Assembly (NCBI RefSeq): GCF_001742305.1
Contig: NZ_MJAT01000022.1
Span: forward strand, 186,001-250,000
DNA from: Desulfuribacillus stibiiarsenatis
Lineage (GTDB): Bacteria; Bacillota; Bacilli; Desulfuribacillales; Desulfuribacillaceae
Direction: 5' to 3'
DNA: 64,000 nucleotides
The notes beneath the pieces were generated by a model that saw nothing but the letters and a program-made list of their open reading frames with translations, was not told the origin of the DNA and made no database searches. A program made the position numbers and the translations under genes. The number at the start of each line of letters is the position of its first letter. The stretch's first letter is position 1. Shown in pieces: positions 1-64,000 of the stretch.

Positions 1-1
1 C

Positions 2-2158
2 CAAGCGAACGCAAGGATGGTACTAGAACGTTACGAAATAACAGCTAGGTTATTCTTGAAGAGAGAAATGGAGATATTAACGCTACATTATAAGCTGCTA
101 GGTTATGAGCAAAGTGATAAAGTTCTAGAAAGCATCAAGGATAATCCTAAATACTTAGAATCATATATTATGAACGCAGAGGGTTTCATTACCCATGCGA
201 CTGTTGATAGGATGATAGGATATCAATACAAAGGTAAAGAAATCTTTAAAGTAGCGAGGAATGCAAATCAGCCATTCCCGTTGATAAGATTCCATCCCTT
301 TGAGCAAAGATTACTTATCAATCTTGTCATTCCGACCTTTAACGATCGTAGGCAGTTAACTCAGATTGCAGTACATGAACTAGATCCAATTTGGTTAGAA
401 GAACGCTTAGAATTTGAGTATCAAGCAAGTGATGGAGAAATTCATCTAGTAAATACAAATGGAATTATCTATTTAACGCTGCCCAAGAATGATTCAAAAA
501 AACTGAATGCATTTGGAATTGCTACGTCCATCTTTGACTATGGATTTACGCTGGAACATTTAGAACAAAACCAGAGTGGACTGAATGATTTTATTAGTGA
601 TAACCATTTAATTGTTTATAAAAATATAGATTCTGATTTAGGATTTGTTGTCAATCGCGTCTCATTAGATACAATTAGTGAGCAATTGAGAAGTATCTAT
701 GTCATCATGGTTAAAGGTGCCCTTGTTGGAATGCTTTTTTTCATATTTTACGGCTTTTATGTAGCTAGGCGAACCGTGAAACCAATACGTGAGTTATCTG
801 TTCAATTGAAGGAAGCACTGAAAGGTGAAAAAATGACCGTCATTTACGATCAACAATCGGAGCTTTCAATCATTGGTGACGCTTTTAATCAAGCTTGGGA
901 AGATAATAAAATCATGAATCAGCAGTTAGTAAAAGAGAGAGAAACAGCAAAGCGTGAAAAGCAAAAAGCTGAAGAAGCAAATGCTGCGAAAAGCAGGTTT
1001 TTAGCTACAATGAGTCACGAAATACGAACCCCAATGAACGCTATTATTGGTATGACGGATGTATTAGACGAACTAGCCAACACACAAGAACAAAGAAATT
1101 ATATTCGTATATTGAAGAAAAATGGAGAGCATCTATTAAAAATTATTAACGCAGTCCTCGATTTAGCTAAAATAGAAGCAGGAGAAATAAAGCTGTCTAT
1201 GAGTGCAGTTAATGTTTCGGAAATGGTATATGAAGTAGGGGACACCTATAGCTATATAGCAGATCAAAAGGGTTTGCAACTTACGGTAGATATTAACTTA
1301 GATAAAGAAATGAAATGCCTTGCTTGGATTGATGAAGATAAAGTGCGTCAAGTACTGGTTAACCTGATTGGTAATGCTATTAAGTATACGGAAAAAGGTA
1401 GCATTAATTTAAAATTAGAATGTGATCAGCGCTCTCTTCGATTGATTGTAGAAGACACGGGGATTGGACTGTCACAAGATAAGGTAGAAACTATCTTTAA
1501 CGAATTTATTCAGCTAGATACTTCGACGACCCGCAGTTATGGTGGAACTGGTTTAGGGTTGACTATATCCAAGAAACTGGTAGAGATTATGGGGGGTCAA
1601 ATTTGGGTTGAAAGTCAAGAAGGAATTGGCAGTAAATTTATGGTTCAAATACCGTACAAACCAGTTACTGAATCCTACGACTTAGAAGAAGTGAACAATA
1701 TTGACAAAGCTACTGAAACACTTTCTTGGCGTCATGGGGATAAAACAGAGGCTAACGCGAAAAGAATTCTACTAGTAGATGATGCAGTCGATAATCGATT
1801 GTTAATCAAAGCATATCTTAAAAATCTTCCATACCATATTGAAGAAGCAACAAATGGTATAGAAGCCTATGAGAAATTTGTAGAGGGAGACTTTGACTTG
1901 GTACTCATGGATATTCAAATGCCATTATTGGATGGATATCAAGCAACTTTGCAAATAAGAAAGTGGGAGCAAGAAAATAACAAAGTCGCGACTCCAATCA
2001 TTGCACTTTCTGCATATGCACTGAAAGAGGACCAGGAACGTAGTATTCAGGCTGGCTGTAATGAACATATGAACAAACCTGTGAAAAAGAATGATTTGTT
2101 AAGCAAAATCGACAGTTATATATTTAAGAATAGAAGAGGTAAGGAAGCTAAGGATTAA
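2..2158 (+). CDS. Hybrid sensor histidine kinase with C-terminal receiver (5' end outside window)
   Basis: Membrane-bound sensor kinase whose ligand cannot be told. The reading frame is open to the window edge and the first ATG (17) has no spaced ribosome site, so the true start lies upstream. Numbering from that ATG: a probable extracytoplasmic sensor region to about residue 225, one transmembrane segment (about 228-250), HAMP and coiled coil (250-325), a HisKA box with phospho-acceptor His334 in SHEIRTPMN, a HATPase with N and G boxes (about 438-548; DTGIGL, GGTGLGL), then a receiver with Asp632 in [11 protein letters not shown]. No separate partner regulator is adjacent. The receiver has no output domain, so it probably feeds a phosphorelay. 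Membership of the sulfur region is positional only. Confidence 0.92.
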
Positions 2159-2278
2159 TTATAATGATGTATTGAATTGCAAGGGTTAAACTAAATTATA
2201 TTGTAGACTCTAGTAATATATGGTATTTTTGAGGCATTAACGTTTCGGAACTTCAGAGAGAGACTATGGAGGATTCAT

Positions 2279-2512
2279 ATGCAGGAGAAGACAATTGATT
2301 GCATTGGGGAAATGTGTCCCATACCAATTCTTAAAGCAGAACAAGAGCTCAAGGCATTAGGGAACCAAGATAAGGTTCATATCAAAACAGATCATAGCTG
2401 TACCATGCAGTCCGTTGTAAAACACTTTCAGAATAAGCTAGGATATCCTAGTTCTGTACAAGAAATCGATTATGGGATATGGCTTATCACAATTGAAAAA
2501 AGAACAAAATAA
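2279..2512 (+). CDS. TusA/YedF-family sulfur carrier protein
   Basis: 77-residue single-domain protein of the TusA/SirA/YedF family. The family signature is seen near the N-terminus as GEMCPIPILKAEQEL; the Cys of CPxP is the persulfide-carrying residue in the family. A GGAGG ribosome site lies at 2268-2272. It is cytoplasmic, with no signal peptide. Family members pass sulfane sulfur between proteins and are often encoded beside YeeE/YedE transporters, as here (3675-4850), and sometimes linked to selenium metabolism. I infer a role in intracellular handling of sulfur taken up or produced by neighbouring gene products. It ends at a bidirectional terminator shared with the convergent LysR gene. 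Confidence 0.9.
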   Translation: MQEKTIDCIGEMCPIPILKAEQELKALGNQDKVHIKTDHSCTMQSVVKHFQNKLGYPSSVQEIDYGIWLITIEKRTK

Positions 2513-2541
2513 AAAGGGGTTAACAGAAACCCCTTTCTTTT
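2513..2541. terminator. Bidirectional rho-independent terminator between tusA-like and lysR-like genes
   Basis: A nine-base-pair stem (AAAGGGGTT at 2513-2521 with AACCCCTTT at 2528-2536) is flanked by an A-run on the left and a T-rich tail on the right. It can therefore end both convergent transcripts. It overlaps the last codons of the LysR-type gene. Confidence 0.8.
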
Positions 2542-3452
2542 GAATGCAATAATTCCAGAAATGCTTGCGCTAAGGAAGATTTAATCTTCTTCGGATGATA
2601 GGCTAAGCTAATTGTATGATAGAATAAGAACTCTTTTACTTTAATTGCCTTTAAAGTTTTATAATGGAGTTCTTTTTTTACTGCTATGCGTGGCAATAGT
2701 GATAGGCCACGTTCCGACGCTACAGTAGATATGATGGCGCTTGTTTGGTCCATTTCCATTAGAATCTTTAATTTGTTCAGATCCATACCTTCTTGAATCA
2801 ACTTCGCTTCAATGGTAGCACGAATTCCAGACCCTTTCTCACGGAAAATCCACTGACAATTCATAAAATCCTGAATACAAATCTCATCAATATCCTCCCA
2901 AGTTTCAGTGTGAGGAACAACAATTACTAGCTCATCCCTAGCAATTCTCTGCAGCACAATGCCTTCGTCCTTCAATGTTTGTTTGTCCTCATCTTTAATG
3001 GGGCCCTCAAGAATTGCGAAATCGACACTTCCGTTAAGCGTAGATTCAATCGCTTCTTTCGTGTTCGTAATTCTAGTAATAATTTTACTATCTGGGTATT
3101 CCTCATGAAAAATAAAGAGTGTACATGGTAAGGCATACTGTCCCACAGTGCTAGATGTAGCTACTAAAAGCTCCGTTTGAACGTTATTCATTTTAGTTAC
3201 GTCTTTTCTCATATTCTCTGCGATGGTGACTAGCTTTTGTCCATATTCATAGACAAGATTACCAACCTCAGTAGGAGTTACACCTTTATTACTACGCTCA
3301 AGTAATGTCGCATTTAATTGGTTTTCTAACTCTTGAATTTGTAAGCTTAACGCCGGTTGTGACATGTGTAATGCTTTGGCAGCCTTAGAAATACTACCAT
3401 GTTGTATCACGTGACAAAAGGATTCTATAGCTGTTAAATTCATTCGGAGCAC
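2520..3452 (-). CDS. LysR-type transcriptional regulator (CysL/CysB-like)
   Basis: 310-residue LysR regulator. The N-terminal winged helix-turn-helix (residues about 4-62; FCHVIQHGSISKAAKALHMSQPALSLQIQELE) is textbook for the family. A periplasmic-binding-protein-like effector domain (about 90-300) follows. It is convergent with the TusA-like gene and divergent from the YeeE/YedE transporter. LysR proteins commonly control the divergent gene, so regulation of 3675-4850 is the simplest inference. An AGGTG ribosome site precedes the ATG on the minus strand. A perfect 8-bp direct repeat lies 22-37 bp upstream of its start. The effector is unknown; a sulfur metabolite is plausible from context only. 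Confidence 0.93.
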   Translation of the reverse strand: MLRMNLTAIESFCHVIQHGSISKAAKALHMSQPALSLQIQELENQLNATLLERSNKGVTPTEVGNLVYEYGQKLVTIAENMRKDVTKMNNVQTELLVATSSTVGQYALPCTLFIFHEEYPDSKIITRITNTKEAIESTLNGSVDFAILEGPIKDEDKQTLKDEGIVLQRIARDELVIVVPHTETWEDIDEICIQDFMNCQWIFREKGSGIRATIEAKLIQEGMDLNKLKILMEMDQTSAIISTVASERGLSLLPRIAVKKELHYKTLKAIKVKEFLFYHTISLAYHPKKIKSSLAQAFLELLHSKERGFC

Positions 3453-3473
3453 CTACTTTCGAGTTGTGTAAGA

Positions 3474-3489
3474 TTGCATCTTTGCATCT
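3474..3489. repeat. Tandem 8-bp direct repeat upstream of the LysR gene
   Basis: TTGCATCT occurs twice head to tail in the divergent intergenic region, 22 bp before the LysR start codon. It could be an autoregulatory site or chance. No other copy was noticed nearby. Confidence 0.5.
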
Positions 3490-3560
3490 ATGTAACATTC
3501 TGTTAAACTTATTTATAGAGACCACATTACATTTGCCATACTAAATCGAGTTTCCATTCA

Positions 3561-3585
3561 TAAAGAAAGCTTAGTTCAGATGGAG
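3561..3585 (-). repeat. Partial inverted copy of the hairpin-mosaic repeat
   Basis: Read on the minus strand, this stretch ends in AACTAAGCTTTCTTTA, matching the AACTAAG and (A)AGTTTTCTTTA ends of the repeat seen at 14501-14585, 21037-21258, 27118-27212 and 36685-36762. It closely matches the copy at 11335-11393. As there, it sits directly before a leader element. Confidence 0.55.
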
Positions 3586-3639
3586 CGTTACATATCTCCC
3601 ACATATAACATTGGAGGATTAGTATCGCCGCTGAGATAA
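3585..3639 (+). promoter_or_regulatory. Recurrent structured leader element, copy A
   Basis: The 5' region of the YeeE/YedE-type gene contains ATCTCCCAC, a TATA-containing loop, an imperfect GGAG return arm and the 3' block CGCCGCTGAGATAA. The 3' block is identical to that of copy B (11397-11459) and similar to copies C (12762-12816) and E (63006-63068). Pairing in the middle of the stem is weaker here than in B or C. The class is unassigned; the function is inferred only from position and recurrence. Confidence 0.5.
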
Positions 3640-3674
3640 TTAGTTTGCCATTCTAACAAATTGGAGAGAAAAGT

Positions 3675-4850
3675 ATGATTCTATCAAAACAAAGGGAAAT
3701 TGGATTTATCCTTGTGATTGTCAATTTCATAGGAATCGTTGCTACTATCGTCTGCTCTAATTATAATCTAGCAATTGCTTGGAGCCTTGGGCTTTGTTTT
3801 GGTTTTGTGTTTCAACGGTCTAGGTTTTGTACTGTTGGTGCAATTCGTGATGTATTTTTGTTAGGAAATTATAATCTAGCCAAGGGTGTTTTAATCTATT
3901 TATCGTTATCAACTACGTTTTTCACAATCTTGTATACAATCTCTTTATTCAGTCCGTTAAAGATTGTTGCCAAACTGGAACCTATTGGTCTTATGACACT
4001 GATTGGCGCATTTATCTTTGGCATTGGCATGGTCATTGCCGGAGGATGTGCCTCTGGAATTCTAATCCGTATGGGTGAAGGGCTCATTATGCAGTGGTGG
4101 GGATTCCTTGGCCTCATTGTAGGTTCTTTTTTAGGTGTATGGCTATATGATTGGCATCATCCACTGAATTATGGCATTTCCTATGTGTTCCTTCCCGAGT
4201 ATCTTGGTTTGCCAATTGCTATGGTGTTGCAAATGACCGTTTTACTAGGAATGCTGGGTCTGTTTTATTATCTTGATTACAAGAACAAAATGATAGATTA
4301 TCCGTTTCCTCAGTCGTTTCAACAAACAGCAGCCTCTCTATCAGCGACCGATAAAATCCTCAAAAAACCATGGCCCTACACTTGGGGTGCTATTATTTTA
4401 GCGATTTTAAGCTCCTTTGTGTATTTGTGGAACCAATTCTGGGGAATTACGAATGGTCTTATCCATTTATTTGCGGGACTTACAGACCGTTTTATCATGG
4501 ACATCAACCACTGGACGTTCTTCGCAAAGAATCCGAATCAGCATTTGTTGTTCTTCAATCATCCACTGGTTCCCTTGGTGATCGCCACTGTCATAGGATC
4601 CTTTGTCGCATCATTACTTGCCAGAGAGTTCCGGATCCGCAAAACGGCCCACCCAAGGTTTATCTATTCAGCGATAATTGGCGGTTTCCTCATGGGATTT
4701 GGTGCTAGGTTGGCCCACGGATGTAATGTGAGTGCCGTTATGACGGGAATTCCAACATATTCCCTGCATGGCTGGGTATTCTTAATTTTCATGACTTTAG
4801 GTGTACTTGCGGGGATTCGAATCCTAACAAAGTACCTGGTTGTTTTTTAA
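3675..4850 (+). CDS. YeeE/YedE (TsuA-like) family sulfur-compound transporter
   Basis: 391-residue polytopic membrane protein, nearly all hydrophobic segments, probably nine or ten helices. It carries the duplicated YeeE/YedE motifs, each with an invariant-type Cys: QRSRFCTVGA (about residue 50), AGGCASGILIRMGEG (about 120) and ARLAHGCNVSAVMTG (about 350). Characterised family members (TsuA) import thiosulfate, moving it along membrane cysteines; YedE homologues are also linked to selenium metabolism. A TusA-like partner lies one gene away and a LysR gene is divergent. I infer uptake of thiosulfate or another sulfane-sulfur compound. A GGAGAG ribosome site precedes the ATG, and a terminator follows at 4903-4940, so the gene is monocistronic. 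Confidence 0.9.
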   Translation: MILSKQREIGFILVIVNFIGIVATIVCSNYNLAIAWSLGLCFGFVFQRSRFCTVGAIRDVFLLGNYNLAKGVLIYLSLSTTFFTILYTISLFSPLKIVAKLEPIGLMTLIGAFIFGIGMVIAGGCASGILIRMGEGLIMQWWGFLGLIVGSFLGVWLYDWHHPLNYGISYVFLPEYLGLPIAMVLQMTVLLGMLGLFYYLDYKNKMIDYPFPQSFQQTAASLSATDKILKKPWPYTWGAIILAILSSFVYLWNQFWGITNGLIHLFAGLTDRFIMDINHWTFFAKNPNQHLLFFNHPLVPLVIATVIGSFVASLLAREFRIRKTAHPRFIYSAIIGGFLMGFGARLAHGCNVSAVMTGIPTYSLHGWVFLIFMTLGVLAGIRILTKYLVVF

Positions 4851-4902
4851 TAGATTCATTAAATTCTTCACAATATAAGCATATTCCATATTCTTCGAAA
4901 AG

Positions 4903-4940
4903 ACAAACATATCTCGCGATGCGGGGTATGTTTGTTTTTT
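4903..4940 (+). terminator. Rho-independent terminator after the YeeE/YedE gene
   Basis: Perfect 9-bp stem ACAAACATA / TATGTTTGT (4903-4911 with 4927-4935) closes a GC-rich loop and is followed by a T-run. Confidence 0.85.
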
Positions 4941-5035
4941 ATGGCTATAAAACATGACTATAGCGCAAAACCCTCCCTCGTGTAATACATAAGGCTAGTG
5001 GTGAAATTCCGCGTTTTTTATGAATTTTCAATGAA

Positions 5036-5064
5036 TTGAAGTGTGATATCTCACGCGTTATAGT
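5036..5064 (+). promoter_or_regulatory. Candidate promoter of the molybdoenzyme operon with embedded dyad operators
   Basis: TTGAAG (5036-5041), 17-bp spacer, TATAGT (5059-5064) fits a sigma-A promoter. The spacer holds a near-perfect palindrome, GTGTGATATCTCAC (5041-5054). A second inverted pair, CTCAC/GTGAG, brackets the -10 box (about 5050-5069). A third palindrome, TGAAATTTCA, lies at 5077-5086. This layout suggests repression or tuning by a dimeric regulator. The TGTGA half-site resembles Crp/Fnr sites, but the spacing to TCAC is 4 rather than 6, so the regulator is not assigned. Confidence 0.5.
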
Positions 5065-5142
5065 GTGAGTAAGAGTTGAAATTTCACATTTTAATCACGA
5101 TTAATCGATTTTGTAAATTTTCAGAGAGAAAGGAGAATGGCA

Positions 5143-7329
5143 GTGAAAAAATTTAATAGAAGAACATTTATAAAAGCCGCCGCAGCTTCAGGTGTAGTTG
5201 GCTCAGTGCCAATGTATCTAAGTTTAGCAGACCATAAAAAAGTTGCTTCGGAAGAGCCACTTAAGAAAGTTTGGTCACAATGTAATGGTTGTGCGAGTAT
5301 GTGCTCCAAGGCTGTTTATTCCAAAAACAATCGCCTGTGGAAAGTAGAAGGTCATCCGTTACATTTGAAGTCTGGAGGCCGCTTATGTGCCCGAGGGCAT
5401 GGTATGGCAGCAGATGTCTATAATACTTCTCGCGTTACACAACCAATGAAACGCGTAGGCGATACATTTGAGCCAATATCTTGGGAACAGGCATTTTCAG
5501 AAATTGGAGAAAAGCTTGGAAAGATTGTGGAGGAACATAAAGGGGACTCCGTACTCTGGGTAGAACATGGCCCACGTGGTAAGTTCTATGCTGATATTTT
5601 ATTAGACTTAATCGGATCGCCAAATTATTGCACTCACTACTCTACATGCTTTACTTCAAAAACTAACGTATGGCCTAAGATGGTCGGCGATTCTTTAGCG
5701 GCAGATCATGAAAATGCCAACTACTTATTATTCGTCGGAAGAAACTTCGGCGGAGGGATTATCCCAAATGGAATGAACAAGATTCATAAGGCGATTGAAA
5801 GAGGAGCAAAGCTTGTTGTAGTAGATCCAAAATATAACGAAATGGCTAAAATTGCTCATGATTGGGTCCCAATCCGACCGGGTACTGACCTTGCATTCTA
5901 TCTAGGTCTTGCGCACACACTTATCTCGGAGAACCTATATGATCGTAATTTTGTGAACAGAAACGTACTAGGATTTAGCGAATTCTGGGAAGCAAATAAA
6001 ACGGCAAGTGCCGACTGGGCTTCAGAGGTTACTGGCATTCCAGCGGATAAAATCCGTGAAATTGCTAGGGATATGGCAGCTAGCGCACCAAAAGCGATAT
6101 TAGAACCAGGATGGCATGGATTGAACTGTCACTATGTGAACAGTACGCAAACAGCCCAAATGAATGTAATACTCAATGCTTTAGTCGGCAATTTCTATAA
6201 AATCGGTGGGCTGTACCCAGGGCAAGATATCCCATTTGGATCGGTTGACCGCAAAATGCCACCGTTCAAACGTAAGGGAGAACGTGCAGACGGCGCTGGT
6301 GTGAAAGGGAAGTTCCCAACAGTTGAACCTGGTCGTGGAATTGCGCAAATCACACCACAATTGGTAGAGGAAGGGTTAATTAAAGCGGTATTTATTTATC
6401 ACTATAACCCATTACGTACAGCACCTAACCCAGAATACCAGAAGAAAATCAAAGATGCTGAATTAGTAGTCGTCATTCCGACGGATTGGAATGAAACAGC
6501 GGTTCACACGGCGCACTACATCCTTCCAGAAGACTATTATCTGGAAAGAACAGAAACACCAAGGAATAATAGTGGTCATTTAGCGCACATATACCCACAA
6601 ATCTCAATTCGTGCGAAAGCTCTAGACCCGATTCACGATACGAAGCCACTCCGTGAAATCGTAGCAGGAATTTGTGAAGCAATGGGATATGAAGGATACT
6701 TTAATTTTACTATCGAAGACGAAGTCAAAGCAGCGTTGTCAACGGTAGAAGGGTTAACACCGGAGCGTTTATATGAAGAAGGAACAATAGAGTTTACGAC
6801 CCATTTCATGGAAGGAGTTCCATTAGAGTTTAAGACTTCCACGAAGAAGATTAACTTTAAGGTTCCGGAATATGAAGCCAACGGATTTAGCGGAGTCCCT
6901 ACGTGGGTACCTCCTGCTACATGGCCGAAGGAAGAGAATGAATTCCGTCTTATCCATGGGAAACAGCCTTGGCATTCCCATAGTATTACTGCCAATAATC
7001 CGTACTTGATGGCAATTACGAAAGCGTATAACGGGGAATGGATGTGGATGAATAAAGTTCGTGCCGATAAGCTAGGAATTAAAAATGGCGATACGGTTAC
7101 AGTGCAATCTTCCGTTTCCACCAAACAGGCAAAAGTAAAAGTGACAGAATTGGTTCACCCTGATTGCGTATGGATTTCTAACTCCTATGGAAACTTCTCT
7201 GAGAGACAAAAGGACGGTTACGGTGTAGGTGTAAACTTCAATGATTTCTTAGAGTTGCAAGTCGAACCTATGGCGGGCGGTACCAATAGTCAAGAAATCA
7301 TCGTAAAAATAACGAAGGGGGTAAGCTAA
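5143..7329 (+). CDS. Tat-exported molybdopterin oxidoreductase, PsrA/PhsA-like catalytic subunit
   Basis: About 728 residues, the usual size of polysulfide/thiosulfate reductase catalytic subunits and shorter than typical ArrA or TtrA. A GTG start at 5143 is preferred: AAGGAG (5130-5135) sits 7 bases before it but only 1 base before the in-frame ATG at 5137. Features in order: twin-arginine signal (NRRTFIK), a [4Fe-4S] motif C-x2-C-x3-C with a fourth Cys in GGRLCARG, the Mo-bisMGD domains, and a C-terminal molydopterin-binding domain (HGKQPWHSH, about residues 610-725). HYSTCFTSK, about residue 175, probably supplies the Mo-ligating Cys. It acts on the outer face of the membrane with the next two gene products. 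The substrate could be polysulfide, sulfur, thiosulfate or an arsenic oxyanion; the rhodanese neighbours favour sulfur. Confidence 0.93.
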   Translation: MKKFNRRTFIKAAAASGVVGSVPMYLSLADHKKVASEEPLKKVWSQCNGCASMCSKAVYSKNNRLWKVEGHPLHLKSGGRLCARGHGMAADVYNTSRVTQPMKRVGDTFEPISWEQAFSEIGEKLGKIVEEHKGDSVLWVEHGPRGKFYADILLDLIGSPNYCTHYSTCFTSKTNVWPKMVGDSLAADHENANYLLFVGRNFGGGIIPNGMNKIHKAIERGAKLVVVDPKYNEMAKIAHDWVPIRPGTDLAFYLGLAHTLISENLYDRNFVNRNVLGFSEFWEANKTASADWASEVTGIPADKIREIARDMAASAPKAILEPGWHGLNCHYVNSTQTAQMNVILNALVGNFYKIGGLYPGQDIPFGSVDRKMPPFKRKGERADGAGVKGKFPTVEPGRGIAQITPQLVEEGLIKAVFIYHYNPLRTAPNPEYQKKIKDAELVVVIPTDWNETAVHTAHYILPEDYYLERTETPRNNSGHLAHIYPQISIRAKALDPIHDTKPLREIVAGICEAMGYEGYFNFTIEDEVKAALSTVEGLTPERLYEEGTIEFTTHFMEGVPLEFKTSTKKINFKVPEYEANGFSGVPTWVPPATWPKEENEFRLIHGKQPWHSHSITANNPYLMAITKAYNGEWMWMNKVRADKLGIKNGDTVTVQSSVSTKQAKVKVTELVHPDCVWISNSYGNFSERQKDGYGVGVNFNDFLELQVEPMAGGTNSQEIIVKITKGVS

Positions 7330-7330
7330 T

Positions 7331-7870
7331 ATGGCTCGCTATGCAATGTTGATTGATGCTTCTCGTTGTACTGGTTGCGGAGCATGTCGCGTCGCGTGTC
7401 AGATGCAGCATCAATTACCACCGAATATGTCGTTTAATCGACTGGAATTTAGAGAGCGTGGGATATTCCCAACAGTAAAACAAGAGATTGTACCTGTTCA
7501 ATGTATGCATTGTGACAATCCTCCTTGTCTGCACGTATGTCCTACGAACGCAACATATAAGCGCTCCGATGGCATAGTGCTTGTGGATCACGACAAATGC
7601 ATTGGCTGTAAGTATTGTATGACGGCATGCCCGTATGACGCTCGTACATTAAATGAAAAGCGTGTTCCAGAGAAATGTAAGTTCTGCTCTGAATATGTCG
7701 TACAGGGCCAGGAACCTCCATGTGCTAGTACGTGTATGTGTAGTGTACGTATCTTTGGCGACCTCGATGACCCTGATAGTGAAATTAGTAAAGCAATGGC
7801 AAAAAAATCTGTATATCAGTTGATTCCGGAAAAAGGAACCCGTCCGCGAATCTATTATGTGAAAAAATAG
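7331..7870 (+). CDS. Four-cluster [4Fe-4S] electron-transfer subunit (PsrB/DmsB family)
   Basis: 179 residues of the DmsB/PsrB/PhsB family. Four cysteine groups are visible: CTGCGACRVAC, CMHCDNPPCLHVC, CIGCKYCMTAC and CKFCSEYVV with a later CASTC. This is the arrangement that carries four [4Fe-4S] clusters linking the membrane quinol subunit to the catalytic subunit. There is no signal peptide, so it is presumably exported as a complex with the Tat-bearing subunit. It starts 1 bp after the catalytic gene stop, with a GGGGG-rich ribosome site, and is clearly co-transcribed. A TorD-type chaperone downstream fits co-folding before export. Confidence 0.95.
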   Translation: MARYAMLIDASRCTGCGACRVACQMQHQLPPNMSFNRLEFRERGIFPTVKQEIVPVQCMHCDNPPCLHVCPTNATYKRSDGIVLVDHDKCIGCKYCMTACPYDARTLNEKRVPEKCKFCSEYVVQGQEPPCASTCMCSVRIFGDLDDPDSEISKAMAKKSVYQLIPEKGTRPRIYYVKK

Positions 7871-7885
7871 AGGAGGGGTGAGACG

Positions 7886-9055
7886 ATGAAAAATGCAAAA
7901 TTATGGATAATCATATCCGCTATTATGATAGCCATTGGCGCAATTGGTGGAGTAATGATTCTTATCAATGGTGAGTCGGCTATGGGTACAACGGATCGAG
8001 TGCCATGGGGTGGTATGATTGGTGGTTATGAATTTTTTGCCGTTATGAGTACTGGACTATGTATGATAGCTGCTTTAGGAATCGTATTCCAATATAAAAG
8101 TTTCATACCAATTGCAAAGAGAGCAATAGTACTTGCGTTACTTTCATTAGTATCAGCATTTACAATTCTTCTTTTAGAACTTGGTAGACCTTGGAACATG
8201 ATTTACATTGCTTTTAGTCCAAATTTCATGTCCTCCATATGGTGGATGGGCGTGTTCTACGGAATATATATGGGGCTGTTAATGTTAATCCTCTACAGCA
8301 TGTATAAAGGCAATGAAAAACTTACGAAACAATTAACTTTGGTAGGTGCGATAGCAGCGATATTAGCTGTAAGCAATATAGGGAACTTATTTGGACTTGT
8401 GAATTCTCGTGGCCATTGGGCGACATCCATTTTACCAATCTATTTCATTATTGGTGCGCTTCTATCGGCAGTAGCACTACTAGCGGTAACAACGTATATT
8501 ACAGGTTCAAACGGAGGCGCGAAAGCCAAGCAATCTCTGCAATCGATACCGACAATTGGGAACTTGTTAGCGTTACTACTAGGCTCAACTATGATTATGG
8601 TTGCAGCAAAAACAATTGCTGGCCTATATGGTGGATTGCCAGGGAAATATGAGGCGACGATGGCTTTAATCAATGGGCCGTTAAGCATGTATTTCTGGGT
8701 ATTTGAAGTGTCAATCGGCATGGTCATTCCAATGTTCCTGCTTTTGAAATATCAAGGCAAGGATTTAGGGAAAATTGCTCTTGCAGGTGGAATGGCATTG
8801 GTTGGTATCTTCTTTATGAGATATGACTTTGTTGTTGCTGGTCAGATTGTCCCGTTGAAGGTAGTAGATGGTCTAAAAGAGACTGTATACCATGCGTATC
8901 ACACAGCATTACCAGCCTGGGCAGTTATGATTGGAGCGTTTGGAATAGGAATTCTTTTATATATACTAGCGGAACAAAAATTTGATTTAAATGATAGTTC
9001 CACAAGTAATCAAAAACGGATGGAGAACGACAAGGTCGTGAGTGCCCATGTTTAA
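7886..9055 (+). CDS. NrfD/PsrC-type membrane anchor and quinol-interacting subunit
   Basis: 389-residue integral membrane protein of the NrfD/PsrC superfamily, with about nine or ten hydrophobic segments beginning at residue 5 and a short charged C-terminus. Family members bind menaquinol and either transfer electrons to the Fe-S subunit or couple the reaction to proton movement. A strong ribosome site (GAGGAGGGGTG) lies before the ATG. It is third in the operon, 15 bp after the Fe-S gene; its 3' end overlaps the chaperone gene by 14 bp. Together, 5143-9055 encode a complete three-subunit respiratory reductase. Confidence 0.92.
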   Translation: MKNAKLWIIISAIMIAIGAIGGVMILINGESAMGTTDRVPWGGMIGGYEFFAVMSTGLCMIAALGIVFQYKSFIPIAKRAIVLALLSLVSAFTILLLELGRPWNMIYIAFSPNFMSSIWWMGVFYGIYMGLLMLILYSMYKGNEKLTKQLTLVGAIAAILAVSNIGNLFGLVNSRGHWATSILPIYFIIGALLSAVALLAVTTYITGSNGGAKAKQSLQSIPTIGNLLALLLGSTMIMVAAKTIAGLYGGLPGKYEATMALINGPLSMYFWVFEVSIGMVIPMFLLLKYQGKDLGKIALAGGMALVGIFFMRYDFVVAGQIVPLKVVDGLKETVYHAYHTALPAWAVMIGAFGIGILLYILAEQKFDLNDSSTSNQKRMENDKVVSAHV

Positions 9056-9701
9056 TTCGAAAGCATATGCTGATATTTTTGGCATCTTGTCTGAATTTTA
9101 TAAATTTCCTAACCAAGAATTCTTCGACTATATTAACGACCGTAGCTTTCAGCAGGAAATGGGAGAACTGATTCGACATACGGAATTGAATTTCGATATC
9201 CGCATTGTTCGACCTTTTGTCAACCTCAAAGAAATGAAAAGCGAGTACACCCGATTGTTTATTGGGATTACAGGCACGGCAGCAATCCCTGTAGAATCTG
9301 TCTACAAGATTTGGACTACTGATGAATCTGCTGCTATGAGCTTTGCTAAAAGCAAAGGGTATCTCATGGGGGATTCTGCATTACATGTGCAACACTTACT
9401 CGAAATGTTTCAAATGGAAGTTGTTGAAGAACTGGGTAAGAAACCAGATCATATTAGCGTTTTACTAGAATTGCTAGCATATTTCATAGAGCACAGAAGC
9501 TTAGATGAAACCTGGATGTATATTCAAGACCACTTTGATTGGTTGGGAGACTTCAAAACAGCTATCGAGGAGCTAGAAGGTCATGAATTCTATAAGTACG
9601 TAACTGATTTATTAATCGAGTTAATCGATGAGTATAAGGGATTACTCCGGTCTAAGCTGGTGCAAGAAATGAAAGAGGAGCAACTAGAAGGAATCCAATA
9701 A
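9042..9701 (+). CDS. TorD/DmsD-family molybdoenzyme maturation chaperone
   Basis: 219-residue all-helical cytoplasmic protein of the TorD family. These chaperones bind the Tat signal of a partner molybdoenzyme and hold it for cofactor insertion before export. The GTG at 9042 overlaps the preceding gene by 14 bp; an ATG at 9048 is an equally possible start, and neither has a strong ribosome site, suggesting translational coupling. The sequence has the acidic helical pattern of the family (LFIGITGTAAIPVESVY, about residues 70-90). Position directly after the reductase genes makes the Tat-bearing subunit its likely client. Confidence 0.9.
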   Translation: MPMFNSKAYADIFGILSEFYKFPNQEFFDYINDRSFQQEMGELIRHTELNFDIRIVRPFVNLKEMKSEYTRLFIGITGTAAIPVESVYKIWTTDESAAMSFAKSKGYLMGDSALHVQHLLEMFQMEVVEELGKKPDHISVLLELLAYFIEHRSLDETWMYIQDHFDWLGDFKTAIEELEGHEFYKYVTDLLIELIDEYKGLLRSKLVQEMKEEQLEGIQ

Positions 9702-9715
9702 GAGGAGGGATGTAG

Positions 9716-9910
9716 ATGAAGACACTTCGTAAGAAACTACTATTACTCATTGCGATAGTAACTCTATCGATGACAATCGTCGGATGTAAGGAAGTGCCGG
9801 TTGTGAAAGTGGTGGACCCTACTCAAGAAGTAGTCTCAAATATAGTAAAATATGAAGCCCCTGAGCGAACTATAGCGCCAGAGCCTAAAGAAAAGACAGG
9901 CGTCAGTTGA
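9716..9910 (+). CDS. Small lipoprotein of unknown function (64 aa)
   Basis: Very short product with a lipoprotein signal: KK-rich start, hydrophobic core, lipobox TIVGC with Cys24. Only about 40 residues remain after processing, rich in Val, Pro and Glu and without a recognisable domain. The ribosome site AGGAGGG lies 5-6 bases before the ATG, and the gene starts 14 bp after the chaperone gene, so it belongs to the reductase operon. Its hydrophobic core and lipobox resemble those of the rhodanese lipoproteins downstream; it could be a remnant of one or a small assembly factor. I do not recognise a family. Confidence 0.75.
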   Translation: MKTLRKKLLLLIAIVTLSMTIVGCKEVPVVKVVDPTQEVVSNIVKYEAPERTIAPEPKEKTGVS

Positions 9911-9923
9911 GGCTAAAATGTCA

Positions 9924-9942
9924 GATTCGCTGGATGCGAATC
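9924..9942 (+). other. Intercistronic hairpin
   Basis: Perfect 7-bp stem GATTCGC / GCGAATC around a 5-base loop, in the 111-bp gap between the small lipoprotein and the first rhodanese gene. No T-run follows, so it looks like an mRNA processing or stability element rather than a terminator. Confidence 0.45.
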
Positions 9943-10021
9943 AAATAGCAAGTACTAGATTGAATTATGCTTAAGTAGAACTAGGTAGCTTAATAGATGT
10001 AAAAAAGAAGGAGGGAAACTA

Positions 10022-11293
10022 GTGATTATTAATAAAAGATGGCATATAACTTCCGTTCTTGCAGTCATGTTAGTCTTTGCTATGTTGCTTGTAGGTTGTA
10101 GCTCCACAGCATCTGTAGCAGTTAGAGAATATCAAGTTCCTTCATTGCCATTAGATCCTCCAGTTTATGAAGGAGTTAAAGCGCCAGATGGCATGAGCAA
10201 TGCGGTACCAGTTGAGCCACATTTGAATTATATTGAAACCTTTGAATTAATGAATCTCTATTTAAAAGGCAAGCCAGTTAGTAATGAAAGAGATTCTTAT
10301 GAACAATATGCGAAGGATTGGGAGTTTGTAATAGTCGATTCACGTCCACCTGCAAAGTATAACGAGGCACATATCAATGGAGCGATCAATATCCCTGATG
10401 CCGAGTTTGATAAGTTTGCAAATCGTCTACCAGAGGACAAATCAAAACTACTAATCTTCTATTGTAATGGTTGGGACTGTCCACTTAGCCCAAGCTCTGC
10501 AAATAAGGCAATCAAATTAGGATATACCAATGTTCGTGTTTATCAAGAGGGTGTTGCGGGCTGGAAATCTGCTGGGAATTACTTCGCAACTACACCACAA
10601 CACGTAGCTTCAAGAATTACTGATGATTATGTAAGTGGTACTGCATCAGGGGCGAAAGCTTTTAGAATTATAGATGCGAGACCATATGCTTCTTATTTTC
10701 AAGCGCATGTACCTACATCATTTCCGTTAGATGATGGGATATTCAGTAAGAATTCTAAATCATTTCCGCTAGACAAGAATACAGAAATCATCTTCTACTG
10801 TGGAGGATTCTACTGTTCGAAAAGTCATAACGAGGCAAGACTTCTTTCGACTTTGGGATATACAGATGTAAAAGTCATGGTAGGGGGATTGCCAGAATGG
10901 AAGAAAGCAGGCTTACCTACATTTGGTACAGAGAGTTCAGGTGTGAAGTTTGATATTTCTGGTGGGAAAGCGAATCTAGCATTGACACCAGAGGAATGGA
11001 AAAAGAAATACGATGCTGGAAAGGTAGTAGTAGTTGACGTTCGTACGGCAGATGAACGCTCAGCAGGCGCGATTCCTAACTCAATTCACCTAGTAGATAA
11101 AGATATTCTAGCAAACCCAAAGATTATTTCTGAAAAACTACCAGCAGATAAAAATGTAACAGTTCTTATCCATTGTGCATCTGGTGCAAGGGCTTCCGGC
11201 GTAGCTAGTAAATTTACTGATGAAGGGTACAAAAACAGTTTCTATCTCAATAGTAAGATTACAATTAAAGCAGATGGAACGTTCGGCTTCTAA
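10022..11293 (+). CDS. Triple-rhodanese lipoprotein (first copy)
   Basis: 423-residue lipoprotein: signal with lipobox LVGC, a linker, then three rhodanese domains (about residues 70-185, 190-295 and 315-420). Catalytic-position cysteines are Cys148 (loop CNGWDC), Cys260 (loop CGGFYC) and Cys385 (loop CASGAR). Only the third is the canonical six-residue rhodanese loop; the first two have a second Cys four residues on (C-x4-C). The GTG start is supported by GAAGGAGGG upstream. The protein would be anchored outside the cell on the same face as the reductase. Rhodaneses carry sulfane sulfur as a Cys persulfide, so delivery or capture of polysulfide sulfur is inferred. The next gene is a close paralogue. 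Confidence 0.9.
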   Translation: MIINKRWHITSVLAVMLVFAMLLVGCSSTASVAVREYQVPSLPLDPPVYEGVKAPDGMSNAVPVEPHLNYIETFELMNLYLKGKPVSNERDSYEQYAKDWEFVIVDSRPPAKYNEAHINGAINIPDAEFDKFANRLPEDKSKLLIFYCNGWDCPLSPSSANKAIKLGYTNVRVYQEGVAGWKSAGNYFATTPQHVASRITDDYVSGTASGAKAFRIIDARPYASYFQAHVPTSFPLDDGIFSKNSKSFPLDKNTEIIFYCGGFYCSKSHNEARLLSTLGYTDVKVMVGGLPEWKKAGLPTFGTESSGVKFDISGGKANLALTPEEWKKKYDAGKVVVVDVRTADERSAGAIPNSIHLVDKDILANPKIISEKLPADKNVTVLIHCASGARASGVASKFTDEGYKNSFYLNSKITIKADGTFGF

Positions 11294-11334
11294 AACAACA
11301 GAAGGTATCTAAGCGATGGAAACCTCTGATGTTA

Positions 11335-11393
11335 TATAGAAAGCTTAGTTCAGATGGAGTTATTACTCCACCTGAATTCTAGTTGCACTTATT
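11335..11393 (-). repeat. Inverted copy of the hairpin-mosaic repeat
   Basis: Read on the minus strand it begins ATAAGTGCAACTA and ends AACTAAGCTTTCTATA, matching the ends of the copy at 14501-14585 (ATAAGTGCAACTAAG ... TCTTTA). The hairpin between them is different: CAGATGGAG / CTCCACCTG around TTATTA. It directly precedes leader element B, as the copy at 3561 precedes leader A. Confidence 0.65.
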
Positions 11394-11396
11394 TCG

Positions 11397-11459
11397 AAGC
11401 TTGGCAGCACTTATCTCCCACCTATAGAAGTGGGGGTATAGAAACGCCGCTGAGATAAA
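11397..11459 (+). promoter_or_regulatory. Recurrent structured leader element, copy B
   Basis: Stem CTCCCAC / GTGGGGG around the loop CTATAGAA, enclosed by GGC ... GCC, with the 3' block CGCCGCTGAGATAA. It ends 26 bp before the start of the second rhodanese lipoprotein gene. Compared with copy C, a C-G pair replaces a T-A pair at the stem tip, a compensatory change suggesting that RNA structure is conserved. Confidence 0.6.
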
Positions 11460-11485
11460 ATTAAAAAAATATAGGAGGAAAAACA

Positions 11486-12727
11486 ATGTTAAAAAAGTTA
11501 CTCAACATGAAAGCATTATTGTTAATTTTAATGCTTGGCTTGGCACTTACTCTAACAGGTTGCGAAGAGTTAGAGGCAATGTCTGCTGGAGCATCAGCTC
11601 CAACAAAGCAAGTACAGGTGCCAGCGGGAATTACTAACGCAGTACCAATCAAAGCACATTTAAATTATGTGACAACTGAAGAAGTAATGGTATTAATGAA
11701 AAGTGTTAAGCCTGCAAGTGCAGCGCGTACGAAGTATGAGCAAGCTCCTCCAGAATGGAACTTCGTATTAGTTGATTCTCGTCCTTTTGGTAAGTATGCG
11801 GAAGGACATATCAATGGTGCAATAAACATTCCTGAAGAAGAATTCGAAAAATTCAAAGATCGTTTGCCTACAGATAAGAATACGAAGCTAATTTTCTATT
11901 GCGGTGGTTGGGCTTGCCCACTAAGTTCAGCATCTGCTGAAAAGGCAATTGCATTAGGTTACACGGATGTTTCTGTATTCCAAGCTGGTACAGATCATGG
12001 TTGGTCTTTAACAAACAACTACTATGTAATCACTCCTGAATATCTAGCACCAAAAATTCAAAACGCTTACATGTCAGATGTAAATAAAAAGCCATTCAAG
12101 TTAATTGATGCAAGACCATATACTTCATACTTCGAATCTCATATTCCAATGGCATATCCAATGGATGACGAATTATTCAGTAAGAAGTATCTATCTACAA
12201 TGCCAACTGACAAGTCAACAGAAATCATTATTTATTGCGGTGGCTTCTTCTGCAGCAAGAGCCATAATGTTGCAAAGGAATTGACAGCTCTTGGTTACAC
12301 AAATGTAAAAGTATTAGCTGGAGGACTACCAGCATGGAAAGAAGCAAAGCTTCCTACATTTGGCACAGCTACTGGCGGAGTAAGCTTTGATATCAATGCA
12401 GGCAAGAAAGACCCAGGTTTAACTCCTATAGATTGGAAAGCTGCTTATGATAAAGGTGGAGTAATCGTAGTAGATGTACGTACTGCTGATGAGCGTGCAG
12501 CTGGTGCAATCCCTAATTCAATTCACATTCCAAGTGGAGAAATCAATGCGAGTCCAGCAGTCATTGCTGAAAAAATTGCAGATAAGAACGCTACAATTCT
12601 AATTCATTGCGCATCTGGTGCACGTGCAGCTGGCGTAATTGATAAGTTTTTAGATCAAGGATATAAGAATGCTGTGTACTTAAAGACAGGAATTAAAATT
12701 GCTGCCGATGGGACATTCTCATTCTAA
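11486..12727 (+). CDS. Triple-rhodanese lipoprotein (second copy)
   Basis: 413-residue paralogue of the previous protein, clearly a tandem duplicate that has diverged. Lipobox LTGC, then three rhodanese domains with catalytic-position Cys139 (CGGWAC), Cys251 (CGGFFC) and Cys375 (CASGAR). As in the first copy, domains one and two have the C-x4-C loop and domain three the canonical loop. The ribosome site AGGAGG lies ahead of the ATG. A repeat copy and leader B separate it from its paralogue, so it may be separately controlled. It is expected on the cell surface; a sulfane-sulfur transferase role is inferred from the domains and from the reductase upstream. Confidence 0.9.
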   Translation: MLKKLLNMKALLLILMLGLALTLTGCEELEAMSAGASAPTKQVQVPAGITNAVPIKAHLNYVTTEEVMVLMKSVKPASAARTKYEQAPPEWNFVLVDSRPFGKYAEGHINGAINIPEEEFEKFKDRLPTDKNTKLIFYCGGWACPLSSASAEKAIALGYTDVSVFQAGTDHGWSLTNNYYVITPEYLAPKIQNAYMSDVNKKPFKLIDARPYTSYFESHIPMAYPMDDELFSKKYLSTMPTDKSTEIIIYCGGFFCSKSHNVAKELTALGYTNVKVLAGGLPAWKEAKLPTFGTATGGVSFDINAGKKDPGLTPIDWKAAYDKGGVIVVDVRTADERAAGAIPNSIHIPSGEINASPAVIAEKIADKNATILIHCASGARAAGVIDKFLDQGYKNAVYLKTGIKIAADGTFSF

Positions 12728-12761
12728 TCCAGGAAATCAATCTATAAATCAATCTATGTTC

Positions 12762-12816
12762 GCGGCGCCATCTCCCATTTATAGAATGGGAGTTTTGGTA
12801 AAGCCGTTGAGAAAAA
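12762..12816 (+). promoter_or_regulatory. Recurrent structured leader element, copy C
   Basis: Perfect 7-bp stem CTCCCAT / ATGGGAG (12772-12778 with 12786-12792) inside CCA/TGG and an outer CGGC/GCCG (12763-12766 with 12803-12806), followed by TTGAGA. TTGGTAAAGCC matches copy E at 63006-63068. It lies 23 bp before the start of the two-domain rhodanese gene. Confidence 0.6.
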
Positions 12817-12838
12817 CTAATCATTGGGGGAAAGCAAC

Positions 12839-13840
12839 ATGTTCAAACAAAATAAAGCATTTAAGTCGTTGTTAATTGCATTGTCATTGATTTTAGCAGT
12901 AACTCTTGTTGGTTGTGGCAAAACTGCTGAACCAGTACAACAGACACCAGCTCCTGTAGCAACTCCGGAACCAGCACCAGCACCAGCTCCAGAGAAACCT
13001 AAATTAAAGGCAGAAGATGTAGTTCTTGAGCGCGCGAAAGACTTTGCTGCTGCTCGTCATGCAGGTCAGTCGTATATGATTGCAGCGAAAGACGCTTCTG
13101 AAAAAATTGCTGCAGGTAATATCTTTGTTCTTGATGTTCGTTCTGCTGAGGACTTTGAAAAGGGTCACATTGCAGGTGCTTTTAACGTAAGTTTCGTAGG
13201 TGGAGAATTAGCAACATTACTAGATCGCCTCCCACAAGACAAGGAAATCTATGTATTATGCTATTCAGGTCAACAAGCGAACCAAGTAAATGCAGCGTTA
13301 AATGTTGCTGGCTTCAATTCTAAAGCAATCACAGGTGGTGCAGGAAGTTGGACGAAGGCAGAGCTTACTCTCCCTGAGACAGGTGCAAATCCTTTATCAG
13401 CAGCGCCAGCAGCATCAGAGCCTACAACAGATGCGGATAAGTTAGCTTGGGAAAAGGTTGAAGGGTATCTAGGGTCGGTTATAAGTGCGGAAACAAGCAA
13501 TTTCATTGCTCCAGCTAAATTACACGAAGAATTAACTGCAAGTGCAGATAAGTACTATGTAGTCGACATCCGTGTACCTAAAGCAGATAACTATGATCAA
13601 GGTCATATTGAAGGTTCACATTTCTACTCATGGGAAGACATGGAGAAAAAAATGGCTGAATTCCCTATGGATAAGAAGATTGTCGTAGGATGCTGGTCTG
13701 GTAACAATGCAGGTCAGGCAGTAGCGTTACTTCGTATGAACGGATACGATGCTCATTTGCTTACAAGTGGAATTGATAACGGCTGGTTACAAAAAACTAA
13801 GCCAGAAGCAGAAAGAAAGCCTCTACCATTAGTGAAATAA
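12839..13840 (+). CDS. Double-rhodanese lipoprotein
   Basis: 333 residues. The ATG at 12839 is chosen because GGGGGAAAG (12826-12834) is correctly spaced for it; an upstream in-frame TTG overlaps that site. Lipobox LVGC, a Pro/Ala-rich linker (about residues 35-55), then two rhodanese domains with catalytic-position Cys141 (loop CYSGQQ) and Cys285 (loop CWSGNN). Both loops lack the usual Arg at the sixth position, which may change substrate preference. It is the third of four rhodanese lipoproteins in the cluster. The copper-amine-oxidase-like secreted protein starts 12 bp downstream, so the two are co-transcribed. Confidence 0.9.
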   Translation: MFKQNKAFKSLLIALSLILAVTLVGCGKTAEPVQQTPAPVATPEPAPAPAPEKPKLKAEDVVLERAKDFAAARHAGQSYMIAAKDASEKIAAGNIFVLDVRSAEDFEKGHIAGAFNVSFVGGELATLLDRLPQDKEIYVLCYSGQQANQVNAALNVAGFNSKAITGGAGSWTKAELTLPETGANPLSAAPAASEPTTDADKLAWEKVEGYLGSVISAETSNFIAPAKLHEELTASADKYYVVDIRVPKADNYDQGHIEGSHFYSWEDMEKKMAEFPMDKKIVVGCWSGNNAGQAVALLRMNGYDAHLLTSGIDNGWLQKTKPEAERKPLPLVK

Positions 13841-13852
13841 GGAGATGACCCA

Positions 13853-14467
13853 ATGAAAAAAATCATTACGGTTGCAGTGGCGGCACTCATAACAATGGGA
13901 ATCGCTACCTATGATGTGCAGGTTGTAGAAGCTTCACCATGTGAAGTGGATACGCCGGCACCAGCAAAGCCAGCAACACCGGCACCAGCACCGGCACCAG
14001 CAAAGCCAGCAACACCGGCACCGGCGCCAGCAAAACCAGCAACACCAGCGCCAACACCTGCAGCCACTCCAGCTGTCACAACAGCAGCGAAAGTGCCTGT
14101 GACGAATGTTGATTTCAAATTCCTAGGAAAGCCTGGTAAAGCATCGATTGTCATTATTGACAAAGAGGTTTACGTAAGCGTTCGATCATTTGCACAAGCA
14201 CTAGGATCAGATGTAGGTTGGGATGCAAATTCCAAGCAAGTTGTGATTAAAGGTGACGTAATAGGCACTCCACTTGAAATTAGGGGTCAAAGTGGTCAAA
14301 AAGGCATTACTGTAAATAAAAAATTGTTTGTTATGCAAAGAGCTGTAACAAATGTTGATGGCACTTTATATGTGCGAGCTCACTGCATTGCAGGCATTAC
14401 AGGTTCCATCATGAAATCGCCTGTAAAAGTAACATTTGCGAAAAATGTGCTAGAGTTTAAAGAATAG
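13853..14467 (+). CDS. Secreted protein with Pro/Ala repeat stalk and copper amine oxidase N-terminal-like domain
   Basis: 204 residues. An N-terminal Sec signal (cleavage probably after VVEA, about residue 25) is followed by a low-complexity Pro/Ala/Lys/Thr stalk (about 30-80). The rest is a copper amine oxidase N-terminal-like fold (about 85-204; VYVSVRSFAQALGSDVGWDANSK...), common in cell-surface proteins of Bacillota as a non-catalytic attachment or binding module. There is no lipobox. Ribosome site AAGGAGATGA; it starts 12 bp after the rhodanese gene and ends at a strong terminator. A structural or cell-wall role for the surface sulfur apparatus is a guess. Confidence 0.85.
   Translation: MKKIITVAVAALITMGIATYDVQVVEASPCEVDTPAPAKPATPAPAPAPAKPATPAPAPAKPATPAPTPAATPAVTTAAKVPVTNVDFKFLGKPGKASIVIIDKEVYVSVRSFAQALGSDVGWDANSKQVVIKGDVIGTPLEIRGQSGQKGITVNKKLFVMQRAVTNVDGTLYVRAHCIAGITGSIMKSPVKVTFAKNVLEFKE
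13954..14070 (+). repeat. In-frame tandem repeats coding a Pro/Ala stalk
   Basis: Imperfect repeats built on CCAGCAAAGCCAGCAACACC encode PAKPATPAP units three times, with extra PAPA spacers. The tract is more GC-rich than its surroundings and likely to vary in copy number. Confidence 0.8.
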
Positions 14468-14471
14468 ATTG

Positions 14472-14494
14472 AACCCCCCTTCGTGGGGGTTTTT
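14472..14494 (+). terminator. Rho-independent terminator of the reductase/rhodanese operon
   Basis: AACCCCC / GGGGGTT stem with a short TTCG-type loop and a T5 tail, directly after the stop codon of 13853-14467. Confidence 0.9.
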
Positions 14495-14500
14495 CACTTG

Positions 14501-14585
14501 TACTATCAGAAAGTATAAATTTTTTTATGTAGATAGTATAAGTGCAACTAAGGCATTCTCACGGCGAATGCCAAGTTGTCTTTAG
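14501..14585 (+). repeat. Hairpin-mosaic repeat, copy R1
   Basis: Two hairpins. The first is TACTATC / GATAGTA (14501-14507 with 14532-14538). The second is GGCATTC / GAATGCC inside AACT / AAGTT (about 14546-14577), ending in GTCTTTA. This is the most compact full copy and serves as the reference for the others at 21037, 27118, 36685, 59310 and the inverted ones at 3561 and 11335. Confidence 0.7.
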
Positions 14586-14637
14586 CGAAAGTCAGGTTTT
14601 CTAAAAAAAACAATCGAGAAGAAACGGGGAGTGTAAC

Positions 14638-15711
14638 TTGAAGGAGAAAAGTTACGAAATTTTAACGAAGTGTATACGATTAACAGTTATCATGCTTCTC
14701 TTGTTGAGTCTGACAATGGTAGGCTGCAACAAACAAGGTCAAGAGACAAAGGCAGAATTATCGCCTGTAAAACAAGAGCAACCGAACACTTCAGCTGCGA
14801 GTCAAGAGCTTAAAGTAGATGAATTCGCAATTCTTCAAGCAGCAGCACAGGAATATGTGCAACGCCCGCTAATGCTAATGTCTACCGATGAAGTTTATCA
14901 GAAAGCAGTAGTGGAGAAAAATAGCGAGTATCAATTAATAAGCACGCGCTATGAAGAGGATTATAATAGAGGGCATATAGAAGGTGCAGAGTGGATTACG
15001 CGCACTGAGTTTGCGAAGGAAGAAACGCTTAATAGAATTGACAAAAACCGTAAGACAATATTATATTGCTATACGGCTAGTGGTGCCACGTATGTATCTG
15101 CAATGCTGAATCTTATGGGCTATGAAGCGTACGGAATGAGCATTGGCATGACAGAATGGACTGCCAATAGAGAAGTAGCTGGGACACAAAGAACACCTGT
15201 GGCTATCGAGAATTATCCGATTGAATCTGCTGAATATCAACTCCAACAAACATACCCGTTACCTAAATTAACGACAGGAAAAACGAGCGTAGAAGAAATT
15301 GTACATGAAATGGGAATGAATTATTTTGCTTCGGGTAAGGCAAGGTGGATTAGTGCCGAAGAGATAAAAGTGGCTTATGACACGGATGCGTTAGAAGAGT
15401 TTATATTAATTGACGTAAGGGACAAGAGTAAATATGATAAAGGGCATGTTCCAAAAGCAGTCAACATTGCGTATCGTCAGACAATGGATATGACGAACCT
15501 ACAAAAACTTCCGACGGACAAAAAACTTATTATCATTAGTGAAGATGGACAATCCGCTACACAAATCGCAGCGTTGTATAGTTTCTTGGGTTATGACGCA
15601 CGTACGATGTTGTATGGCATGTTGGCCTGGTCAAATGACCCCAATGTTGTAGGAACGAGTTTATGGAAGGGTCCACGCAATTATCCTTGGGTTGGCAGTG
15701 TAAAACCGTAA
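14638..15711 (+). CDS. Double-rhodanese lipoprotein with one degenerate domain
   Basis: 357 residues from a TTG start with GGGGAGTG just upstream; without it the signal peptide would be lost. Lipobox MVGC, then two rhodanese domains. Domain one has catalytic-position Cys144 (loop CYTASGA). Domain two has Ser301 at that position (ISEDGQSA), so it should be unable to form a persulfide. It is separated from the upstream operon by a terminator and repeat R1, so probably has its own promoter, which I could not identify. It ends the sulfur cluster; a cell-wall synthesis gene follows. Confidence 0.88.
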   Translation: MKEKSYEILTKCIRLTVIMLLLLSLTMVGCNKQGQETKAELSPVKQEQPNTSAASQELKVDEFAILQAAAQEYVQRPLMLMSTDEVYQKAVVEKNSEYQLISTRYEEDYNRGHIEGAEWITRTEFAKEETLNRIDKNRKTILYCYTASGATYVSAMLNLMGYEAYGMSIGMTEWTANREVAGTQRTPVAIENYPIESAEYQLQQTYPLPKLTTGKTSVEEIVHEMGMNYFASGKARWISAEEIKVAYDTDALEEFILIDVRDKSKYDKGHVPKAVNIAYRQTMDMTNLQKLPTDKKLIIISEDGQSATQIAALYSFLGYDARTMLYGMLAWSNDPNVVGTSLWKGPRNYPWVGSVKP

Positions 15712-15803
15712 GTATAGAATATTTTGAACGTGAGCAGGAAAAGTTGGTCTTGAAGCCGAATTGATTACTACAGATATATGAGACTTCTATTAGGTGTGAT
15801 TGA

Positions 15804-16910
15804 ATGCAAGTACAACGAAAGCTTCCAGATTTTTTTCTGTTAACAATAGCTCTATTACTGACTGGCTTTGGACTTGTAGCTGTGTATAGTGCAAGTTTTG
15901 CTATAGGATATGAGAATTACCATAATGCAAATTTCTTTTTTGTGAAACAGTTGATGTGGGCAACCCTGGGTATTGGAGTTTTGTTCTTTACGATGAATAT
16001 CCCTTATAATTTTTTCAGGAAGCTATCACCACTGATGTTCTTGGGTGTGTTCGTGCTATTAGTATTGTTAATTATACCTGGAGTAGGGATTGAAAGGAAC
16101 TATGCGACTCGATGGATTGGGATTGGGCCATTGGTAGTGCAGCCTTCAGAAGTTCTGAAAGTTGTCATATGTTTGTATTTCCCGTATTTAATAACTAAGA
16201 AGATTGATGTTTTAGACGATTTCAAAAAAGGTGTTATGCCGATTATTGTCTTGATGGGTGTTTGTTTTCTATTGATTATGGTGCAGCCTGATTTTAGTAC
16301 AGCAGCAATGATTGCCTTTTTAACTGTCGCCTTATTGTTCGCGGCAGGCGTGCGAATTAAGCATCTGTTTGGAGTTGCTCTTGCGGGAGTTCCGTTCTTG
16401 TTGTTGATGGCTATATTTAAACCTTACCGTGTAAAGCGGTTATTTACGTTTTTCAACCCAGAACAAGCGGATCAGCTCAAAGAGGGCTATCAAATTATGC
16501 ACTCTTTATATGCATTTGCTAACGGGGGAATTACCGGTGTCGGTTTCGGGGCAGGGCTACAGAAGTTATTCTATTTGCCAGAGCCACATACCGACTTTAT
16601 CTTTGCTATTATTGGTGAGGAGTTAGGCTTGATCGGTACAATTGCTATTATTATATTATTTGCGCTGTTCTTTTGGCGTGGATTATTCATAGCTTCTCGA
16701 AGTGAAGAACTATATGCGAAGCTAGCAGCAATTGGGATTACGGTTATGATTTCTTTTCAGGCCTTCGTCAATATGGGGATTACTGTTGGATTACTACCTG
16801 TTACGGGGATGACGCTTCCCTTTATTAGTTACGGTGGGTCGTCGCTACTTATTACTTTGTTTGCTACCGGGATTTTGCTAAATATATCTCGTTACATTAA
16901 TAGAAATTAG
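15804..16910 (+). CDS. FtsW/RodA/SpoVE-family peptidoglycan polymerase
   Basis: 368-residue SEDS protein with about ten transmembrane segments. Signature stretches visible: RWIGIGPLVVQPSE, the catalytic-loop-like region around VQPDFSTA, and GITGVGFGAGLQKLFYLPEPHTDFIFAIIGEELG. SEDS proteins polymerise lipid II into glycan strands with a class B penicillin-binding partner. Which paralogue this is (FtsW, RodA or SpoVE) cannot be settled by eye; no PBP is adjacent. It is unrelated to the sulfur genes upstream and marks the return to conserved backbone. Confidence 0.9.
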   Translation: MQVQRKLPDFFLLTIALLLTGFGLVAVYSASFAIGYENYHNANFFFVKQLMWATLGIGVLFFTMNIPYNFFRKLSPLMFLGVFVLLVLLIIPGVGIERNYATRWIGIGPLVVQPSEVLKVVICLYFPYLITKKIDVLDDFKKGVMPIIVLMGVCFLLIMVQPDFSTAAMIAFLTVALLFAAGVRIKHLFGVALAGVPFLLLMAIFKPYRVKRLFTFFNPEQADQLKEGYQIMHSLYAFANGGITGVGFGAGLQKLFYLPEPHTDFIFAIIGEELGLIGTIAIIILFALFFWRGLFIASRSEELYAKLAAIGITVMISFQAFVNMGITVGLLPVTGMTLPFISYGGSSLLITLFATGILLNISRYINRN

Positions 16911-16983
16911 AATATGTGAGTGAAACATGGCGGCACCTATTTCCTATTTATATGAAAAACTTAAATATTTTACGAGAAATGGT

Positions 16984-17011
16984 TTGACATCACTAGAAGT
17001 TTGGATACAAT
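16984..17011 (+). promoter_or_regulatory. Sigma-A promoter for rpoE
   Basis: TTGACA (16984-16989), 16-bp spacer, TACAAT (17006-17011), 47 bp before the rpoE start. Confidence 0.75.
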
Positions 17012-17058
17012 AGTGAATGAATATGTTTTATAGGATTGATTAGGAAGGACGTGTCAGG

Positions 17059-17670
17059 ATGTTAGATGATTTTAAAGTTCTTATGACGGACGAAGAAGTG
17101 CAGAACGCTTCATATGTTGATTTAGCATATGAGATTCTTCGTTCATCAGGGAATACATTTCATTATAAAGACCTACTATTAGAGATTGGTCGTCGTAAAG
17201 GACTTGCTCAGGAGAACTTGGAGAACGTGATGGCGACAATCTATTCAGAAATTAATATAGATGGTCGATTTGTAGCGGCAGGGCAGAATGTATGGGGACT
17301 TAAGCGTTGGTACCCATCAGAAAAGCAATCGAAGACAGGTCCTATTCCGAAGCGCTTTAAGCGTAATGATGATGACTATGATGATTATGACTTAGATGAC
17401 GACTTCTATATGGATGATGATTATTCACCAGACATAGAAGATGAAGATAATGACATCAATGATGGATTTGATGATATTGATGCGATTGATGATGATGCAG
17501 ATGATTTTGTTATCGGTACAGATGATGAGGATGTACCAGCAGACCTTGAGGATGATTTAGATGAAGATTTGGCGGATGAATTAGATCCTGACTTGGATGA
17601 TGATTTTAATGATGATGATGTAGACGACGAAGATGAATTATTCGAAGATGACGAAGATGATGATAGATAA
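17059..17670 (+). CDS. rpoE: DNA-directed RNA polymerase delta subunit
   Basis: 203 residues. The N-terminal HARE-type domain (about residues 1-90; SYVDLAYEILRSSGNTFHYKDLLLEIG) is followed by an extremely acidic, disordered tail of Asp and Glu (about 108-203), the hallmark of RpoE in Bacillota. The subunit binds core polymerase, promotes recycling and alters promoter selectivity. It precedes pyrG as in Bacillus subtilis, which supports the call. It has its own promoter and terminator, so is monocistronic. The tail is encoded by repeated GAT/GAA codons, making the 3' half low in complexity. Confidence 0.96.
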   Translation: MLDDFKVLMTDEEVQNASYVDLAYEILRSSGNTFHYKDLLLEIGRRKGLAQENLENVMATIYSEINIDGRFVAAGQNVWGLKRWYPSEKQSKTGPIPKRFKRNDDDYDDYDLDDDFYMDDDYSPDIEDEDNDINDGFDDIDAIDDDADDFVIGTDDEDVPADLEDDLDEDLADELDPDLDDDFNDDDVDDEDELFEDDEDDDR

Positions 17671-17680
17671 TATCAAATAG

Positions 17681-17710
17681 AGGTGCAAGGATTCTTGTGC
17701 CTTTTTTTAT
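17681..17710 (+). terminator. Rho-independent terminator after rpoE
   Basis: AGGTGCAAG / CTTGTGCCT stem (two wobble pairs) with a 4-base loop and T7 tail. Confidence 0.85.
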
Positions 17711-17734
17711 TTTCATATGCCCATTCTTTACATC

Positions 17735-19412
<1,678 letters not shown>

Positions 19413-19447
19413 CTATATAGTTCGGTCGAAATACGAACCGATTAAAG

Positions 19448-19480
19448 ATAGCGAATTCAATCGAATTTGCTATTTTTTTT
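19448..19480 (+). terminator. Rho-independent terminator after pyrG
   Basis: Eleven-base arms ATAGCGAATTC and GAATTTGCTAT around AATC, then T8. Confidence 0.85.
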
Positions 19481-19552
19481 ACACTTTTTTTGTTTTTTTT
19501 GCTAAAATAACTAACTATCGTTAATATCCTGCTGTTATTGCAAAAAAACTTT

Positions 19553-19655
19553 TCGACAAATACCGACATTAGTCTTGAGGATCTTGTGTAGTTCTTAAGC
19601 ACTATCCTTTTATAGTCACGACAAATCGATACAAATACTGTCGGAATATGTCGAA
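19553..19655 (+). promoter_or_regulatory. Spo0A-box cluster upstream of spo0F
   Basis: The 444-bp gap between pyrG and spo0F holds the pyrG terminator, then perfect matches to the Spo0A box TGTCGAA on the minus strand at 19553-19559 (TTCGACA) and the plus strand at 19649-19655. A one-mismatch copy (TGTCGGA) lies near 19639. A sigma-H promoter follows at 19706. In Bacillus subtilis spo0F is controlled by Spo0A and sigma-H, so the layout fits feedback control of the phosphorelay. Confidence 0.65.
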
Positions 19656-19705
19656 AATACTATGAATACGCAACTTTCGCACCACGCTGCTTACGAGACT
19701 GAAAA

Positions 19706-19734
19706 GAAGGATTTTTATAAAAAGTATAGAATTA
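19706..19734 (+). promoter_or_regulatory. Sigma-H promoter for spo0F
   Basis: GAAGGATTT (19706-19714), 11-bp spacer, ATAGAATTA (19726-19734) fits the Bacillus sigma-H consensus RnAGGAwWW-N11-12-RnnGAATww at every constrained base. It lies about 120 bp before the chosen spo0F start. Confidence 0.65.
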
Positions 19735-19856
19735 CCAGAAAGAGCAGATTTTTCAGAAGAAATTCAAATAAGTTAATACAGGTATAAGTACTATCGGTGA
19801 AGATTGATTCTTAATATTCGTTTAAGGCTAATATGAAATTGGGGAGTTGTGAATCA

Positions 19857-20240
19857 ATGAGTCCAAAAGTTTTGGTTGTAGACGATCAGTATGGAATACG
19901 TTTATTAATAAGTGAAGTTTTGAGAAGTGAAGGGATTGAAGTGAAGGAGACAAGTACTGGAGAAGAAGCAATTGAGATTTCTAAGGATTTTTCGCCCGAC
20001 CTAATTCTACTTGATATGAAAATGCCTGGAATGAATGGTGTTGATATATTGCGATACTTCCGTAAAAAGAAGAATTTAGACATTCCAATCTACATGATGA
20101 CAGCGTATAGTGAGCTAGATATGTTGGCAGAAGCTGAGCGTTTAGGAGTAACAAGGCAGTTCACGAAACCGTTTGATATTTTTGATGTGAGTCGTGCAAT
20201 TGTGGAAGAAGTTTGCAATACTCCTGTAGTTTGTGGATAA
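19857..20240 (+). CDS. spo0F: Sporulation initiation phosphotransferase Spo0F
   Basis: 127-residue stand-alone receiver domain. The ATG at 19857 is chosen over one at 19833 because GGGGAG (19841-19846) fits it and the protein then begins like known Spo0F. Conserved features: the acidic pair in VVDDQYG, phospho-acceptor Asp in LLDMKMPGMNG, Thr in MMTAY, and Lys in FTKPFDI. No output domain is present. Spo0F relays phosphate from sporulation kinases to Spo0B in the Spo0A phosphorelay. Upstream Spo0A boxes and a sigma-H promoter, and position between pyrG and fsa, support the identity. Confidence 0.95.
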   Translation: MSPKVLVVDDQYGIRLLISEVLRSEGIEVKETSTGEEAIEISKDFSPDLILLDMKMPGMNGVDILRYFRKKKNLDIPIYMMTAYSELDMLAEAERLGVTRQFTKPFDIFDVSRAIVEEVCNTPVVCG

Positions 20241-20285
20241 TAGAGTAAGATAGTTTTTCTACAATCAATAACAGGGGGTTATGAT

Positions 20286-20930
20286 ATGATATTTTTCATT
20301 GATACTGCCAATACGGAAGAAATAAAGAAAGCATATGATATGGGTGTCGTAGCTGGGGTTACTACAAATCCTAGTTTAGTTGCTAAAGAAGGAAGAGATT
20401 TCGTAGAGGTTTTGAAGGAAATTATAGCGATTGTAGATGGGCCGATAAGTGCTGAAGTCATTAGTTTAGACGCTGTAGGTATGGTCAAGGAAGCACGGCC
20501 ACTTGCTGCGTTATCGAAGAATATTGTAATTAAGATTCCGATGACAGGTGAAGGCTTGAAAGCGGTAAAGATTCTTGCAGCAGAAGGAATCCGTACGAAT
20601 GTAACGTTAGTGTTTTCATCGAACCAAGCGCTATTAGCTGCGAGGGCGGGTGCTACATATGTAAGTCCGTTTGTTGGGCGTTTAGATGATATAGGACATA
20701 ATGGGATTGAGTTGATTTCGGAAATTGCAAATATTTTTGGTCTACATCAAATCGATACAGAAATAATTTCTGCAAGTATTCGCCACCCTCTGCACGTGAC
20801 CCAATCCGCTCTAGCAGGAGCCCACATTGCGACTGTACCGTATTCGGTGATTCAGGGAATGTTGAAGCATCCTATGACAGATTTAGGGATTGAAAGATTC
20901 TTGAAGGACTGGGAACAAGCGAAGTCCTAA
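20286..20930 (+). CDS. fsa: Fructose-6-phosphate aldolase / TalC-type transaldolase
   Basis: 214 residues, the short transaldolase class (TalC/Fsa). It starts [14 protein letters not shown] and has the Schiff-base lysine region [15 protein letters not shown] (Lys about 85). In Bacillus subtilis the homologue YwjH lies at the same place, next to murAB, though fbaA, which precedes it there, is absent here. Products of this class act as transaldolases in the pentose phosphate pathway; only some are true fructose-6-phosphate aldolases. AGGGGG ribosome site; a terminator follows at 20963. Confidence 0.93.
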
Positions 20931-20962
20931 ACTTGCTGTACATGCACAATCGCAAGATAGAT

Positions 20963-20987
20963 ATGCACCTAAAGTAGGTGCATTTTT
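20963..20987 (+). terminator. Rho-independent terminator after fsa
   Basis: ATGCACCTA / TAGGTGCAT perfect stem around a short loop with a T5 tail. Confidence 0.85.
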
Positions 20988-21036
20988 CAATATTATTTAC
21001 AATTATGGGACATACTAGAGTCAATGGAATTATTAT

Positions 21037-21258
21037 ATACTATCAGAATTATAAATTTAATGTTGATAGTATAGCTGTGCATTAGCAACACATCAGCAGC
21101 AAACTGCTGTGTTTATGCGTCAGTGCAACTAAGGCATTCTTAAAGCGAGACTTATGCAATGCATATAGCGAGACTTATACCTTGCGTGCTTCGCCAGAAA
21201 GGCTTGGCGAATGCCAAGTTTTCTTTATAACAACTGGAACAAGGACTAAAGAAAACTT
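21037..21258 (+). repeat. Hairpin-mosaic repeat, copy R2 (longest), with trailing inverted partial copy
   Basis: The gap between fsa and murA is mostly this element. Hairpin one is TACTATC ... GATAGTA (about 21038-21072). An inserted segment with a CAGCAG/CTGCTG hairpin follows, then AGTGCAACTAAGGCATTC. Next come two copies of GCGAGACTTAT (21145 and 21168 regions) and CTTGGCGAATGCCAAGTTTT ending TCTTTA. Nineteen bases later, TAAAGAAAACTT (21247-21258) is a perfect 12-bp inverted match to 21216-21227 and begins an inverted partial copy like those at 3561 and 11335. Confidence 0.65.
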
Positions 21259-21298
21259 AGTTTAGATGAAGTTTTTTAGGTTTGAAAGGGGCACAACC

Positions 21299-22561
21299 AT
21301 GGATCAGCTATGTATACAAGGCGGGAAGAGGCTACACGGAACGGTAACGATTAGTGGAGCGAAGAACAGTGCTGTCGCACTTATTCCTGCTGCGATATTA
21401 GGAGAAGAAAGAATCACAATTGAAAACTTGCCAACCATTCGAGATGTCGTGATTTACAAGCAAATCCTTGAACAGTTAAATGCCCGTGTAATGCACGAAA
21501 AAGACACATTAATTGTGGAGCCGTTCAATCTGGCGTGTCAACCCATTCGAGACGGTTTAGTCACAGAATTAAGAGCTTCCTATTACCTTATGGGTGCTAT
21601 GCTCGGGAGATTTAAAGAGTCTTGCGTTGGCTTGCCGGGTGGCTGTGATTTAGGACCACGTCCCATTGATCAGCACTTGAAAGGATTCCAAGCCTTAGGT
21701 GCATCTATTGAACAAAAGAGCGGCTCTATTTATTTGCGAGCCAATGAACTCATGGGAGCGAAAATTTACTTGGATGTTGTGAGCGTTGGTGCTACTATTA
21801 ATATAATGCTTGCTGCGGTAAAGGCCAAAGGGCAAACAATTATTGAAAACGCCGCCAAAGAGCCAGAGATTGTTGATGTGGCTACGATTTTAACTTCCAT
21901 GGGTGCTGATATTAAAGGTGCCGGAACAGATATTATCAAAATTAATGGCGTAAGTTATTTAGGTGGCTGTAAGCACTCAATAATCCCAGACCGCATTGAG
22001 GCGGGTACATACATGATTGCAGCGGCAGCTACACGAGGAGAAGTACTTCTTGACAATGTCATTCCTAAACATATGGAGCCAATCACTGCGAAGCTTCGGG
22101 AAATCGGTGTAGAAGTTGAAGAATCCGACGATCAGATGCTTGTGCGTGGAAGCGCCAATTATCGAGCGATAGACATTAAAACATTGCCGTATCCAGGTTT
22201 TCCGACGGATCTGCAACAACCGATTACGTCGCTATTAACTCAAGTGCAAGGATGTTCTCTGGTCACTGACAATATTTATAATTCGCGGTTTCGACATATT
22301 GATGAGTTGAAGCGTATGGGGGCAAATGTTAAAGTAGAAGGTAGAGCAGCTTTAATTGAAGGGAGTACCCCACTGCAAGGAGCTCAAGTAAATGCAACAG
22401 ACTTGCGAGCGGGGGCAGCTTTAATTGTTGCTGGCTTAAGCGCCAAAGGCATCACGCGCATTAATGGCGTTCAATACATAGACAGAGGCTATGAAAGAAT
22501 CGAAGAAAAGCTCCAAAAACTAGGGGCTGAGATTTGGCGTGAACAAATTCCTGAACAGTAA
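21299..22561 (+). CDS. murA: UDP-N-acetylglucosamine 1-carboxyvinyltransferase (MurA paralogue 2, MurAB-like)
   Basis: 420 residues from the ATG at 21299, chosen for GAAAGGGG upstream; an ATG at 21266 would add 11 atypical residues. EPSP-synthase-fold enzyme that transfers enolpyruvate to UDP-GlcNAc, the first committed step of peptidoglycan synthesis. Active-site Cys in [15 protein letters not shown] (about residue 116), with Lys22-Asn23 in [13 protein letters not shown]. It sits between fsa and glpX as murAB does in Bacillus subtilis. A second murA lies at 57942, so the cell has two paralogues, as is usual in Bacillota. Cys rather than Asp implies the fosfomycin-sensitive type. Confidence 0.96.
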
Positions 22562-22628
22562 TTTAGAAAAAAGTATAAAGTAGTTTTTTGTTTAGATGAT
22601 ATGTATATATAATGGGAGGGTATTCAAA

Positions 22629-23594
22629 ATGGATCGAAGTTTGACATTAGAGATTGTAAGGGTTACGGAGGCGGCAGCACTTGCTTCTGCAAGATGGATG
22701 GGACGAGGCAACAAAGATGCTGCAGATCAAGGCGCTACGAGTGCTATGAGAACAGTATTGAACACAATTCCAATGAACGGAACGATTGTGATTGGCGAAG
22801 GTGAAATGGACGAAGCGCCAATGCTGTATATTGGTGAGAAGTTAGGTTCTGGCGGTTCTGCTGTAGATATTGCAGTCGACCCTTTAGAAGGTACGAATAT
22901 TGTAGCGAAGGGCTTATGGAATGCCATGGCAGTGATTGCGATTGCCGATGCAGGAACGATGCTCAATGCTCCTGATATGTATATGGACAAGATTGCCGTT
23001 GGACCGAAGGCTAAGGGAATGGTGAGTTTAGACGCGACTGTAACGGAGAATCTTAAGGCAGTAGCCAAAGCATTAGATAAAGATATATCTGAAGTTACTG
23101 CGACATTATTAGACCGTCCTCGTCATGACCATATTGTCAAAGAAATTCGTAGTGCAGGCGCTCGCATCAAGTTTATTCCTGACGGCGACGTTGCTGCTGC
23201 CATTAATACTTGCTTTGAAGACACAGGCGTTGATATTTTATTCGGTATTGGTGGTGCTCCGGAAGGCGTTCTAGCTGCTGCAGCGATTAAATGTTTAGGT
23301 GGAGATATCCAAGGGCGCTTAATACCAGAAGACGATGATCAAAGAAAGCGTTGTTCTGACATGGGAATTGATTGTGTCGATCAAATTCTTACATTAGATG
23401 ATATGGTGAAAGGTGACGATGTAATCTTTGCAGCGACGGGAGTCACGGATGGTGAGCTTCTAAAAGGAGTACGTTTCTTAGGGAAGGATATCGCTAAGAC
23501 GGAAACAGTTGTTATGCGTGCGCAAAGTGGTACGTTACGCTTTATTCAAGCTCAACATAAACTGTCTCAAAAGCCGAACTTAGTCATGGTGTAA
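22629..23594 (+). CDS. glpX: Class II fructose-1,6-bisphosphatase
   Basis: 321 residues from the ATG at 22629, which has GGGAGGG before it; an upstream in-frame ATG at 22596 adds a non-homologous leader. GlpX-family metal-dependent phosphatase. Visible signatures: [20 protein letters not shown] and the metal-binding VDPLEGTN (about residues 84-92), then GIGGAPEG. It catalyses the gluconeogenic step from fructose-1,6-bisphosphate to fructose-6-phosphate in the cytoplasm. Its place between murA and rho matches Bacillus subtilis. It ends 9 bp before rho, so the two are co-transcribed. Confidence 0.96.
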
Positions 23595-23603
23595 AGGTGA
23601 AAT

Positions 23604-24860
23604 ATGAAAAATATTAATATTAATGAATTAGAAAATTTAAAGCTAACAGAATTATATAAATTAGCAAAAGAATTTAAAGTGCCATATTACTCACAAATGA
23701 AAAAGAAGGAACTGATCTTCGCTATCTTGAAGGCTAGAGCTGAGAAAGACGGGTTTATGTTTGCGGAAGGAGTACTAGAGATTTTACCCGATGGGTATGG
23801 ATTCCTTCGTCCGATTAACTATTCTCCAAGCTCGGAAGATATATATATTTCTCAATCGCAAATTCGCAAATTTGATCTTCGCAATGGTGATGTTGTATCT
23901 GGAAAGGTACGGCCTCCCAAAGAAAATGAAAGATATTATGGGCTCCTTTACGTAGAAGCCGTCAATGGTATGGATCCGGAAATCGCTGCAGAACGTGTTC
24001 ATTTCCCTGCATTAACTCCTATCTATCCGAATAAACGCCTCAACCTAGAGACTACTCCGACCAATGTATCGACTAGGATTATTGATTTAGTTTCCCCAAT
24101 TGGTTTAGGGCAAAGAGGACTCATTGTTGCTCCGCCAAAAGCCGGTAAGACCCTTCTTTTGAAAGAAATTGCGGGCTCCATAGCGAAGAACCATCCAGAA
24201 GTTCATTTGATTGTGTTGCTTATTGACGAACGACCAGAAGAAGTGACAGATATGCAACGTTCAGTCGCTGGAGAAGTGGTCAGTTCAACATTTGATGAAT
24301 TGCCGGAAAACCATATTAAGGTTGCAGAACTTGTCCTCGATAGAGCTCAGCGCTTAGTCGAACACAAAAAGGATGTTGTCATTTTATTGGATAGTATTAC
24401 TAGGTTGGCGAGGGCATACAACCTTGTCATGCCAAGTAGTGGGAAGACTTTGTCTGGGGGGATAGACCCTACGGCGTTTCATCGTCCGAAGCGATTTTTC
24501 GGTGCGGCAAGAAACATCGAAGAAGGTGGGAGTTTAACTATTCTCGCTACGGCGCTCGTGGAAACTGGTTCGCGCATGGATGATGTGATATTTGAAGAAT
24601 TCAAAGGCACTGGAAATATGGAGCTACAACTTGATCGTAAGCTTTCAGAAAGAAGAATCTTCCCAGCCATCGATATTCGCAAGTCAGGAACTCGCAAAGA
24701 GGAATTATTGCTCAACAAAGAAGCCTTAGATACTTTGTGGAAGCTAAGGAAGACTCTTTCTGACGCACCTGATTTCACGGAAATGTTCCTCAAGAAATTG
24801 AAAAACACGAAGACTAACGACGAATTTATAGAAAAATTATTAAAACCTGGGAATAATTAA
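23604..24860 (+). CDS. rho: Transcription termination factor Rho
   Basis: 418 residues. The N-terminal Rho_N helix domain (about 1-45) and cold-shock-like RNA-binding domain ([15 protein letters not shown], about 50-115) are followed by the RecA-type ATPase with Walker A APPKAGKT (about 177) and Walker [14 protein letters not shown]. It is a hexameric ATP-dependent helicase that ends untranslated transcripts. AAAGGTG ribosome site. Gene order glpX-rho-(M23)-rpmE is close to Bacillus subtilis, with the LysM/M23 gene inserted. Confidence 0.97.
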
Positions 24861-24946
24861 TAAAAATTAAGAGAAGACTGAATAGTGCACGTTTCCGTAC
24901 TGGAAAACATATGATAATACATCCAACTTTTGTGAGGTGTTAACAG

Positions 24947-25915
24947 GTGAGAAAAGTACAGGCACTACCAGTCTTTTTATTAGTTATGCTTTTGAGTAGT
25001 GTAGCCTTCACGCCACCAGAGAAAGTTTCGGCCATATCGGTAAAGGAATACTTTAACCCCTTTATCAATATCAAAAAATATATTCAAACAACATTAGACG
25101 ATACACAACCCTCGTTCGCTGGGTCGCATTTCAACGAAGAAGATAGTGAGATAATTTACAATACAGCACCTATGCATTCAGAATATGTGGTGAAAGCGAA
25201 AGATACAATTCAAGCGATTGCACAATATTACAAGATATCGCAAGCGGAAATCCTCTCAGGGAATCCGTGGTTACGAGAACCGATTGAGGCTGGTCAAATC
25301 ATTTATATACCTCTTTCGGCAAAAAGGATACACCATGTGGCGTGGGGTGAAACTATTTACACGATAGCGAGTCGCTATGGTGTAGAGGTCGCGGATATAA
25401 TTATGGAGAATCAAGACCTAGATGTTATGCAACTAGAAGTCAATCAAGAAGTTGTATTACCGAAAGAACGGAAAAGTATCGTTCGAGTGGCAGCTATTCC
25501 TACCGTAAAGGTCAACCCTTTTATTTGGCCGGTGCAAGGTATTATTACCAGTAAATTTGGACCGCGATGGGGATTGTTCCATCAAGGAGTAGATATATGG
25601 AATTCCATTGAGCGGCAAGCGGAAATTCGTACGGCTTTGTCAGGATCAGTTGTTTTTGCTGGTTGGCATGGCGGCGGATATGGTCGGTTAGTTGTCATTG
25701 ATCATGGCAACGACATCCACACATATTATGCACACCTAAGCCAAATTCGTGTTCAAGAGGGCCAGAAAGTCCGTCAAGGCGATTTACTGGGGTATATGGG
25801 CGATAGTGGGCAAACGACAGGAATTCATCTGCATTTTGAAATTCGCGTCAATGATCAGCCGTTAAACCCATTATTGTATCTTCCAGAAAAACAAAACGAA
25901 ATTGTATTGCAATGA
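24947..25915 (+). CDS. LysM-M23 cell-wall endopeptidase
   Basis: 322 residues from a GTG start with GAGGTG upstream. N-terminal signal or anchor (about 1-28), two LysM peptidoglycan-binding domains (about 81-125 and 127-172), then a C-terminal M23 metallopeptidase (about 195-310). Zinc ligands are all present: HQGVD, and HLHFE near the end. It should therefore be an active glycyl- or D,L-endopeptidase acting on peptidoglycan outside the cell. Inserted between rho and rpmE. It could function in vegetative wall turnover or in spore-coat or cortex work; the sequence does not decide. Confidence 0.92.
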   Translation: MRKVQALPVFLLVMLLSSVAFTPPEKVSAISVKEYFNPFINIKKYIQTTLDDTQPSFAGSHFNEEDSEIIYNTAPMHSEYVVKAKDTIQAIAQYYKISQAEILSGNPWLREPIEAGQIIYIPLSAKRIHHVAWGETIYTIASRYGVEVADIIMENQDLDVMQLEVNQEVVLPKERKSIVRVAAIPTVKVNPFIWPVQGIITSKFGPRWGLFHQGVDIWNSIERQAEIRTALSGSVVFAGWHGGGYGRLVVIDHGNDIHTYYAHLSQIRVQEGQKVRQGDLLGYMGDSGQTTGIHLHFEIRVNDQPLNPLLYLPEKQNEIVLQ

Positions 25916-25935
25916 TTCCTTTCACCTGATATAAT
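25907..25935 (+). promoter_or_regulatory. Sigma-A promoter for rpmE
   Basis: TTGCAA (25907-25912), 17-bp spacer, TATAAT (25930-25935). It overlaps the 3' end of the M23 gene. Confidence 0.65.
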
Positions 25936-25995
25936 GTAACCACTGTGCATTGAATTGACATACACTGTTATTGCTAGGAAATGAGGTGAAAGATA

Positions 25996-26193
25996 ATGAA
26001 ACAAGGAATCCATCCTAATTATAAAGAGGCTACTGTACAATGCGTTTGTGGTGAATCTTTTGCTACTGGTTCTATTAAGCAAGAGCTTAAGGTTGAGATA
26101 TGCTCAAAATGTCATCCTTTCTTTACTGGTGGCCAAAAGCTTATCGATGTTGGTGGTCGCGTAGACAAATTCAAGAAAAAGTACAATATCTAA
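25996..26193 (+). CDS. rpmE: 50S ribosomal protein L31 (zinc-binding type)
   Basis: 65-residue L31. Cysteines in CVCGESF and [10 protein letters not shown] form the zinc site, so this is the RpmE (C+) type rather than the zinc-free YtiA type. GAGGTG ribosome site, own promoter and terminator. The place after rho is conserved in Bacillota. Confidence 0.97.
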
Positions 26194-26207
26194 TTATGAT
26201 AAAAACT

Positions 26208-26240
26208 GCTTCCCTCCATGTGTGGGAGGCTTTTTTATTT
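26208..26240 (+). terminator. Rho-independent terminator after rpmE
   Basis: CCTCC / GGAGG stem (26213-26217 with 26225-26229) around ATGTGTG, followed by T6. The stem is short, so this is less certain than the others. Confidence 0.6.
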
Positions 26241-26336
26241 CTTTATATTAGTCTAAACTTTGGCATTCCCATCGGTAATTACCAGTGATTTTTTCGCATC
26301 AGCGGACAAGATAATTATCGAGGAGGTGATACCAAT

Positions 26337-27053
26337 ATGAAAACCCAAAAAATTATATTACTTATCATATTGGCTGCATTTGTTGCATTCGCTGTTATAG
26401 GATGTCAAGCTGCTGACAGACCAGAGCCTGCAAGGTATGATCGCACACAAGAGGGCCTACGTGGTCCAGATCGTGTAGGAGTAAACCCTGGTTTTAATGC
26501 AGGAACTGATGACATTCGAGGAATTCGAAACAATAATTTAAACAGAGATGCTACTTTTGATGATGGCTTTAACAACCGTGGTGGAATGTTCGGAATGCGC
26601 GATAACGCTGGCATTATGGGTGGCGGCGCTCAAGACCAAATGACACGTCAATTGGAAGCAAGAGTAGAGCAAATCCCAGGTGTTAATGATGCAAACGTTG
26701 TTGTAGATGGAGCTACTGTTTACGTTGGATTAGACTTAGATAGACGTGGACAAGGTGATTACATGAATGATCAAGCAAGAGGTGCTCGTTTTAGAATGAA
26801 TCAAGGAAATCAAGGGTTTGGAGCGAATCAAGCTGGTCAAGCCGGTAATGTAGAAAACATTAAGAGCCAGGTACGCCAAGTAATCATGCAAGACGGTAAC
26901 TATTCCAATGTAATCATTAGCGAAGAACGTAACTTCAACCAGACATTAGGCGGAATTGCGAACGAAATCCGCACAGGAAGACCAGTAGCAGACTTTGCTA
27001 CAAATTTACAAGATTTAGGTAGAACAATCTTGCCTACAAGAACAACAAGATAA
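26337..27053 (+). CDS. YhcN/YlaJ-family sporulation lipoprotein
   Basis: 238-residue lipoprotein: signal with lipobox VIGC (Cys about 23), a Gly/Asn/Arg-rich linker (about 30-95), then the YhcN/YlaJ domain (about 98-225; RQLEARVEQIPGVNDANVVVDGATVYVGLDL). Homologues are made in the forespore and found in the spore inner membrane or germinosome region. GAGGTGAT ribosome site. The linker is rich in asparagine, glycine and arginine. It has no obvious link to its neighbours; followed by a long hairpin. Confidence 0.88.
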   Translation: MKTQKIILLIILAAFVAFAVIGCQAADRPEPARYDRTQEGLRGPDRVGVNPGFNAGTDDIRGIRNNNLNRDATFDDGFNNRGGMFGMRDNAGIMGGGAQDQMTRQLEARVEQIPGVNDANVVVDGATVYVGLDLDRRGQGDYMNDQARGARFRMNQGNQGFGANQAGQAGNVENIKSQVRQVIMQDGNYSNVIISEERNFNQTLGGIANEIRTGRPVADFATNLQDLGRTILPTRTTR

Positions 27054-27061
27054 TTATTTGT

Positions 27062-27108
27062 ATAATCATATGCCTAGATGCACATTGTGTGTCTAGGTAT
27101 ATGATTAT
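27062..27108 (+). terminator. Long hairpin after the YhcN gene, probable terminator
   Basis: 17-bp stem with one wobble (27062-27078 with 27092-27108) and a 13-base loop, then ATTTGTTT. The T-run is weak, so it may instead stabilise the mRNA end. Confidence 0.65.
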
Positions 27109-27117
27109 ATTTGTTTC

Positions 27118-27212
27118 ATAGTCAGAATTTATGAAAATTCTGACTATAAGTAACGGCAACTAAGGCATTCACCTTCGTCAGATGGACTTGGTGTATGCCA
27201 AGTTTTGTTTAT
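27118..27212 (+). repeat. Hairpin-mosaic repeat, copy R3
   Basis: Hairpin one is ATAGTCAGAATTT / AAATTCTGACTAT (27118-27147). Then GGCAACTAAGGCATTC, a variable insert, and ACTTGGTGTATGCCAAGTTT ending TGTTTA. Two mutually exclusive pairings are possible: GGCAT with ATGCC, or CTTGG with CCAAG. Confidence 0.65.
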
Positions 27213-27219
27213 CTTTTCT

Positions 27220-27249
27220 TTGACTTTGCTTACATCTTTAGAATATAAT
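27220..27249 (+). promoter_or_regulatory. Sigma-A promoter for yqhQ
   Basis: TTGACT (27220-27225), 18-bp spacer, TATAAT (27244-27249). Confidence 0.65.
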
Positions 27250-27335
27250 TATAATGTTATACATGTTGAAGAACATCTAACGTTTTCTTTGAACGTATGA
27301 ATATAAGGCATAATTTATTGAATGGAAGGTGTACC

Positions 27336-28280
27336 ATGAGTCAAAAAACCTTGATTGGCGGTCAAGCTGTAATCGAAGGCGTCCTGATGCGTAATGGGGA
27401 AAACCTTTCCTTAGCAGTTCGGCAACCTGACGGAAGTATCTTTTTATCGAACGATCGACATCAATCCATCATTCAGAGGTATCCTGTGTTGGGGCTACCT
27501 TTTATACGAGGAACTGTGAATCTGTTTGAAGCGTTAATCATGGGTATGAAAGCTTTGACCCAATCTGCCAACCTTAGCGCTGAGACCAAAGAGGAAGAAC
27601 TTTCTTCGAAAGAAATTGCTGTTACAATTTTTTTCTCGCTGTTATTTGGAATTGGACTTTTTGTAATTTTACCGGCGGGATTAACGAAATTTTTATCAGG
27701 GTTTCAAGGGATTTTATTTAGTCTTGTCGAAGGGATACTTAGAATTTTCATCTTATTATGCTACATATTACTCCTATCGAGGATGAAAGATATTCAAAGG
27801 GTGTTCCAATATCACGGGGCAGAACATAAGACAATCAGTGCGTATGAAGCGGATGAGGAACTAACAGTCGAGAATATTAAGAAATATAGTACGTTGCATC
27901 CACGCTGTGGAACAAGCTTTATTTTATTCGTCATGATTGTGAAAATTATTGCCTTCTCGTTTATTAGTAGTTCTGTTGCATGGTTAGAGATTCTTTTGCG
28001 AATTTTAATGCTGCCATTTATTGCGGGAATTGCTTACGAAATTATTCGTTTTACCGGGAAGCATTGCACGACCAACTTTTTCGGTAGAATCCTTATAGCA
28101 CCAGGTCTTTTACTACAGAAATTGACGACACGCGAACCTGACGACCAACAGATAGAGGCTGCTATTGTAGCGACACAATCAGTGCTGGGTATTCCAATCA
28201 CGATTGGGAATGTGAAGACGGAAGCTACGATAGACGCAGTGGAACCAGAGGTCACGAATCATGCGCAATTTCAAGATTAA
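27336..28280 (+). CDS. DUF1385 (YqhQ-family) membrane protein
   Basis: 314 residues from the ATG at 27336, supported by GGAAGGTG. DUF1385 proteins begin IGGQAVIEGVLMRN, as here, and carry a cytoplasmic N-terminal part, several membrane segments (about 95-165 and 210-245) and the motif YHGAEHKTISAYE (about residue 168) with conserved His residues. YqhQ is linked to surface and competence phenotypes in Bacillus by report, but its biochemical function is not known to me. It lies just upstream of prfA, a frequent arrangement. Confidence 0.93.
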   Translation: MSQKTLIGGQAVIEGVLMRNGENLSLAVRQPDGSIFLSNDRHQSIIQRYPVLGLPFIRGTVNLFEALIMGMKALTQSANLSAETKEEELSSKEIAVTIFFSLLFGIGLFVILPAGLTKFLSGFQGILFSLVEGILRIFILLCYILLLSRMKDIQRVFQYHGAEHKTISAYEADEELTVENIKKYSTLHPRCGTSFILFVMIVKIIAFSFISSSVAWLEILLRILMLPFIAGIAYEIIRFTGKHCTTNFFGRILIAPGLLLQKLTTREPDDQQIEAAIVATQSVLGIPITIGNVKTEATIDAVEPEVTNHAQFQD

Positions 28281-28291
28281 TAATCCGAAAT

Positions 28292-28343
28292 ATGAAATAA
28301 AGCAATGAAATAAAGTAATGAAATAAAGTAATGAAATAAAGTA
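28292..28343 (+). repeat. 13-bp tandem repeat, four units
   Basis: ATGAAATAAAGTA occurs four times head to tail (the first unit has a C for the final T). It lies in the 122-bp spacer between yqhQ and prfA. Each unit contains an ATG followed two codons later by TAA (ATG AAA TAA), so it is a string of minimal open frames as well as an AT-rich spacer. Confidence 0.9.
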
Positions 28344-28402
28344 ACAAGATTAAAGAATCAAATAACAATGAAAATAACGGCTTAAAGGGTGGATACGATA
28401 TA

Positions 28403-29470
28403 ATGTTTGATAAATTACAATCTTTAGCAGAACGATATGACAAATTAAGCGAAGCACTTTGTGATCCTGATGTTATCAGTGATATTAATAAGCTTCGCAA
28501 GTTTTCCAAGGAGCAATCTGATTTACAAGAAACGGTAGAGGTTTACCGTGAATACCAATCACAGAAGAAGCAATTAGCAGAAGCAAAAGCTATGCTTGAA
28601 GAAAAGCTAGATGACGAGATGCGTGACATGGTCAAGATGGAAATTGATGAGCTTAGTGAAAGTGTGGAAGAGCTTGGAGAACGACTGAAGATTTTATTAT
28701 TGCCGAAAGATCCAAATGATGATAAAAACGTTATCGTAGAAATTCGTGGAGCTGCTGGTGGTGACGAAGCTGCGTTATTCGCAGGAGATTTATATAAGAT
28801 GTATGTGCGTTATGCAGAGCGCCGTGGATGGAAAACAGAGGTACTAGAAGCGAACTATACGGATATTGGTGGCTATAAAGAAATTATCTTTACGGTAATC
28901 GGGAAGGGTGCTTACAGTCGTCTGAAGTACGAAAGTGGTGCTCACCGCGTACAACGTATACCTGAGACGGAAAGTGGCGGCCGCATCCATACTTCTACAT
29001 CAACTGTTGTAGTATTGCCAGAAGCGGAAGAAGTAGAAGTGGAAATCCATGATAAAGATGTTCGTGTCGATTTATTCTGTTCTTCAGGGCCTGGCGGTCA
29101 GAGCGTTAACACGACGCAATCAGCGGTTCGTTTAACACACGTTCCAACGGGAATTGTCGTAAGCTGCCAAGATGAGAAGTCGCAGTTGAAGAACAAAGAA
29201 AAAGCGATGCGTGTATTACGTGCTCGTGTATATGATAAGATTCAACAAGAACGAGATGCAGAGCTCGCTCAAGAACGTAAAGGGAAAGTAGGTACGGGTG
29301 ATCGTAGTGAACGTATTCGCACATATAACTTCCCACAAAGCCGTGTGACGGATCACCGGATAGGTTTAACGTTGCACAAGCTTGATTATATTTTACAGGG
29401 TGACCTTGATGAAATCATTGACAGCCTGGTTGTAGAAGAACAATCCAGTATGCTGAAGGAAGACCAGTAA
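28403..29470 (+). CDS. prfA: Peptide chain release factor 1
   Basis: 355 residues. The PxT anticodon-like motif appears as PET in [14 protein letters not shown], and the catalytic GGQ in [14 protein letters not shown] (about residue 232). RF1 recognises UAA and UAG and triggers peptide release on the ribosome. prmC follows 35 bp downstream; PrmC methylates the Gln of GGQ, so the pair is functionally coupled. Standard order in Bacillota. Confidence 0.98.
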
Positions 29471-29505
29471 AGGAAACCTAAGGAATTGAATGTGGAGGTT
29501 TTCAA

Positions 29506-30513
29506 ATGTTGAAAACATATCGTGAAGCCTACTTGTGGGCTTCTTCTTTTTTACAGCAAAAACAAACCCAAAATCCGAAATTTGAGGCTGAGCTATTGCT
29601 GCGTAAAGTCGCGGGACTAGAACGACATCAGCTTTTTATGAGTTGGGACGAATCACTGCCAGAAGGGGCATTTCAGCGATTTACTGAATCAATTGAGTTA
29701 CGTGGTAGGCACGTTCCTATCCAATATATTTTGAAAAACCAAGAATTTTACGGAAGAGATTTTTATGTGGATGAACGCGTGCTAATCCCGCGCCCTGAAA
29801 CTGAACTTTTAGTCGAACAAGCAATGCGTAGGATTGGGGAAATTCACGAACTAAAATTGAGGGTAACCGATAGTAACAAAACGAATCCCGATATCCGTAT
29901 ACTTGATATCGGTACTGGGAGCGGAGTTATTCCGATTACGATCACGCTAGAGTCAGCATTAAAGGGATATCAATTGCACGTAGATGCGGTCGAAATATCG
30001 AGTGATGCCTTAGCAGTAGCGAAGATCAACGGCGAACGCCTGATTGAAAATGTAAGCGTATCGAGCTTAGGGCATATCGATGTGAAGATGCCAACTTGGC
30101 ATTTAGGGGATTTATGGCCTGGACAACCCTTATCGAGTCAAATACATCCTGCGTCGGATCAAACACATCATGCAGCGAATCAAACATATCATGCGTCGGT
30201 TGAACTTTATGATATGATCCTATCGAATCCGCCGTATATCGACCTCCAAGATCAAGCAATTCTAGCTTCTGAAGTAAAGGATTATGAACCGCACCTTGCG
30301 TTATTTGCCGAAGACAATGGCCTTGCGATCTATAAGAGAATCATTCGTGAAGCGAGAAATTACTCATTAAAAGGCGGTTGGCTTGGTTTTGAAATTGGCT
30401 ATGGACAAAGCCTAGATATTCAAAATCTTTTACAGTTTGAAGGTTATCAAGATATCGCGGTGTATCAAGACCTTGCGGGAATTGATCGAGTAATTTTTGC
30501 AAAAAGGGTTTAG
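29506..30513 (+). CDS. prmC: Release factor glutamine N5-methyltransferase, with a repeat-bearing insertion
   Basis: 335 residues, about 50 more than usual PrmC. N-terminal helical domain (about 1-85), then the SAM-dependent methyltransferase domain with motif I ILDIGTGSGVI (about 131) and the catalytic NPPY (about 244). Between them, just before NPPY, lies a three-fold heptapeptide repeat (QIHPASD, QTHHAAN, QTYHASV; 30139-30201). The strand order of the fold suggests a surface loop, so activity may be kept. It follows prfA and overlaps the spoIIR promoter at its 3' end. GGAGG ribosome site. Confidence 0.95.
   Translation: MLKTYREAYLWASSFLQQKQTQNPKFEAELLLRKVAGLERHQLFMSWDESLPEGAFQRFTESIELRGRHVPIQYILKNQEFYGRDFYVDERVLIPRPETELLVEQAMRRIGEIHELKLRVTDSNKTNPDIRILDIGTGSGVIPITITLESALKGYQLHVDAVEISSDALAVAKINGERLIENVSVSSLGHIDVKMPTWHLGDLWPGQPLSSQIHPASDQTHHAANQTYHASVELYDMILSNPPYIDLQDQAILASEVKDYEPHLALFAEDNGLAIYKRIIREARNYSLKGGWLGFEIGYGQSLDIQNLLQFEGYQDIAVYQDLAGIDRVIFAKRV
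30139..30201 (+). repeat. In-frame 21-bp triple repeat inside prmC
   Basis: Three 21-bp units, each starting CAAAYAYATC and coding Q-x-H/Y-H/P-A-x-x, occur head to tail. Because the length is a multiple of three the frame is kept. Confidence 0.85.
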
Positions 30514-30536
30514 AAACCTTCACTTCTGACCATAAT
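30508..30536 (+). promoter_or_regulatory. Sigma-F-like promoter for spoIIR
   Basis: GTTTA (30508-30512), 15-bp spacer, GACCATAAT (30528-30536), against the forespore consensus GYATA-N15-GGnnAnAnT: one mismatch in each box. spoIIR is a known sigma-F target, and the position fits a start at 30572. Confidence 0.5.
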
Positions 30537-30571
30537 GCTATCATAGAAGATAGAGATGGGAGCTAGTGAAG

Positions 30572-31219
30572 ATGAATCGTTCAGTATATCGTATAGTGGG
30601 TTATATAAGCATATTAGTTTGTATATTAGTCATGAGTTGGGAGCAAGCGTATTCTCAGCCTTTGCTTTGGAAAAGTCAAGAGTTACCGAGTGACGCGATT
30701 CGCTTGAGAATATTGCCAAATAGCGATGGAGCAGTCGATCAATGGTTGAAGCATCGAGTGCGTGATGCTGTGACGGTAGAAATGAAACAATGGACAACAG
30801 ATGTCGCTAGTAGTGAGCAAGCACAACAGTTGATTTCAAGTAGAATTGATACGATTCAAGAAATAGTGAACCAGACATTAAAGAACGAGGGCTTCGACTA
30901 TCCTGTAAAAGTAACATTGGGTGATACGGATTTCCCGACAGTGCAATATGGTGAACATATATATCCGGCAGGAGTGTATACGGCTGTCCTAATAGAAATT
31001 GGTGAAGCGCAAGGGAAGAACTGGTGGTGCGTTCTGTACCCTCCACTATGCTTTGTCGATATCGCAACAGCGAAGACAACTGCGATAGATGCTAGTGAAT
31101 CTCAAATGCAAACCAGTGAGATACAATCTGGTAGCCAACAATTAGCTGATGGGTTAGCAAATAAAGGGACTACCCAAAAACCGGAAGTACAATTTTTTAT
31201 CAAGAAATTATTTCAATAG
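30572..31219 (+). CDS. spoIIR: Stage II sporulation protein R
   Basis: 215 residues from the ATG at 30572, which has GGGAG at correct spacing; a GTG at 30566 is too close. N-terminal hydrophobic signal (about 8-25), then the SpoIIR domain (about 38-165) with IRLRILPNSDGAVDQWLKHRVRDAV and a WWCVLYPPLCF motif near residue 150. SpoIIR is secreted from the forespore and activates the SpoIIGA protease that processes pro-sigma-E in the mother cell. The last 50 residues are low complexity. Its position after prmC is conserved. Confidence 0.95.
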   Translation: MNRSVYRIVGYISILVCILVMSWEQAYSQPLLWKSQELPSDAIRLRILPNSDGAVDQWLKHRVRDAVTVEMKQWTTDVASSEQAQQLISSRIDTIQEIVNQTLKNEGFDYPVKVTLGDTDFPTVQYGEHIYPAGVYTAVLIEIGEAQGKNWWCVLYPPLCFVDIATAKTTAIDASESQMQTSEIQSGSQQLADGLANKGTTQKPEVQFFIKKLFQ

Positions 31220-31281
31220 TAATATAAAGAGCCAAGCCTCATAGAATGGGTAATATACGTTCTGGAGGAGGGGCTTTTTTT

Positions 31282-31755
31282 ATGAGTATCGTAGTGCGCC
31301 TAGCGAAACAAAATGATATGATTTATATGGAACAATTATTAGAGAAAGCGAAATTGAATAAGGCAGGGATTGCAGAGCATATTGAGAATTTTCTCGTTGT
31401 GGAAGACTTACGCCCAGAGGCGCGCCCTCACATTGTGGGTATGGTTGGGCTTGAAGTATATGGAGAATGTGGTATTCTAAGGTCATTAGTACTTCGATCA
31501 GAGTCTTGGAATTCTAGGGTTGGCGTAGAGCTAATCGCGTTAATTGTTTCCTACGGATGGAGATTAGGTTTGAAAAAGATTTATCTAATGACAAGTAATT
31601 CGCAATCTTTCTTTGAATACTGGGGTTTTAAAGAAATTGCATGGAATAAAGTTCCTGATGAATTGCGTCAGTCTACCCATTTTCAGGAGTATGATGAGGC
31701 CCTTGCGACTGTCATGTGCTTGCAAAAAGACGAATCTGAATCGAAGAAAGCTTAG
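31282..31755 (+). CDS. GNAT-family N-acetyltransferase (YwlB/ArgA-like)
   Basis: 157 residues from the ATG at 31282, preceded by GGAGGAGGGG. GNAT fold with the acetyl-CoA region LRSLVLRSESWNSRVGVELIALIVSYGWRLG (about 70-100). The C-terminal FFEYWGFKEIAWNKVPDELRQST resembles amino-acid acetyltransferases of the ArgA class. Located as ywlB in Bacillus subtilis, between spoIIR and ywlC. The substrate is unproven. The ribosome site may be sequestered in a hairpin formed with AAGCCTC about 40 bases upstream. Confidence 0.85.
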   Translation: MSIVVRLAKQNDMIYMEQLLEKAKLNKAGIAEHIENFLVVEDLRPEARPHIVGMVGLEVYGECGILRSLVLRSESWNSRVGVELIALIVSYGWRLGLKKIYLMTSNSQSFFEYWGFKEIAWNKVPDELRQSTHFQEYDEALATVMCLQKDESESKKA

Positions 31756-31777
31756 AGGTAACAACGAAAGACGGTGT

Positions 31778-32869
31778 ATGAACATAAAAACTCAGTTAGT
31801 TTACATAGACTCTGATTCGTTAGATTCGAATCAGAACCAAGTAAAAGTCCAGCAGGCAGCGGAGCTCCTGTGCCTTGGACAAGTTGTCGCCTTTCCCACA
31901 GAAACAGTGTATGGTCTAGGTGCCAATGCCTTTGATTATACTGCTGTGCAACGAATTTTCGAAGCAAAGGGAAGGCCTAGTGACAACCCTTTGATTGTGC
32001 ACGTGAAAGATATACAAGACATTGATGCGTTTGTAAATCACTCAAGGATGGACACAAACATGTGGGACAAGCTGATGAAGCTAGCAAAAGCTTTTTGGCC
32101 TGGCCCTTTAACTTGTATATTGCCTGCCAATGATGCGCTAGCTTTAAACGTGACGGCTGGTCTTGATACGGTGGGAATTCGAGTTCCCAATCATCCTGTT
32201 GCGCTTGCTCTCCTAGAACAATGCAACCTTCCAATAGCAGCACCTAGTGCGAATGTATCTGGAAAGCCGAGTCCAACCAAAGCTGAGCATGTCTACCATG
32301 ACTTGCAAGGTCGTATACCAGTAATTCTTGACGGTGGAGAAACAGGTGTTGGAGTGGAATCGACGGTACTTGATTTAACTACCGATATTCCAATGGTTTT
32401 AAGACCGGGTGGGGCTTCGTTAGAGTCACTGCGAGAATGTATCGGACAAGTGGAAGTTGATATTGCGATTGAATCGATGCATCACGCACCGAAATCACCT
32501 GGCATGAAATACACACACTACTCTCCGGATGGAGATGTTGCAGTATTTTTGACGGATTCGGCACATATAGTAGTACAAACGATTCGCACACTACCACAAG
32601 ACGCAACAGTGGGACTCATATGTAGCAAAGCAACGTACCAAGAGTATTTTGACGGACTCTTTAATCCACACGATGGTTCGCATTCTATCACTTTTCTAAG
32701 AGTTCATGAGAATGATTCAGTACAGATTGCTAGCTCTTTATATCATTGGCTGCGCGAGCTTGATCAACTTCAAGTAGAGCATATTTTTATTGAAGAAGTC
32801 TGCGGTTCTGGCTTGGGATACGCAATTATGAACCGCATAGTGAAAGCGTCCGGTGGTAACGTGCTGTAA
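31778..32869 (+). CDS. L-threonylcarbamoyladenylate synthase (Sua5/YwlC type)
   Basis: 363 residues from the ATG at 31778; an in-frame upstream ATG at 31613 would overlap the preceding gene and adds non-homologous residues. The N-terminal YrdC domain (about 20-210) has FPTETVYGLGANA and KGRPSDNPLIVH. A C-terminal Sua5 domain (about 230-360) marks the two-domain form rather than short TsaC. It makes threonylcarbamoyl-AMP from threonine, bicarbonate and ATP for the t6A37 tRNA modification. Matches ywlC position in Bacillus subtilis. Confidence 0.95.
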   Translation: MNIKTQLVYIDSDSLDSNQNQVKVQQAAELLCLGQVVAFPTETVYGLGANAFDYTAVQRIFEAKGRPSDNPLIVHVKDIQDIDAFVNHSRMDTNMWDKLMKLAKAFWPGPLTCILPANDALALNVTAGLDTVGIRVPNHPVALALLEQCNLPIAAPSANVSGKPSPTKAEHVYHDLQGRIPVILDGGETGVGVESTVLDLTTDIPMVLRPGGASLESLRECIGQVEVDIAIESMHHAPKSPGMKYTHYSPDGDVAVFLTDSAHIVVQTIRTLPQDATVGLICSKATYQEYFDGLFNPHDGSHSITFLRVHENDSVQIASSLYHWLRELDQLQVEHIFIEEVCGSGLGYAIMNRIVKASGGNVL

Positions 32870-32880
32870 GGGGCTACGAT

Positions 32881-33624
32881 ATGGACCAAATACTGATTAT
32901 GAGTTTGCTAGCGGGGCTTGCTACGATTATTGGTTGCTTGATTGTATTTGCAATCGGAATTCCTAGTCGACAGTTTATGGCAGGCTATCTTGGTTTGGCT
33001 GCTGGAATCATGGCGATACTGGTGGTTGACTTACTATCGCATGCTTTGCAAATTGAAGGCAGTTGGTTTGTGTTAAGAGGGATTCTCGTAGGTATACTAT
33101 TTATGGTAATCATTTCTTATGGGGTCGATATGCTAGCAAATCAAGGAATTCGAAAGAGACGAATGGGCAAAAAAAATACTGGACAGAATAACTCCGAATT
33201 TGTTAAAATTGGTTGGACGATGGTGCTTGGTATTGCCATGCATAACATCCCAGAAGGGCTAGCAATTGCTGCGGGGGAAGCTGCCAATCATCAACTTGGG
33301 TTAGCACTTATCTTTGCGATTGCGCTCCATAATATTCCGGAGGGAATCGGTGTGACGGCACCTCTATTGAAAAGCCGGACTGGAAAACTGTCAATCATCA
33401 CGTTACTGTTACTTGTTTCCCTTTGTGTTCCACTCGGTACATGGATTGGTACACACTGGATTGAACCAACGGACACGATGATTGCGACGTCCTTAGGTTT
33501 TGCTGCTGGAGCAATGGTGTATATTGTTGCCTTCCATCTATTGCCGAGTGCGTTTCGTCAGAGTCCTATATATGCCCAATTCGGTATATTCCTAGGTGTC
33601 CTTATTTTATCTATTGCCCATTGA
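32881..33624 (+). CDS. ZIP-family metal transporter
   Basis: 247 residues with eight likely membrane segments. Two conserved ZIP motifs are visible: MHNIPEGLAIAAGEA (about residue 120) and LHNIPEGIGV (about 150), whose His and Glu bind the transported ion. The loop between segments three and four is basic. ZIP proteins move zinc, iron or manganese. In Bacillus subtilis this place in the operon holds the manganese exporter MntP, which is a different family. AAGGGG ribosome site; 11 bp after ywlC. The ion and direction cannot be read from sequence. Confidence 0.9.
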   Translation: MDQILIMSLLAGLATIIGCLIVFAIGIPSRQFMAGYLGLAAGIMAILVVDLLSHALQIEGSWFVLRGILVGILFMVIISYGVDMLANQGIRKRRMGKKNTGQNNSEFVKIGWTMVLGIAMHNIPEGLAIAAGEAANHQLGLALIFAIALHNIPEGIGVTAPLLKSRTGKLSIITLLLLVSLCVPLGTWIGTHWIEPTDTMIATSLGFAAGAMVYIVAFHLLPSAFRQSPIYAQFGIFLGVLILSIAH

Positions 33625-33652
33625 GAATAGAAAGCCTGGAGGTATATGTAGT

Positions 33653-34117
33653 ATGCATGAGCAACAGAAAGTGAAAATTCTATTCGTTTGTACAGGGAAT
33701 ACTTGTAGAAGTCCAATGGCAGAGCGGATCACGCGCAATCTCGTGGAGAAGGATAATCTCAATATTGAAGTTCAATCCGCAGGTGTATCTGCGTGGGATG
33801 GAATCGAGATGTCGGAGAATGCTCGATTGGTTTTAGAAAATCGTGGAATTCATTCGGAAGACCATCTTTCGCGTTTGGTGACTCAGGATTTACTAGATTG
33901 GGCTGACTTAATTCTCACGATGACAGAATCCCATCGCCAATCATTATTGATGAATTATCAGACGAAAGATAATGTTTACAATCTTTGGGATTACACGTAC
34001 AATGAAAGGACAGATGTCCTCGATCCATTTGGTGGTTCCTATCAGATATATGATCAATGCGCAAAGGCGCTAGAAAATGTGATTCAGGATTTACTGAAAA
34101 AGTTAAGAAGTTATTGA
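33653..34117 (+). CDS. Low-molecular-weight protein phosphatase, YwlE arginine-phosphatase type
   Basis: 154 residues from the ATG at 33653 with GGAGGT upstream. The P-loop CTGNTCRS (about residues 14-21) is the CX5R catalytic motif; a Thr after the nucleophile distinguishes protein-arginine phosphatases like YwlE from tyrosine phosphatases, which have Leu or Ile there. The general acid is in LDPFGGSYQIYDQ. In Bacillus, YwlE reverses McsB arginine phosphorylation; whether this genome has McsB is not seen here. The position matches ywlE. Confidence 0.9.
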   Translation: MHEQQKVKILFVCTGNTCRSPMAERITRNLVEKDNLNIEVQSAGVSAWDGIEMSENARLVLENRGIHSEDHLSRLVTQDLLDWADLILTMTESHRQSLLMNYQTKDNVYNLWDYTYNERTDVLDPFGGSYQIYDQCAKALENVIQDLLKKLRSY

Positions 34118-34193
34118 ATAAGCTAAGTAGTTAGGAATTCTTTGAAGAAACAGGTTGAATCTTTAGACAGAAATTTATGGGGAGCGGTATCGC

Positions 34194-35531
34194 ATGGATA
34201 TTAAGGGTTTATGGAATGCGATTTTCATGAAAAGCAAAAGGAATTATAAATTTAGTTTAGCGAAGAAGATGGTCTTAGCTATCACGGGACTCGCTGTCAT
34301 TACCTACACTTGTACAGGTGTGTTCATTTTAGTACTGGAACAATTCTTCTTTGAGTTCTTCGGGTTATCGCGTGTTGAGGTAGTCATTATGACACTTGTG
34401 AAAGGGGTCATGTGGTCCGCTCTCTTAGGCTATTTGATTGCAAAGATTATCAGTAGCTCGCTAATACGAATTGAAGAAAATGCTACGATAGCAGCGACTG
34501 GCGATTTGGACGTGGAAGTTGCGACAGGTAAGTCTGATGACGAGATTCGCGCGCTTAGCGAAGCTTTTAATAAAATGATGGAGAACCTCCGTCAAATCGT
34601 GAATGAAATTACGAGAAACTTTGATCAGACGAAAGCAAATGTTGAAGAGTTAACAACGGCTTCCCGTGAAGCAGCAAAGACTGCTGAACAAATCAGCTAT
34701 ACCATTGAAGATATAGCGCAAGGTGCAGTTCGTCAAGCGGAAGCGGCCCAAACGACTTTAGATGCCGTTGGACGTGTTACTTCGTTAGCACAGGAGATTG
34801 AAGAACGTGGAAACGGTACGAAAACACTGTCGCAGGCTATGTTGAAGACGATTCACGAGAGTGGCATTGTTTTTGAAGATTTAGTAGCGGGCATGTCGAA
34901 TATAGCGACTTCTAATCAAGATTCGATTGAAGTAGTAAGGCGCTTAGAGAAAAACGCAAGCGAAATAGGCAAAATCTCTGCAGTTGTAGGTGACATTGCA
35001 GAGCAAACAAATTTACTAGCGTTAAATGCAAGTATTGAAGCAGCGCGAGCTGGCGAACATGGTAGAGGATTTGCGGTAGTAGCAGAGGAAGTGCGTAAGC
35101 TGGCAGATCAAAGTAGAACAGCTGTTAGCAATATTACGAATCTTATCCTACAAATGCAGAATGAAGTGAAAAATGTAGTAAAACAAATAGAAGGCCAAGT
35201 AGAACTTGCCAATACCGCTTCTGAGAAGGGCACAGCTAGTCATGTTGCCTTACAGAATATTACACTATCGGTTAATGAAGTGGTTGATGCGATTCAACAA
35301 ATCGATACATTAGTTAAAGAACAAGTCAAACAAGCGCAACACACAGTCGATGAAGCGCAAAGCGTGGCAGCAGTTGCAGAACAAACATCAGCTTCCGCAC
35401 AAGAAATGGCTGCATCAGCGGAGGAACAGACGGCAACTATGGAAGAAATTTCTGCCAACGCAGAAGTGCTACAAAACTCAGCAAAAGATTTACAAAAAGT
35501 GATATCAAGATTTAAATGCAGAAAAAACTAG
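34194..35531 (+). CDS. Methyl-accepting chemotaxis protein without a sizeable external domain
   Basis: 445 residues. Two close transmembrane segments (about 26-50 and 60-88) leave an external loop of only about 10 residues. A HAMP domain (about 85-140) and a long coiled-coil signalling domain (about 170-440) follow. The hairpin tip is recognisable as VVGDIAEQTNLLALNASIEAARAGEHGRGFAVVAEEVRKLADQS (about 265-305). With almost no ligand domain it may sense membrane or cytoplasmic state. Inserted between ywlE and rpiB relative to Bacillus subtilis. GGGGAG ribosome site, terminator at its stop codon. Confidence 0.94.
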   Translation: MDIKGLWNAIFMKSKRNYKFSLAKKMVLAITGLAVITYTCTGVFILVLEQFFFEFFGLSRVEVVIMTLVKGVMWSALLGYLIAKIISSSLIRIEENATIAATGDLDVEVATGKSDDEIRALSEAFNKMMENLRQIVNEITRNFDQTKANVEELTTASREAAKTAEQISYTIEDIAQGAVRQAEAAQTTLDAVGRVTSLAQEIEERGNGTKTLSQAMLKTIHESGIVFEDLVAGMSNIATSNQDSIEVVRRLEKNASEIGKISAVVGDIAEQTNLLALNASIEAARAGEHGRGFAVVAEEVRKLADQSRTAVSNITNLILQMQNEVKNVVKQIEGQVELANTASEKGTASHVALQNITLSVNEVVDAIQQIDTLVKEQVKQAQHTVDEAQSVAAVAEQTSASAQEMAASAEEQTATMEEISANAEVLQNSAKDLQKVISRFKCRKN

Positions 35532-35551
35532 GTGCGAAACCTAGTTTTTTT
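35523..35551 (+). terminator. Rho-independent terminator overlapping the chemoreceptor stop codon
   Basis: AAACTAGGT / ACCTAGTTT stem with loop GCGA and a T7 tail. The stop codon lies in the 5' arm. Confidence 0.9.
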
Positions 35552-35650
35552 GTTACCTTTACTTTAGTAAAAAAAATATGATAGTATGAATTTACTCTTT
35601 TGAGAATGATAAGTTTATGATAATCTAATATGATAATGGAGGTGCATACA

Positions 35651-36100
35651 ATGAAAGTTGCTATCGCTGCAGATCATGGTGGGTATGTATTGAAGGAAGA
35701 AATTAAAGAGTTGATTCACGAAATGGGCTATGAAGTGTTTGATTTTGGAACGAGCAATTCTGAATCCGTGGACTACCCAGATTACGCTTTGCCAGTGGCA
35801 GAAGCGGTTGCTGACGGAAGGTACGATCGAGGGATACTCATTTGCGGAACTGGGCTTGGAATGGCAATAGCGGCAAATAAAGTGCCAGGTGTACGCTCTG
35901 TTGTTGTGCACGATACCTTTTCAGCGAAAGCGACGCGACAACATAACGACTCGAATGTTTTAGCAATGGGGGCAAGGGTCATTGGTTTTGGACTTGCGCA
36001 AGACATTGTACAGACATGGTTACAAACGGAATATGAAGGTGGCCGTCACGACAGTCGAGTTGGCAAAATAAAGGCAATTGAAGAGAAGTACTCTAAATAA
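35651..36100 (+). CDS. rpiB: Ribose-5-phosphate isomerase B
   Basis: 149 residues from the ATG at 35651, for which GGAGGTG is ideally placed. RpiB/LacAB fold: KVAIAADHGGYVLKEEI at the start, YPDYA, and the catalytic Cys in RGILICGTGLGMAIAANK (about residue 66). It interconverts ribulose-5-phosphate and ribose-5-phosphate in the pentose phosphate pathway. Matches ywlF/rpiB position ahead of ywlG, glyA and upp. Confidence 0.97.
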   Translation: MKVAIAADHGGYVLKEEIKELIHEMGYEVFDFGTSNSESVDYPDYALPVAEAVADGRYDRGILICGTGLGMAIAANKVPGVRSVVVHDTFSAKATRQHNDSNVLAMGARVIGFGLAQDIVQTWLQTEYEGGRHDSRVGKIKAIEEKYSK

Positions 36101-36119
36101 TAATAATCAACGATAGGTG

Positions 36120-36686
36120 ATGGGGATGAGTCGCGAACAGAATCCAATGAATCTCGTACATATGAAGAGCCAGGTAACGAAAGCGATTGAATGGCTATTA
36201 CAAGCAAAAACGTTATCTAACGAACATATACTTATCATCGGGACAAGTACAAGTGAAGTAGCTGGTGCGAAGATTGGAACAGCAGGTAGCATATCCATTG
36301 CCGAGACCATATTTGACGTTTTAGAGCAAAAAGTAAAACAACATTCCTTTCATCTCGCATTTCAATGCTGCGAACATCTCAATCGAGCATTAGTCGTGGA
36401 ACGATCCACACTCAAACGATTTCAATTAGAAGAGGTTTCAGCGCGCCCAGTGGCGAAAGCGGGTGGGTCAATGGCAACCACTGCCTATCTAAGGTTTGAG
36501 AATCCAGCGTTGGTAGAAACTATTCGCGCCGATGCCGGCATCGATATAGGTGAAACGATGATTGGGATGCACCTTAAACAAGTAGCTGTTCCTGTGCGCT
36601 ATCCAGATGCTTTTATCGGACAAGCTAGGGTATTACTTGCTTTTACTAGACCAAAGCTGATTGGTGGATGCAGGGCTGAATATTAA
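36120..36686 (+). CDS. TIGR01440/DUF436-family protein (YwlG homologue)
   Basis: About 188 residues. The start is uncertain among GTG 36117, ATG 36120 and ATG 36126; AGGTGATGGGG could serve the later ones. The sequence (IIGTSTSEVAGAKIGTAGS, FQCCEHLNRALVVE, ARPVAKAGGSMATTAY, DIGETMIGMHLKQVAVPVR) matches the YwlG family, whose function I do not know. It is invariably near glyA and rpiB in Bacillota. Repeat R4 begins at its stop codon. Confidence 0.9.
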   Translation: MGMSREQNPMNLVHMKSQVTKAIEWLLQAKTLSNEHILIIGTSTSEVAGAKIGTAGSISIAETIFDVLEQKVKQHSFHLAFQCCEHLNRALVVERSTLKRFQLEEVSARPVAKAGGSMATTAYLRFENPALVETIRADAGIDIGETMIGMHLKQVAVPVRYPDAFIGQARVLLAFTRPKLIGGCRAEY

Positions 36687-36762
36687 AGCGAGACTTATGC
36701 GCATGTGCGCTTCGCCAAAGCATTCTCATCGCAACAGCTTGGTGACTGCCAAGTTTTCTTTA
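36685..36762 (+). repeat. Hairpin-mosaic repeat, copy R4 (lacks hairpin one)
   Basis: Begins at the stop codon of the YwlG homologue. AGCGAGACTTATGC and GCTTCGCC match segments within R2. Then AAGCATTCTCATCGC and CTTGGTGACTGCCAAG followed by TTTTCTTTA, which by itself looks like an intrinsic terminator. Confidence 0.6.
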
Positions 36763-36785
36763 CATAATAGGAAGGGGAGTTTATT

Positions 36786-38051
36786 TTGTTAAAACATGTA
36801 AAAAACCAAGATCCACAAATCGCTGAACTGATTGATTTAGAGTTAGAACGTCAACGCAATAAGATTGAGTTAATCGCATCGGAGAACTTCGTGAGTCAGG
36901 CTGTTATGGAAGCAATGGGTACGGTACTAACGAATAAATATGCAGAGGGATACCCGGGGAAACGATATTATGGTGGTTGTGAGCATGTTGATGTCGTGGA
37001 GGATATCGCTCGTGACCGTTTGAAGCAGATTTTTGGAGCAGAGCACGTAAATGTTCAACCTCATTCAGGGGCGCAAGCGAACATGGCTGTGTATTTTGCG
37101 CTGCTTAAGACTGGAGATACTGTTCTAGGTATGAATCTTGCCCATGGCGGACACCTTACTCATGGTAGCCCGGTGAATATGTCGGGACAATATTATAACT
37201 TTGTTGCATATGGCGTGGATGAGGTCAATCATAGAATCGATTATGACCAAGTAGAGAAGTTAGCAATCGAACATAAGCCGAAGATGATTGTTGCGGGAGC
37301 AAGCGCGTATCCGCGTGTGATTGACTTCGAGAGAATGTCGGAAATCGCCAAAAAAGTAAACGCTTACTTTATGGTCGATATGGCTCACATTGCTGGTCTT
37401 GTTGCTACGGGACATCACCCAAGTCCTATACCTTACGCAGATGTTGTTACTAGTACAACTCATAAAACTCTACGTGGGCCTCGTGGTGGGGTTATTTTAT
37501 GCAAAGAGGAGTATGCAAAAGCGATTGATAAAGCTGTGTTCCCTGGCTCACAAGGCGGACCGTTGATGCATGTGATCGCTGCCAAGGCAGTTGCTTTTGG
37601 TGAAGCATTGAAGCCAGAGTTTAAGCAATACTCACAAAACGTTGTCGATAATGCAGCAGCTTTAGCGAAAGCATTGACAGCACGTGGTTTCAACCTTATT
37701 TCTGGCGGCACAGATAACCACTTATTGCTTGTAGACTTACGCAGTGTGAACTTAACTGGTAAGGTAGCTGAGCATGTGTTAGATGAAGTGGGAGTAACTG
37801 TCAACAAGAACGCAATCCCGAATGACCCAGAAAGTCCGTTTGTTACTAGTGGTGTACGTATAGGTACAGCAGCTGTAAGTAGTAGAGGGATGGTTGTAGA
37901 AGATATGGAGAGTATCGCAGAAATTATCTCGATTACACTAAAGGCTCCGGAAGATGAAGCTTCTTTAGAAAAAGCGAAAGCATTAGTAAAGCAGTTGTGT
38001 GACAAGTATCCGATGTATGTATGCCCTCGTCATAGTCAAATTGCTGAATAA
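36786..38051 (+). CDS. glyA: Serine hydroxymethyltransferase
   Basis: 421 residues from a TTG start supported by GGAAGGGGAG. PLP enzyme converting serine and tetrahydrofolate to glycine and methylene-THF. Visible signatures: [29 protein letters not shown], and the PLP lysine in [17 protein letters not shown] (about residue 229). Full length. Followed 18 bp later by upp, the order seen in Bacillus subtilis. Confidence 0.97.
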
Positions 38052-38069
38052 TTACAACAGGAGGTAGCA

Positions 38070-38699
38070 ATGAGTAAAGTATTCGTTACAGATCATCCAT
38101 TAATCCAACATAAATTATCGTATATTCGTGATAAGAACACAGGTACGAAAGACTTCCGTGACTTAGTGGAAGAAGTTGCTATGCTGATGGCATATGAAAT
38201 TACACGCGACCTGAGTTTGTCAGAACAGACTATTGAGACACCAGTGTGTGAAGCTACAGTAAAGAAAATAGCCGGTAAAAAGCTAGGGATTATCCCGATT
38301 CTACGTGCCGGATTAGGTATGGTAGATGGCGTACTGCGCTTAATTCCTGCGGCAAAAGTAGGTCATATTGGATTATATCGTGACCCTGAGACGCTAGAGC
38401 CAGTGGAATATTACTGCAAGCTTCCGACTGATGTAGAGGAAAGAGAACTGATTGTCATTGACCCAATGTTAGCGACAGGTGGTTCTGCTGTAGCGGCGAT
38501 TCAATTCCTGAAAGACCGTGGAGCGCAGAACATTAAGTTAATGTGCTTGATTGCTGCTCCAGAAGGTATCGAAAAAGTTCAAAAACACCATGATGATGTA
38601 GATATCTACGTCGCTGCTGTGGATGAGAAGCTTAACAAAAAAGGTTATATTGTGCCAGGTCTTGGAGATGCTGGTGACCGTTTATTTGGCACCAAATAA
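38070..38699 (+). CDS. upp: Uracil phosphoribosyltransferase
   Basis: 209 residues. PRPP-binding loop in [17 protein letters not shown] (about residues 128-142) and the uracil-binding region [17 protein letters not shown] at the C-terminus. It salvages uracil to UMP. AGGAGG ribosome site close behind glyA. The glyA-upp-wecB-atp order is common in Bacillales. Confidence 0.98.
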
Positions 38700-38777
38700 T
38701 TTCGTTTATGGGAATTTTATTATAATCGTAAATGTTAAATTGCATTGTAATATGAATGTCATTAAGGAGTTACAAAC

Positions 38778-39899
38778 ATGACAGATAAAAAGATAAAAGT
38801 TCTTACAGTCTTTGGTACCCGCCCTGAAGCAATTAAAATGGCTCCACTAGTGAAAGCGCTAGAAATGGAGCCTTCCATTATTTCTAAAGTATGTGTTACG
38901 GCACAACATCGAGAGATGCTAGACCAAGTGCTTCGTTTATTTCAGATAACGCCGGATTATGACTTGAATATTATGAAGGATCGGCAGACGTTAACGGGAA
39001 TTACGAGTCGTGTTTTAACCGGCTTAGAAGAAGTGTTGACGCAAGAGTCTTTCGATATTGTGTTAGTGCATGGCGATACAACAACTACGATGGCTGCTAG
39101 TCTCGCGGCGTTTTATCAGCAGGTTGCCGTTGGACACGTGGAAGCAGGATTGCGGACCTACGATAAGTACTCTCCGTTTCCTGAGGAAGTGAATCGCCAG
39201 ATGACGGGCATTGTAGCCGATCTTCACTTTGCTCCAACGGAAACAGCAAAGAAACATCTGTTGCAAGAACACAAACCGGAACGTAGCATCTACGTCACAG
39301 GCAACACTGTAATTGATGCATTACATACAACGGTTCAAGATGACTATAGTCATCCAGTACTAGAACAGATCCCTAGTTCTTCGCGGATGATATTGGTCAC
39401 TGCCCATAGAAGAGAGAACCATGGACAGCCGTTAGTGAACATATGCCAAGCTATTTTACGTATCATTGAAGAGTTTGAGGACGTCCACGTCGTATATCCA
39501 GTACATATGAATCCGAATGTAAAGGATACGGTAAATCAGTATTTGAGTGGGAATGAGAGAGTTCATCTATTAGAACCATTAGAAGTACTAGACTTCCATA
39601 ACTTCATGAAGCGCGCATATTTGATTCTGACGGATTCTGGCGGACTGCAAGAGGAAGCACCGTCACTCGGTGTTCCTGTACTTGTATTGCGCGACACGAC
39701 GGAGCGACCAGAGGGAATCGCAGCGGGGACACTGAAGTTAGCAGGCACGGACGAACAACAAATTTTCTCGCTTACTAGTCAATTATTGACAAATGTTGAA
39801 GTGTATCAGAGTATGTCAAAGGCATCGAACCCTTATGGAGATGGAAAAGCGTCATCTCGTATCGTAGAAGCAATCGCTAAATATTTTCAAAATATTTAG
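38778..39899 (+). CDS. wecB: UDP-N-acetylglucosamine 2-epimerase (non-hydrolysing)
   Basis: 373 residues of the WecB/MnaA family: TVFGTRPEAIKMAPLV at the start, VHGDTTTTMAASLAAFY, GHVEAGLRTYDKYSPFPEE, VTAHRRENHG and LTDSGGLQEEAPSLG. It makes UDP-ManNAc for teichoic-acid linkage units or other surface polysaccharide. AAGGAG ribosome site. It lies between upp and the atp operon as in many Bacillales. Confidence 0.96.
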   Translation: MTDKKIKVLTVFGTRPEAIKMAPLVKALEMEPSIISKVCVTAQHREMLDQVLRLFQITPDYDLNIMKDRQTLTGITSRVLTGLEEVLTQESFDIVLVHGDTTTTMAASLAAFYQQVAVGHVEAGLRTYDKYSPFPEEVNRQMTGIVADLHFAPTETAKKHLLQEHKPERSIYVTGNTVIDALHTTVQDDYSHPVLEQIPSSSRMILVTAHRRENHGQPLVNICQAILRIIEEFEDVHVVYPVHMNPNVKDTVNQYLSGNERVHLLEPLEVLDFHNFMKRAYLILTDSGGLQEEAPSLGVPVLVLRDTTERPEGIAAGTLKLAGTDEQQIFSLTSQLLTNVEVYQSMSKASNPYGDGKASSRIVEAIAKYFQNI

Positions 39900-39940
39900 A
39901 AAATAGTAACATATCATTACAAATAGTACTTTAGAGTGGG

Positions 39941-39969
39941 TTGACATAGACTAGGCACTATTGTACTAT
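39941..39969 (+). promoter_or_regulatory. Sigma-A promoter of the ATP synthase operon
   Basis: TTGACA (39941-39946), 17-bp spacer, TACTAT (39964-39969), 16 bp before the first operon gene. Confidence 0.8.
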
Positions 39970-39985
39970 AAAACGAGGTTAGTAG

Positions 39986-40198
39986 ATGAGTAACAAAACT
40001 CCTTTACAAGCAATTATAGTAGTATCATCACTTGGTATGCAGTTCGCTATCTCATTAGCCGCCGGCTATTATGGTGGGAGCTACTTAGATGAGCATTTTC
40101 AAAGTGGTCAGGTCTTCATGATAATAGGATTGCTTCTAGGGATTGGCGCTGGCATTTTTGCTGCAATCAAACTAGTCAAGCCATTTCTGAATGACTAG
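39986..40198 (+). CDS. AtpZ/AtpI-family small membrane protein
   Basis: 70 residues with two transmembrane helices (about 8-30 and 42-64). Contains GMQFAISLAAGYYGGSYLDEHF, the pattern of AtpZ-type proteins found ahead of atpI in F-ATPase operons, reported to be involved in magnesium uptake or assembly. First gene of the operon, 16 bp after the promoter. Confidence 0.85.
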   Translation: MSNKTPLQAIIVVSSLGMQFAISLAAGYYGGSYLDEHFQSGQVFMIIGLLLGIGAGIFAAIKLVKPFLND

Positions 40199-40236
40199 AG
40201 GTTCCAATACTATTGATTTTAGAGGATAGATGCGCA

Positions 40237-40644
40237 GTGGACAGCCACCAAGAAGATAATTTTCATACACAATACCGGAAAGTTCCTCTCGCAACTTCGA
40301 TTGTTATTCTTATCGTCGCACTATTGTGGATTTTCAATCCCAAACCGATCTATGCAGGATTCGTACTAGGGGCTACGGCGAGTTTAATTAATATTTACAT
40401 ATTATACCGCAATGTAGTCTATGTAACAGAGAAATTAGTGAACGGCGATGTAAGTCCATTTCGTTTTTCAGGTATGGGCTGGCGCATTTTTTTTGTAGTT
40501 TTCGTAGTATTACTTGCGAATCGTTCGCCTGAGTTTGATGTATTTGCAACGGTATTTGGAGCATTTTTTGCTCAAATGATTGCATATATATACTTTTTTA
40601 TTCATGTTTACTCAAGCAGCAATACGAAAGGGGGGAAAACATAA
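40237..40644 (+). CDS. atpI: ATP synthase subunit I (assembly protein)
   Basis: About 135 residues from a GTG at 40237 with AGAGGAT upstream; a TTG at 40213 is an alternative. Four hydrophobic segments follow a short polar N-terminus. Members help assemble the c-ring. Poorly conserved in sequence; recognised mainly by length, topology and position between atpZ and atpB. Confidence 0.8.
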   Translation: MDSHQEDNFHTQYRKVPLATSIVILIVALLWIFNPKPIYAGFVLGATASLINIYILYRNVVYVTEKLVNGDVSPFRFSGMGWRIFFVVFVVLLANRSPEFDVFATVFGAFFAQMIAYIYFFIHVYSSSNTKGGKT

Positions 40645-41442
40645 ATGCATCACTTATTTCCAACATGGGCACCGGCAGGCTTACCATGGTTAGAATTTAA
40701 CCTTACTGCCATAGGAATGGTGCTACTCACATGTATCATTGTTATCGGACTTTGCGTTTGGATGGTTAAGGGCATAAGCGTCAATAATCCATCTAGAAAG
40801 CAAGTTGTGATAGAAATGGTATATGATTTTATCCGTAATACTGTAGCAAGTACAATGGATATGAAACGCGGGGAGAAATTCGTAACCCTTGCACTAACTT
40901 TGTTCTTATTTATCTTAATAGGCAATTTCTTAGGAATACCTCTGAATATATCTGTTAGCTTTACAGAAACAACTCCTTTCTGGGAATCCTTAGGGATTAC
41001 ACAAGAGGTGATTGACGAGCACTCAGTAGACGGTCATGGCGCTCACGTTGCTTTTTGGATGTCTCCAACTGCAAGTCCGAGTGTAACGATTGCGATGTCT
41101 CTATCAATCGTACTTTTATCTCAGATTTTAGGTTTTATGTATAGAGGGCCTGTAAAACATATTAAGCACTTCTTTGAACCAAATCCGGTGTTCCTTCCTT
41201 TACACATTATCGAGGAAGGTGCGAAGATATTGACTCTTGGTTTCCGTCTTTACGGTAACATCTTCGCAAAAGAAGTATTGATAGCAGTAATTCTAACAAT
41301 GCCTTTAGTAGGGTTTTACGCCGGCGGTTTCTTAACACTTACCATCTGGCAAGGATTTGGTATGTTCGTAGGTGCAATTCAAGCATTCGTATTTACGACG
41401 CTGAGTATGGTGTACATTGCGACACAAACTGCAAAACACTAA
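40645..41442 (+). CDS. atpB: F1Fo ATP synthase subunit a
   Basis: 265-residue membrane subunit forming the proton half-channels with the c-ring. The essential Arg is Arg201 in GFRLYGNIFAKEVL. The Lys209 in this motif corresponds, from memory, to Lys180 of alkaliphilic Bacillus; neutralophiles usually have Gly there. C-terminal helices end GMFVGAIQAFVFTTLSMVYIAT. It starts directly after the atpI stop. Confidence 0.97.
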   Translation: MHHLFPTWAPAGLPWLEFNLTAIGMVLLTCIIVIGLCVWMVKGISVNNPSRKQVVIEMVYDFIRNTVASTMDMKRGEKFVTLALTLFLFILIGNFLGIPLNISVSFTETTPFWESLGITQEVIDEHSVDGHGAHVAFWMSPTASPSVTIAMSLSIVLLSQILGFMYRGPVKHIKHFFEPNPVFLPLHIIEEGAKILTLGFRLYGNIFAKEVLIAVILTMPLVGFYAGGFLTLTIWQGFGMFVGAIQAFVFTTLSMVYIATQTAKH

Positions 41443-41561
41443 TACTTAGGTATGCTTTAGTGAATGGGTAGTATTAACTTAGCGAAACACAAGCATTTTA
41501 ATATGCTGTTTCAACATAGCAATCATTATTAATTATATTGTAGGTAGGTTTTTACATTTGA

Positions 41562-41807
<246 letters not shown>

Positions 41808-41826
41808 GACTTTCGTTAGGACATCT

Positions 41827-41855
41827 GGCGGTGGCAAGGGCTAATTGCCAGCGCC
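41827..41855 (+). other. Intercistronic hairpin between atpE and atpF
   Basis: Eleven-base arms (41827-41837 and 41845-41855), GGCGGTGGCAA with TTGCCAGCGCC, one mismatch, 7-base loop. No strong T-run. Position after the high-copy c-subunit gene suggests an mRNA processing or stabilising element. Confidence 0.6.
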
Positions 41856-41927
41856 TTCTATTTTGTCCATTTTCGGAATTAGCGTAATGCGTTATATTTC
41901 GAGCTATCTGAGGGGAGTGAAATTGTT

Positions 41928-42409
41928 ATGCATTTTGAAGCAGGAACAATGATAATGCAGCTCTTTGCCTTTCTTGTACTATTTTTCTTATTAAGCAAAT
42001 ATGCCTTTAAACCGCTTGTGAAAGTGATTCAGGAGCGTCAAGATTATATAGAGAAACAACTGAAAACCGCAGAAGATCAACGAGCTGAAGCGGAAAAGCT
42101 ACAAGCTGAGCATAGACAGGAAATGGTAAAAGTTCGCGAAGAAGCATTAGAAATCGTTGAACGCGCTCGCAAACAAAGTGAAAAGCAAGCAAACGACATT
42201 TTAGTTGCAGCGAAGAACGAAGCGGAGCGTTTAAAAGAGAATGCGAAGCAGGAAATCGTAAAAGAAAAAGATCAAGCATTAGCGGAACTTCGCAATCAAG
42301 TAGGCTCATTATCTGTACTTATTGCTTCTAAGATTATCGAGAAGGATATGAATGAAGCTGAGCATAACACGCTGATTGACAAGTACCTTAAAGAAGTAGG
42401 GAAAAGCGT

Positions 42410-42413
<4 letters not shown>
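41928..42413 (+). CDS. atpF: F1Fo ATP synthase subunit b
   Basis: 161 residues: one N-terminal membrane helix (about 8-28), then a long charged amphipathic helix forming the peripheral stalk. A weak GAGGGGAGTG ribosome site precedes the ATG. Overlaps atpH by 4 bp. Confidence 0.96.
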
Positions 42414-44493
<2,080 letters not shown>

Positions 44494-44556
44494 TAGCGAG
44501 TCTAATTACAGGTTAGACATTTAGCTCTAATCTGTTGTCAAAAGGTGGTGAATTAC

Positions 44557-45420
44557 GTGCAGGGAATGCGTGAAATAAAACGAAGAATTCGCAGTGTTAA
44601 GAATACACAGCAAATTACAAAGGCCATGAAAATGGTTGCTGCTGCAAAACTTCGTCGTGCCCAAGAAAGGGCTTTACAAGCAAAGCCTTATGCCTCCAAG
44701 ATGGCAGAGGTGTTAGCGAGTATCGCTAAGACTACGACAGATGTGAGTCACCCAATGCTAGAGAAGCGGGTCGTGAAGAAGACAGGTTATATCGTAATTA
44801 CTTCCGATCGCGGATTAGCTGGTGGATATAACTCCAATATCTTACGTAAGGCAGCCCAGGAGATGCAAAAGCATCAGTCGAGCGACGAATACGCAGTGTT
44901 TGCTGTAGGTCGAAAAGCTGTGGAGTACTTTAAAAGACGTAACTATCCTGTGATAGGAGAAGTTACAGGTATAACGGATTATCCAACGTTTGCTGACTTG
45001 AAGAACATAACTTCAGCTGCTGTAGGTTTGTATGAAGAAGGAATTCTTGATGAATTATATATTGTATATAATGAGTTCATAACTGCTGTAACTCAATTAC
45101 AGACAGTACAGAAGCTTCTACCGATAGACAACATTGCAGGTGCTAGTGAAGTTACGGATAGTTCTGCTGACTATATTTATGATCCGTCAGCAAGTGAAGT
45201 ATTAAATCAACTGCTTCCGAAATATGCGGAAACATTAATATTTAACGCAGTGCTAAATGCGAAAGCTAGTGAGCACGGTTCTCGTATGACAGCTATGGGT
45301 AACGCAACAGATAATGCTGCAGAAATGATTAAATCATTATCGCTAATCTATAACCGAGCACGTCAAGCTGCTATTACTCAAGAAATTTCGGAAATCGTTA
45401 GCGGTGCGAACGCGCTTTAG
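44557..45420 (+). CDS. atpG: F1Fo ATP synthase subunit gamma
   Basis: 287 residues from the GTG at 44557; AAAGGTGG (44541-44548) is well spaced for it and overlaps the earlier in-frame GTG codons. Central stalk: N-terminal REIKRRIRSVKNTQQITKAMKMVAAAKLRRAQ and C-terminal NRARQAAITQEISEIVSGANAL coiled-coil halves are typical. Confidence 0.97.
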   Translation: MQGMREIKRRIRSVKNTQQITKAMKMVAAAKLRRAQERALQAKPYASKMAEVLASIAKTTTDVSHPMLEKRVVKKTGYIVITSDRGLAGGYNSNILRKAAQEMQKHQSSDEYAVFAVGRKAVEYFKRRNYPVIGEVTGITDYPTFADLKNITSAAVGLYEEGILDELYIVYNEFITAVTQLQTVQKLLPIDNIAGASEVTDSSADYIYDPSASEVLNQLLPKYAETLIFNAVLNAKASEHGSRMTAMGNATDNAAEMIKSLSLIYNRARQAAITQEISEIVSGANAL

Positions 45421-46875
<1,455 letters not shown>

Positions 46876-46899
46876 ACCTCGCATAATAGGAGGTTCATA

Positions 46900-47298
46900 A
46901 TGAAAAATTATTTACTGGAAATCGTCACCCCGGAGCGTAAGGTTTTTAGTGAACAAGTGGAAATGTTGATTGCTAAAGCTAATACTGGAGAAATCGGTAT
47001 TATGGCTGGTCATACACCGCTTGTTACGTCCTTAGCAATTGGACCATTACGTGTGAAAAAAGAAGGCTTAGAACACTTAGTGTCTGTCATGACGGGCTTT
47101 ATGGAAGTAACACCGGACAAGGTTGTTATTCTTGCAGAAGCAGCGGAATTAGCGGAAGAAGTGGATATTGATCGTGCGATGCGTGCGAAAGAACGTGCAG
47201 AACAACGATTGAGAGAAAAAGGTGACAAGGTTGACTTTAAACGTGCAGAACTTGCATTACAACGTGCGGTTACACGTATGAAAGTCGGCGGAAAATAA
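46900..47298 (+). CDS. atpC: F1Fo ATP synthase subunit epsilon
   Basis: 132 residues: beta-sandwich domain (about 1-85; EVTPDKVVILAEAAE) and C-terminal two-helix inhibitory domain (about 88-130). Last gene of the operon, before a long terminator. Confidence 0.97.
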   Translation: MKNYLLEIVTPERKVFSEQVEMLIAKANTGEIGIMAGHTPLVTSLAIGPLRVKKEGLEHLVSVMTGFMEVTPDKVVILAEAAELAEEVDIDRAMRAKERAEQRLREKGDKVDFKRAELALQRAVTRMKVGGK

Positions 47299-47304
47299 TA
47301 TTTA

Positions 47305-47347
47305 AAATATGGTGTGCATTACTTATGCATACCATATTTTTTTTTTG
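47305..47347 (+). terminator. Rho-independent terminator of the atp operon
   Basis: 15-bp stem (47305-47319 with about 47325-47339, one wobble) around TACTT, followed by T8. Confidence 0.9.
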
Positions 47348-47572
47348 ACAAACTAAAATCGAATGTTCTCGAGCATTAAAGTAGCATTTTACGAAGACTC
47401 ACTTAAATCAAATACCTAATCAAGTCTCCAGCATCAATATAGTCATTATATAACACATGACTATTCAAATTACTATAACACATGGTATTTTATAATAGTT
47501 AAATAACCGTAGTAAATTTATAGGCGTACATAGTTTAATTCTAAAATATAACACAGAATGCTAAAGATTTAA

Positions 47573-47700
47573 ACTGTTATAAAACAAAACTGTATTATAT
47601 AAAAATAAAACAGTTAATACAAGGCGAGCTATAATCATCAAGGTTTTTATCTGTTGTTATAATTATAATTTTCTTCTGTTATTATTAAGAAATAACAGAA
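47573..47700 (+). promoter_or_regulatory. Cluster of CTGTTAT-type motifs and a 10-bp dyad before the nuo operon
   Basis: The 500-bp AT-rich gap between atpC and nuoA contains, after the atp terminator, no open frame I trust. It does hold repeated AACTGTTAT, AACTGTATT, AACAGTTAAT, ATCTGTTGTTAT and a perfect dyad TTCTGTTATT / AATAACAGAA (47674-47683 with 47691-47700). The dyad ends 26 bp before the nuo -35 box, so it is a candidate operator or activator site. Confidence 0.4.
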
Positions 47701-47726
47701 ATATCATAAGAATGTGAATTACTAGA

Positions 47727-47756
47727 TAGACACAGCAAGACTATTTTTGATATAAT
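47727..47756 (+). promoter_or_regulatory. Sigma-A promoter of the nuo operon (extended -10)
   Basis: TAGACA (47727-47732), 18-bp spacer, TATAAT (47751-47756), preceded by TGA giving a TGn extended -10. It lies 47 bp before the nuoA ATG. Confidence 0.65.
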
Positions 47757-47803
47757 CTGCATATTGGATTATAAGACCAAATTTTTTGGAAGGTGGAAGA
47801 AAC

Positions 47804-48169
47804 ATGGAGTTATACCAGACGAATTACTTGTATGTCATCCTTTTCTTGCTACTGGGTATAGCACTTCCGGTTGGTGCATTGTTGTTCGGTAAGCTCATCC
47901 GACCACATAACCCGTATCCTGCGAAGCTAGAAACCTATGAGAGTGGGATATTGCCGACTGGTGAAGCACAAGTAAGATTCAAAATTGCGTACTACATAAT
48001 AGCCCTTGAATTTGTCATTTTTGATGTTGAGACAATATTCTTTTATCCTTGGGCAGTTGCGTTTGACGAACTTGGGTGGTTTGGACTGAATGCGATGTTA
48101 ATTTTTATTTTTATCCTGGCCGTTGGGCTAGCATATTCGTGGAAAAAGAAGGTGCTTGAATGGAACTAA
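47804..48169 (+). CDS. nuoA: NADH-quinone oxidoreductase subunit A
   Basis: 121 residues from the ATG at 47804 with GGAAGGTGG upstream. Three membrane helices; conserved [44 protein letters not shown]. Membrane-arm subunit beside the quinone site. First gene of the 11-gene operon; overlaps nuoB. Confidence 0.97.
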
Positions 48170-48729
48170 ATAACAACAGCCATGAGGTTAAAAATCGCGG
48201 GAAAGTTCTTGAAGGCTACGAAGGGCTAGAAGAATTTGACCCACGAGTCGTACAACAAGTAAGGGATAATATAATGTTTGTCAAATATAACGAATTGAAG
48301 GCCTGGGTTCAAACGAGTTCATTCTGGCCTGTGAGTTTCGGTCTAGCATGTTGTGCGATTGAAATGATGGCTACCGGTGCAGCCCACTATGACCTTGACC
48401 GATTCGGTGTTATGTTCCGCGCTTCGCCTCGACATGCAGATGTGATGGTGGTAGCTGGAACAGTAACGAAGAAGATGGCGCCAGTCCTGCGTAGGTTATA
48501 CGACCAGATGCCTGAGCCGAAGTGGGTAATTGCCATGGGTTCGTGTGCGACGTGTGGAGGACCTTATTATCGATCGTATAGCGTATTAAATGGCGTGGAT
48601 AAGATCGTGCCAGTGGATGTATATGTCCCAGGTTGCCCGCCGTCCCCACCAGCTTTATTAGATGGTATTGAAAAACTACGAGTAAAAATTAAAACGGAAG
48701 CTAAAGGGAAGAAGGTGGGCCTTGAATGA
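48160..48729 (+). CDS. nuoB: NADH-quinone oxidoreductase subunit B
   Basis: 189 residues. Carries the terminal [4Fe-4S] cluster N2: tandem Cys in [18 protein letters not shown], Cys in [11 protein letters not shown], and Cys in [15 protein letters not shown]. Passes electrons to quinone. Confidence 0.98.
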
Positions 48730-49205
48730 GTCAAGAAGTATTAAATCTGATTATCGATAAAGTAAAATCGATTGCAGGCCCAGACGCTATTATAGATAGT
48801 AAATTAAACTTTGACATTCCTTATGTTGTATTAGATTCAAGCTCTTGGACCACCGACCTAGCCAATATGCTCAAGCAAGACGATGCACTACAATTTGATT
48901 TTCTATGCTTTGTCTCAGGAGTCGATTATAAGGAACACATGGAGGTTGTATATCAACTGCACTCCTTGAACAAGGATCAATACATTATGCTGAAAATTAA
49001 GACATCAAGAGAAAATCCAAGTGTGATCTCCGTTGCAAGTGTATGGGGAACTGCTGACTGGCATGAGCGGGAAGCCTATGATTTACTAGGGATTGACTTT
49101 GTCGGGCATCCGAATTTAACGAGAATTTTACTAGAGGACGACTGGGAAGGCCATCCATTAAGAAAAGATTATAACATCGATAAAGAAACATTAGGCTTAG
49201 ACTAG
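48726..49205 (+). CDS. nuoC: NADH-quinone oxidoreductase subunit C
   Basis: 159 residues with the 30-kDa subunit signature [32 protein letters not shown]. Separate from NuoD rather than fused. Overlaps nuoB by 4 bp. Confidence 0.97.
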
Positions 49206-49221
49206 GAGGTGAATACTGACA

Positions 49222-50328
49222 ATGAGTATACGTACGGAAGAAATGATATTAAACGTTGGACCGCAGCATCCTAGTACCCACGGTGTATTCCGAATTGCGA
49301 TTAAAATCGACGGTGAAATCATTCAAGAAGCAACACCTGTGATTGGATACTTGCATCGTGGCACTGAGAAGCTCGTAGAGGACTTATCATATACCCAAGT
49401 AGTTCCCTATACAGACCGACTAGATTACCTAAATGCGATGACGAATAACGTCGCATGGGTACATACAGTTGAGAAACTAATGGGTGTGGAAGTACCTGAT
49501 CGTGCAGAGTACATTAGGATTATCTGCATGGAGTTAAACCGTGTTGCAAGTCACCTGGTATGGTGGGGAACATTCTTGTTAGATATAGGGGCTTTAAGTC
49601 CGTTTATTTATGCTTTTAGAGACCGTGAAATCATTCTAGATTTATTTACTAAGATTTGTGGTCAAAGACTTACATATTCGTATATGAGTATTGGTGGTGT
49701 TCGCTTTGATGCTCCTACGGGCTGGCTGGAAGAAGTAGAAGAAGCGGTAAAAGTATTGCGCGAAAACATTGCTGAGTATGACACATTAGTGACTGGTAAC
49801 GAGATTTTCCAATATCGTACGAAAGGTGTTGGGGTCATTACGAAGGAGCAAGCAATTGATTGGGGTTTATCTGGACCAGTTGCTCGTGCGAGTGGCGTTG
49901 ATTTTGATATCCGTCGTGATGATAAGTATTCCATTTACGATCGTTTCCAATTCGATGTGCCGGTTCGACAGGCGGGAGATGTGTGGGCGAAGTATGAAGT
50001 ACGCTTAGAAGAGATGCGTCAATCGCTTCGAATTGTTGAACAAGCATGCCGACAGATTAAAGATGCAGGTCCTGATATTCAAGGGAAAGTTCCAAGAATT
50101 ATCAAGCCACCGGCGGGAGAACTTTATCGTCGTGTAGAAGGGTCTAAAGGAGAACTGGGAGTACATCTAATTAGTGATGGAACGGCAAAGCCGTATCGTG
50201 TGAAGCTTCGCAGACCATCGTTTGTGAATTGTCAGATACTTCCGGAGATTTTAAAGGGTGAAAGTATTGCGAACCTGATAGCCATCTTTGGTGGTTTGGA
50301 TGTTGTATTAGGGGAGGTTGATGCATAA
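49222..50328 (+). CDS. nuoD: NADH-quinone oxidoreductase subunit D
   Basis: 368 residues, shorter than NuoD of many Proteobacteria. 49-kDa family; LNVGPQHPSTHGVFR at the start and GYLHRGTEKLVED, forming the quinone cavity with NuoB. AGGAGGTG ribosome site. Confidence 0.98.
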   Translation: MSIRTEEMILNVGPQHPSTHGVFRIAIKIDGEIIQEATPVIGYLHRGTEKLVEDLSYTQVVPYTDRLDYLNAMTNNVAWVHTVEKLMGVEVPDRAEYIRIICMELNRVASHLVWWGTFLLDIGALSPFIYAFRDREIILDLFTKICGQRLTYSYMSIGGVRFDAPTGWLEEVEEAVKVLRENIAEYDTLVTGNEIFQYRTKGVGVITKEQAIDWGLSGPVARASGVDFDIRRDDKYSIYDRFQFDVPVRQAGDVWAKYEVRLEEMRQSLRIVEQACRQIKDAGPDIQGKVPRIIKPPAGELYRRVEGSKGELGVHLISDGTAKPYRVKLRRPSFVNCQILPEILKGESIANLIAIFGGLDVVLGEVDA

Positions 50329-51296
50329 TGGATATGAATCTGTTTTATATGATTTTCTATTCTGTTGCTTCCCTTATCTTATTATTAGTTACAGTAATGT
50401 ACACCATCTATTTTGAACGTAAAGTTATTGGTTATATGCAAGTGCGTTATGGACCTAACAGAACAGGGCCACTGGGGCTACTACAAACCCTAGCAGACGT
50501 ACTTAAGCTCTTGATGAAAGAAGATATTATCCCGGCAAAAGTAGACCGTCCGATATTCGTCTTAGCGCCAGTCATTGCATTTGCTCCATCGTTTATGATT
50601 CTTGCGACGATTCCTTGGAGTGAGAACATTTATGGTGCGGACCTGAACATAGGTGTCTTATATATTATCGGTATTTCCTCCATTACCACGATAGGGATGT
50701 TGATGGGAGGATGGAGCTCTAACAATAAATACTCATTGTTAGGGGCTATGCGTAGCGTAGCACAGATGATTAGTTATGAGATTCCTTTGGTAATGTCAAT
50801 TATCGGGGTCGTCATACTAGCAGGCTCTATGAACCTGCGTGACATTGTATACGCGCAACAAAACATGGGTCTATGGTTCGTAATTCCGCAATTCTTAGGT
50901 TTCATTGTGTACATGATTGCCGCAACAGCAGAAGTAGCAAGATCGCCATTTGACTTACCAGAAGCTGAGTCGGAGTTAGTTTCTGGGTATCACGTAGAAT
51001 ATAGCGGATTTAGAATGGCATACTTCTTCTTAGCAGAGTATGTGTATGCAATTGCAATAGCTGCCCTAGCAACAATCTTATTCTTTGGCGGATGGCTGGG
51101 ACCAGCATTTCTTCCAGGAATTGTATGGTTCTTCTTGAAATGGTCAGTATTTATGTTCATCTGGTTCTGGTTGCGTGCGACAATGCCTCGTACTAGAATT
51201 GACCAATTGATGACATTTGGTTGGAAGGTGCTGATTCCGTTAGCCCTTGTCAACATAGTGATAACAGCAGTAGTTAGAATCTGGATGGGCGGGTGA
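50328..51296 (+). CDS. nuoH: NADH-quinone oxidoreductase subunit H
   Basis: 322-residue membrane subunit with eight helices. Conserved YFERKVIGYMQVRYGPNRTGPLGLLQTLAD and SPFDLPEAESELVSGYHVEYSG. Joins the peripheral arm to the proton-pumping arm. Its start overlaps the last base of nuoD. Confidence 0.98.
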   Translation: MDMNLFYMIFYSVASLILLLVTVMYTIYFERKVIGYMQVRYGPNRTGPLGLLQTLADVLKLLMKEDIIPAKVDRPIFVLAPVIAFAPSFMILATIPWSENIYGADLNIGVLYIIGISSITTIGMLMGGWSSNNKYSLLGAMRSVAQMISYEIPLVMSIIGVVILAGSMNLRDIVYAQQNMGLWFVIPQFLGFIVYMIAATAEVARSPFDLPEAESELVSGYHVEYSGFRMAYFFLAEYVYAIAIAALATILFFGGWLGPAFLPGIVWFFLKWSVFMFIWFWLRATMPRTRIDQLMTFGWKVLIPLALVNIVITAVVRIWMGG

Positions 51297-51300
51297 TTAT

Positions 51301-51795
51301 GTGCTACGATTTCTAAAAGGTTTTGGGGTTACCTTTAAGTACTTCTTTAAGAAGAAAGTAACCATCCAATACCCTGAGCAAAAACCAAATTGGCCTGAGC
51401 GATTCCGTGGCATTCATCGTTTTTTCCCAGACAAGTGTATCGTATGTAATCTTTGTGTGAAAGCTTGCCCGACAGAGGTAATTACTCTAACAGGGGAAAA
51501 AGATGAAGAGTCCGGCAAAAAGAAAATTGTCACCTATGACATACAATTTGAGCGTTGTATCCAATGTGTATATTGCACAGAGGTTTGCCCGACGGAAGCG
51601 ATTGTTATGACAACGAGGTTCGACAATTTAGCAGTATATAATCGTAAGGCATTGTTGAAAGACCGTACATGGCTAGAGAATAACCATGTGTATGGGAATT
51701 ATAAAGAGCCAGATCAAACGGCTCCTACAGAAAGTGTAGAGCCAGTGGATAAGACAACAGATAATGGAGCAGGTAAAGGGGGCGACGCGCAATGA
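51301..51795 (+). CDS. nuoI: NADH-quinone oxidoreductase subunit I
   Basis: 164 residues from a GTG start. Two [4Fe-4S] motifs, CIVCNLCVKACPTE and CIQCVYCTEVCPTE, carry clusters N6a and N6b. In enzymes lacking NuoEFG this subunit is a likely docking site for ferredoxin. The C-terminal tail is polar and low complexity. Confidence 0.97.
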   Translation: MLRFLKGFGVTFKYFFKKKVTIQYPEQKPNWPERFRGIHRFFPDKCIVCNLCVKACPTEVITLTGEKDEESGKKKIVTYDIQFERCIQCVYCTEVCPTEAIVMTTRFDNLAVYNRKALLKDRTWLENNHVYGNYKEPDQTAPTESVEPVDKTTDNGAGKGGDAQ

Positions 51796-52298
51796 CGATT
51801 ACAGGAGAAGTAATTATCTTCTTTATATTAGCGATTATCGCCATCGCGTGTGCAGTCCTTGTCATAACTTTAGAAAGAATGGCCCACATGATTTTATCGA
51901 TGGTATTCACGTTCTTATCGATAGCAGGTTTATATTTCTTACTACGCGCAGAATTCATAGGGGTAGTGCAAATTATCGTCTATGTAGGAGCCATGGCCAT
52001 CCTGTTTGTCTTTGGGATGATGATGACAGAACATCGTGTCGTAGCGTTTACAGATGAAGAACCTTCAAAAGGACATAAATCTTTATCATTTATCGGTGTG
52101 GCTGCGTTATTAGGATTGATTTTGTATGGACTATCGCAATTCCAACTTCCTACCCAAGCGCCACAATACGTTGGGTCAGCCCATGATATCGGGCTATCGT
52201 TATATGGAAATTATGTCATAGCCTTTGAAGCAGCAGCGATTCTACTATTAGTCGCTTTAGTAGGGGCAATCGTGTTAGCGCGAAAGGAGGCAGAATAG
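51792..52298 (+). CDS. nuoJ: NADH-quinone oxidoreductase subunit J
   Basis: 168 residues, five membrane helices, with [22 protein letters not shown] typical of NuoJ. Overlaps nuoI by 4 bp. Confidence 0.97.
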
Positions 52299-52299
52299 C

Positions 52300-52608
52300 A
52301 TGGTGCCTTTAACTTCTTATCTAGCGTTGGGTGCAATCTTATTTTGCGTAGGATTGTATGGAGTGTTAACGAAGCGCAATTTAGTCATCGTACTTGTTTC
52401 GATAGAACTTATGCTGAATGCAGTCAATATTAATCTTGTTGCATTCTCTAGTATTGGACCAGCGGCAAATGTCACTGGCCAGGTATTTACACTTTTTACG
52501 ATAACGGTAGCCGCAGCTGAGGCAGCCGTCGGTCTTGCGATTCTCATTGCACTGTTCAGAAACCGTGGTACGGTTGATTCTTTGAGGCAGAACTTGATGA
52601 AATGGTAA
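52300..52608 (+). CDS. nuoK: NADH-quinone oxidoreductase subunit K
   Basis: 102 residues, three helices, with the conserved buried Glu in [18 protein letters not shown] and in [19 protein letters not shown], part of the proton path. Confidence 0.97.
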
Positions 52609-52647
52609 GGCTATGGCAAGTAGACTACAAGGAGAAAAGGTGATGGT

Positions 52648-54507
52648 ATGATACAATACGCCTGGTTAATACCTGTCTTCCCACTACTAGCCTTCGTGCT
52701 GCTATTACTCTTTGGCAGAAGCCTGAAAGAGAATGCAGCGTATGTAGGGATTATAGCCCTGCTGGCGTCGTTTGGGTTGTCAGTGTTAGTTCTATTCGAG
52801 AGAACTGGCGGAGAAAACTATAGACAAGTAATCAATTGGTTAACATTCGGAGACACAACAATCACTATGGGCTTTGAAGTCACGGCACTCAATGCGATGA
52901 TGTTATTTATCGTTACGCTTGTGAGTCTATTAGTTCATATGTTTTCAAGAGATTATCTACATGGAGATGATCGTTATCCGGTCTTCTTCTCCTATTTAGG
53001 ACTCTTTACATTTTCGATGCTGGGTCTAGTATTAGCGCCAAACATCCTACAATTATTTATTTTCTGGGAATTAGTAGGATTATGCTCATACTTACTCGTA
53101 GGTTTCTGGTTCTTCAAGCCGGAAGCGGCGGCAGCAGCGAAGAAGGCATTTCTTACGACAAGAATTGGAGATGTCGGTTTATTCGTAGGATTAATTCTAA
53201 CATTTATTTATACAGGGTCTTTTGAGTACGATACAATCTTCACGGCAATTCGTGAAGGGGTTGTAGAGCAGACAACAATTACAATTATTGCGCTCCTGAT
53301 ATTCCTGGGGGCAGTTGGTAAGTCGGCACAATTCCCGTTACACGTATGGTTACCAGATGCGATGGAAGGACCAACACCAGTGAGTGCCTTAATTCACGCA
53401 GCAACAATGGTAGCAGCGGGAGTATATCTAGTAGCAGTCATGTACCCGATGTTTATGGCATCGAGCACAGCAATGACTGTAGTTGCCTATACAGGCGCTA
53501 TAACCGCCATCTTTGCAGCATCGATTGGTCTAGTACAGAACGATATTAAACGCGTTCTCGCGTATTCTACCGTCAGTCAGTTAGGATTTATGATTTTAGC
53601 TTTAGGTACAGCAGGATATGTAGCGGGGTTATTCCATCTAATGACACATGCGTTTTTCAAAGCATTATTATTCTTGGGTGCAGGTAGCGTAATTCACGGT
53701 GTACATAGTCAAGATATCAATGAAATGGGTGGCTTGTGGAGCAAGATGAAGGTGACAGCCGTTACATTCTTAATTGGTTCCCTGGCGATTGCAGGAATTC
53801 CACCGTTGGCTGGTTTCTGGAGTAAGGATGAAATCTTTGCTTCTGTATGGCAGAGCGGAGACCGTGTGCTATTTGTCATCACAATTACTACAGCAGCAAT
53901 GACAGCGTTCTATATGTTCCGCTTGTTCTTTATGACCTTTGCTGGGAAGTACCGTGGCAAGCATGAACCGCATGAAAGTGGTCCGTTTATGTTAATTCCA
54001 CTCATCGTGTTATCCGTTTTTGCGATTGGTGCAGGATTTGTTAACTCTCCATTTATGCATCATGCGTTAGGTGATTATCTAATCTATGGCACGTATATCG
54101 GCGAACAAGCATTAGCATCAGGATGGATGATGATTTTATCGGTAATTCTAGGAATTGCTGGCATTTTCCTTGCGTGGTTAATCTATGCAAAGGGTGCCAT
54201 CAGCAGAGACACAATACCGAATATGTTCCCTAGGTTGTACCGTCTACTGTACGATAAGTACTACATTGATGAGATTTATGCGAACGCAATTGTGAAGCCA
54301 ATCGTTTCATTTGGTAAAGGCTTATGGGCTTTTGACCGCACAATTGTTGATGGAATTGTCAATGGAGTGGCAGGAGCTACGCAACGAACAGGGAAGTTCT
54401 TTAGTCTGCGTCATAACGGGCAAGTTCAAACATATGGAATGGTAACGATTATTGGCGGTATCGCAATTTTCGCCATTGCCTTCTTATTAAGGGGGTATCT
54501 CGGATGA
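52648..54507 (+). CDS. nuoL: NADH-quinone oxidoreductase subunit L
   Basis: 619 residues, antiporter-like subunit. LFIFWELVGLCSYLLVGFWF, the key Lys in GKSAQFPLHVWLPDAMEGPTPVSALIHAATMV, and a C-terminal lateral helix (about 540-600). Confidence 0.98.
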   Translation: MIQYAWLIPVFPLLAFVLLLLFGRSLKENAAYVGIIALLASFGLSVLVLFERTGGENYRQVINWLTFGDTTITMGFEVTALNAMMLFIVTLVSLLVHMFSRDYLHGDDRYPVFFSYLGLFTFSMLGLVLAPNILQLFIFWELVGLCSYLLVGFWFFKPEAAAAAKKAFLTTRIGDVGLFVGLILTFIYTGSFEYDTIFTAIREGVVEQTTITIIALLIFLGAVGKSAQFPLHVWLPDAMEGPTPVSALIHAATMVAAGVYLVAVMYPMFMASSTAMTVVAYTGAITAIFAASIGLVQNDIKRVLAYSTVSQLGFMILALGTAGYVAGLFHLMTHAFFKALLFLGAGSVIHGVHSQDINEMGGLWSKMKVTAVTFLIGSLAIAGIPPLAGFWSKDEIFASVWQSGDRVLFVITITTAAMTAFYMFRLFFMTFAGKYRGKHEPHESGPFMLIPLIVLSVFAIGAGFVNSPFMHHALGDYLIYGTYIGEQALASGWMMILSVILGIAGIFLAWLIYAKGAISRDTIPNMFPRLYRLLYDKYYIDEIYANAIVKPIVSFGKGLWAFDRTIVDGIVNGVAGATQRTGKFFSLRHNGQVQTYGMVTIIGGIAIFAIAFLLRGYLG

Positions 54508-56036
54508 TTCCAAACATGTTAAGTTGGTTAATATTTTTCCCGCTAGTTGGTTTAATCGCAGTGTTACTTGTACCGAAAAATAACCATAACTTAATCCGTA
54601 CAATCGCTGTCGTTACTACGATTGTGACGTTAATTCTATCTTTCATGATATGGGATGCGTTTGACAATCAGTTTAATGGTATCCAACTCGCAGAAAGCTA
54701 TCAATGGATTGATATTGGGTTTGTTCAATTTAATTACGAAGTTGGTATTGACGGTCTATCTATGCCAATGATTCTTCTTACGACGATTGTTACCCTACTG
54801 GCCGTAGTGGCATCGTTTGGTATCAACGTGAGAGTGAAGGAATACTTCGCTTGGTTGCTAGTATTACAAACGGGTATGACAGGAGTATTCGCTGCTCTAG
54901 ATATGTTCTTGTTCTTCTTGTTCTTCGAGCTCACACTGATTCCAATGTTTTTCTTAATCGGTATATGGGGTGGAAAAGAGCGAGAGTATGCTTCATTTAA
55001 GTTCTTAGTATACACGGGACTTGGTAGTATCGTAATGCTGTTATCGTTCTTCGCGATTTTCTATGTCGGAGCAGCGGCGACGAACTTTGCCGAGGTAACC
55101 TTTAATATGATTCGTCTAGGTGAGATTTTAGCGAATCCGTTAAATCCTGATGCAGCGACTATGGGAATGAAGTCGGCAATCTTCATCGCGATTTTTGTCG
55201 CATTTGCTGTGAAGTTACCGATTTTCCCATTCCATACATGGTTGCCTGATGCTCACGTTCAAGCGCCAACGCCTGCGAGTATGATTTTAGCAGGTATTCT
55301 ACTAAAGATGGGTGCGTATGGATTACTGCGCATTGGATTTGGAATCCTGCCAGATGCGGCAGCTAACTTTGCAACGTTAATGGCGATTTTAGGGGTCATC
55401 AACATCCTGTATGGTGCGTTATTAGCATTGGTACAGAAGGATTTAAAGAAGCTAATCGCATATTCGAGTATCAGTCACATGGGGATAGTGCTAATTGGAG
55501 CAGCCTCCTTTACTCCAGAGGGAATGCAAGGGGCAATTTTCCAAATGGTATCTCATGGATTTATCTCAGCTCTATTGTTCTTCATGGTGGGAGCAATTTA
55601 TGAGAGAACACATACGAGAATGCTTGCAGATTTAGGTGGTTTATCGAAGACAATGCCGATTTTAGCAGGTTTTATGCTAGCGGCCACAATGGCATCGGTT
55701 GGTCTGCCAGGGTTGTCTGGGTTTGTAAGTGAGTTACTAGCATTCATGGGTATATTCGCAGCATCTTCAGAAATCATTCCAGCGGCGCGTACGATTGCAG
55801 CGATTGGTGCATTAGGGATTATCTTTACTGCCGCCTACCTGCTATGGGCGATTCAACGTACGACCTTCGGACATATTCGAGATGAGTTCAAGAACCTACC
55901 AGATGCAAGAACGGTAGAATATATTCCGATGATTGCATTGTTCGGATTAAGCTTGTTAATTGGGGTTTACCCAAACATCTTAAGTGATATGATCAATACT
56001 GCAGTAGTCGACCTTGTGTCGCGGATAGGGGGTTAA
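54504..56036 (+). CDS. nuoM: NADH-quinone oxidoreductase subunit M
   Basis: 510 residues, antiporter-like subunit with FELTLIPMFFLIGIWGG and FAVKLPIFPFHTWLPDAHVQAPTPASMILAGILLKMG. Overlaps nuoL by 4 bp. Confidence 0.98.
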   Translation: MIPNMLSWLIFFPLVGLIAVLLVPKNNHNLIRTIAVVTTIVTLILSFMIWDAFDNQFNGIQLAESYQWIDIGFVQFNYEVGIDGLSMPMILLTTIVTLLAVVASFGINVRVKEYFAWLLVLQTGMTGVFAALDMFLFFLFFELTLIPMFFLIGIWGGKEREYASFKFLVYTGLGSIVMLLSFFAIFYVGAAATNFAEVTFNMIRLGEILANPLNPDAATMGMKSAIFIAIFVAFAVKLPIFPFHTWLPDAHVQAPTPASMILAGILLKMGAYGLLRIGFGILPDAAANFATLMAILGVINILYGALLALVQKDLKKLIAYSSISHMGIVLIGAASFTPEGMQGAIFQMVSHGFISALLFFMVGAIYERTHTRMLADLGGLSKTMPILAGFMLAATMASVGLPGLSGFVSELLAFMGIFAASSEIIPAARTIAAIGALGIIFTAAYLLWAIQRTTFGHIRDEFKNLPDARTVEYIPMIALFGLSLLIGVYPNILSDMINTAVVDLVSRIGG

Positions 56037-56040
56037 GACA

Positions 56041-57489
56041 ATGCCAAATCTAATGGATGCGAATTGGGCGTTATTAACTCCTGAAATCGTGCTAGTCAGT
56101 TTCGCAATATTGATTTTAATATTTGACTTCATGACGGGGATCAAAGGACATAAACCAACATTAGGGATGCTAAGCATATTTGCATTACTAGTGACAATCG
56201 TATTAGTCGCGCGTGGCGATGGAATGTCTTATATTGATCACACATTTGTCGTAGACTCCTTTGCGATACTGTTTAAAGTAGTCATATTATTAGGAGTTAC
56301 TTTAGTCATTTTATTATCGATGAATTATCTCAATCGACATGATGACATCTATCAAGGAGAGTATTATTACCTGCTACTATTTGCGGCAGCAGGCGCAATG
56401 TTGATGGTATCTTCATTAGATTTAGTGACACTGTATGTAGGGTTAGAAATATTAAGTATTTCCTCCTACTGCTTAGCGGGCTTCCGCAAAACCAACGTAA
56501 AATCGAATGAAGCAGCGTTAAAATATGTAATCTTAGGTGGCGTAGCATCAGCATTCATCCTATTTGGAATGTCGTATGTCTATGGTTTAACTGGGACGAC
56601 AAACCTACTGTCAATTGCTACACAGCTACCGGAAGTGTATCAAGCCTATAGCTATTTAGTGATTATGGCACTGCTATTTATGATCGTAGGATTTGGTTTT
56701 AAAATTTCCATCGTTCCGTTCCATATGTGGGCACCAGATGTCTATGAGGGAGCACCTACTCCAATCACAGCATTCTTAACGGTGGTTTCAAAGGTAGCAG
56801 GCTTTGCGATTTTCTTGCGAATCCTAACAGTCGGATTTGGCTCTATGTTCGCTCATTGGAATTATTATATAGCTGCAATTGCAGCAGCAACGATGATTGT
56901 AGGTAACGTCGTGGCACTTAGACAGAGAAACATCAAGCGTCTAATGGCGTACTCAGGGATTGCGCAAGCAGGATACTTGCTAGTGCCAATTGGAGCCGCA
57001 TTGTCCTGGAACGTCACCCTTAGTCAAATTCTTTTTTACTCTGTTGCGTATTTATTTATGACACTAGGAGCATTCGCGGTCATCACATTAGTGACGGAAA
57101 ACGACAGTTCTGAAGATATTTCAGCATTTGCAGGACTGCACAGACGTTCACCGGTCCTTGCATTTTCGATGACGGTGTTCCTGATTTCATTAGCTGGACT
57201 ACCACTGACTGCAGGATTTTTCGGAAAGTTTTACATCTTTATTGGCGTTATGACGGGGCAAATGTATTGGCTAGCAGCGATTATGGCAGTTACGAGTATC
57301 ATCTCGTTTTACTACTATTTCGGGATTATCAGGGAAATGTATATGCGTGATACGGATAAACGCTCGATTCTACTTCCTTCGACATTATCGATCACAATCG
57401 CTATTTGCTTAGTGGGAACCATTGGCCTCGGAGTATTTCCGAACATCTTGACAAACTTCTTAATTAATGTAGAATGGATAATGTTTTAG
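56041..57489 (+). CDS. nuoN: NADH-quinone oxidoreductase subunit N
   Basis: 482 residues, antiporter-like subunit with YVGLEILSISSYCLAGF and FKISIVPFHMWAPDVYEGAPTPITAFL. Last gene of the operon; a 14-bp terminator follows. No nuoE, nuoF or nuoG is in or next to the operon. Confidence 0.98.
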   Translation: MPNLMDANWALLTPEIVLVSFAILILIFDFMTGIKGHKPTLGMLSIFALLVTIVLVARGDGMSYIDHTFVVDSFAILFKVVILLGVTLVILLSMNYLNRHDDIYQGEYYYLLLFAAAGAMLMVSSLDLVTLYVGLEILSISSYCLAGFRKTNVKSNEAALKYVILGGVASAFILFGMSYVYGLTGTTNLLSIATQLPEVYQAYSYLVIMALLFMIVGFGFKISIVPFHMWAPDVYEGAPTPITAFLTVVSKVAGFAIFLRILTVGFGSMFAHWNYYIAAIAAATMIVGNVVALRQRNIKRLMAYSGIAQAGYLLVPIGAALSWNVTLSQILFYSVAYLFMTLGAFAVITLVTENDSSEDISAFAGLHRRSPVLAFSMTVFLISLAGLPLTAGFFGKFYIFIGVMTGQMYWLAAIMAVTSIISFYYYFGIIREMYMRDTDKRSILLPSTLSITIAICLVGTIGLGVFPNILTNFLINVEWIMF

Positions 57490-57532
57490 AGTATTCAACT
57501 AAAGCATGATCCGAAGGTAAAAGATTGAACAT

Positions 57533-57577
57533 AACCTAAGGTAAGCGGATTGTTGAATGCTTACTTTAGGTTTTTTT
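57533..57577 (+). terminator. Rho-independent terminator of the nuo operon
   Basis: 14-bp stem AACCTAAGGTAAGC / GCTTACTTTAGGTT (one wobble) with a 12-base loop and T7. Confidence 0.9.
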
Positions 57578-57600
57578 ACATTTATTGAGAGGTGAATGAT

Positions 57601-57852
57601 ATGATGATGTCAGGTGAGTCGCAAGTCTTCTACGGAGTCGTAAGTATCATAAACCTTATTTGGTTAGGTGTGTGCATATATATTACTTGGGTTTGCTTGC
57701 GCGAAGCCAGGTGGGATAAGGTTTTCTATGACACGACAGGCATTAAGGCGAGGGGCTTTGTACTCATAATGTCTATTATCATTGGGACTATGCTCGCAGA
57801 TTTCTTTACCAAATACTTAACGAATTCCCTATATTTGCGGTTCCTTTTCTAA
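57601..57852 (+). CDS. DUF1146 (YwzB-family) membrane protein
   Basis: 83 residues from the ATG at 57601, supported by GAGAGGTG; an upstream GTG overlaps that site. Two membrane helices (about 10-32 and 52-72). The pattern CLREARWDKVFYD...TGIKARGFVLIMSIIIGTMLADFF fits DUF1146, a small Bacillota family often near spoIID and murA. Function unknown. Confidence 0.85.
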   Translation: MMMSGESQVFYGVVSIINLIWLGVCIYITWVCLREARWDKVFYDTTGIKARGFVLIMSIIIGTMLADFFTKYLTNSLYLRFLF

Positions 57853-57857
57853 AGCAA

Positions 57858-57886
57858 TTTACTAAATATTGTGCTTGTATTATATA
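57858..57886 (+). promoter_or_regulatory. Weak candidate promoter for murA (copy 1)
   Basis: TTTACT (57858-57863), 17-bp spacer, TATATA (57881-57886), 55 bp before the murA start. Both boxes are imperfect. Confidence 0.35.
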
Positions 57887-57941
57887 AAACTACAATGATA
57901 AACTAATAAAGAATCTGTCGGAGGGGGGTGTCATTACGATT

Positions 57942-59309
57942 TTGAACGAAAATCAATTTCAGGAACGGATAATTGTAAAAAAAGCATCTCCACTTAAAGG
58001 GACGATTCGTATACATGGTGCAAAAAATGCAGTTTTACCGATTATAGCAGCTTCTATTTTGGGTAAAAGTGAGCCAAGCTTTATTGATGATGTACCAGAT
58101 TTAGAGGATGTTCGTATATTATGTGATGCCATTCGACATTTAGGGGGAAAGGTTGAGTATGACTCAGAAACCCTAAAGATTGATACAACGAGTTTACACA
58201 CGACAGAACCACCAAAGCAATTAGTTCAGCAGATGCGAGCTTCCTTTTTACTGATGGGGTCCCTGCTTGCAAGAACAGGACATGTTAAGATTTATTTACC
58301 AGGTGGATGTGCGATTGGTGCTAGACCAATTGATCAGCACTTAAAAGGGTTTCAAGCCCTAGGTGCAAAGATTATCATTACAGAAGAATATGTAGAAGCG
58401 TTCGTGAAAGAGCGTTTACAAGGTGCAATCATTTATTTGGATACTCCAAGTGTTGGTGCAACGGAGAATATAATGATGGCGGCGTGTCTCGCAAAGGGTA
58501 CGACGATATTAGAAAATGCTGCACAAGAGCCAGAAATCGTGGATTTAGCGAATTACTTGAACTCTATGGGCGCGAACATTAAAGGTGCTGGTACGAATTT
58601 GATTCGTATTGAGGGTGTTGAAGAGTTATATGGTACGCGTCATACAGTCATTCCTGACCGTATCGAGACTGGCACATTCTTAACAGTAGCTGCCATCACT
58701 CAAAGTGAATTATATCTAAAAGGTGCCATGGGCAATCACCTGCGCGCCGTAATATCGAAATTATCAGAGGCTGGTGTACATATTACCGAAGACGATGATG
58801 GTATATTTGTCAGCGCTTTACAACCTTTGAAACCATTACAAATCAAAACATTGCCATATCCAGGCTTCCCAACGGACATGCAAGCACAGTTTGTTACGAT
58901 GCTTGCAGCAGCAAGTGGTACTAGCTATGTGTCAGAAACGGTGTTTGAAAACCGCTATATGCATTGCACAGAGCTACAGAAGATGGGTGCCAATATCATT
59001 GTCGATGGCCGTCATGCTACCGTTATTGGCGGACAACCGCTACAAGGAGCACAAGTGAGGATGACAGACCTTAGAGCAGGTGCTGCTATGATTATGGCAG
59101 GTCTGATTGCTGAGGGAACTACTGAAATTACGCAGCTTCATCATATCGACCGTGGTTATGTTGATATCGTCGGGAAGCTGAAGAATGTCGGTGCGGAGAT
59201 TCACCGCATGAAACCAGTGGAGTCAATTCCTGTACAAGTTTTAGAACAGGAAGAGGAAACGATTACAGAATCGATTACGACACGTATTTTACGACCAACT
59301 TTTGTGTAA
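57942..59309 (+). CDS. murA: UDP-N-acetylglucosamine 1-carboxyvinyltransferase (MurA paralogue 1, MurAA-like)
   Basis: 455 residues from a TTG start with GAGGGGGGTG upstream. Same reaction as 21299-22561. Lys-Asn in HGAKNAVLPIIAASILG and active-site Cys in LPGGCAIGARPIDQH (about residue 126). Position before spoIID matches murAA of Bacillus subtilis, usually the main enzyme. About 25 extra residues at the C-terminus (QVLEQEEETITESITTR) go beyond the normal end of the fold. Identity to the other paralogue is moderate. Confidence 0.96.
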   Translation: MNENQFQERIIVKKASPLKGTIRIHGAKNAVLPIIAASILGKSEPSFIDDVPDLEDVRILCDAIRHLGGKVEYDSETLKIDTTSLHTTEPPKQLVQQMRASFLLMGSLLARTGHVKIYLPGGCAIGARPIDQHLKGFQALGAKIIITEEYVEAFVKERLQGAIIYLDTPSVGATENIMMAACLAKGTTILENAAQEPEIVDLANYLNSMGANIKGAGTNLIRIEGVEELYGTRHTVIPDRIETGTFLTVAAITQSELYLKGAMGNHLRAVISKLSEAGVHITEDDDGIFVSALQPLKPLQIKTLPYPGFPTDMQAQFVTMLAAASGTSYVSETVFENRYMHCTELQKMGANIIVDGRHATVIGGQPLQGAQVRMTDLRAGAAMIMAGLIAEGTTEITQLHHIDRGYVDIVGKLKNVGAEIHRMKPVESIPVQVLEQEEETITESITTRILRPTFV

Positions 59310-59346
59310 TACTATCAAAAAGTTTAGATTTTAATGTAGATAGCAT
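59310..59346 (+). repeat. Hairpin-mosaic repeat, copy R5 (hairpin one only)
   Basis: TACTATC ... GATAGCA with the same AAGTTTAGATTTTAATGT-type loop as R1. The second hairpin is missing or decayed. Confidence 0.5.
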
Positions 59347-59385
59347 GCGTGCGTGTACTAAAAATAGCATAAGCGAATAGATATA

Positions 59386-59419
59386 AGAGGAGACCCATTA
59401 CAATAGGTCTCCTTTTGTT
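59386..59419 (+). terminator. Rho-independent terminator after murA (copy 1)
   Basis: AGGAGACC / GGTCTCCT stem around a 9-base loop with TTTTGTTT tail. Confidence 0.8.
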
Positions 59420-59458
59420 TCGTATTTATCTATGATTACGCATATGTGGAGGTGCAGG

Positions 59459-60589
59459 ATGGAAAGGTTTAAGTCACTACAATCATTTAAAGAACGTTAT
59501 AGGCAAGGGTTACGCGGTAAGCCTTCATCATCAATGGAGACCAATGGAAGAGAGGAAAAAGGACACGTTTTGCGGAAGGCCACATTTCTAGTAATTGCTT
59601 TTCTGATATTAACCATTGGAATTCCGTCACTTGTCATTTGGCTTACGGATCAAGAGACCACCCCAATCGAACTCGATATTGATCCCGAAGGATTTATGGT
59701 TCAGCTGCATCGGAGTAAAGAAAATCAAGTTGTAGAGCTTCCATTAGAACAGTACATAAGAGGTGTGATAGCAGCAGAAATGCCAGCGGAATTTCACTTA
59801 GAAGCATTGAAAGCGCAATCATTAGCTGCTAGAACATATTTTATTAACAAATGGAGCCAGAGTAATCAGCCAATCTCCGACGATTATCGAATAGACCAAG
59901 CATACCTATCAGACCAGGAACTGAAGATTCGCTGGGGTGCATCCTATACAGACTATTCCAATAAAATTAACCAGGCCTTAAACGAAACCAAAGGCCTAAT
60001 TCTGACGTACGAAAAGAAGCCAATCGAGGCATATTTCTTTTCCACCTCCAACGGATATACAGAGAACTCTGAAGATGTGTGGAGCAAAGCGACGCCTTAT
60101 CTACGCAGCGTCGAAAGTACGGGGGACGTAATTTCGCCAAAGTTCCAGGATTCGAAGGTAATTCCAATACAAACGGTGCATCAAAAGCTGGGATTAGCTA
60201 TCCCTGTTTCGTCATGGAATCAAGGACAGCCGCCGAAAATGCAAGCAGTGAAACGCTCCCATGGAAATCGCATTAAAGAGCTGCAAATTGGCGATCAAAC
60301 GTTTACAGGTCGTGAAGTACGGGAAAAGCTTGGGCTAAATTCTACGCATTTCACTGTGAGCATTCAAGGCAAAGATATGCACTTTACTACTTATGGGTAT
60401 GGACATGGAGTTGGGATGAGTCAATGGGGGGCAGAAGCACTGGCGCGAGAAGGAAATGCGGCTGAAGAGATTGTGAAGCACTATTACCAAGGTGTCACCA
60501 TTGAGCCGTATACACAAGTTTCCATGCTATGGCCTAAGCTCCAAGAGACACTAGCAAAGAAGCAGGGTACAGAGCAGCCAATGCCATAA
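59459..60589 (+). CDS. spoIID: Stage II sporulation protein D
   Basis: 376 residues from the ATG at 59459, for which GGAGGTG is ideally placed. One N-terminal membrane helix (about 38-60), then the SpoIID lytic transglycosylase domain with EQYIRGVIAAEMPAEFHLEALKAQSLAARTYF, whose Glu is catalytic in the family, and YGYGHGVGMSQWGAEALAREG near the C-terminus. SpoIID with SpoIIM and SpoIIP remodels septal peptidoglycan during engulfment. Followed by spoIIQ, as in Bacillus subtilis. Confidence 0.96.
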   Translation: MERFKSLQSFKERYRQGLRGKPSSSMETNGREEKGHVLRKATFLVIAFLILTIGIPSLVIWLTDQETTPIELDIDPEGFMVQLHRSKENQVVELPLEQYIRGVIAAEMPAEFHLEALKAQSLAARTYFINKWSQSNQPISDDYRIDQAYLSDQELKIRWGASYTDYSNKINQALNETKGLILTYEKKPIEAYFFSTSNGYTENSEDVWSKATPYLRSVESTGDVISPKFQDSKVIPIQTVHQKLGLAIPVSSWNQGQPPKMQAVKRSHGNRIKELQIGDQTFTGREVREKLGLNSTHFTVSIQGKDMHFTTYGYGHGVGMSQWGAEALAREGNAAEEIVKHYYQGVTIEPYTQVSMLWPKLQETLAKKQGTEQPMP

Positions 60590-60638
60590 AACCGACCGCA
60601 ATATCATAAAAATTTTTTACAAAAATGCAAGACAACCT

Positions 60639-60666
60639 GTATAGCAAGGAAAATAATGGACACACT
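60639..60666 (+). promoter_or_regulatory. Sigma-F-type promoter for spoIIQ
   Basis: GTATA (60639-60643), 14-bp spacer, GGACACACT (60658-60666): full match to forespore-type boxes GYATA and GGnnAnAnT. spoIIQ is a sigma-F gene in Bacillus subtilis. Confidence 0.65.
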
Positions 60667-60688
60667 GGATTACTGAGGTGATGTCCAA

Positions 60689-61432
60689 ATGGATAATGAA
60701 AAAAATCCACAAGTCAAATGGTGGAAATCTCTGTTAGGTAAGAAGTGGACTTTCCCGGCAATTTATCTTATCGCTTCTGTACTAATCGTAACTCTTATGT
60801 GGACCAAAAGTGATACTGGAAACTATCAGTTATCAAAGGAAGACAGTATTTTTAAGGCTCCACAAGAAGAATACGTAATCGATCAACCGATTACAGCAGC
60901 CCCTCAGAATCCTGAGACTGTAGAGTTAGAAGAAGCGGTACCAGTAACTGCGGAAGACGTTCAAGTATCTTGGCCTCTAGAGATGAGTGAGAAAGCGAAA
61001 ATTGTAACAAGCTTTTATTCAGAAACAGCTAGCGCAGAAGAACGCAGTAAAGCAGTCTATGAATACACAGACAAGACGACTACGAAGTTCATCCATTCTA
61101 AAGGAATTGGCATCGTAAGTGGTGAAGAGAAGTTTGATGTATTCGCAGTTGCCAACGGCGAAGTAACCATGGCTGAAGAAGATGCCTTATATGGCATGAA
61201 AGTAAAAATCTCCCATGGCGATGGTTTAGAAACAGTTTACGCAAGTCTTTCTAAAGTAACAGTTAAGGTTGGCGATGAAGTCAAAGCGGGAATGAAAATC
61301 GGTCAAGCTGGCAAGAGTGAAATACGCAAAGATTTACCTAACCACTTATATTTTGAAGCATACAAGCTCGGAGAAGCGATCGATCCAGTATCCATCCTAC
61401 CTGAGGCACCAGTAGTAAGAACGCAGGGATAA
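60689..61432 (+). CDS. spoIIQ: Stage II sporulation protein Q (degenerate M23 peptidase fold)
   Basis: 247 residues. One N-terminal membrane helix (about 18-40), then a LytM/M23-like domain (about 95-240). SpoIIQ is made in the forespore and binds mother-cell SpoIIIAH across the intermembrane space. Canonical zinc-site residues appear lost: the H-x3-D region reads HSKGIGI (from residue 136) and the HxH motif reads HLYFE (from 219). It should be catalytically inactive. AGGTGATG ribosome site; a terminator overlaps the stop codon. Confidence 0.92.
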   Translation: MDNEKNPQVKWWKSLLGKKWTFPAIYLIASVLIVTLMWTKSDTGNYQLSKEDSIFKAPQEEYVIDQPITAAPQNPETVELEEAVPVTAEDVQVSWPLEMSEKAKIVTSFYSETASAEERSKAVYEYTDKTTTKFIHSKGIGIVSGEEKFDVFAVANGEVTMAEEDALYGMKVKISHGDGLETVYASLSKVTVKVGDEVKAGMKIGQAGKSEIRKDLPNHLYFEAYKLGEAIDPVSILPEAPVVRTQG

Positions 61433-61451
61433 GCCCTTGCGTTCTTTTTTT
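61417..61451 (+). terminator. Rho-independent terminator overlapping the spoIIQ stop codon
   Basis: AAGAACGCAGGG / CCCTTGCGTTCTT stem with one bulge, then T7. Confidence 0.9.
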
Positions 61452-61471
61452 GCATTCGTCCTCGCAATTAG

Positions 61472-61499
61472 TCATATATGGCTTCCTGACTCATATAAT
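61472..61499 (+). promoter_or_regulatory. Sigma-E-type promoter for spoIIID
   Basis: TCATATA (61472-61478), 13-bp spacer, CATATAAT (61492-61499), close to the mother-cell sigma-E pattern KMATATT-N13-14-CATACAMT. spoIIID is a sigma-E gene in Bacillus subtilis. Confidence 0.6.
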
Positions 61500-61533
61500 A
61501 TATCAACATTCCTAGAGTAGGAGGCGAGGAAGT

Positions 61534-61794
61534 TTGCATGATTACATCAAAGATCGGACTTTAAAAATAGCGAATCATTTTTTAGACACGCAAGATACAG
61601 TGCGTGAATTGGCGAAAAAATTCGGTGTCTCCAAAAGCACAGTCCATAAAGATCTAGCAGAACGCTTACCAGATATCAATCCGGAAATAGCTGAAAAAGT
61701 AAAGCATATCCTGGAGTACCATAAGTCGATTCGACACTTAAGAGGGGGAGAAGCTACGAAAAATAAATATTTAAAAGAAAAAGACGATATCTAA
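61534..61794 (+). CDS. spoIIID: Sporulation transcriptional regulator SpoIIID
   Basis: 86 residues from a TTG start with AGGAGGCGAGGAAG upstream. The TTG is correct because the protein then begins MHDYIKDRT, as known SpoIIID. Helix-turn-helix TVRELAKKFGVSKSTVHKDLAERL and the conserved C-terminal basic region HKSIRHLRGGEATKNKYL. Mother-cell DNA-binding regulator that activates and represses sigma-E genes. Confidence 0.97.
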   Translation: MHDYIKDRTLKIANHFLDTQDTVRELAKKFGVSKSTVHKDLAERLPDINPEIAEKVKHILEYHKSIRHLRGGEATKNKYLKEKDDI

Positions 61795-61823
61795 GATTTT
61801 TTATAAAGGAATTCCTCAGTTTT

Positions 61824-61855
61824 TGTCGAAAGACTATTGTTATCATGATAACAAT
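61824..61855 (+). promoter_or_regulatory. Spo0A-box match and perfect 20-bp palindrome before mbl
   Basis: TGTCGAA (61824-61830) is followed by ATTGTTATCA / TGATAACAAT (61836-61855), a perfect palindrome ending just before the mbl ribosome site (AGGGAGG). TTGTCG-17-TGATAA could be a weak promoter with the palindrome over its -10 box. Confidence 0.45.
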
Positions 61856-61873
61856 TAGGGAGGCATATGCCGA

Positions 61874-62905
61874 ATGTTTGGCAAAGATATAGGAATCGAC
61901 TTAGGTACCGCAAACGTTTTAGTGCACGTAAAAGATGAGGGAATTGTTCTTGATGAACCATCAGTAGTGGCAATTGATAATTCTACGAACCAAGTATTAG
62001 CAGTAGGTGAAGACGCACGTAGAATGCTTGGAAGAACCCCAGGCAATATTGTTGCCATTCGACCACTTAGAGATGGTGTAATTGCAGATTTTGAAGTAAC
62101 AGAGACGATGCTGCGTTATTTTATAAAAAAGGTCATCGGGAAGAATTTCTTACTACGACCAAGGATAATGATTTGTACGCCGATTAACGTTACATCTGTA
62201 GAACAAAAAGCAGTCAAAGAAGCAGCGGAGCGTTGTGGTGGCAAAGAGATCTATATGATGGAAGAACCTAAGGCCGCTGCGATTGGCGCAGGTTTAGATA
62301 TATTCCAGCCAAGTGGAAACTTGGTGATTGATATTGGCGGAGGAACGACAGATGTAGCCGTTTTATCTATGGGAGACGTCGTTACCGCCACTTCTATTAA
62401 AGTAGCTGGGGACAAGTTCGATGCTGCGATTACTCGCTATATTAAGAATAAATATAAATTGTTGATTGGTGAACGTACAGCAGAAAGCATTAAGATTACC
62501 ATCGGTACTGTATATCCAGGACTGGAAGAGCAGAAGATGGAGATTCGAGGTCGTAACCTCGTGTCTGGATTACCGATTACCGTAACCATTAGCTCTGAAG
62601 AGGTACGCGAAGCGTTAGAGGACCCAGTCGCGAGTATTGTAGTGGCTGCCAAAGGCGTTTTAGAAAAAACTCCACCAGAACTATCAGCAGATATTATCGA
62701 TAAGGGAATCATGTTAACGGGTGGCGGAGCATTATTAAAGGGCTTGGACATGCTGTTAACAGACGAACTGAAAGTACCGGTATTAGTCGCTGAAGATCCG
62801 ATGGGTTGTGTAGCGAGAGGTACAGGCATAGCGTTACAGCATATCGATACACTTTCGAAAACGCAAATACATAGCTTTAAAAATAGTTTTTTCAAACGCA
62901 AATAG
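61874..62905 (+). CDS. mbl: MreB-like rod-shape protein Mbl
   Basis: 343 residues of the MreB actin family: phosphate-1 motif GIDLGTANVLVH, phosphate-2 LVIDIGGGTTDVAVLS (about 152-168) and adenosine motif IMLTGGGALLKGLD (about 275-290). Forms membrane-associated filaments guiding lateral wall synthesis. Position after spoIIID and before a flagellar rod gene is that of mbl in Bacillus subtilis. Confidence 0.95.
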   Translation: MFGKDIGIDLGTANVLVHVKDEGIVLDEPSVVAIDNSTNQVLAVGEDARRMLGRTPGNIVAIRPLRDGVIADFEVTETMLRYFIKKVIGKNFLLRPRIMICTPINVTSVEQKAVKEAAERCGGKEIYMMEEPKAAAIGAGLDIFQPSGNLVIDIGGGTTDVAVLSMGDVVTATSIKVAGDKFDAAITRYIKNKYKLLIGERTAESIKITIGTVYPGLEEQKMEIRGRNLVSGLPITVTISSEEVREALEDPVASIVVAAKGVLEKTPPELSADIIDKGIMLTGGGALLKGLDMLLTDELKVPVLVAEDPMGCVARGTGIALQHIDTLSKTQIHSFKNSFFKRK

Positions 62906-62963
62906 GAAATATTGACCGATAGTAATGCGCCTAGTTTTTCTATACAATAGAAGAGTAAGTTAT

Positions 62964-62989
62964 TAAACATTTTTATCGTTTGCCGATAA
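62964..62989 (+). promoter_or_regulatory. Sigma-D (flagellar) promoter for the flagellar rod gene
   Basis: TAAA (62964-62967), 14-bp spacer, GCCGATAA (62982-62989): an almost exact match to the sigma-D/sigma-28 consensus. Confidence 0.75.
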
Positions 62990-63005
62990 TATATATAATG
63001 TTTTT

Positions 63006-63068
63006 CGAGGCTTGGCTACACCTGTCGACATTATGAAATGTGAGACTTGGTAAAAGCCCTTGAGATAA
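63006..63068 (+). promoter_or_regulatory. Recurrent structured leader element, copy E
   Basis: Nested stems GGCTT/AAGCC (63009-63013 with 63054-63058), ACC/GGT, GTC/GAC and ACATT/AATGT, then CTTGAGATAA reaching the ribosome site. It starts near the expected start point of the sigma-D promoter, so would be the 5' leader of the transcript. TTGGTAAA-GCC and TGAGATAA match copies C, A and B. Confidence 0.55.
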
Positions 63069-63080
63069 AGGAGCATGGAT

Positions 63081-63956
63081 ATGTTAAGAGGTATATACAC
63101 AGCTGCCCAAGGGATGAAAGTCCAACAACAGCGACATGATATAACAGTTAATAACATGGCGAATATCAATACCCCTGGATTTAAAGGCGACGAGGCAATC
63201 GTTCGTTCGTTTCCAGAGGAATTGTTGTATTTTATGGGTGGACAGGGAAACGCGGCTGCACCTAGCCATTCCCGCGCTGCTTCTATGTTACCTGGGCAAG
63301 CACCTAAAGTGGGATACCTTTCCCAAGGAGTGACAATTGAAGAAGTAGTGAAACGTTTTAGTCAGGGTGCGATTCGCGAGACGGGGAGTCCGATGGATGT
63401 GGCAATCGTCGATAATGACCCGCAGCAGACTAGTTTTTTTGCTGTCAAAAAAGATCTTAATAGCAATGAAGTATTCTATACAAGAGCAGGAAATTTTCGC
63501 TTACGTGAGGTGGAAGGTCAACAGTTCTTAGCCACTCAAGATGGCGAATTTGTCATGCAACGACAAGCTGGTGGAGAGTTAACACCAATTCAGGTGACCA
63601 GTGATAATGTCGTGATTCGTCCGAATGGTAGGTTCGAAATTGGGGATGAAGGCTTTGCTCCATTAGTAGGGAACCTCCACATTGTACAAATGGACAATCA
63701 ACAGCTACCAGGAATGCTAAAAGATGGTCACGGCCTCTATCGAATCAGTGAACAGTTTCTAGGAGCAGGTTTTCAGCCAGAAATAGCTGAGAATATGATG
63801 GTTCGTCAATATTATATTGAAGGCTCAAATGTCGATCCAATGCAAGCGATGGTTGATATGATGACAGCACAACGAGCGTATGAAGCGAATCAGCGCGTGA
63901 TTCAAGCCTATGATCGAAGCTTAGAGAAGGCAGTCAACGAAGTCGGTCGAGTATAG
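63081..63956 (+). CDS. Flagellar basal-body rod protein (FlhO/FlgG family)
   Basis: 291 residues from the ATG at 63081; AAAGGAG (63067-63073) is 7 bases before it, against 1 base for the ATG at 63075. N-terminal rod motif MLRGIYTAAQGMKVQQQRHDITVNNMANINTPGFKGDE and C-terminal SNVDPMQAMVDMMTAQRAYEANQRVIQAYDRSLEKAVNEVGRV, the axial family pattern. Position after mbl corresponds to flhO; an flhP homologue would be expected just beyond the window. The remaining 44 bases show nothing recognisable. Confidence 0.94.
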   Translation: MLRGIYTAAQGMKVQQQRHDITVNNMANINTPGFKGDEAIVRSFPEELLYFMGGQGNAAAPSHSRAASMLPGQAPKVGYLSQGVTIEEVVKRFSQGAIRETGSPMDVAIVDNDPQQTSFFAVKKDLNSNEVFYTRAGNFRLREVEGQQFLATQDGEFVMQRQAGGELTPIQVTSDNVVIRPNGRFEIGDEGFAPLVGNLHIVQMDNQQLPGMLKDGHGLYRISEQFLGAGFQPEIAENMMVRQYYIEGSNVDPMQAMVDMMTAQRAYEANQRVIQAYDRSLEKAVNEVGRV

Positions 63957-64000
63957 GTCTAATCGATAATTTGATGAAAGAAAGCATGTAAGTATAGCAT

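Follow-up and report, generated by a model that had tools for sequence, protein, structure and literature searches.

A Psr/Srr-type reductase locus with four rhodanese lipoproteins in Desulfuribacillus stibiiarsenatis, and an apparent cysteine/selenocysteine exchange among its relatives

What does a respiratory molybdoenzyme do with four surface-anchored rhodaneses at its side? The question arises from a 64,000-nucleotide stretch of the Desulfuribacillus stibiiarsenatis genome (the window). An earlier note on this DNA had described a Tat-exported molybdoenzyme with an Fe-S subunit, an NrfD anchor and a TorD chaperone, then one tiny lipoprotein, four lipid-anchored rhodaneses (3+3+2+2 domains) and a secreted 'stalk protein'. 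The open reading frames lie where they had been placed, save that the catalytic one starts at 5137 rather than 5143, and the Pfam matches, PF00581 counts and lipoboxes agree with the description. The 'stalk protein' is indeed secreted; it is a PF07833-domain protein without a lipobox. The features are as follows.

2279..2512, + strand: TusA-type sulfur carrier (PF01206, 54 bits; found at the same position in L058, the sister genome)
2520..3452, - strand: divergent LysR regulator (PF00126/PF03466)
3675..4850, + strand: YeeE/YedE-type sulfur (or selenium) transporter (PF04143, 214 bits)
5137..7329, + strand: SrrA/PsrA-type Tat-exported molybdenum catalytic subunit (Pfam; 2vpw match; Srr clade)
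7331..7870, + strand: SrrB/PsrB-type four-cluster Fe-S subunit (Fer4 families; 16 clustered Cys in the sequence)
7886..9055, + strand: SrrC/PsrC (NrfD) membrane anchor (PF03916, 104 bits)
9042..9701, + strand: SrrD, TorD-type assembly chaperone (PF02613)
9716..9910, + strand: 64-aa lipoprotein (kept in the sister species, L058 11934-12128, 73 bits)
10022..11293, + strand: R1, SrrF, three-rhodanese lipoprotein (PF00581 three times; alignment)
11486..12727, + strand: R2, second SrrF copy, three-rhodanese lipoprotein (PF00581 three times)
12772-12792: terminator-like hairpin after R2
12824..13840, + strand: R3, two-rhodanese lipoprotein of Desulfuribacillus type (PF00581 twice)
13853..14467, + strand: secreted 204-aa PF07833-domain protein with a Pro/Ala linker (domain search)
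14475-14489, + strand: terminator-like hairpin after the PF07833 gene and before R4
14638..15711, + strand: R4, divergent SrrE-like two-rhodanese lipoprotein (PF00581 twice)

No Rfam family was found within the window. The LysR regulator is kept in L058 and adjoins YedE/TusA genes in another relative (L107); NCBIfam YedE/TsuA matches to the transporter fell below cut-off.

The catalytic subunit matched the Pfam families Molybdopterin, Molydop_binding, 4Fe4S and TAT, the last below its curated cut-off, and its closest solved structure was Thermus thermophilus PsrA (2vpw, E 8e-89). SrrA Cys171 aligns with Cys173 of 2vpw, which we take to be the Mo ligand, and the position is conserved. By Pfam and the 2vpw match, the locus holds the full PsrABC set (molybdoenzyme, Fe-S subunit, NrfD); the catalytic subunit also has the marks of Srr, namely membership of the PsrA/PhsA/SrrA lineage, a Tat signal, one 4Fe-4S site and the presumed Cys ligand. 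Thiosulfate reductase PhsA (NF012032) was rejected as an identity (385.9 bits against a curated cut-off of at least 694). A single scan of genome contigs with the catalytic subunit returned one locus.

A lipobox can be read in the sequence of each of the four rhodaneses (LVGC, LTGC, LVGC and MVGC in R1-R4) and of the 64-aa protein (IVGC). The catalytic Cys is kept in nine of the ten rhodanese domains (R1 C148, C260 and C385; R2 C139, C251 and C375; R3 C146 and C290; R4 C144), the exception being the second domain of R4, with Ser301 in its place. Ten of the 17 rhodanese-domain matches in the genome fall in this single locus, so the clustering is not chance. R1 has the loops CNGWDCPLS, CGGFYCSKSH and CASGARA. 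R2 is 56% identical to R1 and joins it in a clade with support of 99/99; R3 is 63% identical to the L058 copy and far from SrrE of other organisms; the best matches of R4 are srrE genes that lie upstream of srrA elsewhere, with identity of at most 30%. Given the two hairpins, transcription of R3 and R4 may be partial or separate from the rest, and R4 may be a transcription unit of its own. An AlphaFold model of R1 from three sequences was of poor quality, with a pLDDT of 57. R1 was also considered as a relative of Sud and this was rejected, the solved Sud not being among the 16 structures similar to R1 at E 0.001.

The rhodanese set tracks one reductase clade. The 12 SrrA-type enzymes with SrrE/SrrF genes beside them all fall in a single clade (SH-aLRT 100) that includes none of 17 other Psr/Phs-type enzymes, and the set is absent beside those 17, one of them the second such enzyme of the window's genome, whose operon has no rhodanese. 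The gene order E-A-B-C-D-F, with matching sizes, recurs in six relatives (L060, L061, L062, L105, L106 and L108). The earlier note had asked whether the same genes are widespread without a Psr/Phs-type enzyme; this was not so for SrrF, each copy found lying beside SrrA, beside SrrD where the contig breaks off, or in a genome that also encodes SrrA. One UGA-type SrrF gene (L059) does not adjoin any reductase, and plasmid records yielded no SrrF. The multi-rhodanese surface proteins can in this way be linked to a single, definable clade within the Psr family.

That no described system has such tethered rhodaneses, as had been supposed, does not hold. PMC12481199 describes, after Wells 2019, srrEABCDF of Bacillus selenitireducens MLS10 as a respiratory selenite reductase operon with two rhodanese genes. 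As given there, it has a Tat-exported PsrA-type subunit of ~80 kDa, a four-cluster subunit, an anchor of NrfD size, a chaperone and rhodanese proteins of ~38 and ~45 kDa, and its six-gene order is that of the window operon's close relatives; the proposed kinship is one of operon anatomy in same-clade loci. Two-domain (E) and three-domain (F) rhodaneses are both present in the window, but there are four rhodanese genes, all downstream, including the E-like ones, with SrrF doubled and R4 perhaps apart, plus the extra small lipoprotein and the PF07833 protein; the sister species, moreover, does not respire selenite. A second precedent is the psr operon of Desulfurivibrio dismutans AMeS2, which includes a three-rhodanese lipoprotein and is raised on sulfur (PMC12142623). 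This soda-lake haloalkaliphile has further secreted sulfurtransferases and YeeE/YedE, and the same relay model was proposed for it, with proteomics; it differs in being Gram-negative, with one rhodanese gene in the operon. In Wolinella (Sud/PsrABC) and Halodesulfurarchaeum (PsrA/HTSR_1348; PMC5437934), an external sulfurtransferase likewise feeds sulfur to Psr, but there is one rhodanese protein per reductase. Operons of this type, with one or two surface sulfur carriers, are on record; what is unusual here is only the count, four genes with ten domains.

We consider it likely that the locus encodes a respiratory chalcogen reductase of Srr/Psr type whose external set of rhodanese lipoproteins has been enlarged; its substrate is most likely polysulfide/sulfur. 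By analogy with the family, menaquinol would give its electrons to SrrC (NrfD), from which SrrB would carry them to the molybdenum site of SrrA on the outside of the membrane. The SrrE- and SrrF-type lipoproteins would draw on polysulfide for zero-valent sulfur, bind it as persulfides, and hand it to SrrA or keep it nearby. SrrF has a CxxxxC loop in its first two domains. In the middle one the second Cys would resolve or take over the catalytic persulfide, and it is probably redox-active, because selenocysteine appears to replace it in some relatives. Coupling to quinol is not universal, since the operons of Natroniella and G687 are without NrfD.

To our knowledge, the substrate of a member of the PsrA/PhsA/SrrA lineage is not told from the catalytic subunit alone; operon content could predict which homologues act on zero-valent chalcogen. 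Against the polysulfide reading, the sole enzyme of this operon type known to have a measured activity, that of B. selenitireducens, was reported as a selenite reductase (PMC12481199), with assay detail reportedly in the 2019 abstract by Wells. A true Srr, with selenite (or elemental selenium) as acceptor and rhodaneses holding selenium as perselenide, so that Se(0) is kept outside the cell or fed to SrrA, would agree with the srrEABCDF anatomy, with adjoining YedE/TusA genes that resemble selenium-metabolism families (below cut-off) and with SelB and tRNA-Sec being encoded in the window's genome. Nonetheless we think this rather unlikely. The orthologous operon is present in the sister species AHT28 (SrrA identity 79%), whose sole other NrfD gene stands among multihaem cytochromes and which grows on S0 and thiosulfate but not on selenite or selenate, at the one concentration tested, 5 mM (PMC3386488). 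Natroniella sulfidigena, a sulfur/polysulfide respirer (PMC4158274), also carries the operon, and YedE/TusA equally serve thiosulfate or sulfur transport. Because AHT28 respires sulfur/thiosulfate and not selenite, polysulfide is the likelier substrate here; for Desulfuribacillus, by this analogy, polysulfide/sulfur is most likely and selenite its rival. The persulfide relay of the earlier note is to this extent partly supported, fitting the single reductase clade that the rhodanese set follows, the AHT28 physiology and the D. dismutans proposal.

Less probable still is a mainly protective or assimilatory role, in which the rhodaneses scavenge polysulfide, cyanide or thiosulfate for uptake by YeeE/TusA and do not serve the reductase. 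TusA and the transporter do lie just upstream, and L058 and L107 also have them next to the operon, but SrrE/SrrF accompany SrrA in all species found, YedE/TusA nearby or not, and do not adjoin the 17 other enzymes.

One of the surface carriers, SrrF, appears from the gene sequences to hold selenocysteine in some relatives, which is unreported before. Five of 15 SrrF genes have an in-frame UGA in place of the codon for the middle domain's second Cys (CGGFxC), each with a hairpin 3' of it; the site is Cys in both window copies (R1 C265, R2 C256). In these relatives SrrF combines the in-frame UGA, at a redox Cys that is otherwise conserved, with the hairpin and with Sec-decoding genes in the host, the hairpin part being modest, whilst the window's SrrF does not. 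That the UGAs inactivate the genes by ordinary mutation, or stem from sequencing errors, is very improbable: although the hairpins are modest against synonymous recoding (p < 0.02 in two of five, 0.046 in one, ~0.1 in two near-identical ones) and the Cys-type gene L102 has a similar hairpin, all five UGAs fall on one invariant Cys column out of ~420 codons, the tree shows at least three Sec/Cys exchanges, some ~160 codons after the UGA keep an open, conserved frame, no other stop is present, and the hosts have SelB and/or tRNA-Sec matches (below cut-off only for the tRNA-Sec of the incomplete genome G547).

No CxxxxU rhodanese of the SrrF kind was found listed, the nearest being TsoB (NF045694), a rhodanese/DsbD fusion-like selenoprotein with the motif UxxxxU (PMC13188914). 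Ranked by E-value, TsoB heads the NCBIfam matches of R1, over the rhodanese part, and the two redox residues in its loop have the same spacing; R1 is not TsoB, however (103.4 bits against a cut-off of 805, rhodanese stretches only, no DsbD part), and SrrF has CxxxxC or CxxxxU and lies within an Srr operon. We tentatively suggest that SrrF, a three-rhodanese surface protein, is a new selenoprotein family in which a CxxxxU/CxxxxC redox loop in the middle domain acts on the bound chalcogen, cleaving or releasing it, the rhodanese being an active redox partner and not a passive carrier, a reading we hold as possible but somewhat doubtful. Natural Cys/Sec exchange at a single residue suggests that the sulfur relay includes a redox step open to direct testing; in these genomes the selenoprotein may be concealed by truncated gene calls. 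The Srr kinship, the degenerate tenth domain and the Cys/Sec position had escaped the earlier note.

The ten domains are quite likely explained by duplication of SrrF in the Desulfuribacillus lineage together with added SrrE-like genes. Judged by its N-terminal sequence and the PF07833 gene nearby, R2 may be orthologous to the Sec-type L059 gene, a point the tree does not decide, and the duplication probably predates the split of the two Desulfuribacillus species. A PF07833 homologue adjoins the selenocysteine-type SrrF in the sister species.

The earlier note had described a Tat-exported molybdoenzyme, an Fe-S subunit, an NrfD anchor and a TorD chaperone followed by a tiny lipoprotein and four rhodanese lipoproteins of 3+3+2+2 domains, and this gene set was recovered from open reading frames and domain matches. 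The locus, in a host genome of 3.12 Mb, reads as follows.

Genes of the locus in the window

2279-4850: TusA, LysR and YedE genes, upstream of the reductase genes
5137-9701: Tat-exported PsrA-type molybdoenzyme, four-cluster Fe-S protein, NrfD protein and TorD-type chaperone
directly after these, before R1: lipoprotein of 64 aa
after the 64-aa lipoprotein: rhodanese lipoproteins R1, R2, R3 and R4, with 3, 3, 2 and 2 domains
13853-14467: gene for a secreted PF07833 protein, situated between those for R3 and R4

Ten of the 17 rhodanese-domain matches in the whole genome fall here. The catalytic Cys is kept in nine of the ten domains, the last domain of R4 having Ser; in an alignment of SrrE homologues, the catalytic Cys is often absent from the second domain. 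Terminator-like hairpins lie after R2 and after the PF07833 gene, and R3 and R4 may or may not be co-transcribed with the operon.

Relatives of the catalytic subunit were found in Bacillota, the sole phylum in the sample (about 1000 genomes, some entered twice under different handles). Those at loci L057, L060, L061 and L062 have 56-59% identity to the window enzyme, and further catalytic subunits were located through SrrF, the three-domain rhodanese lipoprotein (L102, L103, L105-L108). The operon form common to the relatives is an SrrE-type rhodanese lipoprotein, usually with two domains, then A-B-C-D (catalytic subunit, Fe-S subunit, NrfD anchor and chaperone), then a three-domain rhodanese. 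Gene order and gene sizes agree with srrE-A-B-C-D-F of the respiratory selenite reductase of Bacillus selenitireducens MLS10 (PMC12481199). The window operon appears to be of the Srr type, kinship being judged by the operon anatomy of loci in the same clade. The tree built from 29 catalytic subunits has a branch, with support of 100, that sets the 12 enzymes flanked by SrrE/SrrF apart from all the others. The remaining 17, which include the second Psr/Phs enzyme of the window genome, have no SrrE/SrrF. Published trees treat the PsrA/PhsA/SrrA lineage as one family (PMC10100899, PMC7331816). One of the 17 enzymes without SrrE/SrrF, at L073, is part of a Psr/Phs-type operon that does not fall in the Srr clade, yet two single-domain rhodanese lipoproteins lie near it (3783-5383), suggesting a pairing of rhodanese and reductase independent of that clade.

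The window has ten rhodanese domains, whereas Srr-type operons usually have five. SrrF (R1 and R2 in the window) was duplicated within Desulfuribacillus, where the copies form a clade of four (tree support 99/99). An SrrE-like gene, R4, is placed downstream, and R3 is an additional two-domain protein common to the window and the sister species Desulfuribacillus alkaliarsenatis AHT28. In AHT28 the operon includes R1 and R3 together with a different two-domain protein, and a separate SrrF is encoded elsewhere. This SrrF gene (L059, 9857-11113, minus strand) contains a UGA, lies apart from the reductase and adjoins a gene for a PF07833 protein resembling the 13853-14467 product of the window.

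Domains 1 and 2 of SrrF have the loop C-x-G-x-x-C, of which the second Cys in the middle domain is C265 in R1 and C256 in R2. At this position five of the 15 SrrF genes have an in-frame UGA: those of Natroniella sulfidigena (L057), AHT28 (L059), two loci of one genus (L104 and L106) and L107. These genes have no other stop, and conserved sequence resumes in frame beyond the UGA. Both window copies have Cys where these five relatives' genes have UGA, and the character has changed at least three times on the SrrF tree. This Sec/Cys exchange suggests that the second loop residue of the middle domain carries out redox chemistry, the exact step being inferred. The model of the R1 structure was of poor quality, and no structural reading is based on it.

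The decoding machinery was also searched for. SelB scored above the cut-off in all six genomes tested, which were the genome of the window, those of AHT28 and Natroniella, and three from hosts with a Cys-type SrrF. Of eight genomes searched for tRNA-Sec, only G547 (85% complete) had no match above the cut-off. A hairpin lies 3' of every UGA, at the same place in all five genes. Folding energies of the next 45 bases were -10 to -16 kcal/mol in UGA genes and -2 to -12 in Cys genes; the shares of synonymous recodings at least as stable were 0.002, 0.010, 0.046, 0.09 and 0.10 for the five UGA genes. The rhodanese forms catalogued in 2026 among prokaryotic selenoproteins are UxxS, UxxG (two), CxU and UxxxxU (TsoB), and CxxxxU is absent from that list (PMC13188914). 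SrrF matched no NCBIfam model above that model's cut-off.

Two operons have the form srrE-A-B-D-F, lacking srrC: those of N. sulfidigena (L057, 12200-13393) and G687 (L107, 8485-9693). No NrfD gene was found in G687, which is 99% complete. Given both absences, the Srr-type reductase of Halanaerobiales-type hosts may not need the usual quinol anchor to work. At L107 the YedE gene upstream of the operon is split in two, and a TusA gene separates the halves (1339-2680).

Selenite is the rival to polysulfide as the substrate in Desulfuribacillus. AHT28, whose SrrA is 79% identical to that of the window, grows with sulfur and thiosulfate and does not grow with selenite or selenate (PMC3386488). Besides the one in the Srr operon, AHT28 has a single NrfD gene, which lies among genes for multihaem cytochromes. 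N. sulfidigena respires sulfur/polysulfide (PMC4158274), and Desulfurivibrio dismutans has a psr operon with a three-rhodanese lipoprotein that is upregulated on sulfur (PMC12142623). Taken together, these observations favour polysulfide over selenite as the probable substrate in Desulfuribacillus. The last example also bears on the lipid-anchored rhodanese persulfide relay proposed in the earlier note, which is a sensible idea but, having been published in kind for that operon, not a new one. At L118 of AHT28 (5559-10938), an NrfD and Fe-S pair is flanked by two genes for multihaem c-type cytochromes, which is unusual for a Gram-positive organism.
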